Origin: Ischnura elegans
Lineage: Eukaryota; Arthropoda; Insecta; Odonata; Coenagrionidae
Assembly: GCF_921293095.1 (NCBI RefSeq)
Contig: NC_060248.1
Coordinates: 82,095,243 to 82,159,242, forward strand
Direction: 5' to 3'
DNA: 64,000 bases
How positions within the stretch are numbered: position 1 is the stretch's first letter; each line of letters opens with the position of its first letter. A program made the translations under genes and the position numbers. Under the pieces are notes generated by a model. The model was not told the DNA's origin. It worked only from the letters and a program-made list of their open reading frames with translations, and searched no databases. This document shows positions 1 through 64,000 of the stretch, one piece after another.

Positions 1-3000
1 CGATTTTAATACATTTCAACGTTATTATTCAATTTTCCCGGCCATTCCCCGAGAAAACAGCTAACGGCTCTCATTTTACAAAGGTATGATAGTCTAAAGG
101 TAGTTTAAACATGACAATATCAACTTCCAACGCAGAAAAAAGTACAGGGAGTGCCTCCATGAAAACTGGGTAAATGGAAACATCCATTGATGGATTTTGT
201 TTTTTTTTCAAATGCTACGTATAGATTTTTAGTGAACAAACTTAAGCTCGTAGTTTATTAGCTAAGGTAATTCTCCCGTTTTAAGAATCTCCCAATATTT
301 TACTCAACTTGCCTTTGCCTATCTTTTGGATTTTGCACGTGAAGTCATGATATCTTAAAACAAAAGCTAAAACTATATCATTATTTAAATGTTTACTTCT
401 CCAAATAACCACCCAAAATTCCAAAAAAAAATGGTTATTAATCAATGTCAATTGAATCTAAGACAGTAGAATCTTACAATATAGACTAATGTAAACACGA
501 CTTCATTTATAACGACATTTCTAGCACGAATGCATGTATAGAAATTGGCTAGGTAGATAATTCTAACAAAGCTTTCAAACTCTCTTACCTTACAATGGAT
601 GAAGAAGTTACCGCACATCAAAAGAAAACGAGGTGACATAAAGCAAAAAAACTATGTCAGAGGGTCCATATTCTAACTATCACCATAGCACATGAATGAA
701 TATAGGGGGAGAAAGCAACATAACGGAAGCTTAAGAAATAGGATGTGGGTCATAGCATATAATTAAAATTCCCGTGAATTTTAAGGGGAGCAAAGATCAA
801 AGAAGCAAACACTTATTGATAGAGGTTGAAGCGTGGAGTTGAAAAATATTTACGATTGGTAAATAAAAAAACCAAGTGATTAATTAAAAATTCTCTGAAG
901 AAGTGGATGGTGATATAATAAAATCTCGGAATGCAGAGATAAAGAAGAGAGATAAATTAATTGGATGCAATATGTGAAACAATGGACAACATGGGACCGC
1001 AATGGATAGAATTGTGAGAGAGAAATAACACCAGGAAGAAGCAAAGGATTAATTACACCAGTCAAGTCATGGCAGGTATAAATAAAAACACGCATACAGG
1101 AAAGGATGAAAACCTTGGCAGATTTTATAATGTAAGCCGAGGCAACCAACGCATCCTATCAAAAGACATGGACACGAGATTGTGTACAGACATTATGATG
1201 GCGAGATAAAACAGGTCATGGGACATGAATTTCACTCGTATGACCCAATGAGCTTTTATGACCTCAGTTACTGCAACAATATCCTACCCAAAGGTCCTCG
1301 GCATTACCGCTAAGCAGTAAAGAATTTAAAGCTCTCTTCAGGGAGATGGAAAGCAAATATTTCCGCCATCCAATGATATGGATTCACATGATATTATAAT
1401 TTAGCAGAAATATTTAAATACGCATAAAAACATACAGTTTCGGTGGATGTAAATGATAAATCGAAACTGACATCGATGGCTTATTCCGGTGACATTCAAA
1501 ATCGCATCTAATTAAAATCTAATTATACGGAAATATTTTCTACGTCAATATCTATGGGCAAAAAATAAGGACGCTATCAGCAAAAAAATTGCGCTCTCTG
1601 CGCACATCCAACTGCGCACTTGAAGCTATTCATTAGAAAAGCTTGACTCTCATGAAAACAAATGCGCTGAACGAGAATGCCAACTAGCCAAAAAATTTCA
1701 ATTATAAAATCGCAAAATTTATCTTAGCGATATAGCGCCTCTATTACCTATTAAACTCATTGCATGCGTATTACAGCTACCTTCGTAGACAGTGATGGTG
1801 ACTATATTTCTAAGCACGAAACAATTAGTTACAATGAGCCATCATTGATACAAGGCCACTCGTTTCGCAATGTAGAAGAAATAACCGGAATAGCTTAAAG
1901 AATGCAATGTAGAATATTTTTTAGCCTCATCAGGCTGCATAACTGAGTATATCTATTCTTAACACTCCTTGAGAAAAACGCTTACATGGGAAACATTTTT
2001 ACGCCGAAAAGCCGCAAATTATAACAACGCATGAAACTTTTTCACTGGGGTTTCACTGAAACTTTCACTAACATTTAATTATCGAATATTAAAATTCTAC
2101 TCCTGTTCCGAAAATATACAATAATGAGAGGATTACTTTGATAATTTTCTAACGCCGAGAGGAACAGCCTATAAATGGGAATAAGAAAGAAAATAAACTT
2201 TGGGGCACAACATGTACGAAAATAAAAAATGCTACTCTGCAGCAGTACAAAATATTCTTAAGGTACTACATCGCGCGGTCTGAACATATTTAACCGGTAA
2301 AAGGTATGTTTTAAATAAAATAGATAAATAAATTCCATACTGAATTATAATGATAAATAATATAATAATAAATGTTCACAAAAATTTTAAATTTCCACCC
2401 AGATACTCCAAAGTGGCGAATTGGCATTATAGGTCATTTAAAATGCATAAAATATTTTCTCGTTGCAATTCAGTTCCGTAAGAGAGATTGGAAAGTATAT
2501 CATCCCTTATCATTTTATTCCTTTATTTACAACTAGCTCATTCTCATTGAAAATAGTATTTTAGCGAAACATAGAACGATAAATAATGGTTATTTATTTA
2601 CTCAGTCACTTCAATAATAACCTAGATATTTCGGGAAGAGTTGTTTTCCGCTGTGACCTCCGTAAAATTAGCTAAAATATCGACTCTCAACCCATGATTT
2701 TCTATTTGCCGCTATAACGCCCCAATTCTTCTGCTATCCATTCAAAATGGCCCCTTTCACCATTGAAGATACGTACGTAAAAAATCATTGGACCAATCAT
2801 TGTCATGCTCGACGGCTTCGAACGGATTAGGGTACAAAAAATAACTGAATGGCGTATGAAAAATAGAACCCACTTGGCGTAAATAGACGAGATTTCTCCA
2901 TGACTGGGTCAATTAAATCTGCTGGCGATCTTTTCGTATCACGGCAGTTCTCCCTATGCAGGCCACCAGCAGGAGTAATCATTAGTTATTTCTCTAAAAA

Positions 3001-3462
3001 ACTATTTTCAGGAATAAAATAAGTCTCAATGGGCATTTATTTAAACGGAGGCAGTGATAATTTTGACAGAGAGGTCGTTTGAGAATAGTTGGGAGCCTTC
3101 ACAGGATTGAGAAAATTCAATTAAATGAATTGATTACGAAAATTACTAGAAATAAAATGAAGCAAAGTCTATTTCACATTAGAAATGATGACCTCCAAAA
3201 TGTTCATATCCATTCGATTATTACGAATAAATGTATCCAGATTCTTCGCCTAAGCCTTCATATAATAACAATAAAAATATTCATGGACAAAAACCTCCAG
3301 AGCACCTAGCACTTTTGATAAGATTTCATAATTCACGGTAAATTATCAGTTACAATGTATTTCCCGACAGAAAAGAGGAAAGTATTGGAAATTTTCCTCT
3401 TTAAAAAACTTTTAAACCTTTTTTTTTAAACACTTAACAAAATCCCTTAGTTTTATCACGAC
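1..3462. other. No gene seen
   Basis: AT-rich with scattered stops in all frames. Short open frames at 448-639 and 880-1149 (minus) and 3079-3309 (plus) have no recognisable domain. Confidence 0.6.
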
Positions 3463-3524
3463 TAACGTTAATAAATTCATCGTCTTATCATTCGTATGGT
3501 ATGGTGATGAATTTATTAACGTTA
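3463..3524. repeat. Perfect 19-bp stem with 24-nt loop
   Basis: TAACGTTAATAAATTCATC (3463-3481) is exactly reverse-complemented at 3506-3524. Possible MITE core or pre-miRNA-like hairpin; the perfect pairing without bulges favours a transposon remnant. Confidence 0.7.
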
Positions 3525-3880
3525 CATATTCGCCTTACTATTTAATGCTACAACTTTATCCCATGTTTATACAATAGATTAAAAGCATATAGTTACAGGA
3601 GCGACTAGTTCTTTTCCTTTCAGGAGCATATTATCGTTCGCGGACGTGGAAAAGGGAGAGGAAGAATAATCCTCACGGGACGACAACATGAAAAAGAGTA
3701 CTTTTATTCAGTTAAGTAAAAGATGCAGTCTGATTTTCAAAACATCCTGGTTTCATCCTTTGTTTAAGCTAAAAATGATTCCCACAAGTCTGTTATCTAT
3801 CTACAATTGCAATACGTTCCCACATACCTATGAGTCCGTAATTTCTCCATCAACAATGGTTTCAACCTCGGAGATAAAAG

Positions 3881-3936
3881 AACTGATTCATATTATCATA
3901 CATATTAGTACCAAATAAAGATAATATGAATCAGTT
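3881..3936. repeat. Perfect 17-bp stem with 22-nt loop, then a T run
   Basis: AACTGATTCATATTATC (3881-3897) pairs with 3920-3936 and is followed by T9. In a bacterium this would be called a terminator; here it is only a hairpin of unknown origin, about 350 bp from the one at 3463. Confidence 0.65.
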
Positions 3937-3992
3937 TTTTTTTTCGATGGTATTGAAATAAAAGGTCGTTCAACTTTTCCACAAATACTTGC

Positions 3993-4060
3993 GTACAAGA
4001 TTCGGCTCACAGAGCCATCATCTGGCACAAGATGGCTCTGTGGGCCGAAATGCGTTGTAC
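3993..4060. repeat. Hairpin with hammerhead-like core (possible Penelope-type remnant)
   Basis: GTACAA...TTCGGCTCACAGAGCCATC pairs with GATGGCTCTGTGGGCCGAA...TTGTAC. On the minus strand CAGATGA, the stem GGCTCtgtGAGCC and GAAT follow each other, which is close to the hammerhead order CUGANGA - stem II - GAAA with one base off in each core. Plus strand shows GGCTCTGTGGGCCGAAA. Catalysis is unlikely in this copy. Confidence 0.45.
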
Positions 4061-6452
4061 CTGTTCAATGATTTTAGAAAATCGCAATAACCTTTTCTCA
4101 ATATTTAGAGCTTCCACTACGAATACGCCTGAATCGGTTTAACGCAGTTCAATGACATAAGATTATTGCGGAAAGAACGTGGAAAATAAAAATATTCAAA
4201 ATCGCTCACTCAAGTCTACATTAAGGATTCGCTGCCAAAAATAGCATAATTATTAGGTATGAATAAATGGTAGTGTAAAAAATGTCCATTTCCGTGATTG
4301 ACAAGGGTCCTCCATTTTCAATTGGACAACATGATTTAGGCATGACTTATAAAATACCAACGGTTTGAACACCACGCTGGCCACACTGAATGTTATCAGC
4401 GAATAGCTAATCTAATAATTCCTCGCCCTCACAAAATCACCGATCACATTCAGTCCACTTATAGTACATACCTCCTATTTGAACACGAAAAACTTACGAA
4501 AAAAGGAGTTTTAAAAGGTCATTTCCGTGATTAATCGAGATCAATCCCATCTAAGTTGGAGAATTGACGAACATTTTGGTAGGAATCAAATATTTTTTTT
4601 TTCTTAATACGCTTGACTATACTGAGGGCTCCTTTCATTCAAGCGGTCTCGAAATAAAAATATAGCCAATTAAGTTTTCCAAATGGACGACAAAAGCGAT
4701 CTTTGGCGGTAAAAATTAAGAGATTTTCAGGTCTACAAAAGGGGGGAGGGACATCACGTAACCCCTTGCTTCCAAAAATCCTCGGTCGATAGCATGCCCC
4801 TTCGCCATTAGCAGTTCTGGAACCTGCTAATACCTTGGGAGCTAGTCCGATACCAAAATGCAAACGCCCTTTGACTTTTTGCAAAGTCAAGGCACGGAAC
4901 AACCGAGCAGCGACATCCGCTCGACGAGCCGACTCCGCCGTTTACCTCCATTTCGTTTATTTCTCACCGAAAACCAAATAATTTCCCCCTCCCAAAAGAC
5001 CAATACTCATTGGACAAAAAATATGCATCTATTTTTTCCATAACCTCGATGACCTAAGAGCAGCATACGGCCATTGCCATATTCCATTAACGTCCGACTC
5101 CACCAGGAAGCGAACATGGGAAAAAAACTGTCGCTCGAAACAAAATTCCTATCAATGGATTCGGGCAAGTGCGTTCGAATGGCTTTTCTCATTAACTCGG
5201 TCTCATTATGGCTTACACGCTGAAAAAAGTGCCCTCAGGACCGTTTTAGTTCGACGACTTGGGTAAAGGGTAACGAGTACGCCAAACTTTATTTATACGC
5301 CGGTGCCTTAAAATTGACAAAAAATGCAAAATATTCTATGCGGGTGCAGCGTTCCATAAGTATCTGCGGTTGGATTCACAAGAATAAGATCTCAGTGGTA
5401 ATGCAAAATAAATGATGTGATTAACTACGGAGACGACAGGTAATGCCTGAGGCGATAATGCTCCGGTTCATTTCCATAACTTGACCACACGAGTACCCCT
5501 AGATAACTACATATCCGAATAATTAGCTTTATGCGCATAAGATAGGAACAATTTAATGAATGGCTTCTCGAAAATATAATGTTAGCTCTGCAATAAATGC
5601 CAACTACTAATAATTTTTCATCAAAATCATTCATCCTGGGGTTAAATAATTTATAGAACGCGAGCCAAGTGTTCCCATTGTTACGCAAAATAATTAGGAC
5701 AAATTATCGCAGCAAAGTTCATATTTCGTGGCTGTAGTCGCATTGAACAAGCATAGCCATAAAGTAAAAGTGGCTGTAGGTCAGACTGAGACACACAGCC
5801 TTATCTTGTGACACACGCAAAAATAGTTTAAATCCTCATTTAGAGTAGCAAAGGTCGATTTTTTATATTTAAAATTATAAACATGATAATAATGCTCGGT
5901 TAATCGGATGAGGGCCTTTGGTCGTGTAAGTGGGCACTAAATGCCTTGGAAATAGTCAATAAACACTATGATCGGTGAATCTACATACGAGAAGAAAACC
6001 GAAATCATTTCACAGGCACAATAAAGAGTCAGCAAATTATTTACCTGACATTTACTAGCGAGGGGATGGCGATTACGGGTTTTTAAACAGGTTCTAGAAT
6101 CCGTCGAATTTGTAAGATCAAATCCTGTATTTTAAATCAATCTGTTAAAAAGTTCCAGCGAGGGTAAGATCGCATTGCTCCAGACCTATAAATGCCTAAG
6201 GAGTTACGTGTCCAATGGTGATCAAATATCGAAACACACAGGACCTCTACTTCAACTGCCGCCACCCTAGCGGCAGAGAGTCGCACTACTGATACAAACT
6301 CTTCCTATGCTCAAGGTAGCTGGGAGGACCTGGACAGGGCCAGAGTTTCGTTTTCCAAAGCAGTAAAGAGACCCAAAAATTTTCCAGCCAAGCGCGCCCA
6401 AGCAGGTTAGCCCCAGCAGAAAGAGAACTCGTGATCTAACAATTAAGCAAGT
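4061..6452. other. No gene seen
   Basis: Non-coding. Two short imperfect copies of TCATTTCCGTGATT occur near 4287 and 4520. Frames at 4639-4902 and 5425-5688 (minus) lack any family features. Confidence 0.55.
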
Positions 6453-6640
6453 TTAACATAATGACAGTAATAGTCTATTTCCACACGTATTTATTCAACC
6501 GGCCATAATGCCATTTTCAAGGTCATTTTCCAGATTTTGGCACATAATGTCATTAAATGGCATTATGTGCCAAAATCTGAAACCTGGGTCGGTTTAAATA
6601 AATGTGTGTGGAAATAGACAAATACTGTCATTATGTTAAA
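6453..6640. repeat. 188-bp foldback MITE
   Basis: Almost the whole stretch is one palindrome. The outer arms pair TTTAACATAATGACAGTA with TACTGTCATTATGTTAAA, then CTATTTCCACAC with GTGTGGAAATAG. The inner arms pair AGATTTTGGCACATAATG with CATTATGTGCCAAAATCT. It would form a long hairpin as RNA or single-stranded DNA. Confidence 0.88.
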
Positions 6641-6876
6641 TATCAAATATTTCCAAGCAACAATGTCGGAGACTTTATCTTTTATCCAATTGCAAAAGGT
6701 TTCCAATGAAGTAATTCTAAACTGTTATAACATGGGCTAATTCTAATATTCTATCTAGCCGTAGGGCGCTTTCACACCCACACCGAATCAGGTCCTCAAC
6801 TCCCATTTCATTCTCACGTCCCCAATTGTCCATATAAACCGCCATACTTATTTTAAAATTTAAACCTTCTTAGCGG

Positions 6877-7143
6877 CAGTGGCGTAACTAGGAATATTCT
6901 TTGGGGGGGGAATGGGATGGCCTTGGGTGGCGACGCCCCCCTAGGCAACTTTTTCGGGAAATTTTTATAAAAATGACATACCTGGATATATGTACATTTT
7001 ACAACATTTTGGCACTAAAAATAGCTTTAAGCAGATGCAATTATTAACGTCTAAACTAGACAATAGTTTTAAATGTTTTTTTTATTTCTCAGAGGCTTTT
7101 GGGGGGAATCTATCCCCTCATCTCCCCCATAGTTACGCCACTC
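6877..7143. mobile_element. hAT-like MITE with 8-bp target duplication
   Basis: Ends CAGTGGCGTAACTA and TAGTTACGCCACTC. The 8-bp direct repeat CTTAGCGG flanks it exactly (6869-6876 and 7144-7151), the target-site length of hAT transposons. 267 bp, non-coding, with G-rich tracts inside both ends. Confidence 0.85.
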
Positions 7144-7151
7144 CTTAGCGG

Positions 7152-10100
7152 TATAAGTAAAGCATTGCTCATACTCTCAGTTGGTTTATCATATTACTAG
7201 ATGCATGGTGTACGTTCGTGATTTTTTATATGGAGTTTAGGGATATTTATTCCAACGATAGTTTAGCTCGTTCCTCTCGCACAGTACTTTTTGTTGCCAC
7301 TGGTATTGGTAATGATTTTTTTCTAAAGTTGTTATCAACGCATTCCCGTTCCATGCATTTATATATTTCCCCAATGACGTAATTTTAATAAGGTGCTCCT
7401 TTCTCATTGATTTCACTATGCAAACGGACTTTTTGTCAGAATCCATTTCTGAGAGTGTATTCATTCCATTAATAATGCCATGTGATTTTACGATGAAGAA
7501 AGTTGTTTTCATGCAGTTGACAAAGGGTAAGAAATTAAGTCATTCTCTCCTGATTATATTCTTTTATGGGCAAGAATGTGTAAAAATGCGTCCTTGTAAC
7601 GTGAGGAAAGTAAGTACATTCACTTTCATTTCGTCACACTCATGCCAAAGTACTTCTCAATATAATTTTATACTATAAATACCTCTCTGGATATCGACAA
7701 CGATGGAGATGTATGGTTTTGCGAATCCCAACATTTCGCATTATTACTGATCTATCACTTGGCTACCCAGTTATTATGCTCTTGTTTTATGCTAGCGTGA
7801 TACCATGACAAATTGTTGTTGATAATAATGCGATGCTATAACCTTTTTATTCCATAAAACTGATGTTGATTCATGAGGATGGGGCACTGACATAGCTACC
7901 CTTTGGACTGAATCAATTTTAGTAATTAATTGCTTTAATAATTTAGAATGATGAAACACTGAGTTGACCGCTAACGATATGTGCCGCGTGCATTGCTCTC
8001 ATGATTTTGCGTTAATTAGTTGAGATCTCGTCAGTTTGATATCAACGCTAATTAGCGTTTAATTATGAAGTACGGCCATTATAAATCCCGTTTAAGATTT
8101 CACCGCTTTGATCTTGTTTCACGGATACGGAGATTTGTTAAATCAACCGTTCACGTTCATGAAAAATATCGGTGAAAAAAGGTTGATCTCGTTAACAGAA
8201 GATAAGATATATTTTTGGTAAATCGATCTGTGATCGTTAAGCTTCGTTTTGATGGAGCATCAATCTTTCCAGATAAACATTTAAATTTGATATGCAGCGG
8301 TTTCAACAAGAATTTAATGTTCTTTCAATTGTTTATAACGTGAGATCAGCTCAAGTAAAAATAGTGTCAGGGGTTCCGAATGCGGTATATTCCATAGCAT
8401 AGTTTGCAGGCTTGATTGGCACGGTGATCAGTGGTCAGTGTTGGTCGTAGTTTACGCTACTTCAGCGTACGTGATTGGATATCCCGGTTACGCAAACAAC
8501 TTCGTGTGAGAATATTTGCGCGTGCCATGATGATAGAAGGTGTACTTTTGAAGATGGATAAACGTTTATTGTACGAGATTTTATTATGAAGTCTGAATTG
8601 TGATCTCTGTATTCATGAACTTAATACTTATAATTTTTAATCGTTATTTGTTTTTCTATTTTTTGTGTATATAACCCTTATTACCAGTTGATGTAAGCGC
8701 ATCAAAATATTTTACATGAACTTATGGTTTTAGTTACTATATAATATTTTTGGTATTTTTATCATCACTTTTAAGAATATTATTTGAATTCAGCTTATGA
8801 AGAGGTGTAGAAGAGTCGTTTCATAGTTTGGTTTACTTGGTTTGGCATCAACTCTGATGCGTTGGAAGTTTAATTTATCTCCCGCGACACCCAATTTCCC
8901 CTGTTCGTTCGGATTTGTTCGCTGCAAGCACTGCAACGTATTTATCAACCGCCATCAATCTTTTTTTCATGCAAATTTGTTGAAGCTTCTCGTTGCATTT
9001 CGGGGTAATTCAAATGCAATGTACCAAAGTTCCCTTCATCCAAGTCTCATTAGTGAAAGCTACATTCAATTGCATAGAAATAACTTCCGATTTCTGGGAG
9101 GAAACCCTCTTAATCAAAATTTGTTTGTCGACCACAAGGAATAATCAAGGTCGGTTTAAGCGGTAAGCAAAGTACGCGGCAGCGTAGGCCGCCCGGCAAA
9201 AAGGGACGCCCAGCGCTCAGTCCATTGTTAAATTGGCATTTGCCAAAATGATAGCTAGAAAAAATCTCTTTATAGTGTTTAAAGAGCAAACTTGTTAAGT
9301 TTGTTTACATTTGTCGAGGAAATAAATGGTTAAATTACTTGAAAGCTGACTTGTGTTGCATTTATTGATTTATTTACATTTTTACACTGACCTTTTTACA
9401 TAGTATTGGTTGTTAAGCTAAAAAGAAATATCAATATGTAAGAGCAAGCAAGTTTTAAGTTCACGCTGATATTTGAGTCTAGACCCTTTTTCCAAAAGTA
9501 TTTGTATTTCTTTTAAAATGTATCCAGAGAGAGAGAATTCCTACTACCTCTCAAATTATTTTTGAGGAGGGGGCGGAATGTTGTTCGCTTACACTAGAAA
9601 AATGTCTATAACCGGCCCCGAGCATAACTAATTTGTCTCTAATCAAAGTCTCACTACTATGGCATCACCAATAAACTTTATGGAGAAAAAGATCGTTCCT
9701 CCATGTCGAAATCAAAACAAAAATTTATGAATAAGAATACTGGAAGCAATATATTCTTCAATAACATTCGTTAAATTAGAAATTAAATATAGTGAGCACC
9801 GCCGAGAGTGTTTGCAACTCCGTTATTAGCTTGTTTAGTATTAAAAGATGGCTGCACAAACTTTGCACATTGTGTCACAGTGCCGGGCGAAGGTTTTTTT
9901 CTCGGCCATGTAATTAATGATAGGACGTGATATTCTCAAGTCTATGAAAGGAGGGGTGTAGCGCAGTAATCGTAGCAGCGATTATCTGAGCAGAGAGTGT
10001 GGGGTGAGTTCTGAGGAAATTCTTCGCTAAGGATCACGGGAGCAAGTTTTTTTTTGCCTCGGAGAAAAGGTGGACAGACGGAAACGGCGGGGGAAGTGGC

Positions 10101-13100
10101 GTTGGTGAACTTTTTCCTACACGACATTAGAGTTTTTGGGTTCGATTTTTGGCTTGAGCATAGGTTTTTTTTTTGTTTTTTATTCTCCGGGTTTTGGCGG
10201 TTGCTGGGAGTTGAAGGAGGAGAAGATGAATATACGTACAATTGGTAGTACGTATATTCTCAATACTTGCAGAGGAATTCAGGTTTTCAAGTGGTCATTG
10301 CTGACGGGATGTTTATCAATAACTAAATTTTGTTAATTTTTGTTAAGTTAATTATGTTAATCACATTTGTTCACCAATAGTTTATATTCCATTTTTATCG
10401 TCCATAATACCTGTGGTACTTTAAATCCAGGGAGAACATTTTAGTCTGTGCCTTTTATTCATTAGAAGGTCGCAAATTTTCCACTGTTGATTTTTTTCTT
10501 CGCTTGAACGCACAGCAAACATTTAGACAAGCGAAATATATGGCTGACTTAAAAAAATAATTGTTTTCCCATGCGTTTGAATCGACAACAAAATATCAGT
10601 AGAGGCAACCCGCATTAGTTACGCTCAAAAACCTCCCGAAGCCATTTTCTGGCAGTGGATTCGGGAACCCAGGGCGGGCCCGCATGGGGTTAGCTCTCGG
10701 GGGCCGGGAACGAAGTCCGAAACTTATACGCCCGCGCCATCTCGAGAGGGGAAGGACAGAGGAAGGAAAAAGAATGGGAGGCATCGCCGCGATGAGAGCC
10801 TGACGACACCTCCAGGGGAAGGATACGGAAGGAAGGGTGGGACGGGAAAACCCTCGCCGCTATAGAAGCGACCAGGGCCCACCACTAGCGAAACCATTAT
10901 TAATGTTTCTACAGAAAGGAAAGATTTTCCAATGAAGAAGAAAAATCCTACGATTTTCCGTAGATACCCATTTTCTGGAAATGCGACTGGTTCGAATGAA
11001 TGCAGGGAGGATGTATACAGAACCGAAATGATGTGGCTAGATCTTTCGTCGGAGAATAGGTAAAGGCGGATCTAGTATTAGGTCGGTCAATCGGTCAGTA
11101 TCTATTACATTCACGACAGATGTCATTCGCGACCAATTAATATTAATATATTAATATTAATTAAAAAAATAGTTACGAAAAGAAGGCACTAATTCACTAC
11201 TGGGGCTCTCACGATGATGTCACCTCTATGCATAAAAGAGGACGTCTGTTAGTCTGTCTGCTATTTATTTCCATACGGTGGCACGGATTGCGACCTACTA
11301 AAAAACAGTAAAAATTAGGTTGGTACATAGGTGTATCTCATGCTCCCAAACCCCGTAGTAGTACTCTCCGTTGCGTCCGACGCGTCATTTAGGTCGTTAT
11401 CTCATTATTGTACGCTAAGTCGTGACATACAAACTCTGCGGTTGGACATCCTGCCGGGTAGGCATACCTCTTGGCACGATAATAGAGGAAAAGGGATATA
11501 GAAAAGAAATGATCTTGAAATACAAGTTCCAAGTTTCCTACTTCTCTGAGTTCTATCCTTCCCGAGCGATGCCGGATGGCCTGCTAATTATTCATAAATC
11601 TAACGACTCAAACTCTCCCGTACTCCAACCATTACAATTTAAGTAATAGATGAAGAGACATCTCCCTCGTCAGTCACGAAGTTGATTATTGATGAAGATG
11701 ACACATAATGCAAAACTCACGGTTGTGTTACCATTCAACTCCACTCAACATTCAAACCAGCGTTGGCTTCATGCTTCTGAAGAGGCACGCGCTATTAAAT
11801 CGGTAAGAGATACTTCAATCACTAACCACTTGACGATGATATCACCTTAAACTTTCCCACTAATTCAGAAACGAATTGGCATAATGTGATTCAATAGTCT
11901 TGTGATGAGCGAAATGTGAATTAATGCAACTATGGAAACTCTCCTTATGAAGCCCACACGCTATACACATATTCTATGTAACGAGCCAAGCTGAAGAACA
12001 TAAGTTATAGTAAGGAGAAGAAGGTGCAAGGCAGCCGCAAATCTCATTGTTTTAATTTTTCCTCTTCAGATTATAGACCGTGACAGAGCAATACCTTTCA
12101 AGTCAATCGGAATCACAAATAACAAGACACAACCTAGGAGCAATATTTTTAAGTAACGGTTTAATCGAACCACCGTAAAATGAAAATTAAATCATAATAC
12201 ATCTCGAATATAATTCGATCCCAACAAACATAGCCGAATAATGTTATCCGATTTTGAGAAAATTTGGAAACGTAGACCTGGATATCAGTTCACAGCTTCA
12301 AATACTTAAGAAAAAGACAGAGTATAAGTGCTGCTGGGCTATTTGTCTCTGGAAGGGTTATTTGGCAGGTAGCACTACAAGGGAAAAATGCTTGGAGAGG
12401 GGGCTGAGGCCCCAAAAGCAACCACCACTTGCCTACATGCTGAGTTTGCATGTACAATTATTCTATAACATAACCAAAATATTTGCGGCGGAGAATTTTT
12501 TCCTACTCTTTAGCCTAAAAGGCAGTATTTTGAAAGAGCCTGTCACTAATTTAAGTCCGTTTTTATACAATAAATGAACAGGTTCGGATGATACACCCTA
12601 CACTGTTTTCGGCAGGGGAGGTTTGTGTGCGCCTTCAAGACGCCATTCGACGTCAGAACAAATTATTTGTGCGTGAGAACTTAAGGCAAAGAGTGCCACA
12701 TGAAACACGTCTACTTATTCAACGTCCTTTGGATGGAAGATCCAAATTTTTAGTTGGTACATTCTGCTGGTTTAGGTGCAAAATCTAATTCTATTCTTGT
12801 GCGCTCTGGTGGCGCTCTCATAAGGCTTCAAAGCACCCGTAATGGGTCTCTGAACGTCTTTTTAGGAAAAAGACGTTTCTGAAAATTAGTGTAATTATTA
12901 AGCTAAAGGTTGTAACAATTTCGAAGTAAAATCATCTATTTTTATTATGAGTATTTATAATACCTCTTACTAGCCATCCAAGAAAAGCGTAATTTGCACA
13001 ATTGCCATCTTGAATGACGTCATCTCATGCAATATTGTTGTTCTTTACCAACTTGATCATGCACATTACTGAAGTTTTCAGTCGACATATTGTGATTATT

Positions 13101-13137
13101 ATGCCGTATTTTTCTTGTCGCACTGATTCATTCGATA
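7152..13137. other. No gene seen; two GC-rich patches
   Basis: About 9940-10240 and 10600-10880 stand out as GC-rich. A 12-bp perfect hairpin GAATATACGTAC/GTACGTATATTC lies at about 10226-10259, and an AT palindrome (TTAATATTAATATATTAATA) near 11136. The 100-codon frame at 8842-9144 and the 107-codon frame at 12254-12577 resemble nothing I know. Confidence 0.55.
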
Positions 13138-13290
13138 TGTCGAAGCGTAGCTTCAAGTACTGTATCGTGCCGCAAGCGCAGCAATACGACTGGAAACAAA
13201 TATTTTCATACGGTATGGTATTGGTGATCAGCCGGGAAAGCCGTCGATACGCGTGGACTTGTTCTGAGCAAAACAGGATAACTTTGTATT
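13138..13290 (+). pseudogene. THAP-like zinc-finger N-terminus, frameshifted
   Basis: Starts MSKRSFKYCIVPQ, which resembles the opening of THAP-domain proteins encoded by P-element-like transposons and some host genes (basic start, YCxVPxC). A one-base shift restores SNTTGNKYF, the usual continuation, and a third frame gives RRYAW. The second Cys ligand is lost through the shift. Likely a dead P-like transposon piece; assignment rests on recall of the motif only. Confidence 0.45.
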
Positions 13291-14279
13291 GACTCTTCTG
13301 CCGCATCTGCTTCAGTTTTCTAGCTGCTCGAAGAGTTTTGCCAATGATATACCTTTGGTAAAGACGTATTTTTTGTCTAAATTATAGTATATCCATCGAA
13401 CTCACTTGTAGCGGCACACTTTCATTTCTACCCGTCCTTGGTACTCAAGGCGAGGTGCTATCACCAACCCATTTAATGTGCCATTTACATGGTGCCTTTT
13501 GGTAATATCACTTATGGTTCTATATAAGATTTAAGATATGGAGAAATATATTTGGTGAATAAAGGTGAAACTTGAAAGCAAAAATGTATGTGGGCAATTT
13601 AGCGGTTGTAAACATGGGTAACGGCAATTATTTTTCTACATAAAGTCCCTAAATGCATTGGTGCTGAAAATACAGACAATAGAGTTTGCACTTGAAATGA
13701 TTAACAGCAAAATAAAATACGAAGTCATCAATTTTGGCTATTCAATATTATATTATTGACGTATTTCGCTTTGCCACTATCCCAATAACATACACGGAGG
13801 AGAGAGAAAGAGTATCTTAATAAACTGTAATATTTCAGCAATGTGCAATGATGTTCATGAACAACATATATCGAACAAGAACACCGTGTGATAGCAATAA
13901 ATATGCAGTAAAAATTTGTGAGATAATGTCCATGTTTAGATTGTTGAAAATGATTAATTAACTGACCTGTGTAAACATTCCTCCGTCTGATTACATTTAT
14001 CATCATGGAAATTTCAATTTATTTGGAATTAATTAATGATGAACTATGTTCACTTTAATCAATGGCAATTAACGGAAGTCCTCTCACAGTAAGCAAGTAA
14101 GGGTAATGCTTTTGTGATGACAATATGGCAAAACCATTACGGAAAAGTATAACAGCATTGAGTTTCCATTACATGCAACGTTTTCTCTGGCCCACCGACT
14201 TCAGAATATGATGTTAAACGCGTCAGGCTATAAATACTAGGTTAAAGAGATGTAATCTCCAAAAAAATTCAAAAAGCGA

Positions 14280-15750
14280 TTGCTAAACGAGAAGATCACA
14301 TCAATACCTGGAAAAGACGGGATTAGTTTCCACTTGTTAAAATCCGTTGTTGATATAATTGCACCAGTCCTTTCACACTTTTGCAACCTAAACTTCACAA
14401 GTGAGCTGTGGTGATACCCTTCTTTAAGAAAGGAGATTGACTATCAGTTCATAATTACAGACCTATTTCTTTGTAATCAGTCTTTTCCAAAATATTAGAA
14501 AAAGCTGTAAAAGATCAAATTTTGAAATTTCTTTGTAAAAATGATTTCTTTAGCAAACATCAATTTGGCTTCCGTTCTGTAATGGGTACCGAAGATGCAC
14601 AGGAAATCTTCCTGACGCCGGTTTTTTAGCTATTATTTCAAACACACGTTTTAGTCTATTTATCGACTTTAAAAAGGCTTTCGATACACTGGATCACAAA
14701 ATATTAATGAATAAATTGGAAAAAGCGGGTATTCGTGGGATACCTCTTGATTAGTTCAAAATCTATTTACACATGAGGCAGCAATGTGTGAGAGTTCGGA
14801 GTTATTGCAGTAATTTTAAAATTGTAAACACAGGTGTACCGCAAGGTTTTCTTTTGGGTCCCATTTTATTTCTTGTGTACATTAATAATCTATGTTATTA
14901 TGGTTTTAAGGAGTGCTTAACAGCTATTGCGGATGATATGGCACTAAATTATGCTTCGAACAGCTGGGAGATGGTTAAGAGTAATATTAACTTAGATCTA
15001 AAGTTTTTAAGGCACTGGTTTGTTTGTAATGGACTGCAGTTAAAAGAAAAAACAAAATTTATATGTTATTTTCTTTGTTACCTTTATAATTATAATTGTA
15101 ATGTAGTGTGTCACTATTAGACTGCCTCGAATCTAATTGTGAGTGTCCAGAAATTAGCAAGTCAGTGAAATGAAATATCTCGGAATCATTGTCGATGACA
15201 AATTGAGACGGGCTAAACACATATCAAATGTTGGAACCACCCTCAGAAAATGCTACCCATGAAAATGTCTTAATTTTATCTCATAAGGAATAAATGTTCT
15301 TATAATTTCTTAAAAACAATATATACTGTTTTGGTCCAATCTAAATTAAATTATGGTATCGCATATCGGGGGAGTGCGTATATAAATGCGTAAAAACCAC
15401 TGTTTTTACTACAAAAAACAATATTTAGGCTTATTTCAGTCAAAAAAGGTATGAATATGCATACCCTCTCTTTGTATCTTGGAATCTACTTCCATTAAGA
15501 AATTTGTATTTCTACAAAATTCTACAGCTTTTTTTGTCATGAGTGGTAATAAAACAATACTTTTTGGAAGAATCTCCAGGCACAATTCCGGTGATCTTTT
15601 TACAGTAAAGCTACCAAAACCTAACAGAACTTTGTTCAAGAGGTGATTTCTGCATAAGGGCCCCAAGTAATACCATTTATTACCACTTGAAATGAAATCT
15701 GTTCGGTGTTCTTCAGTAAGGTTTTCGAAATTAATAGAGAAATGGCGTCT
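14280..15750 (+). pseudogene. Decayed CR1/Jockey-type LINE reverse transcriptase
   Basis: Translation in shifting frames gives the fingers-palm blocks of a non-LTR reverse transcriptase in the right order: PGKDGISFHLLKS, NYRPISL, HQFGFR, FIDFKKAFDTLDHK, NTGVPQG, GPILFLVYINNL, ADD (about 14926-14937), LRHWFVCNGLQL and KYLGIIVDDKL. Several stops and frameshifts interrupt it; the longest intact stretch is 14773-15120. The usual FADDT of the active site reads IADDM. No endonuclease domain was recognised upstream, so the copy is probably 5'-truncated and long dead. The block order fits CR1/Jockey elements; the exact clade needs a tree. Confidence 0.88.
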
Positions 15751-16935
15751 TCATATATCTAGTGTTGATTATCTCTTCGGTACATTACAATAATATATTA
15801 CCGGTCTTTGACTTTTTCAATGTGATTAATCAGCCCTATTGGCATAATCAATGCAATGTATTTTTTATTCATTTTTTTATTGTAGTTAAGCACGTATTGT
15901 TTTGCAGCAAGTTTTGTATTACTGTTTTTCATTTTTCTTCTTTTATAAATTTATGAATTGTTAAAAATTGACTGGCACAAATATGAAAATCAAGTAGTGC
16001 TTCTTTAGATTCGTGAAGGTGGTTTCAGCACACTTTTTTCTCGGAGGCCACCTAAAGAGTCCGTTTTTTCACAAATAAATTATTAAACTACGACTCTAAA
16101 AATCAGGGATTGTCTGGAATTATTTGGAGCCTTCGGCTGGGGCTCCTAATGGAGCCTTTCTTACGGGTGGATTCCGGAAAATTTAAGGTAATTGCATGCC
16201 CCGAAATTGATTCTGACGCTGTTCTGGCCCTCAAACACCAAATAAAAGTTTACAAAAATTAGCAATTTCGTATGAATAAATGCTATAAAAAGTAAGAAGT
16301 TCACAGCTTATAAAATTTTAAAATCTGTGTATCCTGGTCCCATTATCTATTTAGTGAATTTGTTCCTTGAAACTGCACTGAAATCTAAAAAAAAAAAAAC
16401 TTTTCAAAAAAGCCTTGAAAATAACCTTTTCAAAAAAGCATCAGATTCTCCTATATCTTCAAAAACCTTTTTTTAAATATTTTTATTTAATATTTTTACA
16501 ACAGGTATGTTGAAAATAAAGCAACTATTAAAAGCAAGAATTTAATAGCTACAAAAACTTTGGTTCAAGTAATGAGCCTTCTTTTACATCAGATACGCTT
16601 CACTATAGAAGAGAGAGAGTTGTGGGGGGGCCCTAAGCTCTGGGTCCTCGGCGGGCCGACCAGGCCAGACCGCCGCTGCTACAACTACATTTGGAGATGG
16701 ATAAATCAGAATATCTCCACGTGTATAAAATAATTTATTGGTGCTGATTGAGCAAGGCTCTTTACAGTCACAGTTACACACAGCTCTGACATAGATACAT
16801 AAACAAACATTCCGGCCTCCTTGGCAACAACACTAAATATGATGGCGCCACTTACTGTCGCTACCTCAGAGTAAGGATTCTGTAGACGGATACCGACGAT
16901 CGTCGGTGTCGGTAGCTACCGACGATCGCCGGTTT

Positions 16936-17235
16936 CAGTGGCGCTGCGAGGGCGGGGTTTTGGGGGTTAAACCCCCCCAGAGCTCAGAGAAATTTTTAAG
17001 TTTAATCCATTTTACTAAATTGGATTGATATTACTAACAGAATAGTGTAATAATTAATAAAATATCCCTCAGAAAGACGTTAAACTCACCATTTGAACCG
17101 TGTGTCTTAAAATTCCGCAATTTCTTAATCTCGCACCTACCGCTTATCCTGGTGGGTATTCCACACCCCACACACCCCGGTATTAGTTGCACCTTAAAAC
17201 CCCCCCCCCAGCCTTGATTCCTAGCTGCGCCCCTG
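16936..17235. mobile_element. hAT-like MITE, copy A of a two-copy family
   Basis: Left end CAGTGGCGCTGCGAGG and right-end complement CAGGGGCGCAGCTAGG. Flanks GCCGGTTT and GTCGGTTG agree at six of eight positions, which fits an aged 8-bp duplication. The interior matches 58950-59230, roughly four bases in five by eye, in the same orientation. Confidence 0.72.
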
Positions 17236-17243
17236 GTCGGTTG

Positions 17244-20116
17244 CACCGACAGAAATGCGATTCACAAAGTCAGAGTAACTCTGAGGGCGCTACATATCAA
17301 GGAGGTTGTAAATATCTGGAGGGGGCCGCACTGGTTTCGAGCGTGGAGCGAAAAGTGGCCGGAATGGGGTAGCTAGAGTAGTACAAGCTACAATCACTTT
17401 GACCAAAACATTGACAATCCTATAAGGGTCATTGCTTACTATTTGGTGAAATTTGTGGTCATAACTCGTAAATACATTAAAATTAACCATGGAACGCACA
17501 ATTTAAACCTTTTTTCTTACTTCATTGGTGGGCTTCGCGAAGTTATGACTCAAATATCTTTTCCCAGGGAAGAATTATTATCAATCATCGCGGTTACGTT
17601 CAACAACCAGCTCAGCTGAAAATAAAATTTTACTAGATTAGACTAGTCATTTACCTGCACTTACACGGGTATTGTATTTTATTATAGCCAACGGAAATTG
17701 ACAAATACAGTAATAAAGTATATTTTCAAGGATATTCTCACCGTTAAGTGGCTAATAGACACAGAGTTCATACATTAATATAAGTATCGCGAATAATGAT
17801 AAAAATGCTATGACAATCACCGACGAGCTAGTAATGAATATGGTAGCATTTTTCGCTTAATTTAGTTCATTTTTAGAACAAAACTTAGCCACCTCAGAAT
17901 ATCAGTCGGAGACTGAGTCAAAAAATTTTCAAACTAAGATGGCGGAACTTGGACTACGCCAAAAATTCGGAAGTAGCGCCTCCAGATATTCACAACCTCC
18001 TCATTTTTATTAATAAAAGCGATCCTTCTTTTTGTTGAGGCGTTCCTGCCGCAATGAACTATGGGCAGCAAACGTCACACAAAGCATGACATAGATATGA
18101 GAATTTCAGCGATCAACTCAACACTCACTACTTCGAAGAGGAAGAGTTTGGTGCTGCTGTAGGAACGTTCTTGACTGCGAATAGTAGGTGGAGATACAAC
18201 TCTTTCTCTTCCCACTCCGGCGATAAGACTATTGTTTAAAAATACGGCCCACAGTCTCCTAAAATTTCCCTCGCCGCTACCTGCGATGGAAATTGAACAA
18301 AATGGAGACAATAATATGTATTTTTTGCTACAAAAAATTAATGTTTCGCGCGATAGCCAGCATCCTATGTTAAGCCCCGTTTTATAACGGGAAGTCGTGG
18401 GCATTAAACTCATATCTCGCCGGGCACGTTCTCATTTTAAACGCATTCCGGTTCGCTCGTAACGACCCCCAAGGGTTAGGATTCGTAGTCATCGGAGGTT
18501 TCCGCCCGCGGGAGCGGATCCGTTTAGGACCTATAGGAACGCCCACGGTACGCGAGGAAGTTTCGAGGAAATAAAAAAAGAGAAGCAACAGTCCCTAATT
18601 GAATGGAAGATTTGATGCTAGCCAGTGGCACCCAGCACGAGCTCCCCTCACAAATATTCCCTTAATTCCATCTCCCGCCCCACTACTACGGAGCCCGCAT
18701 TAGCGGCTTCCGGGGAAATCTTGTCCGCCTGTCTCCTGGAACGCCGGAGCAGGTCCAGTCACGTCAGCGGCAACAATAGCGAACCAACCAGCAACGCTTA
18801 CTCAGCATCCCGCATCCCATGTATCCGCCAAAACAAAAATGGGAAGAATCCCAACTAGCAGGACTAGCGTTTACGGTTCCCGACAGCTTATATCTCTCGC
18901 CGGGGATAATTAAATACCTCTTTTTCGAAATATTATTTTTTTTCTCTCTTTTAAGCGACAAACTCGCATGAGATTACTTCCCATATCGGAAGAGAGATGT
19001 ACTTTTTACAGTTTTCGAAAATTTCGTAGACGGTGACCCTCGCAAAATTTTCGTCGTCAACTAGACGAGGCATTAAGGCGGGAAAGAGCTTCAATCTTCC
19101 GGAATGACCTACGGCGTTTAAATGGAATTTCCTCGTGCGCCCTTGTCTCCTGAAATCCGCTCGCGTCCATGATGCCTGCCATGATTCTCCCATCATCCCC
19201 GATGATTGCTGGGTATTTAAAGAGGAGGGAGTGTTTCCTCATTTGGCCCCCTGCGGACTAAAGGAGCTATGAGGGTGCGTGAGTTATACTTCCGTGGCAA
19301 TAAACGGGTCCAGAGGCGAAATAACGGGCAAAGTTCAGAGACTTTACAGGAGAACATTTATCAAAGGGTTTGCATCTGTCGCGCAAGTGAACTACAGCCT
19401 TTAAGTTTCAAGAATGATTTATACTCTAATGTGATGTTATGACTGCTGGCCTAATTTGGTTCCAGGTGAATCATGCAACGATATATGCATCCGATCACAA
19501 AACGGGCCTAAATAGAAAACTCATATTTTAGGTTTTGACAACACTGACGGGATTTGACTCCACTATGGATCGTCTGCATCGCATAGTGTACAGATCTCTG
19601 CACGAGAATTCTGCTGATTGGAGGTTCGATAAGGAGTTGAACTTCTTGAAACTAAAAATCGCTTCATAAAATGGTATCAAAATTCTTTAATAACCTGACT
19701 GAATACAAATATTATGTTTTCTGTGCTAAACATGAAAGGTCAAACTGATAATTTTCATGAGTGAGTGAGCAATGACATTGGTGTACAATTTCCCTATTTT
19801 TATATACTTCAACTGAAGATCATGCATGAGAATTGGGCGACATTCAAGCATAGGTTACAAATGACCTTTAATTGAGGAAAATATTCTTCTTTAAATCTTA
19901 TACTACAAGTGTACGTGATTCCACTCTTAATATGAATTCAGGCATGAAAAATAGAATTTACTCCATCATTTAAAAAAATTAAAGAATATAAACAATGGGA
20001 AATCAAGGAATATTATGAAATAAATAGCCACAGCTGTAGTAATTTGAGGACGCTTCCTCCGTTGACTTCCTTATCCCTAAGTCTTGAAGAATCCACACTC
20101 AGTGTCTATCCGTTCC
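17244..20116. other. No gene seen; GC-rich patch at about 18380-18860
   Basis: The patch opens frames on both strands (18075-18413 minus, 112 codons) without a recognisable domain. No repeat family defined. Confidence 0.5.
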
Positions 20117-20119
20117 TTA

Positions 20120-21595
20120 AGCCGATGTCCCACGGTCAAATTTGCATCAAAATATTTGCATCAAAATATTTGCATCAAAATGTTTGTCCAAATATTTTGA
20201 TGCAAATATTTTGATACAACTGGACTGGGGGTGTCCCACGATGCATCTCATTTTGATCAAAAACAAATGAAAGACGATATTTATGTGAACAATTAGGAAA
20301 CTTGTGGAGGTGGAGGATTCTTTCTTTTTAAGCAGGCGAAATTGTCTGAACAGCCCTCTTGAACATTAGAGATGCGAAAAAAAGAAAACAGAAGGAATGC
20401 TGAACTTGGCCTTGGCTGGAAAGGGGGTATGAAAGCGTTGGAATAAGCATGCTAAACATGTTGGAGAAGGAGTTGGTCGCCGATGTTCCCGTTTATTATC
20501 GATAATAATTGACAAGTCAGGATATTTTCATGTCCCTTATCAGCAAGGTTGAGGGCAGAATAAAACGCCAGGATACAAACGTGAGGCAGTTTATTCCCGC
20601 GAGGAAAATGTTATTAATAAATGATGGACATTGTGGTTGAGGAGATGTTATGAATAGTGCTGCAAGCGTGCATTTAAATCACATTTTTCTCTCCTAATCT
20701 AGCAGTTTCTAATATAAGGTCCTTATCCTATAATCATAGTAATAGAAACGGGCAGCTGTAGTGTTTCACAGGTACAATCGTCAGTTCATATTAGTCATTT
20801 CTCCAGCTGCTCGCTCGCATTGTATGCCTTCCACAAAGCGTAAAATTCGGCCTCAATACCTTAAGTAAATCTTTTATTATTTCCAAAACATCCCTCCTGG
20901 TATTGCGATTCTAAAGATCGCTTCCTTTCTATTAAAGATCAACTAATTATTACGGATTTCCTAGTTGAGAGCTTCCATCGCCTATCACTAGACAAATTTT
21001 TGCTTATATTTACCTTTAGGGCCACACCAGGCGATGAAATAGACGATCACGAACGTATATATATATATTTGAAATATTGTTTTGTGAATTCACTTCGTGG
21101 TATGGTGATATTATAAATTTAAAACTAAACCTTTTAGTATTCCATACAATACTAATGAAAAAACTCAACCGGTTTCGATCTTTTCAGGTCCTTATCTAGA
21201 GGTTTACGATTAAGATAACGACCTGAAAAGGTGGAAACCGGTTGGGTTTTTATTGCATACTGTGTGGAATACAACAAAGTTTATTTTTGTGTCCTTAATA
21301 TACATAATTATTAATTAAAATACTCATGCAGACGATAAATAAGTTTAATCTATTTGGCCTGTGTGTCAGCGCTTGGCGATGCTTTTTTGTCAAAGGCCCT
21401 GTGATTGGTTGGTTTCATCCAATTGGATGAAAATATAGAACCTGTCCTATCCATTTGTACAAATCGGTGATTTGTACAAACGATAGGACCAAAAGCCAGT
21501 TGAACAAAATTTTGACCGTGGGACAGGGTGCGCGTCAGTTGCATCAAATTTTGATGCAAATATTTTGACGCAAATTTGACCGTGGGACATCGGCT
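20120..21595. mobile_element. PIF/Harbinger-like non-autonomous element, 1.48 kb
   Basis: Both ends begin AGCCGATGTCCCACGGTCAA and the inverted repeat continues for about 48 bp with few mismatches. TTA flanks both ends (20117-20119 and 21596-21598), the target choice of PIF/Harbinger elements. Behind the left end, TTGCATCAAAATA-type units are repeated. No transposase frame is present. A second hairpin element sits inside at about 21138-21273. Confidence 0.8.
21138..21273. repeat. Long inverted repeat nested in the Harbinger-like element
   Basis: Arms of about 60 bp carry CAACCGGTTTC...CTTTTCAGGTC and the complement GACCTGAAAAG...GAAACCGGTTG, extending outward through TATTCCATACA/TGTGTGGAATA. 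Both strands contain CCTGAAAAG-n-GAAAC, a further relative of the CTGAAGA/GAAAC hairpins in this window. Confidence 0.7.
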
Positions 21596-22914
21596 TTAGA
21601 AACAATTCTGCTTTTTCATCCGAGCGAGGCTTCAATACATAACACTTTGTCGTAGAGAATTGTGCTTTATTCGAATGGCCAAGGAGGTTCCTTTAACTTG
21701 TTTATCTCTGTCAATATTTATATTTTAAAATAGATGCTAAGATGGTTAAAATTTTGATGATATCACGCAATTTTCTAACTATAATTTTCTTAAAAAATAT
21801 TATGTCGTCAAGATTTATGATGGTTAAAAATGGCAGGTATTTTGAAGGAATGATCACGCAAGGCATAAACCCAATTTCGCAAGGGAGAAGCCACAACGAT
21901 GTGGCGAACATCGGGAAAATAATAATTCGAGGTGAAGGAAATTAATAGCACGGTCTACTTCTAGGTGACACAGCACTAATCACGGAGACCCTTAACCGTG
22001 ATCTATAAGGTCATCAACCTCTTTTACCTTCACACGCGGAGAAGGTACGGAGCTCAGTACCATCCTAATGGCGCTGTCTTTAACGAATTGAGGCACATTA
22101 CCTTTTGCTCAGAGTCTTGAAAGACATGAAAAACGACCGCTACGTGGTTTGCAGCAAGTGAATTCCAGTCAGGAAGACTTAAAAGTATCCGACCTCAGTT
22201 TCCGGAAATAAATTTTCATTTGGCTTAACAGATTGCTCTTTGACCTCAAGAGAATGCGGCATCTTATTGTAGATTAGTACAACATAGCAAAAAAATTTTC
22301 TACAAAATTAATTTGGATGAAAGTTTTCAACTTATTTCCTTCGCTACCATAGGAACTTGCTCAATACCTCGTCGGCTCCATCAAAAGAATCACCAGTATC
22401 GCTAGAAGTCTCCACAATTTCAACTCACTAATGAATTTCCAATTTAATTATGCAGTATAACTCAACAATTCCGTAAACTCTAAGATTTTATTAAGGATAA
22501 TTTCTGGTAACATATAAATGACGTGAGACTCCATGAAGTTAAATTTGACGTAAGATATAATGTTAGTGAAATAGAAAACAAGTTTCTATTATTGCAATGA
22601 AGAGTAAATTGGTAAAATTCAAGAAAAATTTTATTGGGCGCCAACGGTTTCACCCGTCTCGGAATAGTAACTCAGAAGTAGTAAAAACACCTGTCTCGAA
22701 CTGACTCTCACTATCACATGAAACTCACAAGAATTTTTACCAACTATCAGTATTAATTAATTTTATCCCAATATTTCAAAGCTTCCACTAAGTTATGGAG
22801 AAGAAAGTAGTTTTTTCCAGGCAATGCCTTGTCGACGATTTATTTAATATTTTGGATTTTTAAGGGCATTAAATAATTAAGGTTGGACGAAAATGTGCGA
22901 TTTCAATTGTCTTA

Positions 22915-23149
22915 AGGCCTGGTTACACGATACATTAACACCTACGGGTTAATGTCTAAATGTAAGAACGCGAGAATGAACGCCGAAATGCACCGTGTAA
23001 CCAACCAGCTTGTGCGAATGCATGCACAGAAAATAGAACCTGTTCTAATTTGGTTCATGCATTCGTCCATGTTCCTTTCCGGACCACCAAAACCATTCAC
23101 GCAAACGCATATTAACTTGTACGTGTTAGTGTACCGTGTGACAAGGCCT
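22915..23149. mobile_element. PIF/Harbinger-like MITE, 235 bp
   Basis: Left end AGGCCTGGTTACACGATACA pairs with right-end complement AGGCCTTGTCACACGGTACA. TTA on both sides (22912-22914, 23150-23152). Non-coding; the overlapping frames on the two strands are its mirrored halves. Confidence 0.8.
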
Positions 23150-23152
23150 TTA

Positions 23153-26100
23153 AACAATCTCTGAGCTTAGTTAAACAAGGGCTTTGAGCGAGTATCAAAT
23201 AAAAGACTGTGCATTCTTAACTATTTTGAGATAAATTGTTTCACACAGTTAAAATCACACGTTTCCATCCAACCTTATCTATTTAAAGTCTTTAAAAATC
23301 CAGAGTATTAAATAAAATGTCGAAAAGGCAGGATACCTGAGAAAAATTGCTTTCATGGATATTTCAAAGTGCATCCAAAAGCATGTTTGCGTTACCATAA
23401 CCCAGTAATTTAGGAGTCGCGACCCCATGTTTACCATTAAAAAATACTAAAAATTGTAGCCCCCAACAACTCCTGAAGTACTACAGATTCCTCCTGAAAC
23501 ACCCTGCGTAAGTCCATCAAGAATTATTTTCAAAACGATCCGAAATGTAACCCTTAAATCATTAAAAACTAAATCCAGTATTCCGAAGAGGCATGCATTC
23601 CATTAATTAGATGCATAAGGAATATGGATCAATGCGTAATTTCGCTCGCAGTCTCAAGCAAACGAAACGAACCTTTTAACGAGATATTTATGAACTAAAT
23701 TCCATATATCCACTTTTTTCGTCATTGATTTTATGTTTCCATAAAGCAGTAAAGATTGTAATGGGAAAATAAAGCAGTATTCGAACTCATTACGGGTGGT
23801 ACTCGACTGTAGCAGCACAACATGACGTCTTCGTGGTATCGGTGTATATCTTGGGAGCTATAGAGCAAGAAAGGAGAAAATCCTTAGGTGGTGTATAGGA
23901 GCTGTGAGGTGAAGGACGCATCCAACTTAACACACTCGGGAAAAAATCAAGTCTCGATCCATTAATTACCTGTCAGTGGAAAGGATGTCCCAGCATGGTT
24001 CAATTAGGTCAAAGATGATCGATACCTTAGAGGTGAACGCCTTCTGCGGAACAGGCGAAGTATGAATAATTATATTAACCTATAAGAGATGCCCGGGATA
24101 TTCTCCCAGTAAATATCCGATATAGAGGACAATCGATTCATTGGATGAAATCTTGTTTCAAGAAAATATGGCAGTGACAAGATGACACTTCACAACAACA
24201 ACAACTGAGGGTGGATTGGAAAAGCATGTCTAGAATTTCCGTTAATATGGTATCGTCCCTATTTTGTCCATGTTAACTACCCCGTATATATCGCATGCAT
24301 ATCAAAGACCTTCTGTAAAAAATAGACAGGTTTTAAATGCCTTAGATCTTTGTTGTACCAGCGGACGAAGATATGTAAGCTTGCATGAGATAAGCAGTTG
24401 AGTGCTTCGATATTGCTTTTTTTAGGACACAACATTTAATGGAAAAGGGGCCATGAGAATTTAAAAAAAAGTTTATCTTATAAGAGAAAATAAATACATA
24501 AATTTATAAAAATCCATTACGAAATTGCTCATTCCAGCCAGAAATTTTTAAAATTTTGCAGCACGTACTTTTATCATAAGCAAGAAACTAAACTGATGAA
24601 TCAGGAAAAAAACAACAAAAAATCCTTGACTTTTGAACATTATTTTCGTGATTATCCAAGCCAAAAAAAGTAGTATAATTTCGGAAAAACTCCCTTCCAT
24701 AAACATTTTCCTACGTCATTTTCGTCCAAAATATGTACCCTAACGAAACATAACTTGGTCCATTATGGCCCAAGAATGACGGATTGGTCATTGACGACCC
24801 TTGCAAGATTTTAATGACACTAAGAAGTCCATTATTATCGTGCTAAGTCATTCCACCGCCGATTTTGAAGGGAAATACATCACGCCGTAGGCGATTATCC
24901 TAATCCATTCATTAGTATCGGCACAACGCCACACTTAGAAACAGGTTAATGTGCTTGATTTGCAACAAGACGTGAGTTGATTTGTTCGTGTGTTCAGCCA
25001 AAGCTAACCGTAGTTCAACGAACTCCATGGGATTACCTTAAGAGGGCATGAGAGGTCGACTCTTGCATTTGGGTAAGTATTCTGATTGCAAATTCGTCAT
25101 CTCTTCCCTGAAGAGCAATGTCATTTCACTTGCTAATCCTGACAAGACCAGAATTACGCGAGATTTCATTCTTCGTGCAAATGCTCGCCAGATAACGGGA
25201 ATGCAATGGAGATACAACCATAGCCCCACTAGAACTACAATTTCGCAGCAGACTCGTCCATAAAATTACAGAAAACTAGGAATGCATTTCCATAATTCCG
25301 TTCCATAACAAGTTTGCAGTAGCGTTGTGCGGAAGCTCTTGCCGCAAAGCATCAATTAATTTTTTTTTCAAAACGATCTAAATCTTTCAAATTGGGATTT
25401 CGAAAACGTAGGTAAACATATTTTTAATGTGTGCGAGGGAAACTTTCCTTTTATTCGTCAAAAGCTTGACAAAATAACTTTTCATATGGTATAAATTAGG
25501 CCGAAAAAAAGGAGTAGAGAGTTAGCAAAAGCTTGAGAGAGAATGGAGCCTTTAACCATGCATTTTCTCACTTAAAAATATGTGGGATGCTAAGAAAAAT
25601 AATTTCAAACGAAATCTCTCGCGAAATTAAATAATAATAAATAAATAACTCCAAATGCAAGCAAAAATAGCGAATGGACCACTCTTTTCTGCTCTTCCAT
25701 TTTCCTTTAATTCGTTTTCCTTTGGTCTCTGAGTCCTCGGTCATATCCCGATTGACCAACGAAACATGAAAAAAAGGATGCTACGCCAATATTCGATAGG
25801 CAATGGAGCATGCGGGACATTTTAAAATTCTTCTTTCAAAAATAGTTCTCCTCGGTTGAGGTCTCCATAGAAAATACTTAAGCACCATACAGAACCACAA
25901 ATTTCATGGAATAACATGGTTTATGTTGCGAAGAATAACCAATTTCGTGGGGTTCAAATGCTTTACTACCATTCAAAATTTAAAATGTCAACTTCTTTTC
26001 ACCAATAAAAAAGCTGAACTCAAAAATTGACGTTAACTAAAACATGAGCTCATGATCACATGCATTGGATAAGCGAAGTTTCCTAAAGCGGTTCCCCAAT

Positions 26101-26158
26101 AGAAAAGATTTGGAGTTTTAAGAACAAAGGAAATTGACGGAATAGGAAGGACTCGGTA
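23153..26158. other. No gene seen
   Basis: AT-rich. At 25038-25263 both strands are open for about 65 codons; neither translation looks like a conserved protein and no splice sites frame an exon convincingly. Confidence 0.5.
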
Positions 26159-26160
26159 TA

Positions 26161-26619
26161 CAGGGTGGAGAAAATTTGTCACGAAACTTTAACGCTAGAC
26201 AGCTGATGCCAGTAGGAACCAAAATATTTTATGATGCTTAGGTCAAAAACGCACCATTTTTAAATTGCAAAAACGTTTAACCAAGCGCTCCAATAGGCCA
26301 CGAGTTTGCCCTGTTGCCAGAGGCTCTGGACAACTCATGACCTCGAAAGCGCTAACAGTGCCTACACTAATTTTGCCTGACGGAGATCGCGTATCCAAGG
26401 CAGCTCGCAAACCCGTTGTCAGTGCTAGCGCATTCGAGGCCGTGAGTTGCCCAGAGCCCCTGGTAACAGGGTAAGCTTGCGGCCAATCGGAGCGTGACAC
26501 AAATTTTCTGCAGTTTAAAATTTGGCGTTTTTTGACCTGAATGTCATTAGCAAATTTGGTTCCTACTGGCATCAACTATCCAGAGTTAAAATTTCGTGAC
26601 AAAATTTTTCTCCACCTCG
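26161..26619. mobile_element. Mariner-like foldback MITE, 459 bp
   Basis: Ends CAGGGTGGAGAAAATTTGTC and, on the complement of the right end, CGAGGTGGAGAAAAATTTTG, flanked by TA (26159-26160, 26620-26621). The whole element is close to a palindrome: the two ~200-bp halves are inverted copies of each other, so the open frames seen on both strands are mirror shadows. Confidence 0.82.
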
Positions 26620-26759
26620 TATTTGGAATTCATTTCAATTCGAAAAATATGTATTTTTGTACTCCAAAATTAACATGTATATAAAATTAACTTGAACTTT
26701 TAAATCGTCATGAACATTTTCCGGAGTCGTTTTATGTGCAGCAAAAGGAGATTTGCCTA

Positions 26760-26940
26760 TGGGGCCCCTCCCATTTGCCACCTCTCCTACACACCATCGA
26801 CGCAGAATATGAGGGGTAGGTGATTGCGGGTCGGTCTACTCAAAGACGAGATTGGGAGTAAATCTAGGATTCACCACGGATTAGGGGAAGAGAGGGAGTA
26901 GTTGCGCTAGGGCACGCGAATGGTGATTGTCTCACATCAG
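26760..26940 (+). repeat. Diverged direct duplicate, copy 1
   Basis: Shares AAGACGAGATTGGG and, after similar spacing, GGAAGAGA and GTTG/GATTGTCTC-type blocks with 27970-28120. Roughly two thirds identical by eye. Neither copy codes for anything recognisable. Confidence 0.35.
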
Positions 26941-27081
26941 AGAACTATCAATGGTGTGAGCTGTACACAAATTATGATGGTTCCTGAGGTTCTTGGTTGA
27001 TTCTCAGAGTTTTTTAACGTTTCGAAGTGGATTTCATGAATTTTCATTAGATTTTCGACGCCTTGTATTTCCATGACGATA

Positions 27082-27112
27082 GTTTCGCTAGTGCTCAAAC
27101 CAGCGTCTTCAG
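27082..27112 (-). repeat. CTGAAGA - stem - GAAAC motif (hammerhead-like)
   Basis: On the minus strand CTGAAGA (27106-27112) is followed by a stem GCTGG...CTAGC and then GAAAC (27082-27086). This is the hammerhead core order CUGANGA - stem II - GAAA. I could not find the flanking stem, so it is probably a fragment. Confidence 0.4.
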
Positions 27113-27560
27113 GGTCTAAGGCACAAGATATTTTTGCCGCATTCATGTTATATGGAAGGACAATCGCCAGCGAAGGGACAGATGCATTAATTAGCAAGCC
27201 GAAAGGTTAAGATAAATTGAAGACAGAATCAAAAAATTTATCGGCGAAGTGTTGCGCGAGGTGAGCAGGGGAAGTTCAACTTCGTAACAAAGCTAGTAAA
27301 GATAGATTGTTGATTAATACTATAGCAATGTGATAAATTTCGAATCTCTCGCCTGTAAGGTGATTAAATTCAGGGTAATTGTAGGTTCGAAGATTTTCGC
27401 GGTGTTGATCAGATGATTTCAGCATTTTCTATGGGTTCTCACCGCGTACGTTGGCTTTCGTTGATTACAGTTTCCCAGACTGCAATTTCAGCGAAACTAT
27501 CGACAAAAAAAATGAAAAAAATGCTGAACTCATTCAAGGTAATTTCCATAAGAAACTATT

Positions 27561-27630
27561 CCCCTCGCCCAGGACTCGAATCTAAGACCTTCGGCTGGCC
27601 GAGCCACAACGTACGACCGCTATGTAATCC
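27561..27630 (-). repeat. tRNA-like (Pol III box B) relic, possibly SINE-derived
   Basis: Minus strand carries GATTCGAGTCC, one base from the box B consensus GGTTCGANNCC, inside a short arm that can pair as a T stem. TGGCTCGGCCAGCC upstream is a weak box A candidate. No cloverleaf closes, so this is not a functional tRNA call. Confidence 0.3.
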
Positions 27631-27701
27631 TGTATACACAATTACGATGGGAATCAAGGGAAGAGGAAACACAAATCATCAAGGCTCGCTCGCCGGTCAA
27701 T

Positions 27702-27741
27702 CGGAATTTCATCTGACGGCGCGCCGTCAGATGAAATTCCG
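27702..27741. repeat. 40-bp perfect palindrome, no loop
   Basis: CGGAATTTCATCTGACGGCG continues straight into its own reverse complement. The centre reads GGCGCGCC. No mismatch and no spacer. Possibly two transposon tips joined head to head. Confidence 0.9.
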
Positions 27742-27969
27742 CGGCGTCTCCAATTGAAACCTCCCCTTTTCGAGTAAACCCACCTCCCGAAAAATACTTC
27801 TGGGCACGAGTTTGTCTTGCAAAGAAAATTTTTACATAAATAATACACATTTTTGGCATGTTTTCATACATAAAATAGCCGAAAACTTCAACCTTCAAAG
27901 TGATTAATTTATCAGAGATTCAGAAGTAAAAGATCGAAGGGATACAAAACAAAAAAAATGTGTAAGCCT

Positions 27970-28120
27970 CCCCAACCGTCGAAGAAGCATGCGATACGAG
28001 GATGATTGAGTGGGTGGGACGAGTCGAAGACGAGATTGGGTGCAAGTCCCGGGGATTCCAGGGCAGTGGGAAGAGAAGAGGAAGCTGGCGAGGATTTGCG
28101 AACGGCAGTTGTCTCTCACG
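27970..28120 (+). repeat. Diverged direct duplicate, copy 2, in a GC-rich patch
   Basis: Partner of 26760-26940. The surrounding 28000-28400 is markedly richer in G and C than its neighbours and has open frames on both strands, a side effect of few AT-rich stop codons. Confidence 0.35.
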
Positions 28121-28523
28121 TATCCGGGCGATGAATGGTGCAGAGCGCGAGGCAGCACCTCGCGGGGGGTGAGCGCCGTCGCCTGTCACTAGGAAGATCG
28201 GGACGACGACGCCGAACAATGCAATTTTTCACGCCTCCGAAGGCGAGGCGGCTGGCGTCCGCGGGATCACCCCTCTCCAACCCCCGGTTTTTTTTATTAT
28301 TCCCGTTCCATCGGTTTCGCCACCTTCCCATCCATTACAACACGCCGCCGTATCCAGGGGTTCCCCCGCAGAGGGGCTGATAGCACCGAAAACCATGGAA
28401 ATTCCTCGTTTCCGAGGTGATAACAATAAATCCGCGGTGCGTCGGTGACAGTTCTGAGGAGGATGATCCATTAAAATTAAATTCGTTTCCCGTAAATCAG
28501 TGGTAGGTAAGTGGTATGATATA

Positions 28524-29095
28524 CAGTGGACCTTGGTTATAACGGCATCGGCTGTAACGTCAACTCGGGTTTAACGTCACATTTCATACAGACCAGCAAA
28601 ATTGAACATTTTATGCTGAACGAAAACCCGTTTATATCGTCAACAAATATTACGACGCTTGGGTATAGCGTCAAAAATTTTACGATTCTTAGGTTGAAAA
28701 AGTGGTAGTGTAATTGTATTATGTCCCAAAGTTCATAGAAACCATGTGCAGAAACATCAAAAGCAAAAACAAGTCACAAGCTGGACGTTGAGCTGGTGAC
28801 GGGATGCAACTCTTTTGTTTAAAGAAGATCACAGATTTTTTTCGACAGTAAAGTAAGATTTTTATTAGGATATAAAATATTTAATTGTGAATATCATTTT
28901 TTATTAACGTTTTATAATTATATATATTCCAATGTACGAGTAGATTTCAATAAGCAGTGTTGTATATAGCAAAACATTTGCGTTTTTACTTTGTCTTTTC
29001 ACTCAGATTTAAGGCTGCTTTTTTTATAACGTCACTCGGATATAACGTTAAAAATCTTCTGGTCCCTTTGATGACGTTGTAACCAAGTTCCACTG
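28524..29095. mobile_element. TA-flanked pogo/mariner-like MITE, 572 bp
   Basis: Left end CAGTGGACCTTGGTTATAAC pairs with right-end complement CAGTGGAACTTGGTTACAAC. TA on both sides (28522-28523 and 29096-29097). The interior has several TATAACGTC-type repeats near both ends and no transposase frame. Confidence 0.85.
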
Positions 29096-29097
29096 TA

Positions 29098-31384
29098 TTT
29101 ACTATTGAATTCATTTCGTCACAGTCAGTGAACTCCAAGATAAAAGGCTTCCATTAGTAGTTCACATGCCTGCAAGGATATGGCCTCAATAAGATGCATC
29201 TTCCGCTGTAACCAACCAGTTTAGAAACTATAAGAAAAAAAGGGTATGAAAGACTGATTTCTTGATTTTGGGGCCAGATCAATAAAAAATATATAGTTCG
29301 AAAAGCAGCTCGTACATCGCATGAATAAAAGTGTAAAAAAAAACAAATATCCATAATACAAAAAGAGAGAGAGGGAATTTGGTAGGAAGAATGAGCCAAC
29401 AATATTAGAAGTTTAATTTTGAGTATATTATTACCGCAGAACAGGGTTCTACGGCATTCCGAAGGTCCCTATTCTATGGTATTACCCCTTCACGAGCTTT
29501 TGTGAGTTGTTTGTGAACGAGTGGGAATTTTAAAATAATTGTTTAAAAAAATTATAAATCATCAATCCTTCACTGAAGAATTTTTTCAAATAAATGAACT
29601 AATTTAAATCCAAATGGGGAATTCAAAGGGCTTTATTCTCGTTGAATCAGCAACATAAGCTTCGCGATGAAATAATATGACAATGGACGGTTATTTTTTC
29701 CTCGCACTACATTGAGCATACGTTCATGGTTCTAATGTCTTTATGCTCCAACGCCGTTAATAGGCATTTCCTGTTAAATATCTATTCAAATTTTCACAAA
29801 AGCTTTCACTCGAAAATAGAATTTTTAGCATTAACTTGCGCAGAAAATCTCCATTGGCAATGTTTCAGCAAAAAGGTGATAGTGAAATACTTTCACATGA
29901 AAGTATCGATTACAAAAAATGAGGCGGATTGAAATTATTACTGTATCTTAGATTATTAGCGTCTCATGAGACAATAATAAATCAGGCCATAATACCTCAA
30001 GTGACTTCTCTTTGTACATAAATTTTCTATCAAAAATGATTTAATTTTAAATATAACAAAGATACGAAAGGAAGGCCATATGACTTCTAGGCTATTTGTA
30101 AGCCTAAATACATTTTAAAAGCGTAATAACTTTTAATCGGCGGGGTTGTAGAGGTTTAGGTTTAAAGTTCCGATTAATTATTAATATATGGTAATTAGGA
30201 TTAATTAATTTTGGTGATGTATTACCTCAGAGCTATAATGGATTTTAAATGAGGCCTAATTTCTTTGAGGTTTGATCAAGGATATGATTTAAGTTACAAC
30301 TAAAAATAACCTTATTTCTATTAATTTATGAGTTTCTCGATGAAATTATACTCACATGTTTTCATCTAATGTATGGAAATTTTCATAGATAATCTCTCTC
30401 GTGAAGTGTTCTTGGTACAAAAACTCTTTCAATAAGTGCTAATGAATTACCCACCACCGTTTTCTGGTCATATTTACTGAATTAACTTTATGGTGAGGCA
30501 TCACGTTAAAATAAATTTCAATTCGTGCATAAATTCTCTCCTTACGTTTTATCAGCTTTCACAACACATGGGGGACAATAACTTCCTCGTCTGTCGATGC
30601 TACCGGATATACATCGCGACTTTCATTCGCTCGCCTCGTTTTCCTGAAACTCGACTCAAGGCTCATTGAGATATAGGACAGCAAAAGTCCGCAGGGTCAA
30701 GTTTAATGAAGCATTCTTCTCCTCTTTCAAATGAGCTCTCGTTTTCCCTCAATGACGAAAGGCATCAAAATCATACTCCATCTCCAAATAAGAGCAAACA
30801 ACGAGATTTGCACTCATTAATTCATACACATGGCTTTCCGGAGCGAAAGTTCCGGTCGAGCACCCCTCCAAATTGGACCCTTTTCTGCGTTTGATCTTTT
30901 TTCTCTCAGTGAAAAACGTTTTGTTTTTGACATTCGTTTCCGTTGGCCATATCGAAGAAGAAGTAGGTGCTTCCATTTTCCTCAGTCTTTTACAATTCCT
31001 CTCAGTGTCATTTCATGACAACATCTTTGTTCGAAAAACCATTCACACTTGATTTTTTTTATTTTTAGTGAAAGCCTCGGGGAAGTTTTCGGCGACATCA
31101 AAGAGGAGGGAAGAATCGCTAGCAAAAAAAATATGGACACATTCTATCGATTCAAAAAATTGACGACATACGTCAGATTCCTCTTTTAAATTATTGATTA
31201 ATGAATCAGTTATAAAAAGAGCAAGTACGTACTGCATGATTCATGGCTCCTTGTTCATTTTTCTTTTCTCAAACTTCTTATTTCTATTCCTACACTGTAA
31301 TTTCTACACCACTTAACCCATACATCATTAATTATTGCAGGTAGGTACCAATTTGCTTGATCAGAGTTCATCATTCATGAGAAT
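29098..31384. other. No gene seen
   Basis: Non-coding, AT-rich. The overlapping open frames at 30706-31018 on both strands are unrecognised. Confidence 0.5.
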
Positions 31385-31645
31385 GGTTTGACGCCGCTCT
31401 CCACCTCGTTCTCTCATCAGCTTGCCTTTTCATAGGGACGTATTTCTTCTCTTTTGCAACCTTAATGGCCAGTCCTAAGTAACCCACTCGGGTTCCATGC
31501 CCTTGACTTGACTTATGTTTCACCCTTCCTTTCATAACCCCGCTATCCTATCCACCTGTTCTCCAATGGTTGTATCAATCAGGTCATCATGCCTGACGAT
31601 GCGGCCAACTACGATGTTCCGTTTATCCGTTTTCTTAATTTTCAA
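31385..31645 (-). pseudogene. LINE C-terminal tail fragment
   Basis: Minus-strand translation reads IVVGRIVRHDDLI and then, after a stop and frame changes, MKRQADERTRWRAAS. The pair resembles the C-terminal end seen in many arthropod LINE polyproteins (GHIVRH...MKRxAxxRxxWRxAS). The reverse transcriptase core is not present nearby. It is a short dead remnant. Confidence 0.6.
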
Positions 31646-34182
31646 AAAGTCAAAGGTCGGTGATTGAGCTCCTCTAGCGATTTATCGATTGACCTGAGAC
31701 CAATCTTGGCGCTTCGGATTTTTGAAGCGGTTCTATTTTAGTTGGTTAGAATTTCAAAACATTTAATTCAAGCGAGACTCTCATTAAGTCATAAACGTTT
31801 TGCGGTATATGAATATTCTGAAACTCATGATATACAATTGTAATCTTAACCACAGGACTTCTAATGTACTTCTCATACAATGTTTCTTATGCGAGGGATA
31901 TATACGAGGCGTCGCGTCATATTATAAACAAAATTGTGAAGAAAAAAAACTGTTGAACCAACGGCTGCTGGCTGTGATGACTTTTGCTGATAATTTCCGA
32001 ACTTGAAAATATTGCGCACTTCAAAACTATTTTGTGTTGGCTCATAATTTTGCCTGATCTAATGTTAAAATCCCATAAATAAAATCTATCCCTAATAGAA
32101 ATAGTTCCCTTTTCTCTTTCAGTTAAAAATCTTGCTGACATAGTATCAACTAATTGCATCCGAAATAACTCAATAATTACTAAGAAATTATTAATAATTA
32201 CCTACCCAAATAAATACTCAGTATGTGGCCAACGTATCGGTTTTTTTTGTTACCGTTCGGTATGTGATTTTATTGCCTTCTTGGTTTCATTTTTCATAGA
32301 GATAAGTTCAGCACTTAAAATTGGCAATTATGAGTACGTACTATTTTCTTTTTAAAAAATAGATGTAGAAAAATACAATATGGACTATAATATTCAGAGT
32401 GGTTACGGTTAAACTTCCTCAAGAGTCCTCATTTTCAATAAAATGGTATTCCTATTGAGAGGAGAGTTTACAACTCCTACTAGATCCACCAAGAGCGTAG
32501 GCAGGGGATAAAACTCCTGGGGTACTGGTCCCTGGAGAGGGCAGGGAGGCGGTGTTACAGCAAGCCATTCAAGCCATACACTGGTGGTGGTGCACTGGCC
32601 TCACTAAATGGCTCGAATTGCTTATACTACTATAGGGCAATTATATGTCCCAAGCAATTACCTACTTGCCCCATGAACGAAAACCACTCAAAGTCATCCC
32701 ATCATGTAACTACCCCAGATGTCAGTCATATCATAGATTATCAGCCACCACCTAAGGAAAATATCCATTCACGCCAATCAGTCTCATTCATTTGAAAATA
32801 GCAATTTCACAAAATTACTAATGTTAAATCTTCGAAAGAAAAAGCGCAATTGATTAGTACAGCTTGTTTTTCTCAACCAAGTGAGATGAAAATTTTTCAC
32901 CGTAAAAATTTATACGGCATGGCCACAGATGGTGATGACCCAAAATTGAGGTCCACATCCAACCTATTGCTAAATTTTCATGGAGTAAGATTGTGTTTAC
33001 CGTGCCTTACTTAAAGCACTAAAATAAATAAGGGAGAAAAAAAGTTGTCGCAGAATCTAAAAGACACCCCTAGCAAGATGGAACACTATCATCACATCTA
33101 GAGCAATCACAGCTATCGACCCAACGCCAACTTCAACGTTTTACGGACAAAAGCAAGATAGTAGGGCACATAGGGCTGCTCCCGATAAGTCAGGGAAGTA
33201 GATCACAAAAAATGACATCATAAACCATAGAAGAGGTATTGTTCTCACGTTGGTAAATTTCATGATTACGACGATAAAGGCATGCGAAGTAAATGAAGAC
33301 TTATGAACAGGTCAAAGAACAATATTTGACGTTGGCAGTGGTGTGACAGCAGAAAGGCAGGATAAATATGATTTCTTAACCTCTGGCTGTGGCAATAAGT
33401 CATAAAAAGGAATTAGATTGAGCTTTCATTAGGCCCCCCCTATAGCTAGAAATTCCTCTAAACAGAAAGTCGGTTGTCAGTAAATCCTTAAAACCGGAAA
33501 TGGCGGTGATAGCCAAATGTTCCCTCAAAAAAAATTTCATGAATCACTCGGCGTAATGAAGGCGCGACTGAAAATCCACCAATTATAATGTAACGGTAGG
33601 GGGTGAAGTTTTTTGATGAAACATGGGTGCATAGCAATTCATGGAAAAATTAATCGTTTTCATTTAGTTTAGATCAAACAAAAATATCAATCATGATGAT
33701 ATTGTTTACCTGAGAAATATCGCTGAGAAATTCTGCTTCCTAACCTTTTCTACAAATACGTGCTACATTCAAATATACTTTAAAACATTCTTTACTATAG
33801 ATCCTCTAAGACAATTTACGGGAAATTCAGGTGCTACGGAACATTAGAATTTCTCCAAATATCATGTCGTATGGGGAAAACGGGGATGGGCCATAATATG
33901 GCCTAACTCTTCAGGCATAGTCAGCGGTTCATATTGACATTCAACCGCTCTCCCAAGGAGCGAAAATTAGTTTTAGATAGAGGCCATACTAAATTGAAGT
34001 TTCAAAATGGAAAAATCGCAATTCTCTCTGAATACCACTTTTAAAAATCCACAGGGAATCCGACGGATATCTTCATGGAAAAAGTGCCTCCAGCCCAGAT
34101 ACATCTCCAATATATGTCAATCTCGAAATCCTCTGGTTAGTTGCCTAACCAAACTCGCGACCCGATAACCTACCATTCCCTC
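31646..34182. other. No gene seen
   Basis: No frame longer than about 80 codons and no repeat recognised by eye. Confidence 0.5.
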
Positions 34183-34218
34183 GAAAACCCCCTGGAAAAC
34201 CACCTAGAAAACCCCTTG
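34183..34218 (+). repeat. Three tandem 12-bp units
   Basis: GAAAACCCCCTG, GAAAACCACCTA and GAAAACCCCTTG follow one another without gaps. Confidence 0.8.
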
Positions 34219-34899
34219 GGGGAAAAAAATACCTGCTCCCAGAAGATGATATCCACGGAAGAGGTTGGTCCACCCTTAATCCCAACGCAGTGACGGCAGC
34301 AATTCCCTAAAAAGGCGAAAAGAGCATCCCTTGTAATGAATGCCAGACGTTAATGCCTTCCCATCAACGTCCTCTTATGCATCCCGGACCGCGTGGTTTC
34401 CGATGACGTCTGCGACGACGACAAAAGAGAAACACAGAAAGCGGTCCTTGCGTGCCCGTGATTAAAGGGAGTAGAAAGATAGAGAGAGGAGTTTTAAATA
34501 AAAAACAAAAGGGAGGCAGAGGGGAATGGGGATGAAATCGACACGGAAGTGGGTCAAAGGAATAGAAGGATCCCTATATGGGCGCGGGGAGCTTTTGTCC
34601 TTCGGATTCGTGGCGCCACTCCGTCTCGCCGGCGTACTACCTGCCAAGTAGTCTTTTGCCGAGGCTATCCCTATCCCGCCGCAGCAATGCCTTCACGCAA
34701 ATGAGTTCTCCCTTGTTCCTCCCCGTAACACGGACAGTCGTCCCTTTCATCCAATGGCCTCCTTCCATCCATTCCTCCCTTCTTTCACGAACCAAACCTG
34801 TGTGTGCATCTCTCCGCTTGTCGCAAGTAATAGCGGCGTAAATAAAACGTAGTAGATAGAAGGTATACGTACACAATGACCTAGTCGGGAGGGAGGGGA

Positions 34900-35000
34900 G
34901 AGAGAATAGATAGATATATATAAGGGCGGGAACTAGCGGCCGATTGGAACTTCTGCAGTGCCCGCGGCAAATTCCAAATCCGCGAGAGGACTTTCCGGCG
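34900..35000 (+). promoter_or_regulatory. Possible promoter: TATATATAAG box in a GC-rich patch
   Basis: TATATATAAG at about 34914-34923 is followed by GGGCGGG and a GC-rich stretch, then AGGACTTTCC (about 34986-34995), one base from the Rel/NF-kB consensus. A 5' exon of an unseen gene could start here, but no coding exon with family similarity was found around it. Confidence 0.2.
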
Positions 35001-36180
35001 AAAAGAAACACTCGCTCAAACTACTGCTGTTTTCCTTACCCCCCTCTCTCTCTCTACGCCCTCCCCAAAAGTTATTCTGCACCTAAAATGCCAGTGGATC
35101 GTTTTATTTGCTCCAAATTACATTCCCCACAGGAAGTTCACTGGGCCATTACAGCAGTACGGGGTAAAAGAGAGGATTCAACCCGTGTGCAGGCACGGAT
35201 TCCGGATTTTGAAAACTTGTAGGTACTTAGTTGGACGTGTCTACTTAGTCTAATCTCACAGCCCAAACACTTTTATGACATTTCGAAGTTTCCAACTCAT
35301 GCTAACTCTCTCTATGACATGACCCTGAAACAACTGATCTGTTCTATCTTTAATCCCCATTAGCAAAGGGAACAGTCCTTGATGTGCTTGAATGGTGGAC
35401 GCAACTGAATGATTGATCATTCATCAGTGAGAGCATGATAAGGGAACCATATCCTTGATGATCCCCAATAGAGGACTGACAAAACGTCATACGAACTAGT
35501 TAAATAACCAAAAATGCAAATGGACTGAAAATCAATATAAGTTTGACAAGGACACAGGGCTTATTCACTACAAGGTAGAAACAAAATGAAAATAGTATGA
35601 TTAGCTTTTTCCTTTGAAGGACATAAAATCCATGAAAAATGCTATTCACTACAACATGACTGGTGGAAAAAATCCAATATTATTCAGACACTAAATAACA
35701 AAAAAGCATTACAGTAGATTTCTTCACTTAAAAACAACAAAAAGTTTCCAATTAGTGTTATCTTTAGCAGTGAACTGCATGTAAAACTGAATCATTCCGC
35801 TAAAAATAACTTCAATTCGCACTAATGGTATTTTTTTAAATGAAAGCAAGGGATTCCCTCTCTATAGCCTTCAGCATAAAATGACTGACTCATCAACTAA
35901 GGGTGAATAGAGCAATATCATACCTATATATTCTTTTACATTTAACATTAGCTCATGTGAAGTTTTCATTGTCCTCATAGATAATGAGCTTACGTATCAC
36001 AAGGTGTCTTGTCAATCGAAGTAGACATATTTGTGGATTATTCCTGGTTTTATAAGGAAATTTTAAAAAATTCCAGGTTAATCGATCTTAAGCCATCACT
36101 ACAATGGATGAGAATTTTAAAACACCCAAAATTACTTCTATACTGTTAAATAATATTATATATACAGTGTAATGTCTTTA

Positions 36181-37125
36181 GGGGAGAGTGGGGCAATACC
36201 GACTGGGCGGGTCAAACCGACCATTTTAAAATCACCCGGTAGTTGTTGCTTTCAAACAGCAACATTATCAACTAGTTGAAGTGGCCGCCAGTACCGGCAG
36301 ATCGAGCTTGTTTTCGTTTGCGTAGTGGCCATCATTTAGTTTCTGTGAATTTTTCAAGTTTTAAACAGTTCTCTTAAGGATTTTTATTACATTTGTTTTG
36401 GATATGGCAGCTAGTATGCCAATCTGATTTACTAACAGTAAGTTAATATGATAATTTAGTGTTTTAAGCCAGTGTAGCCGAGTAGTTGATAATGATTACG
36501 CTTGTATTGCCGTATTTCTTATGCTGTGTGTTGAGGGGCAAAACCATCATTGGAGAGTGGGGCATGACCGACTGAGATGGATGCTCTTGAAGATAAAGAT
36601 GATTGTGACGAAGGAGACGAGGAATCTTGCATATTTTGCAATGAGTTGTATCCAAGTTCCAAGAATAATGTGGATTGGATACAATGCTTGAACTACAAAG
36701 GGTGGGCTCACAAGACGTGCTCAAATTGTGAAGATGATGATGACAATTTCATACGTGATTTCTGTACATAAGTTCATATCCAACCTTACATTTTGTTAAT
36801 TTACTATTTCATGTTAAGAAATATCACACACGTGTTAAAAGTGTGTTCATAAAATAATTCTTCCAAAATTTTACCATAAAGGTTTTGCAAATACAAATTC
36901 TATGGGTGTCTGTTTTGCCCCACCTATGGGGCAAAATCATCATTTTGTCAATGTTTGAAAAAAATCAAACATATACGTAATCACTATCATAAAATGCATT
37001 TAAATTAATACTCCATACCCTATATGCATAAATGTTACTATAACCACATTTAAAAGAATATTAGCAACAGAAGGTCAATTTTTGAATGAAAAAGGTTAAC
37101 CGGTCAGTTTTTCTCCACTTTCCCC
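36181..37125 (+). mobile_element. Pogo-like DNA transposon derivative (TA target sites) with a PHD-like finger remnant
   Basis: Terminal inverted repeats begin GGGGAGAGTGGGGC on the left and, on the complement of the right end, GGGGAAAGTGGAG. TA flanks both ends (36179-36180 and 37126-37127). At 945 bp it is far too short for an intact transposase. A PHD-like C-terminal tail remains at 36577-36771. Confidence 0.75.
36577..36771 (+). pseudogene. PHD-like zinc finger from a transposase C-terminus, degenerate
   Basis: 64 codons with an acidic start (EDKDDCDEGDEES) followed by CIFCNELYPSSKN, WIQCLNYKGWAHKTC and NFIRDFC. This layout is common at the C-terminus of arthropod pogo/DDE-type transposases. 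Two expected metal ligands appear lost: CLxC reads CLNY, and the final CDFC reads RDFC. It sits inside a TA-flanked element and is a relic, not a host gene. Confidence 0.6.
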
Positions 37126-37508
37126 TACAACGAACAACAGTGTAACAAAATATTCAGAATAACAAAATTCTTTTCCGTCCCCTTGACATTTCCTATATAG
37201 TTAAATGTAAAAGGGTACCAGTTTAAAAAAAAGATTTTTTTGGCTGTAATTCAGTATAACGAAGTCATTGGTGAATAATATCATTGGTGAAACACAGTGT
37301 GCAAAAAAAATGACTGATATTTTTAAGAAGTGACGCTTGTAAATAGATTTGTAAACAGTGAATGTAAAAAAATTTATAATTTGACATTCTCCGCAAAGGA
37401 ATAAGTCTGTAAATAGTGTTAATAATAAAATTTATGTGGTATAGACGTAATAAGTTTCACAGCCTGTTCCTCGTTAGTGAGCAACATCCAAGATATGATT
37501 GGTTAGTA

Positions 37509-38170
37509 CAGCAGACTCCCAATTATCCAGCTGCGGTTTATCCGGGTTGCGGATTATCCATGCATGATATTTCACTCTCTCTCAATTTTTTCAAATCATC
37601 GCAAATCATCACATGCAAAATCTCCGTCAGTATTCTCTTCGTAAAACGGAAGCGATCACTCGCTAGCTGCATTCACAGGAGCACCGTGTTTGTTTTCCAA
37701 GCCTCGCAGTGCGCGACTGTACTCAGTGATCACGGATACACACGTCCAGTAGCAGTTGTAACCCAGGCAACTTGTGCGAGACCTGAATGCGTGGTGTGGT
37801 GCCTGACATTGTAGTTTCTGACATTGAGCAGTGGTTTTGAAACATTTGTGCATGCCACTTTCCTGTATCCGCGATCACACAGCCACAGATGTGTGGTTTT
37901 CGAAACCAGGCCTTACATGGAGCATTTATAATACGAGTAAAACCATGTTAACGCCACTAAAAAGATCGTGAACTTGCAAAGAAAGCTCTCATTGAGTCCG
38001 GGAAACACTCTAAAATAACAGAATAACTGCATAAATAATAATATATTGTTTGTTTTATGTAAATTATGAGCATTGCAAGACATTTAAGTGACAGTTTGGG
38101 TTATCGTGTTTTTCGATTACTAGAGTGCCATCCCTCCCCACCATTAGCCCGGATAATCGGGAGTCTACTG
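37509..38170. mobile_element. Pogo/Tigger-like MITE, 662 bp
   Basis: Ends CAGCAGACTCCCAATTATCC and, on the complement of the right end, CAGTAGACTCCCGATTATCC. TA flanks both ends (37507-37508 and 38171-38172). The terminal sequence closely resembles Tigger-type ends. No intact frame inside. Confidence 0.85.
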
Positions 38171-38400
38171 TACATACATTAGTATCATTTTTAGTTATTT
38201 TTGCTAATATTACCCAAAATATGTATTTTGGAAGTTCCATTAAGTATTTTTTTGATTTCTTTGACTTTCATTCATATGGGTTTCATGCAATATTTCTCGC
38301 ACATTTCAATGTAATGAAATTTAACTTAACAAACGTATTAAGTTAATTATATAAGGAAGTAGTATATAACAACAACCAACAGTAAGTCCGTTACTATCCA

Positions 38401-38590
38401 AATTAAAATTAATAATATCTTCTATTAATTTTTAATAATAAGATAATTAAATATAAGATATTTAATAATTTTTAATATTTTTATTATTATTAATTAATTA
38501 TAATTAATTAATAATTAATTATAATTAATTAATAATTATAATTAATAATTAGTAATTATAATTAATAATTTTAATTACTATTATTATTTT
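38401..38590. repeat. TTAATTA-rich low-complexity block
   Basis: About 190 bp made almost only of A and T, with many TTAATTA/TAATTATAATTA units. It is bordered by ACAACAACCAACA on the left (about 38369-38381) and the complementary TTGTTGTTGGTTG type on the right (about 38608-38634), so the block could sit at the tip of a stem. Confidence 0.75.
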
Positions 38591-38640
38591 TGTTCAAGTT
38601 TATTCTTGGTTGTTGTTGGTTGTTTGTTGGTTGTGTAGCA

Positions 38641-40020
38641 TGTAGTAGTAGTTATCATTATAGTTTAGTTAATTTAATATAACAAACGTATTTCGGCAAA
38701 TATATCCGGGATTTTGTTATAAAGACATTTCACTGTATGTATTGACAAGGAATAGGTTATTTAACACATGCTGTATGTAAAATTTAAGTTTATTCAATGC
38801 AAGCCGATCTCCTAAGTAGATACTGATATCACCTGGAATTCTATTCTTCGTGTTTTTGAATCTTCCTTGAGCCAAGAGTGCAAGTCATTTCAATTCTGTT
38901 GTCTTGTCTGGCATTCCACATTTCTATATGGCTATAAATATTTTCCAAAGCTAATGCACTTAAAATTACGATAAACATACTTTATGCCAGAAAATGGGTG
39001 TTGAACAGGCAAAATTTTATGCGAAATTGATTTGTAAAATAAAAAAGATTTGAAATTCCAGACTGGAGCAAAAATAAATAAATAATTCATGCATTTTTCC
39101 AGGGACTAAAAATTCGCGCACCATTCCCGATTTTCCTCGTCTCTGCACACCCTGATTTCAGTAACAAGGATGCTACTACATTAGATAATTCTCCAATGCT
39201 CCTAAATTGAAAATCACTTAAATTCATAAGGAAATGGAGGTTGAGTGAAAAACTTACTATTACAATGAAATACAAAGTTAACGAATATTAACATCCATCT
39301 TCCTCACCTTGATGCATTCAATAAATCTCCATAATGGATTGGTTAATTTCTCAACATGCCAAACATGCTTCTGGATGGACTGTCTCTCCATAAGACAATG
39401 TAAGCACCCATCGCATGACTGATAATCTAGGAGTTCCTTAGCTGTTCATTCGCAAATAAGCCTGCTGCCAAATCCACCCCACAAAACAGTTTACAAGCAT
39501 TGTATTCAGCTCCACAACTTTAACATAATTATTGAATGTGTAATTTTTGCATGCAGCAACCTTCAAAACAACTTTACGTGCTATATAATGAGGAGCTTCA
39601 CTTCAAATTTATATGGCTGCATCACCTCTGAGGAGTAGAATTCCCAAATGATAAATACAGTTTACAACAAATATTAATTATTCCATCTCCTCAGGGTCTC
39701 TGTTAGAAGATCTGGTATCACACTTCTGTGATTTAGTTTGCTGCAATGTGGATACGCTTTATAAATTGAATTTACAACACAGGAAGAGGTTACAGATTAA
39801 TCCTGCATAAATTCAAAGTATAAATTCCTACAGTTTTATACTTTCAATTTTTTGTAAAAAAAACACATGGGAAAAATATCAATTGATTGTAAAAAAAACA
39901 CATGCAGGAATAATCTTAAAAATTGATGATCCAGTCCATGACAATTAAGTTTTAAGTATTTTACTATAGATGCAAAAACAATTACGTAATACATATCTCC
40001 ATTCTTCCGCATCTGGTTCT
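38641..40020. other. No gene seen; downstream flank of SACM1L
   Basis: Non-coding. An 18-bp direct repeat TTGTAAAAAAAACACATG occurs at 39852-39869 and 39887-39904. The distal SACM1L 3' UTR could reach into 40111-41091 but no poly(A) signal was placed. Confidence 0.5.
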
Positions 40021-40110
40021 TTGTTGATGACAACAGTTTCGCTAACAGGCTGCTAGCATCTTCAGGTCGAACGCTAGCAGCAGTGCTAGCAAAACTGTTG
40101 TCATCAACAA
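40021..40110 (-). repeat. Hairpin with hammerhead-like core
   Basis: A perfect 19-bp outer stem (TTGTTGATGACAACAGTTT at 40021-40039 against 40092-40110) encloses, on the minus strand, CTGAAGA (40059-40065), a 7-bp stem GCTAGCA/TGTTAGC, and GAAAC (40036-40040). The layout agrees with hammerhead motifs described in the terminal repeats of Penelope-like elements, but the segment that should form stem I does not pair cleanly. Confidence 0.5.
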
Positions 40111-40613
40111 CCACAAACTTACACAGGAGTTAGTTTAATGATCCTTAGCCAAGCACTCAAAAATTTTTTATGAAATTTGACCCAGTCAGGAATTTTCAGG
40201 CAACATGATCCAGTTGCTAGTTCTCTTCAGCAAAAATTAACTTTTTTTTCCATAAAAGTGCACAAAAGCTGAATTTAATCCATATTGCCTTAGCAGAAGA
40301 TGAGAAGGGAAAATTAAACAAATTTGCATAAAATTTATATACTTATTATTCTAAATTTGGAAAGACTTGTTTACTACACTGATCCTGAGACGATTATTTA
40401 CACTACACTTCCATTAAACCTTACCCCACACAACTGTTACATTAAAAACAATGTAGCCATCTTTTATCCCATACTCCAACTTCCATGGTCAATCATGAGC
40501 CTTTCATCACTAATACATATAAATTAAATATAATAAACATAAATACACACTATACACGATAGAGTGATATGAAAGACAATGATTTAGACAAATCATGAAT
40601 CCTCTGAGCAAGT

Positions 40614-40632
40614 AGAGAGAGAGAGAGAGAGA
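40614..40632 (+). repeat. (AG)n microsatellite
   Basis: Uninterrupted AG repeat, about 9.5 units, 460 bp beyond the SACM1L stop codon on its 3' side. Confidence 0.9.
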
Positions 40633-41091
40633 TTTTATATGCGACTTTCACGTTTCAAAGCATTTTAAGGTAACAAACTTGGAATTCAACTCCTCTCCAA
40701 TTCCAAATTTCTTTGCTATACACAAGCACTTAATTAAATTGGTTTATGAACACCTGGATGGATTCATACGCATCATATATACTAAATGGGAATGTTTCAA
40801 ACAAATTATTCTGTAATGTGCAATTTCAAAAGACTCGGTGGCCAGAGATACTTCTATTTCTTCGCACTGAGCTATATCTTAAAGTTACTAAAAAATCCAT
40901 GAAAAATGGTTTCATTCAAGCACTAATGACTCTCATATCAACAAATAAAGATATTATTGCTATAAAATGCATTTTAAATTAGTCAACAAAAATTCCAACA
41001 AAATATATATATGTATAAGAGAAACCAAATATGGACCATGTTTGTACAGCTCTCATTAATATCACTAAAAAGCTGATTAAGACTCATCCCC

Positions 41092-41222
41092 TTAATCACC
41101 TTTCACCTTACAAAGTTTAGGATGGTCCACAAATTCAACACCATAAGCCATTATAAAAACAAATGTTGAAACAACCATGCTGCCCCAAAACATCAGGAAC
41201 AACAATGACTCAGTGGTATATT
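41092..41222 (-). CDS. SACM1L: SACM1L exon 13, second transmembrane segment and stop
   Basis: Acceptor TTTTGCAG. Encodes [20 protein letters not shown], then [13 protein letters not shown] and TAA. The human equivalent runs VLFWG...FVDAPRL...KEKID. The KxKxx end should return the protein to the ER. I did not find a clear AATAAA on the minus strand just downstream. Confidence 0.95.
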
Positions 41223-44200
41223 CTGCAAAAAAAAGGAAAAATAATTTCAATGATATATCACTACAGAAATAAATTATACGCAAAACCACAATAAATGCCT
41301 AGATACATCATTTAAATACTTCAATAACATAATTTTAAAAAGAGCAGGTCGCTCAATCAAAAGTATACCATGCCAATGCATTCACACACGTAATTTTACA
41401 GGGAAATGCACACAAACTTGTTCTATAAATTGGATAGGTGGGCCATTTCATCTCAAATCAGGCAGATAGTGCAAAATCATGTCAGGTGACCATCACCGAT
41501 TTCTCTGAAATTTATATATGTGAAAGCAGTATCCTTGTGATGAATAACGATGACTTTATCTCTGCTCAGAACTGAACCGTCATAAAGTTACCGCCCCTTG
41601 AACATTGCAGTGTCAGGCCTCAGAGTAAAAAATGAAAAATCACATAAATGCTGATTACTAAGGAACCATTGCCCATAAAGCAGTGATTATTGTTTTATTG
41701 TAAAGAGAATTCATTTATGCACATTTTGGCATAACCTGCAAGTCATTTGAAGCAATAATAAACAAATAGGACTTGTTTAAACAATAAAAATTAGTCATTA
41801 TTTAACAATTTATTACTAAAAAAGGCCACCTTTTATTTTCTTTAAAATTTCTCAGCAAGTAGTTTAAATGTTCTGCTTTCAATTAAAAAAATAAAAAAAG
41901 GTAGTATTTTTATACTTTTTGTTTTAAGGCATGTCAAAGTTAGGCATGTTTACGACTATTTTACACCAAGATTGCATACCTTCAAGGGGGGAAAAATGCA
42001 GTTTCCTTCTACTTAGCATTCATAACAGTGAAAAGTTCATATCTGAATGATTGGTTACATCTATTGACTGAAAGCAAGTCCAATCTTGTTTACTTCCATG
42101 GCATCCAATGTATGCAAACACCCACTGCTACTGGCTGGAAACGGTGAATGAGTCGCAATTTGCACAGAGTATTTTCCAATGGCAGTTCACATAAGTCTTT
42201 CTTCTACTTTGGGCCATGTGGAACATTTCGATGGACCATGTGTATGCATAAATGAGACACTAATGTCATTCTCTTCTAAAGACACTGCAGTGATTTTTTA
42301 AATCAGGTTTGACCAGGTTTTTCGGAAACACACAATGAAGTCATTCATGGTGAGATTTTGAGTACTGTACGTCATTACATATATCTGAATTTGTAAGTGT
42401 CACAGCCTGTTTGATTATGTGGATTACAGAGCGAGCTTTAGTTGTCCCGTGTCTGTTAACTACCAAGACATGAAACTGTTGATGCCATGTATATGTGCAC
42501 CTTTCACCCAATAATTTTTTTGTCTACATAGGGTGGTTTCCTATGACCGTGTGACCTCTGGCTGCTTGCTGCCGAGCATGGCGGTAGCGTAGAGTTCCTT
42601 GCTAGCAGGTAGTGCTTGGTTTAAAAAAGGATTATTAATACCCTATCAAACAAAGAAAATTCTCTGACCAAAGGCAATTTTAAGAGGGGATTGTTAAGGG
42701 ATGTTTCCCGCAGCTCTGTGCCTCATGTATACATTGGTAATCTCAGATGATGTAAAACTCATATCCACTCGTATAGCATCTAGGTCTCTGTGACGTCATG
42801 TGGAGTGGCATCGCATCAGTGCCAATCTATCCTTTTTCAAATGAGGTTAAAATTGACCATTAAAATTCGTCTAAACAGGGATTTCTATAAATCAAATAAT
42901 TTGTATATTATGAATACAATGAAGGTGGGTAACCAATCGCAATCAATGCCTTTCGTTTTCTTTGATGAAGGAAATGAAAGGAATGAACCCTATTTGGCTA
43001 GTTTAACATGTTTAAAATGCAAAAGTTTGATATTAGGCAAGGATATACTCACATGTTGTACAAAGGACTTGTTTGAATTTACTTGCCACAATTGAAATAT
43101 CTCAGGTTTCAGTTTGTGTCATAATTTTTGACCAATTCTTGCAACTCTATCAGAAGGACCCTATTCATGTCCTGTTGCATTGAACAACCACCAATGACTT
43201 TCTTCCTGTTTAAGACTTTTCTCCAAGTCAAATATCTGAAATGTTTTTTTTAATTAGCGGCTGACTTTTCTAAAATATATGATTTATTTCTCCATATGAT
43301 ATCTTTTTACTCTATTGTTCTTCTATTGATTCGTCCTAAGAAAAGCATGTGCAGTGTCCTGTGAGAAATCATCTGAAGTGCCTGCATACATTAGTTATTA
43401 TATTCCACACAGGTTAATATTGATATCTGTACTTTTTGCCAGTCATACGGTTGTACTTAATCTGGAAGAATCACACTCCAATTCTCGGAAAAGTTGAAAT
43501 GAAGCACCAACTCCACACCAATTAGTGTTACCAACTTCTCTTTTTGAATAGCTTCCCTTTCTTTTTTCCAAATATGGTGATGATAAACACTTTTCTTGGT
43601 TCAATCCTAAACTTCGGCAATGAATTTCTCTGAATGAATGTTTTGTCTGAATGATTCTCAATGGCAGTGAACACATATTGCTGATTAGGAGTTACACAAG
43701 AACAATCTTTATCATCATCCAAGTAAAATGAAAGCACAATGTAAAATTGAGCACTATGAGGAAGAGGATTCCAGCAGTATACATCAGCATTGCCCCAAAT
43801 TCCGAGGTTTTTTTAGCTCTGCATGATATGTCAATCGTATGTTTGGTTGAAACTGGAAAAGCAACCAATTTATGTTGTTTAGATTAACTTGTGGAAAAGA
43901 ATGATAAAATTTGAACATGGTCACTCATAGACATTTCACTCTCGCTTCTTCAAAAACTGCTGAGATATTATTTTACCATGAAGTACATATTTGACATTTA
44001 TCACTTTCGTTAAGTTAGTAAATTCTTGCCTAATATGAAACTTGCATTTTACACATGTTAACAAGCTCAATTTAAACAAAAAAATAATTAGGTGAAAGTA
44101 GCACCTGAACATGGCGTCAACAGTTTCATGTCTTGGTAGTTAACAGACACGGGACAACTAAAGCTCGCTCTGTAATCCACATAATCAAACAGGCTGTGAC

Positions 44201-47200
44201 ACTTACAAATTCAGATATATGTAATGACGTACAGTACTCAAAATCTCACCATGAATGACTTCATTGTGTGTTTCCGAAAAACCTGGTCAAACCTGATTTA
44301 AAAAATCACTGCAGTGTCTTTAGAAGAGAATGACATTAGTGTCTCATTTATGCATACACATGGTCCATCGAAATGTTCCACATGGCCCAAAGTAGAAGAA
44401 AGACTTATGTGAACTGCCATTGGAAAATACTCTGTGCAAATTGCGACTCATTCACCGTTTCCAGCCAGTAGCAGTGGGTGTTTGCATACATTGGATGCCA
44501 TGGAAGTAAACAAGATTGGACTTGCTTTCAGTCAATAGATGTAACCAATCATTCAGATATGAACTTTTCACTGTTATGAATGCTAAGTAGAAGGAAACTG
44601 CATTTTTCCCCCCTTGAAGGTATGCAATCTTGGTGTAAAATAGTCGTAAACATGCCTAACTTTGACATGCCTTAAAACAAAAAGTATAAAAATACTACCT
44701 TTTTTTATTTTTTTAATTGAAAGCAGAACATTTAAACTACTTGCTGAGAAATTTTAAAGAAAATAAAAGGTGGCCTTTTTTAGTAATAAATTGTTAAATA
44801 ATGACTAATTTTTATTGTTTAAACAAGTCCTATTTGTTTATTATTGCTTCAAATGACTTGCAGGTTATGCCAAAATGTGCATAAATGAATTCTCTTTACA
44901 ATAAAACAATAATCACTGCTTTATGGGCAATGGTTCCTTAGTAATCAGCATTTATGTGATTTTTCATTTTTTACTCTGAGGCCTGACACTGCAATGTTCA
45001 AGGGGCGGTAACTTTATGACGGTTCAGTTCTGAGCAGAGATAAAGTCATCGTTATTCATCACAAGGATACTGCTTTCACATATATAAATTTCAGAGAAAT
45101 CGGTGATGGTCACCTGACACCCCTCTGCCTGATTTGAGATGAAATCCCCCAGGTATCATTCAAAACAACATCAGCTGATTATGTAAGGTAACCCTTTTCA
45201 TGACAGTTTCAAACCCACCCTTAATTTATTTAATTGTGCTTCATCAATAAATTAAGAATAAATATATTATTATTAGTTTGATAGCAAATACACTAGTACC
45301 ACTTAAGTACCCAATCTTGGGCCTCTTGTGAGGAAAACAAAAAATGGATTCCTTGACTCATGCCATATTTAAAAATATACATATATCTAAAATAACTGAG
45401 ATCTGTTGCCATTACAGCACCTTTTCCAACTGAAACCCCCCTCCCATTAGTACACCCCCACCTCAAATGAACACTTAAGTCAAAATTTATTATCCCTGGC
45501 AATAGCCTCAGTGCTATAGATAAAAAATTGCGTAAATTTCTCACATAATGCTCATCCACGTGTCAGCTGGATCCATTCAAAAAAATTTGTAGTGACCAAA
45601 TCAAAAAAGCAGGAGTAGACAGGGAATACAGAGTATGTAATAAGAGAGACAGCTATAAAACAATGTCTCACTCTCTCTCCGCATTTTTCCATCAAAGCAC
45701 AATACCAGGTACACTTACGAGATATAAATTTATAGAGATACATAGAGATTTTTCTTGAAGAATCGCTTGAGTCAATAATTCCCCGTTTTCTTTTCATACC
45801 ACTATAGCACCAATCATAACATTTGGAGCTTTTGTTATACCATCCTCATTGCCAAAAAAAACTAATAAAAAACATCTCAATAAGTACATAATTTATATTT
45901 TAAACAAAATAAAAACTTGTGAATCTGGAACTAAAAAATCCCTGAGAGATTAAATAGTTTCCTAATAAATGGACAAAAAATTTCATGACAAACAATCAAT
46001 AGCTTAATTGAAGTTTGTATGAAAAATGGCAAACCTTGCTTGGCAGGGTGGATTGGAAGATCAATTTTTCTCAAATCCATCTCGCCCAGTGAAAATATGT
46101 GGGACTGATCAAAAATAAGGCCTGGAAAATTTGAGACCTTTGGGTGAACCCCTGACACTCTCATATGTCATTTAGGGGGGAGGGTCACTCATCAAAAAAA
46201 TTAATGTTTTACGGTAATCCCCTAAATAGTTTGCCAAGAAAAATTTTGTGCATTTTGACATATCTCCATCCGTTAAGCCACAAAATGCAAAAGTGCGTCC
46301 ACAAAGAAAATATTCCAACCCCCACGCAGCATCACTGATATAAGAGCGGAAGGCTACTCCCCTCCCCTCCTCTCGTGCCTCTCCCCCTCCCACGCCCCGA
46401 ATACGGCAAAATTCATCCCGTGTATTCTGCTAGGACGGAGCTTATCTTTAATAATTTAAATTGACAGATGGTAGAAGGTAAAAAAAAGAATGCATGGTGA
46501 GAAGACTTGTGCCTTTTTTGGCGTTTCATCGGCATTAAACAAAATGACGTTTCCAACTTTTAGAGAAGTAATGAAATAATTTTGTAATGCTCATGATTTT
46601 TTTATATCCGAGAACGCAGGCAAAGAGCCTTCAGTCTACAAAGTGGCCACTAAAGTAGCTAGAAAGATTTGGGAACTATGGTGATGTGGTTCTCTTCCAG
46701 TAATGTCCGAGGGGTATGACTTAATGTCATTTTGATGGAGGCCTTTCAAGTCCCCTCCCCACCCACCACTCTCCCCTCCCAAACCCTAAATGCACCAAAA
46801 TTCACACCGAGTGCATCTTTCTTCATTAGTCTAAATAATATTTGATGTTTCAGCATCGTCTGTGGAGGAACAATCACGAAATTTACTCAATTAACTGCTC
46901 TCTAGTCTTTTCTGTATTTCTTACATTAGTGTCGTTCCTCATCTTTCGCTGCTGTCAACAAAGTTTAGGTAACCTCTTTCATGAATCTTTCGACCGCATG
47001 GGTAATACAATGGGTAATATTTCACTTCGAAGATGAACGTTGCTTCAACAAATTTTGAATTACAACAATGGTAAGGTCAGATATATATGGAGGTACCGTG
47101 GTCTCTCCCCAATTTATCATTAAGAACAGTAACTCAGCAAAATCTACAGGAAATGGCCATAAAATGGCCTAAAAGCATTTGAGCGAGTCAGGGGTTCACC

Positions 47201-50200
47201 TAGAGGTCTCAAATTTTTAGGGCCTTATTTTTGATCAGACCCACAACTTATTTTCACTAGGCCAGATGGATAGGAAAAAAATCAATTTTTCCGATCCACC
47301 CTATTGCATAGTTGATCTTCATTTCAAGTGATGACCTTCCCTCAACCCAAAGAAAGTATGAACAAATGTGTGCATTCATAATTAATCATTAACAATGGTC
47401 CTTAAAAAATTAAAAATTTTAGCCTCAGAATATACCTACCAGAAGGAGTTAGTACACTGGCAAAGAACATGGCTATTGCCACAAGCAGGACCAGAGGGAA
47501 CTGAAATGAAATGAAAATTAGAAAATCAGCACCAAAAAATTTGAGATTAAAAGGAGAATAAATGAACAGCATACTTCACCCACAGATTTTAAAATTATAA
47601 GACCAAAACGCATGATCTGGTGTGGTAAGTGCCCACCATGACAAATATTGCTATATAGCTTAGTTTAGTTTTATGTAGTTTATCACTGATATGCAAATGC
47701 ATTCTTAACATTCGAATATGGTTTCAGGGCACTAGAATTTATGGAAATATTGACATTTGCATGGGTCACTTCATATTTTTTAGACTACCTCCCACACTAA
47801 CTTTCTCCAAATTTTAACAGAATTGGTAAACATAGTGCTTGTTAATTAAAAAATGTATGGAAAACCATTTCCTAAAATATTGATTATTTTCCGAGTAATG
47901 GTTCATTGTTAATATGTAATTCACTTTCTCAGTTATACCTCATTATTTAACCTTTTCCCTGCTGTACACGTATATATACGTGTGGATGTTTCCTGACCCG
48001 GGAGACGACGGGCATATGTATATATACGTGTGAGATTTTCCCGGCCAGGATATCGAAAGCCGTGTATATACGTTTTCTAGCTCCCCCCCCTTTTAGGACG
48101 GTCGTGGGTTTACGATGTCTTTGTCTCGGGACCCAACGCTTCGGGGTTTAGGATTAACCCTCGGAATCCGGGAGCAGGTGCCCGGACCCTTCGTCTTTTA
48201 GAACCCCTCTCAGCGGTACAGGACAGCGGTCATTCAATTGTTTATACAGTCAATTTTCGAAATAAATATTTGTTCATTTCTCAAGAAATATACACTAAGA
48301 ATTGAATTATTTGTGTTTTGAGCAGCGTTTACAATTTTTAAACGAAATTCTACGACAAATATTAACTTATACCTCGAGTTATGCATAAACATCAACATGG
48401 AAATTGTTGCTGCGTTAAATGCATTGATAATGGCCTTAGAACTTCGTTTAAAATTTGACAATGCTCAGATAAGAATGAGGAATACAATTCAAAGTCTGTA
48501 ATTTACGTGCAAGCAACAATTATCCATTTGCTAAATACATATAAGCAATACATAAGTTGACCGCGAACCAATGCCGCACGTATGGTCATAAACCCGGAAA
48601 GGAGGGAGCACAACTACTCTCGGAGTCCAAGATAATGCGAAGTCCCTGCGTGGAGGGTCTTAAAAGGTTCAGCGAGACCCTTCTTAACAAACGCTCTCCA
48701 AAAATGCTCCGTACCACGAGAAAGAAGAGTCTCTTGGGGCTCAGTACAGCAGTCATGCTAAGACGAAAACTCCGCCGTCTCGAAAGGGTTAATTTAGCAA
48801 TAAGTCTTTGAAAATCAGTTTTCAATCTATGAAAGATTAATAACCATATTAATTGGTAACATTGGTAAGAAGAATATTTAGTTCGCATATCATAAATTGC
48901 TAAAACTATTTAAACCTACTTTACAACTAAGGTCTTTATGCCCACTGGAGAAAATGGTATCAAACTGATGTCAAAGTCAAACAGTGCTGAATAATATATA
49001 TCCATAAATACAAACATACTGTAAAATGAGCAGCACCATGTCAAGAGGTTGCTATTTGGAGTGTCCAAAGTAAAAAGCCCAAATGCCATAATCCAAAGTT
49101 GCCTCTTGTTTAGGTTAAGACTTTAAACTTGGCACAAAAACACACAAATGATAATAATTGAATAAAGAAACATAAGTTATTTTTCATAAATGCCATCTAT
49201 TACTAACACACTGAGTCTATAAATATGGATATCTAATAAAATGTGGCGAATCATAATTGCTAAAAAAATCTTGCAAACATTGGTTGTATTAAACTGTTGT
49301 AGAACTAAAAAATGTTTAAGGCAAAACTACCAAAAGATTCAGGTGCACTACAATTATACCACCCGATGTAATGAAAATATTGTTGAAAATACACCCCAGC
49401 AAGATAAATTTACTTTCAGTGAATAAAAAATATTTAATAATGCAACTTGAATGCATAAATTTTAGCAAAGCAGCAACAAAAGCAGCAGCAAATACATCAA
49501 AATTAGATATGGCTGGGGAAAAAGTGGTCATTTTCTCCTTTTTTGTTATGATATGACACAAATGCAAAAACTAATCATCAACTTGAATTCCAAACATCAC
49601 AGTTCAAAGTGACACGACCATGATATTCCCTGCTTAGATCGGTGATACTGCAGTATGCAACATATTCTCATTATTATATTAGCAATAGTAAAAGATTCAC
49701 AAATTACACTCGTACGCAGGCTTTTTTATTTCAATTTAAGCACTTGTATAGCATTCGTAATAGTGGAATACAAACAGTTTATATCGGTGTGGATCAACAA
49801 AAAAAAGATAACTTCTCAACTCGACAAAATTTCATTAAATGATGGCAATGAGTACATTTCAACAATATTTAATTATTGGAATTACTCCTTCTGCATTCAA
49901 AAAAAGAAAAGCCATGACTTCATCATTCCACATTATTTAATTGACCAACCATAGTCTCGCAGTGAAAATTAGCAATTAATGCTAATATTAAAATGAAATA
50001 TGTGATGCAAATACATGGATTAAACCATGCATGTATGTACATATTTCACATGCCATAAGAAGGAAAATTTTGCTAAACCAAACAATAAAACAAAAAGAAC
50101 TAAATATAGATATAGCATTGGCTTACTCAAAAAAAATTAGGGATATTTTTCAACAGGTAATTAAAATGAATTTTACTGACAATAATACCTTTAAATTAAA

Positions 50201-53200
50201 TACGCCACATGATACACACTTTCATTTTTCATGAATTAAATTATTATTGACACTGATCACACACTGATTTTGGAATCACACTGATATGTAGTACAATTCT
50301 CAATGAAAAAATGTTCATTTAAATTGAATCAACCGACTATGGGTTGAGGGAGCATTTTCATGACAGAATTCCAGTTTCTCAGAGGGTGGAACAAGGATAA
50401 TGCGAAATGCTAAGAGAACTTGGAAACATGACACACTAAATTACACAATTTTTGAAGGTAATTTTAAGTAAAAATAGTTCAATTTTGAACAATTCACCAC
50501 ATATTTTAATGGATACTTTGTTTGTGAACTACCCATTACTAGGGCTCCTAGATTATGGTAAATAAAACCTTCACTTAGCGGCATGAAAATGGACCGAAAT
50601 TCAGTACATAAAGTCGGTAAAAAGACCTATTTTGTGATAAAGGCGATAAAAAAATAATCGAATAAAACATCCTTTTCCAAGAAAAAAAATTAACTTTTAT
50701 TGAGCCAAATGCTCTTAAGCAACACACATTGAAGGGAAATACTGATCACAAGGTAATAAACAATATTGATGCTTAAATTATGACATCAACAGAAAAATAT
50801 TAGTGAAAACTTCAAACTTAACTTAGCAATTTACCAACATAAAAAATAATGAAGTCTCTTTGTGTATGCAAATTTGTAGCATAAAACTAGGGACATGCAA
50901 AAGATGGGGTTATTTTATAGCCAAAAGTGGTGTTATATTTTTACAAAAGCGATGTTATTTTGCCCTGAAATCGGTGTTATTTTTACAGCAAAATAATTGA
51001 TGTTGATTGAGAGCCATCCTTCCACTGGCCCACTGCCTTAAATTTAGGATATTATTGACCGGGAATAATTTAAGATATAATATACATGGAATATTGACTG
51101 AATTCACCTATTTTACATATTTTATCCTTCGCGTATCCAAATATCCAGCTTACATAGAGAGAAATTACTTTTAAATGTCTGTAATTTCAAATGAAATATT
51201 GCTATTGTGATCAAGTTGTCATCTTTTAGATTTGTTATCTTATCTGTTAACACAGTGCAATAGCAGGAAATAAACCTTTCTCCACCTTTCTCCAAAGTCC
51301 ACGTTTGCAGAAGGGATCCAAATTGCTTAAAGGCACTTAGATGCAAACAATGTCACAGGCATTTGAGCTCCTGGATTGCTTTACTTATATCCACCGAACC
51401 CCGGGAATTTTGCTTTTGTAGTAATTTCTGTAATTCTCCCAACCCCAACATCAACTTCTCTGTCTCCGTCAATTCCAGGCCATGAATTTTTTGTCTTTAA
51501 ATCAGGGTTCATGTCTGTAGTCCGAACTTCTTGGGGATCAAAAACTGAGATCTTTTCGAGTTTGCGAAAATCAAGGAGCCCTACCCATTACAGGCACCAT
51601 TTTAATTTGTTGTTACTTCCAGGTAACTTCTCGTCGATTAAATTCTCTGATAAAAACCAAATATCATTAACTTCAATCAATTTTTTAATTGACAAAGATA
51701 AAGTTCACTCACAGTGATGTATTTCCATCCCTTCTCTACTTCAAGAGGACATGGCTTGTTCAATCCTTCACCTTCTTCAACAACATAGTGGCCAAGAAAG
51801 AGATCAATTGAATCCTGAAATGAAAGAAAGACATATAAATGATCCTTTCACAGCAAAGAAGTGTTACATAAGAATTACAAAAATTGGAATAAATACATAA
51901 TTGAATTCTACGCCTCAATTTCGATTTTCAGGTAATTTCCTTCTCAAGCTACATAAATATGCATTTAAAACAAAAGATAAGGTCAACATTACAATAATGC
52001 AACTACTTAAAGAACATTTTTTTTTGTAAATAAAATTTTATATGCCGGCATCCAAAGCAGCAGTTCTTCCACCTCATCAGTGGAGACCGATTTTTACATG
52101 CAAATTAAAGCCACTTCAAAATGCAATACACAAAATATTATAAAATGATTAAACACCAGTAATTACAACAAGTTAACAGTTCTCCACAATTGAATACATG
52201 GATGAGGGAAGTTATTCAAGAGAAAAAGAATTATGCCATCTTGTAGGAAAAGTCAATGGTAATCTCAATCATAACATGTACCTACTGCTTTAACAATAAT
52301 GTGAAAATAGGTTCCAGCTAACTATTAGTAGGGTATGATTAAAGGAGAATTTTTCCCTGATCCTTAACATTCACATTATGAAGAAGTTTCAAATTTGAAG
52401 CTGAATAGAAATCTTAAGCATTATCAATAATGACATCTTATTGATGAAGTTCTAATCCAATGAGAATTTTTTAGCTCTATCAAATTTCTCATACTAATAC
52501 ATTACTGGTACACAAATTTAACATTGAAATTTTAAGGTTTCAAGACGTACCTGGCGAAAGCCATCGGCAAAATTATTCTTGTAGTAACGAATGGCAGAGT
52601 TAACTCCATCCCTCATTAGACCCCATCGCGTCCTTTTCCCAGTACGAGTGAAGTCAGTTTTAAGAGCCCCAGTACCTGAATACTGAATGCTAATTATGTC
52701 AGCATTGTCAGCCCAAACATTTTTGAAAAGTGATTCAAATCCAAACTGACTCTCAACCTGCTGGCCAGGTTTCAGGATACCCAGTTTCTGAAAGATAAAA
52801 ATGGATTTATGTGCTTGGAAAAGAAAGACAAATATGAAATAGATACAGTAGATTCCGTTTAATGGGTCCACCGGTCACTTGGGGCAGATCTTGAAGAACA
52901 GAACCCAATAGAGGAATATCCCAGAGTATTCTCCGCTTAATTGGGACAGCATGCCGCTTTATTGGGCCATGAGTCGGCGACATAGACTCTATACTCGCGA
53001 CGAAATTAAAATTTTTTGTTTTCAGAATACTATTTTTTTTTTATTTTCCTCCTTCGATTTACTCTTATTTTTCACAAATGATCCTATTCTTGCCCTATTT
53101 TGAAAGCTCTTGTTGTCATAGTATCCCTTAGAGGATAGGACTTTTCTTAAATAAGACTAAGTAAAAGACATTCATTCAGCATCGCCCATGGCTGTGAAAA

Positions 53201-56200
53201 ATATTTTTAACAAAATTGTTATAATTCTTAAAAATGATAATTAATTAACTAAACTCGCTGATTTATTAATCAAATTAATAGTTTAATAAACCTATGTTGC
53301 ATTATAAACATTCATTAGTCTTCTTTCTACCATTTCAAAGTTTTTTATGCCAATATACAAGAGAATTCGCCTAACTGGGGCAGCCGCTTTATTGGGGCAA
53401 AGTGAACAAGTCCAAATACGTCCCAATTAACCGGAATCTACTGTATTACAAAAAATTTAATTAAATGTTCTTTAAATTTAAATGTTCTTTAAATTAGCAG
53501 ATTAAATTAAATTAAATGTTAGCAGAATAAAAATGATTAACAATCATAACTTGGCCTACGAAAATAAACTTACAACGCAACCACAAAAGAATTTTTCCAA
53601 CTGTGCCACTAAGAAAGCAAAAATATTATTGGTTGATTTCAAATAAATCATACCATGTAGCTAGTCTGCTGATGATGATCTATAGAAGTAAAATAGTAAT
53701 AGGTATTTATTCAAAGAAAGGAAGAAGATTCATCACCTGATCCTATCTTCATCATAATGATGAACTTTGAATTTTGAAGTTAACTGGTACTGTTAAGCAA
53801 TTATGATTACATATTTGTAAGAGTGAAGAAATTCTTACGGGAGAATTTTTCAACTCATGCAAATACCATGCCACAATCATGAAGCCGTAAAAAGCTGCAA
53901 AATATGCAAGAGATATGTAGCTTGATATTTGAAGACTACACATTTCTCTGGTAATAAAATACAACTCTTTCTACTCCGTACATAAGTCAAAATCGAAACC
54001 TATCTTCACATTAACTATTCATATGACCACACATCAATTTATCTTGAATGAAAAGTACTGACCTTCAGTAAATCCCCTATCAACAAAAGATAATTATTGA
54101 TAACATGCAATACATTATTAGGACAGACTTTTCACTAGAGGGAAATAAAAAACCGAGCAAGAGGTTAAAAATCATGATTTTTCACAAACCAAGCAAATTT
54201 TATGAACGGTTGTTCTCATGGGCATTATGAAAATTTCAATAACTTTCACATTGGCCCACAACCATCGTCTAGGGTAATATCATTTGACATATAACTTATT
54301 AACTGAACTAAAAAAAGTTTAGTTAAGTTAACAATATATGCAAATTTGGAAAATAAATGTCAATAACAAGGTTAGCAAAACAAACAAAAACATCTCTTAG
54401 CACTTCTAGAAGGTCTGAAATGATATAAAATATTAACAATTGAGTAAGAGAAGTTTATCCTTAGAACTGACAAAGATAGAATTACCATTAATATTTGCAG
54501 ATGCAGTTTTCTAAATATTTTAGAAAGTTTTATAAAAAATATTCACAATGGTTCAGTTTTGGAAAAGATTGATTTTTTACCAAAAATTTAGAATGAAAGG
54601 AGAAAAATCTTATAAGAATAACTTATATTTATTCACATTAATGACACAAATTTCAATGAAAAAATTACATGAGGTCAATAAGCCGGAATAAATACCTCAA
54701 GAACATACTGGAGGCTCCTCCTCGCAAACATACTCTGCACTACATTCGTTCTGTCCAGACAATCAACACAATTTGTTCTAAAAACCCCTTCTTGCTGGGA
54801 GACAACAGCTCCATCTCTTGTCTGCAGGAAACAGCCCATGTCGTCCTGCTCATGAGCAACACGATCAACCAGAACAGTTAGCCTGTCCCACCTCATCTTT
54901 CGGCATTCATGATGGAAGTCAAAAGATTCATACCTGTGTAAGTGATATGGCCATTATTAATTAATCAAAAACAAGATTTTACACACCTAAAAATAGCAAT
55001 GATAATGTCTTTACTAGTATAGAAGTTCATGGCTGTAAGAAAAAAGTCATACATGAAACAATTAATGCTGCATTGGTATTTCTGCACCTAAATCACAGGA
55101 ATTTGACTCTACTCACATGCACCCACACTGATTATGCTAGCAGGATAGTAGATAAATAAAAAAGAACAAAAAAATATGTTTCTTTGCAGTTTTGAAAATT
55201 CACATTATGTGCAGTTAAATCTAGAGTAAGAGGATTTAATAATGTGATTAAACCTGTGCCAAATATACAACAAAAAATAGGTAATAGCCTCCAACAAAAT
55301 TACAAAGAGCTATGCTGGTATTAGGAATAATTCCATAACTTCCAGAGAAGCTGCAGAGAGATAATGTCCGCATTCACACCACCATGTCAGTATAATAAGT
55401 GCAGTAAAACTTTTAAGCTCAGTAAGGTTCATTCTTTGCATGTCCACCTTTTGGTGCAAAAGCCTTCAGTAGGTTGAAAGCAATCTCATGTTCCTACTCT
55501 AAAAATTTTATCAAAAATGACTAATGTTATCTCTCAGGTAGGTCTCACCCAGAGGTCAACATAGTGGACTTGTTAACATGCTGAGTATTTTACTCAAGAG
55601 AATACCATCACATCTAATACGAAATAGAAACGTTGGGCAGCTGTGACATCTCAGCACGATAAAATGGTGGTTTTCCTTGACTTCCACAGTGGATTACTAT
55701 AGCAGTTAAAGTAAATACTACCATACTTGCACTGACCATATTGGTCTCCACCTTTACTCATACAAATAAGAGCTGCTAACCTCTCCTTCTGGTCATGGGA
55801 AGCATAATTTTTTTCAGCCTCCCATCACTACGTTTCACCTTACCCAGGGATGGACCAATATCACCTCAGAATGCCATTGCTTTATGACCAAGAGAGAATA
55901 TTCAACAAATACACCCACTAATCTCAGAGCTAATCTCCATATCTAGAAGCTAACCCACCATCCGTAACAAATTGGTCACATTCAGTGACTTTACACTTAA
56001 CCACAGGATAAATCTCAAATGAATACAAAGTAACTAAGCTTCAAAGCAAATTTATAAATATATTGCAAAAAAACTCCACAATGATGGAATAAATTCATTG
56101 TTGGGATTTTACACCAAATGAATTTGCGATTAAGATCGATCAAACTTTACGTGATTTACCATAACTTTTCTGTTTGATATTTTATGAAAAAATTATTTTT

Positions 56201-59200
56201 GTGAATTACACTAGCATTTCAACAAATATTTAAGTTTATTAAAAAAATACAATTTAGACTTAATATCTATCCAAAAGTAGGGAAAGCTCAAACAGATTGT
56301 TTAAAAAGATAGATAATCCATTAGATAAAGTTTTCTTTGGTTTGCTACTGGGTGAGCTGGTTCTTTTATATTCATATCCTAGGTTTAAAAAAAATGACAT
56401 ACCTAAAACACCACGCATATTAAACTCTTTCACCAAGTTAGAAACCTGAGAGCAATTTATCCAGTTAATTCTCAGGGGAATCACCAAATCAGATAATCCA
56501 TTCACAATTATTTACAAATCCACTTTAATATTAGTTTCACTGTCATGCTTTCTCCAAATCTTAAACATATTCCATTGAAAAAACATTTGCTTGAGGTGGA
56601 GAAGAGTAGGAATTAAAGAAGAGAGGATGCAAGGCAAGGTCGAGTAGAGCAGAAAGTACATAGTACAGAGAGGACTAATTTTATATGGATTGGAAAGGTA
56701 AGAAATAGTCTGATGATACAATGAACAGTTTATTGAAAGATTAATAATCAAGGCTCTAAATAAGGTACTTATCAAAACTGCTCTTTTCAGGGAGGTACAA
56801 TATAAAATGCAGCTACAATTGCCTGCTACATGTGAACTAAGAAATTTACCGAGAAATGACACATAACAGCACAGAACCTGTACGCCTAAGAAAATAAAAA
56901 AACTATACCTAATATCGGAGTTTCCTAGTCTGTCTACTTCTTCTTTGAAGGCCTTTTCAAGGACATCTTCAGCTCCCCTATGGTCTATCTGAAATTGATG
57001 ATTAAGCACTTATTTTACTGTGTCATGTGCAACATCCTAAGCATAAAACTAAGGTAAGTAAATGATAACCTTATCACAAACTGCAAGAAATATAACCACA
57101 GGAGCTCCTCAATTTAAAGCAACCAAATCAAAGATTAATAATATATGTAGTTAAAACAGCAATAGGAGCCGATTGAGGAGCTACCACTAAATTACTTTGA
57201 TTTTACGGGTGGGATAGGGCAAGAGAAACAATGGAACCAGCAACAAAATTATTTATGCTGGTAAAAAAAAAAGCTAATGGGTTTACTGTGGCACAAAATC
57301 TTTCAGACACCAGGTATTGGAAAGCTTGAAGAACTATTGATGAAAATGCTGGAATAATGGATGATGCTAAAGAAGCAGAAGGTAACTTTTTCAAAAAGAC
57401 ATGTACATAAACTGTAATATATTCATACTACTCGGAAAACTTTGTCACAATTGTACCTTGTTCAGCTAATATATCTTACCAAGTTAATTAGGACCTGCTT
57501 CCCATAATTAAATATCAAATTATCAAAATGTCGGCAAAAGGCGCCTCCATGGTTAACATTCGGACTCAGTCTTGGCCTCGGCTTATACTTCAAATTAGGA
57601 TACTGACTCCAGAACAGGGGAATAGAACCTCTAATCTGCAAGTGACAAAGGTTAGAGATTAGAGAACATGGAGTAACATCCAAAATACATTCCATTCCAT
57701 AATTCATGCTTGAAGATATGTGCAATGCAGCACTGGGGATTGAAGAAAAAGTATTGCAGTATGCATAACAATGACCCCACTCAAAAAAAAATTAGTACAC
57801 AAAAGGAATTATACCAAACTAGCAAAAAAAAGGACTAAACGAAAGACCTCATACGACCTCACTAAAATCAAACATGCACATAATTCTGACAATGCATACT
57901 GCCTTTCATTCTCACACATTTAAGCTGAATCTTGAACCTGATTCATCCCCAATTCAATCCCGATTGAATAAATACATAAAGGTATTAGTTTACTACCAGT
58001 GCATCTTAGCACCATGATAAGTCTGTTGCTTCTAAATTTATTCTCAGTACAACAAATTGTTTGTGACACCAAAATTAAAGAAAATTTTGTAAACAGTGCA
58101 AAAAAACTGCAAGCTTCGAAACCAATGGCTCTAATTGGAAATTGATTGGAGCTGAGTTGTGCTGTAGAATTTCAGAAATGTAAGCAATGCATACTTAGAA
58201 AATATTATTTAAAAATTATTTATGCAGCTATTGCTGTATGTTATTTCATGCATGGGGCAAATGGAATGAAGCTATTTTTTCCGGAAAAATTTCCTCATTC
58301 AAAAAAGTTGTACACAAGTCAAATTAAGGCCCACAAAATTTGAGACCTCTTGGTCAATCCTTTCTTCTCGGCCCATTAATCTTTAATACAGATGTGGATA
58401 GAAAAACTGAAAATACAAGATTTTATATTTATTCCCAATAGCCTTTGGTGAATTACTGCTCTCCAGGCCAAAACTTGTCCACTGTTTAGTCATGAGGACG
58501 TGGGAGGGCACCCAAGGTAACCTAGACAAATTGTGGCACTGGGATGCTGTTCACACCATTGAAATTAATGCAGCATGAGTCCTTAGCTTATCCTCTGTGG
58601 CTACTAAATCAGAGACCTTTTTTCCATACTGCGAACTCCATGTAAATTTCAAGAGATTTTAAGAGGCAGCTTCTTGGGCTTTACACTAGAGAATGTTACT
58701 AATATGTGATAGGTAAACAATTTCTAAGAAACAAAAAAGGCCAATGAATGGACAGTAATGTAACTACATTACAAGAGAGGCCGGAAGAGCCTTATTTGCA
58801 TTGTATAAGCACACATAAATATTCTAACATACACACACCACATCACAACTGATGAGAATGACTACTGGTCATAGCTTCAATCGTATTGCACTTCAATCTA
58901 TTACAAACATAAAATAAGTAACCATAGACACCATCTCCAAAACATACCACAGTGGCACAGCGAGGGGGGGGTTTTGGGGGTTCCCCCAGAGCTCACAGAA
59001 ATTTTTAAGTTTAATCCAGTTTACTTAATTGTATTGATATTACTCATAGAATAGTGTAAGGATGAATAAAATATCCCTCAGAAAGCCGTAAAACTTACCA
59101 TTTTGAACCATTTATCTTTAAAATTCCACAATTTATTAATCTGGCACCTAAGGCTTATCCTGGTGGGTATACTATACTCCACACACCCCTGTACCTAAAC

Positions 59201-60631
59201 CCCCCCAGCCTTAATTCCTAGCTTCGCACCTCCTCACCTGTACAAATGAGCTCCGATCACCATTGTATTCGATAATTTGTTCTGTTTCCACAAAATTAGC
59301 AACTTGACCCTCAGGATCCACTCCTCTCATGAATAGCCTCGTTCCAGCTCTGTAGCAACATCGTCGGGACACCAAAGACCAAGTGAAAGGCTTTGCATTC
59401 AGACAACATTGATTGATGGAAATAACTGATTTGATAGAGTTAAAGAGCACATTTGAATATTCTTAAAAATCTTAACTGATGTTTCCAAAGGTATTACAAT
59501 AATTATTAATTACTAGTAGTAAAATTTATTTTAAAAGGGTAGTAACTAATGAATTACAATTACCCATGATACTGATGATTTGAAGATACAATGCAAATTA
59601 CTCAATATAGATCATGACAAAAGGTTTAAGGCTTACATAATCAAAACAATAAAATAAGATCAGGATTGCGAAGGATACAGCCATGTATTACTGGCAGGCA
59701 ATATGGGTGAAGTTCTGACTGGACAGAAAACTCCTGAAGCAAATGCCCATTCCAAACAAAACGGGTATCTGCTCGTTCATGTAATGGCATCTAAAATTTA
59801 GAAAACATAAGTGATTTATATAATCAGATACATTTCAATACTTAAACTCATCAAAATTGGTAACTTTATGAACATACCTGCAAGAACTCGGGAGAGGTAT
59901 TGTGAAGCCTTTGTAAAGTGTGAGTAATGTCATAAGTATAAGAAAAATATAGAAATGGGACGTTGAGTGCTGCTTCAATCATTGACAGATAAATTTTATT
60001 CTCTTGAATCTATAAAAATAACAAGAATAAGGCTCACATCTTCACACAACAACACTCCAATACAAGGTGTTACCATCAGACTTGCCTGCTTCTCCGTAAT
60101 ATGAGACAAAGTTCTTGAATAGGATATAATGTCACATTCAGCGACTTGCCAAACAGATTGGCCGTTAATTTCCCCTACTTTATTTTTCTTGGTAATAACA
60201 ATTAAATAATGACCAGCTAATAATCTTATTGTTCCCATAATACCACATATTGGTCGGCTACTGGATATAGGGGGGATTTGTCCTTGATTGGCTGCAAATT
60301 AAAGTCGGTGCTTATCAAAGTACAGCCTGCACTTCCACACGTAAATCACAGCATCATCAGAGGTGACAAAAAGGTTCAGATAAAACTATTTTTAAGTCTA
60401 AAATACCTTTAACGCAGACTTCTTGGCTAACTCGGTCAATAATTAGTAATTCATTCGAAGCGCCTATAGGTTCAATGAAAAACTTTTCTTGGGTAGTATA
60501 TCTGGAAATGAAGTCAACCAAAATAAATAACAGCGTAAACGCCACATTCAATGCGAAAAAAATTAAATGATTTATGGCATATACTAAACTTACAAAATAA
60601 AGTCATCGTGAAGTTTGGCTAACGCAGCCAT
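41092..60631 (-). CDS. SACM1L: Phosphatidylinositol-3-phosphatase Sac1 (SACM1L orthologue), 13 exons, complete
   Basis: The product removes phosphate from phosphoinositides, chiefly PI4P, on the ER and Golgi membranes. Thirteen exons on the minus strand join in frame to 1776 nt, or 591 residues plus stop, close to the 587 residues of the human protein. The N-terminal Sac regulatory part covers about residues 1-180 and the catalytic part about 180-460. The signature NCVDCLDRT gives catalytic Cys391 and Arg397 (CX5RT). Two hydrophobic segments lie near 525-546 and 555-577. The last five residues, KVKGD, fit the KxKxx COPI retrieval motif, like KEKID in human. Twelve introns have GT-AG ends except intron 3, which reads GC-AG. 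The start codon is the first ATG of an exon that matches the short family N-terminus. The gene spans about 19.5 kb because its introns are filled with transposons. Family assignment is firm; exon borders are by eye but phase-consistent throughout. Confidence 0.96.
41445..42523 (+). repeat. Left arm of a 1.07-kb inverted repeat in SACM1L intron 12
   Basis: The arm is the reverse complement of 44075-45145. The central kilobase looks identical wherever I compared it, including long homopolymer runs. Small differences occur only in the outermost 30-50 bp at each end. No target-site duplication or coding frame is evident. Confidence 0.93.
42524..44074. repeat. Spacer of the large inverted repeat
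   Basis: 1551 bp between the two arms. It has only short open frames (longest 101 codons at 42790-43095 on plus; 77 codons at 43443-43676 on minus), and none resembles a family I know. It could be the interior of a foldback transposon or plain intron sequence caught in an inverted duplication. Confidence 0.7.
44075..45145 (-). repeat. Right arm of the 1.07-kb inverted repeat
   Basis: Reverse-complement partner of 41445-42523. The inner edge pairs ATGGCGTCAACAG with CTGTTGATGCCAT; the outer edge pairs TTTGAGATGAAAT with ATTTCATCTCAAA. Confidence 0.93.
46045..47302. mobile_element. Element with long terminal inverted repeats in SACM1L intron 12
   Basis: About 115 bp at each end are inverted copies: AGGGTGGATTGGAAGATCAA on the left and AGGGTGGATCGGAAAAATTG on the complement of the right, both running to GGTGAACCCCTGAC. 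1.26 kb, no transposase frame. A further fragment with AAATTTGAGACCTCT lies at about 58327-58365 in intron 6. Target duplication unclear, superfamily not assigned. Confidence 0.7.
47440..47500 (-). CDS. SACM1L: SACM1L exon 12, first transmembrane segment
   Basis: Acceptor CATTTCAG, donor GTAGGT. 61 nt encoding 20 hydrophobic residues ([17 protein letters not shown]...). Position and phase agree with the first membrane helix of Sac1. Confidence 0.88.
47951..48788. mobile_element. PiggyBac-like non-autonomous element (TTAA sites) in SACM1L intron 11
   Basis: TTAA flanks both ends (47947-47950 and 48789-48792). The left end is CCTTTTCCCTGCTGT; the right-end complement is CCCTTTCGAGACGGC, so only the tips match. 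Near the left end the palindrome CACGTATATATACGTG (47967-47982) is followed by two related copies. Locally GC-richer than the intron around it. Confidence 0.6.
51713..51814 (-). CDS. SACM1L: SACM1L exon 11
   Basis: Acceptor CATTTCAG, donor GTGAGT. 102 nt. Encodes [12 protein letters not shown] and EKGWKYIT, which leads into the first membrane segment. Confidence 0.93.
52551..52787 (-). CDS. SACM1L: SACM1L exon 10
   Basis: Acceptor TCTTTCAG, donor GTACGT. 237 nt, 79 codons. Encodes [25 protein letters not shown] and [14 protein letters not shown], all hallmark Sac1 sequence. Confidence 0.96.
52846..53443. mobile_element. TA-flanked pogo-like MITE inside SACM1L intron 9
   Basis: Left end CAGTAGATTCCGTTTAATGG pairs with right-end complement CAGTAGATTCCGGTTAATTG. 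TA flanks at 52844-52845 and 53444-53445. 598 bp, non-coding. It lies 58 bp upstream (in transcript sense) of the exon 10 acceptor. Confidence 0.85.
54696..54933 (-). CDS. SACM1L: SACM1L exon 9, catalytic CX5RT motif
   Basis: Acceptor TACACAG, donor GTATTT. 238 nt. Encodes [15 protein letters not shown] and the phosphatase loop [10 protein letters not shown] with nucleophile Cys391 and Arg397. Both key residues are present, so the enzyme should be active. Confidence 0.96.
56909..56988 (-). CDS. SACM1L: SACM1L exon 8
   Basis: Acceptor AATTTCAG, donor GTATAG. 80 nt. Encodes a weakly conserved linker ([17 protein letters not shown]) and leaves phase 2. The long open frame around it is intron read-through. 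Confidence 0.88.
57480..57635 (-). CDS. SACM1L: SACM1L exon 7
   Basis: Acceptor ACTTGCAG, donor GTAAGA. 156 nt, 52 codons with the family motif [10 protein letters not shown] and YGKQVLINL. Confidence 0.95.
58950..59230. mobile_element. hAT-like MITE, copy B, in SACM1L intron 6 beside the exon 6 donor
   Basis: Starts CAGTGGCACAGCGAGG and ends CCTAGCTTCGCACCT. Shared interior with 16936-17235 includes TATCCCTCAGAAAG and GCTTATCCTGGTGGGTAT. No clear target duplication remains. Its right end stops about seven bases short of exon 6. Confidence 0.75.
59238..59425 (-). CDS. SACM1L: SACM1L exon 6
   Basis: Acceptor AAATCAG, donor GTGAGG. Encodes [19 protein letters not shown] and [13 protein letters not shown], the strongly conserved start of the Sac catalytic domain. 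188 nt. A hAT-like repeat begins within about eight bases of the donor on the intron side. Confidence 0.95.
59679..59790 (-). CDS. SACM1L: SACM1L exon 5
   Basis: Acceptor AATTTTAG. Encodes [17 protein letters not shown] and LPVIHG, with the first base of a Phe codon at the end; donor GTATCC. The frame stays open past the donor for a few codons, but only this donor restores the family sequence HGF into exon 6. 112 nt. Confidence 0.92.
59878..60009 (-). CDS. SACM1L: SACM1L exon 4
   Basis: Acceptor TTTTTATAG, donor GTATGT. 132 nt, 44 codons, including [14 protein letters not shown] and NTSPEF, both diagnostic of Sac1. Confidence 0.95.
60086..60291 (-). CDS. SACM1L: SACM1L exon 3, ends at a GC donor
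   Basis: Acceptor ATTTGCAG. Encodes the [20 protein letters not shown] block of the Sac N-domain and ends SHITEKQ. The in-frame end is followed by GCAAGT and not by GT, so intron 3 is of the GC-AG class. 206 nt; leaves phase 0. Confidence 0.92.
60407..60501 (-). CDS. SACM1L: SACM1L exon 2
   Basis: Acceptor TTTCCAG. Encodes [11 protein letters not shown] through [11 protein letters not shown], which matches the conserved ITPEKFYVE and IDRVS blocks of Sac1. Ends at a GTATTT donor. 95 nt. Confidence 0.93.
60594..60631 (-). CDS. SACM1L: SACM1L exon 1
   Basis: Starts with ATG and encodes [12 protein letters not shown] plus two bases of the next codon. It ends at a GTAAG donor. 38 nt; leaves phase 2. 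Confidence 0.9.
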
Positions 60632-60925
60632 GACTATTCCAGAGTACCGTAATCAGCTGGCTGCGGCACACAATTTCGATTAGAGAAATTTGAAAATAAA
60701 TGAAAAACGAAAACCAAAAGTATGTCGACGATGTCGACTTTCGAATCACAATACCCGCATTCGAAGACGTCACTCGTGAACTTTGAGTTAAACAGATAGT
60801 ATAATTGATATTAGTACAGTCTGTGGCCTATGGCAGTTAATTCAAAACTCCGAAAATACTGTTTTTTTGTATCGTTACTCTTTCATTAAGTTGAAGACAA
60901 CGCGAGTGTTATTATTTTCATTCGA
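60632..60925. promoter_or_regulatory. Shared intergenic promoter region of SACM1L and SIRT5
   Basis: These 294 bp separate two start codons that point away from each other, so they must contain both 5' UTRs and at least the core promoters. GACGTCAC at 60766-60773 is a CRE/ATF-type half-palindrome. I see no convincing TATA box in either direction. Transcription starts cannot be placed from sequence alone. Confidence 0.6.
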
Positions 60926-61255
60926 ATGTTTAGAATAGGTACTAGAGTACGCAACTCTTTGGCAGGATACCATAGAGTGTGTGACGACTTAGCGATGGCT
61001 TCAAATTCCCGACCAATATCTGATATGGGAGCTTTTCGTCAACGGTTGCAAAAATCTAAGGATGTGGTTATTCTCAGTGGTGCTGGAGTGTCTGCTGAAT
61101 CCGGTGTACCCACTTTTAGGGGAGATGGAGGGTTTTGGAGAAAGTATCAAGCCACGAATTTGGCCACACCGGGTGCTTTTAGTAGAGATCCTTCTTTAGT
61201 TTGGGAATTTTACCATTACAGGAGAGAGCTGGTTTTGACAAAGGAGCCTAATCCG
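60926..61255 (+). CDS. SIRT5: SIRT5 exon 1
   Basis: 330 nt, 110 codons, from ATG to KEPNP. Donor GTTAGT; phase 0. Holds the NAD loop and the YxxR acyl-specificity pair. Confidence 0.93.
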
Positions 61256-64000
61256 GTTAGTCATCTGCTTTTCCTCAAAAATTGATAAAACACTATTGTG
61301 TTTCTGCTTTAGTTTCTAATATCCAAAAAATTGAAAGGCTATGGAATCTAGTAAGGCCGTTTTTGATATTTTCACGATCATGGCCTTCAGGATTGAGATT
61401 TATTTGTATTGCTATCCGTGCACTCTTAGTGTAGTGGTGTCCATAGGAGTAGGAAACAAAATGTGGCATTGTTTGGGAGGTTTCTCGGTAGATTACCGCG
61501 ACAATTTTTCGTGATATTTACGGACTCGATGGCTTTAGGGATTGACGAAAGATATTTTTAAATGACCACCAGGTTATTGAGGCACTTGAGAAAAGGATGA
61601 GAAAAATAGTTATGATTATGGAAGAATACTTAGTCGAAAGTAAGGCAATCGTGCTGCATAACTAATTTAAGTTGGCATTTTACTGTTTAGAACTCCAATC
61701 ATATATATTATAATTTCTAATTCACATTATTTACCTGAATACATGCTATCCCCTTCAAATAGAGGCATACCCCATTCATTTGCAATTAGAATCAATTTCT
61801 ACAGTGTACATACTCAATTACAAGTAACCTAATTTATGATCGAATAATGTCATCTATTTTAGTCTTTGTTGTTCCTTTCTGTGAATCAATGGACCCTTGG
61901 CAGGGTAATGATTGCCTTCATCTCATCATTAGTTTCTAAACTTATGCTGATTGCCTTAATATATATCTGACAGTGTACACTGTCATCTCTTCATTTTTCT
62001 GCCGCAAGCTGTTGCTATATCCATATTATTGGCTTCACTTTTGTTTGGGGAAAAACTTAAATGCCAACTAATCACGATAATTTTTCATTCAAGCTATATT
62101 ATTTCACAGGCTCACATTGCAATTGCTGAATTTCAAAAGAGGTATTTGAGTGAAGGGAAACAAGCTACGATTATTACTCAAAATATCGATGGCCTTCACC
62201 AAAGAGCTGGAGCACAGAATGTCATAGAAATTCATGGATCCTTGTTTAAAACCCGATGTACTAAATGTGGAAATGTTGAAGTCAACAATGACAGCCCTAT
62301 TTGTCCTGCACTGAAAGACAAAGGGTAGGTTCACATTAAATTTGTTTCTAAATTTTTAAGACAGATAAAATTTAGTAATTGTCACTCACTCCTTTTGGCA
62401 GAGCCCCTGATCCTGATGCTAATTCTGCAGACATTAAAGTTGAAGACCTTCCACACTGTGGGAACTGCAAAGGTTTACTCCGTCCACATGTGGTATGGTT
62501 TGGGGAGTCGTTATTTGAAGATGTTTTGGATGAAGTTGGTTAGTATACCCATTGAGCACTATATTTTCATTGCATATTAGAATTATTTTTTGGGCACTTC
62601 AAGAGTCATAGATATCATCCCCTTAAGATGCCTCCCCAAATAAATCATGAAGTATTCTACTCGAAATAGAAGCCAAAAGTTTTGTCTTAAATATAATTCA
62701 TGAAGCAATTGCACTGATATGTTAAAATTATTTTTTTATTAACACTTCCAAGAAGGAAGCATTTTTAGGTGATGGGAAAAAATTTACATCTTTCATCGAG
62801 TCCTCACTTACAATTTATCTATGTCTCAGTTTGATTTATAAATTTACAATGATGTTCCACTTACAGAGATATGAACTGATATGCCTTCACATTTATGAGT
62901 CAAAGGTTGTTATGAATATTTCAATAAAGTGTCAACCAAAATTTAAACTAGAAAATCATGTTTCTTATCCAACTACATAATTTTAGGATGGCTTCTTAGA
63001 CAAGATGAAAACTTACACAATTATATTGTGCATAGTGCTGAATTACTATTGCTTTTACAGCTTTACTTATCAGTTCTCTTGAGGTAATGGTGAGGAGTGC
63101 ACATCTCTGGATTTTCCAATAACCAAACCAAAGTACAAGGGGCATATGATCAGTAAGGTCTCCAATTTTTTGCCCTAGTCATTGAGATTCATTGTCAATA
63201 TATATTACATGGTAAGAAACCTTGAACATTCTGCTATTGTTCGATGTAGTCGCTTTCAAGCTTGATGAATTTCCATATCTGTGAGATGAACTTTAGCATT
63301 CCCTTCTCAAAGCAGCTTCTTGTAAGAAGTTAAGAACTGCTTCTCGAGCTTCGGTGTAGTTCGTGAATAACAAAATTTCAGGAAGCCAAGCCCTTGCATT
63401 TTTGTGCAAATTTTTTAAATTCAATTTCTTAAATTTTGTTCATAAATGCTAGGAAACTTAGCGATTCTTTTTATGCTTTTAGATGTACAAAATTTAAATT
63501 GCATGTACATACCTGAAAACTGAAAACCCTCGGCACTTGTGATGACTGGACTTGAACATCACACTTTTCCACTTGATATTAGTTGTTATTTAACAAGTAA
63601 TTTCTTCTTTTCTGCTTGCCAGTTATCTAAATGAAATTATCAGGTGTTAGTTTTTTGTTTCTCCTGAATAAATTATTTTTACTTTCCACCATAGTCCACC
63701 AAAATAGTTTGCATGTAGTTCATTAATCAATAGATGTAACCTTATAAATGAATGCCTACCTTTTCCTTATGAATTTATAACCCTTCTCCTTCATAATAAA
63801 CATGAAATATACTGCCTGACTGGGATTGGATCTCAAAAGGTTGGTAATCATGGACCAGATCACGTATTTTCAATCTCTTGAAAAGTACTTTACTTAATCA
63901 GCCATCACTAGTAAAAGCTCTATTTAGCAACTCAGAGCAAGGTGCGTTGATGTTTTTTTTCAGCTGGACATTTGAATTCCTGTGACCTGTGTCTGGTTGT
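60926..64000 (+). CDS. SIRT5: NAD-dependent protein deacylase sirtuin-5 (SIRT5-like), partial at the window edge
   Basis: SIRT5 removes succinyl, malonyl and glutaryl groups from lysines, using NAD+, mainly in mitochondria. Four exons give 239 codons of about 310. The start [10 protein letters not shown] is basic and Ser/Arg-rich, as expected for a mitochondrial presequence. A second ATG lies at residue 24. [15 protein letters not shown] (52-66) is the NAD-binding loop. Tyr96 and Arg99 in FYHYRRE match human Tyr102/Arg105, which select acidic acyl groups. TQNID (133-137), catalytic His152 in EIHGSLF, and the zinc cysteines Cys160, Cys163, Cys201 and Cys204 are all present. The second zinc pair is CxxC where human has a longer spacing. 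The last bases encode CDLCLVV, so the Rossmann half continues beyond the window. It is divergently paired with SACM1L across 294 bp. Confidence 0.95.
62110..62324 (+). CDS. SIRT5: SIRT5 exon 2
   Basis: Acceptor TTTCACAG, donor GTAGGT. 215 nt. Encodes [36 protein letters not shown] and CPALKDK, matching SIRT5 block by block. Confidence 0.95.
62402..62538 (+). CDS. SIRT5: SIRT5 exon 3
   Basis: Acceptor TTTGGCAG after a 77-bp intron, donor GTTAGT. 137 nt. Encodes [20 protein letters not shown], with the second zinc pair and the conserved PHVVWFGE. Confidence 0.94.
63964..64000 (+). CDS. SIRT5: SIRT5 exon 4, cut by the window edge
   Basis: A T-rich tract and CAG acceptor precede it. It joins exon 3 in phase 1 to read [12 protein letters not shown], the sirtuin segment that precedes GTSSVV. 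The exon runs off the end of the window. Confidence 0.88.

Follow-up and report, generated by a model that had tools for sequence, protein, structure and literature searches.

Sola elements, as described in extracts of the sources cited in this paragraph, make 4-bp target duplications, carry TIRs of 11 to 1124 bp and are mostly 2–9 kb long (PMC10741241), and the duplications of Sola2 are AT-rich (PMC3627910). In the P superfamily, P elements make 7–8 bp duplications (PMC5199201), and Table 2 of the Drosophila Galileo study gives differences between the two TIRs of a single element of 0.0018 (copy 1) and 0.0071 (copy 2) versus 0.067–0.069 between copies 1 and 2; the own TIRs of copies 4 and 5, which are called chimeric, differ by 0.0628 and 0.0570 (PMC2775673). 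Tetris elements are placed in Mutator and have 8–10 bp duplications and 220-bp repeats in their TIRs (PMC4079207), while Ginger elements have TG...CA termini (PMC10741241). In yeast, template switching at short inverted repeats leads to both arm homogenisation and spacer inversion (PMC8604942).

We analysed a window, i.e. the whole 64,000-nucleotide stretch of the damselfly Ischnura elegans presented above, in which an initial annotation had placed a kilobase-scale, nearly identical inverted repeat in the last intron of SACM1L. The repeat is real and its reported boundaries are good to a few bases. The arms (41480–42529 and 44070–45119) are in inverted pairing over 1050 nt with 1540 nt in between, and positions 41480–42482 are the reverse complement of 44117–45119 at 1003 of 1003 sites. 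When the 5.7-kb segment was shuffled 200 times (mononucleotide shuffles), the longest exact inverted match was 20 nt. Within the inner 47 bp of the arms there are 10 mismatches, and a few substitutions and indels occur at the outer end; pairing continues outward, more weakly, to 41433/45157. The gene assignment also stands: three minus-strand exon translations match SAC1 in the PDB (4tu3, 1.9e-50; 3lwt, 3.6e-50). The last coding exon lies at 41095–41222 (minus strand), and a penultimate exon is predicted at 47440–47500 (minus strand) from a hydrophobic peptide and splice sites, without a significant homology match. The last intron thus runs from 47439 down to 41223 (6217 bp) and contains the whole element, whose boundary lies 217 bp ahead of the last exon. 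Were the predicted exon spurious, the last intron would extend further and still contain the repeat.

A search of the genome for further copies of the arm, as the initial annotation had suggested, gave at least 42 matches at 93–100%, two of which are the window's own arms. What was annotated as an inverted repeat is thus a copy of a DNA transposon dispersed through the damselfly genome, not a one-off local event. In the window, the entire copy spans 41440–45150 (3711 bp) and is flanked by the target duplication AGGT (41436–41439 and 45151–45154); the same ends occur in 18 other complete copies. Comparison across copies defines a left end (41440–41479, plus strand) of GGGCC, a 21-bp core and a left-type tag, and a right end (45120–45150, minus strand) that reads GGGGG, the 21-bp core and a right-type tag. 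The identical portions of the left arm (41480–42482, plus strand) and right arm (44117–45119, minus strand) are followed inward by mismatched inner borders (42483–42529, plus strand; 44070–44116, minus strand). A one-sided segment (42530–42991) occurs in the left arm only. It probably represents an older repeat that lies within the spacer, and the window copy lacks ∼161 bp of it that are present in most other full copies. Inward remnants of the left arm (42992–43052, plus strand; 82% to 44014–44071) and the right arm (44014–44069, minus strand) pair with each other around the spacer's unpaired middle (43053–44013), in which no Pfam domain was found. No tandem array was found within 41440–45150, and neither Rfam at the gathering threshold nor a tRNA scan (bacterial code) gave a match in the whole window.

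A perfect 4-bp target duplication flanks 32 of 38 complete copies (subtotals 23/26, 2/2, 6/9 for short copies and 1/1, the last two assessed by eye); the other six lack one. Common inverted ends are present in all 19 complete arm-selected copies (the window copy and 18 others), and in all 19 the outer-end differences are fixed left and right end types. Many other copies show the inner-border differences too, in some cases as mosaics, and the side on which they lie depends on how the spacer is presented. The suggestion of a recent event with frayed borders does not survive these observations. Copies L029–L049 were selected by end sequence, so that they are not an independent test of the ends, and four loci (L025, L026, L032 and L034) with a single end in the stretch read are outside all complete-copy counts. 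Two of the later copies, L035 and L036, are exceptions: each of their ends bears a left-type tag, and their duplications are perfect. Conversion can therefore pass its usual limit. The 318 listed exact ends (those with A or T immediately before them) include 96 neighbouring pairs separated by less than 12 kb, of which 95 converge (92 left–right, 3 left–left and no right–right). The 21-bp end core has no match in viral contigs.

The initial annotation could name no transposon superfamily; dispersed copies and target duplications establish a transposon copy, and its superfamily is only provisionally Sola. Common inverted ends, a constant 4-bp duplication and ∼1.05-kb arms round a middle make it a foldback-like TIR transposon, and Sola is suggested because of the 4-bp duplications and kilobase arms. 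The likeness to Sola in duplication length, long TIRs and size is one of description and not of aligned ends. No Sola transposase was found among the copies read, and the duplications are mixed rather than AT-rich as in the extract describing Sola2. piggyBac, Kolobok and Sola3 elements target TTAA. The targets here are AGGT, AGTA, AGCA, TACT and others, which does not fit any of the three; the GG...CC termini likewise do not fit Ginger. Galileo and GalileoN resemble the damselfly element in their long inverted ends and many non-autonomous copies, but the 4-bp duplication fits neither the P superfamily nor a Mutator-type foldback. Tetris, too, has long inverted arms with a middle; its complete copies lack conserved ORFs and no autonomous source of it was found (PMC4079207, in extract); no tandem repeats lie within the arms here, in contrast to Tetris and classical FB elements.

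We then compared the two arms within each copy. Because the inner 47 bp are diverged family-wide, the main comparison used the central 1003 bp. Over 25 copies, the arms differ at 72 sites versus ∼546 expected from spacer divergence, an expectation that is taken from spacer end branches and may include time in unsampled donors. Arm differences fall below expectation in 23 of the 25 copies (Wilcoxon p 6e-7) and exceed it in two (L017 and L018). The contrast is weaker when the inner 47 bp are included (204 versus 585; 17/25 below expectation, p 0.001). The left arm is nearer to the right arm of its own copy than to any arm of another copy in 26 of 28 cases. Less similar arms occur in L024 (15/1002) and L038 (10/345, a short messy overlap), while high within-copy values in L019, L023 and L028 are due to arm truncation and disappear when only the central 1003 bp are compared. 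Private changes are shared by both arms in 168 cases and confined to one arm in 53. These sequence comparisons support the view that the two arms of one element recombine with each other. They thus favour gene conversion between the arms, as proposed initially, although it characterises the family as a whole and not this locus alone. Arm homogenisation has a precedent in Galileo, as far as the extract of that study goes.

The spacer occurs in both orientations: 10 copies are A (including the window copy), 17 are B and 2 are unclassed among 29 copies, with the orientation of L049 taken from match directions. On a 25-copy tree (from a quick search, with SH-aLRT as the only measure of support), orientation switches at least eight times and close relatives differ; six switches are forced by well-supported branches. 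The tree omits three of 28 copies, i.e. L019 (short spacer) and L020 and L038 (no spacer found), and L049 was added later. Orientation does not cluster, as shuffling gives a mean of 7.5–7.6 switches. Furthermore, the window copy, L021 and L022 have one deletion junction in common, yet the window copy is A and the other two are B. A few searches of the open-licence literature turned up no description of a transposon whose spacer flips, and the extract of PMC2775673 does not describe it relative to the ends of Galileo. The yeast outcomes, in the extract available, are the same two as in the damselfly element, but they arise at short repeats and not at kilobase transposon arms at many loci.

We consider it very probable that a foldback-like cut-and-paste DNA transposon inserted in the last intron of SACM1L and that its arms homogenise and its spacer flips. 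Insertion duplicated a 4-bp target. Transposase would be supplied in trans and require one left and one right end, a requirement that would keep the ends different. A non-crossover between the two arms of an element would lead to gene conversion and a crossover to spacer inversion, with exchange usually limited on the outside by the end tags and on the inside by the one-sided segment. The exchange could proceed by homologous recombination or by template switching, either during replication or during gap repair; copies without a middle look like interrupted gap repair. One puzzling palindrome thereby becomes a replicated natural experiment, in which one kilobase inverted repeat is found at many loci of one genome. 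In this family the spacer serves as a clock, its orientation marks direction and the ends carry two labels. Conversion and crossover between inverted repeats of an animal germline, and the limits of the tracts, can thus be counted in each copy.

Exchange may instead occur during transposition only, so that arms are equalised and spacers may flip in gap-repair copying, and the arms simply diverge after insertion. We regard this as possible, although we lean against it. The short copies without a middle, with junctions within the arms, fit interrupted gap repair, and recent insertion could explain why the arms of most copies differ so little; if so, arm identity would date insertion, as in LTRs. 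However, some copies on long end branches have near-identical arms (L030, 0.51%; L033, 0.30%; L037, 0.71%) where 6–9% is expected, a comparison that possible donor time keeps from being decisive. In the one assembly on which this work is based, exchange in place and exchange during transposition look alike. A bolder suggestion, which we hold to be rather unlikely, is that every full-length copy acts as a DNA switch that is reversible and still live. Its arms would recombine in place so often that spacer orientation is polymorphic among individuals and perhaps cells, and end asymmetry would be kept because copies that lose it cease moving. The species would then carry scores of inversion polymorphisms shorter than 4 kb, including one at this SACM1L intron.

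A role of the arm duplex in ADAR editing or Dicer-2 siRNA production, as raised initially, is hypothetical. Selection for a hairpin RNA in the host gene, as a source of siRNA or an editing substrate, could keep the arms identical and would suit a long perfect duplex within a transcribed intron, but equal arm identity at many unrelated loci makes it very improbable. We infer that the 1003-bp identity reflects the present state of arm recombination and is not a sign of SACM1L function; a perfect kilobase intronic hairpin need not imply recent origin or RNA function. It is extremely improbable that assembly or polishing copied one arm over the other: one round of polishing used short linked reads (PMC9975421) and could have removed a few differences between arms, but the assembly is built from HiFi reads, private changes occur in both arms at many loci, and polishing cannot create flipped spacers or target duplications. 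That only one arm is genuine is likewise very unlikely, given how many independent copies show target duplications as well as both arms. A local inverted duplication or gene conversion private to this intron would account for 1003 exact matches with diverged borders, but has practically no remaining probability, being refuted by the recurrence of both arms, both borders, spacer and target duplications at many loci.

As far as seen, the element is non-autonomous. No transposase or autonomous copy was found among the copies read, and no stop-free frame of at least 100 aa is common to all 19 copies examined. Nine arm and spacer peptides gave no Pfam match above the cut-off (best E 0.14 and 0.023, below the curated score). 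A transposase source may exist among copies outside this search, i.e. left–right copies of 5.4, 7.2, 8.4 and 9.7 kb (C11:4735804, C7:25409977, C9:38909203 and C4:113679449, the last being covered only by the part in L026), three left–left pairs and 13 copies of 1763–1831 bp. Three long paired copies are, as far as seen, not autonomous: L037 contains a nested element that has inverted ends of its own and an 8-bp direct repeat, L038 contains a nested sequence with reverse-transcriptase-like frames (as read by eye) and L039 carries an insertion of ∼1.5 kb. An inner-arm frame of ∼101–111 aa, broken in the window copy, is open in 7 of the 19 copies (L009–L012 and L014–L016).

The kilobase inverted repeat described in the initial annotation is confirmed: arms at 41480–42529 and 44070–45119 pair across 1050 nt with 1540 nt between them, and the longest exact inverted match obtained by chance is 20 nt (200 shuffles). 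Positions 41480–42482 are identical to the reverse complement of 44117–45119 at 1003/1003 sites; left and right arms differ by 10 mismatches in their inner 47 bp and by substitutions and indels at their outer end. Weaker pairing continues inwards (42992–43052 with 44014–44071, 82%), so that the left arm holds a 462-bp segment (42530–42991) absent from the right arm. This one-sided segment probably represents an older repeat now lying within the spacer, because a copy matching it at 84% over 392 bp stands outside the element in the flank of another locus (L010:6891–7279). A second inverted pair in the window (20112–20167 and 21548–21603; 56 bp, 95%, 1380 bp apart) adjoins a 14-bp tandem array.

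The element (41440–45150) is hosted by SACM1L/SAC1 on the minus strand. From the borders of the last exon (start 41222, minus) and the predicted penultimate exon (47500–47440, minus), the last intron measures 6217 bp, and the element is 217 bp away from the last exon. The window is C3:82095243–82159242 in a genome of 1,722,721,009 bases and 110 contigs. The excerpted text of PMC9975421 describes the Ischnura elegans assembly ioIscEleg1.1 (chromosomes 1–10 and X) as based on HiFi reads with one polishing round using 10X reads.

The same structure is dispersed in the genome. A search with the left arm, in which the top candidates out of 674 from a first look were scored, lists 42 matches at 93–100% (two are the window's own), many of which fall in inverted pairs; 20 loci were fetched on the basis of these matches. 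Copies end at the same two boundaries with a 4-bp direct duplication directly outside (AGGT for the window element), which is perfect in 32 of the 38 complete copies read (23/26, 2/2 and, by eye, 6/9 short copies and 1/1). The six others include two 531-bp copies 205 kb apart with the same ends and flanks, L040 (C3:27093429) and L041 (C3:27298857), which suggests one locus doubled by segmental duplication. In complete copies L009, L017 and L031 the 4-mer on one flank differs from that on the other, and these copies are possibly products of exchange between copies; such products have reportedly been seen in Galileo. Among 92 left–right pairs from exact-end lists, 28 measure 3.83–3.92 kb and 12 measure 3.68–3.72 kb, while 13 form a sharp second class of about 1.76–1.84 kb (1763–1831 bp; e.g. 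C4:126587189–126589018 and C19:6300848–6302676).

The left end consists of GGGCC, a 21-bp core and a left tag, and the right end of GGGGG, the same core and a different tag. Fourteen alignment columns distinguish them, each fixed in 19/19 arm-selected complete copies. In two copies found later, L035 and L036, both tags are of the left type; the outermost bases of the opposite end read GGGGG and GGGTG, and the duplications are still perfect. Genome-wide, 330 left and 275 right ends occur with up to 3 mismatches (reversed pattern, 0); among exact ends with A or T as the preceding base, 171 are left and 147 are right. When neighbouring exact ends lie <12 kb apart (n = 96), 95 converge. Typed from their outer bases, 92 of these 95 are left–right, 3 left–left and 0 right–right (p ∼7e-24 vs an even split), from which we infer that an element must carry both a left and a right end in order to move. 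Coordinate lists place left-type ends on both sides at C6:47514436–47517799, C8:4080603–4084074 and C9:8859212–8865365.

Arms within a copy are homogenised. Over the central 1003 bp of 25 copies, 72 arm–arm differences are observed vs ∼546 expected when each copy's end branch in the spacer tree is doubled, and 23 copies fall below expectation. In 26/28 copies, no arm from elsewhere is as close to the left arm as its own partner is. Private changes, confined to a single element, occur 168 times in both arms and 53 times in one (4 and 0 in the window copy). Contrary cases are L024 (15/1002 differences), L038 (10/345, in an overlap that is short and messy), and L017 and L018, which exceed very small expectations.

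The spacer also inverts. In the window, the left end runs into the spacer's CTACATAGGGTGG side (orientation A); in L009 and others it runs into the opposite side (B). The 29 copies asked comprise 10 A, 17 B and 2 unclassed (L049 being assigned from match directions). On the spacer tree of 25 copies (built by a quick search, with SH-aLRT support), at least 8 switches of orientation are required, of which well-supported branches impose 6. Orientation shows no clustering on this tree (mean after shuffling, 7.5–7.6 switches). Close relatives differ in orientation (L013 vs L017; L009 vs L010). The same ∼161 bp are missing from the window copy, L021 and L022, and the window copy differs from these two in orientation despite the same deletion junction. 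Crossover between inverted arms yields exactly such spacer inversion, and non-crossover yields arm identity. An additional insertion close to the inner right arm seems common to three long copies (L018, L031 and L049), all in orientation A; L018 and L031 also have almost identical spacers.

The best supported reading of the observed insertion structure, ends, homogenisation and inversion is a non-autonomous transposon with recombination between its own two arms. Transposase would be supplied in trans, two different ends would be required, and the arms would exchange via homologous recombination or template switching. The exchange may take place only during excision and gap repair, or in place: short copies L040–L048 agree with gap repair, and divergent copies whose arms are still identical (L030, L033 and L037) agree with exchange in place. 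The folded SACM1L intron could form a ∼1-kb duplex, but the suggestion of the initial annotation that the arms could be an siRNA source or editing substrate is as yet unsupported. Many other copies have the same arm identity.

Among known systems, excerpts of PMC2775673 give low within-copy TIR divergence for GalileoN copies 1 and 2 (0.0018 and 0.0071), which resemble the damselfly element, but not for chimeric copies 4 and 5 (0.0628 and 0.0570). In the source passages compared, P elements (7–8 bp) and Tetris (8–10 bp; PMC4079207) differ from it in having duplications longer than 4 bp. Sola, with 4-bp duplications and TIRs of 11 to 1124 bp in the excerpt of PMC10741241, is the best fit among the kinds compared; the element may provisionally be placed there, on the strength of its 4-bp duplications and kilobase arms rather than of a transposase or known ends. 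For short inverted repeats in yeast, an excerpt of PMC8604942 describes arm homogenisation together with spacer inversion. Searches of open-licence papers turned up no description of a transposon with a flipping spacer; the phenomenon may be new, a weak claim given that scope.

Elsewhere in the window, a sirtuin exon (60890–61282, plus; SIR2 domain, E 2.7e-13) is accompanied by a further sirtuin-like frame (61960–62328), and a reverse-transcriptase fragment lies at 14755–15117 (plus; RVT_1 E 6.9e-5, under Pfam's cut-off).
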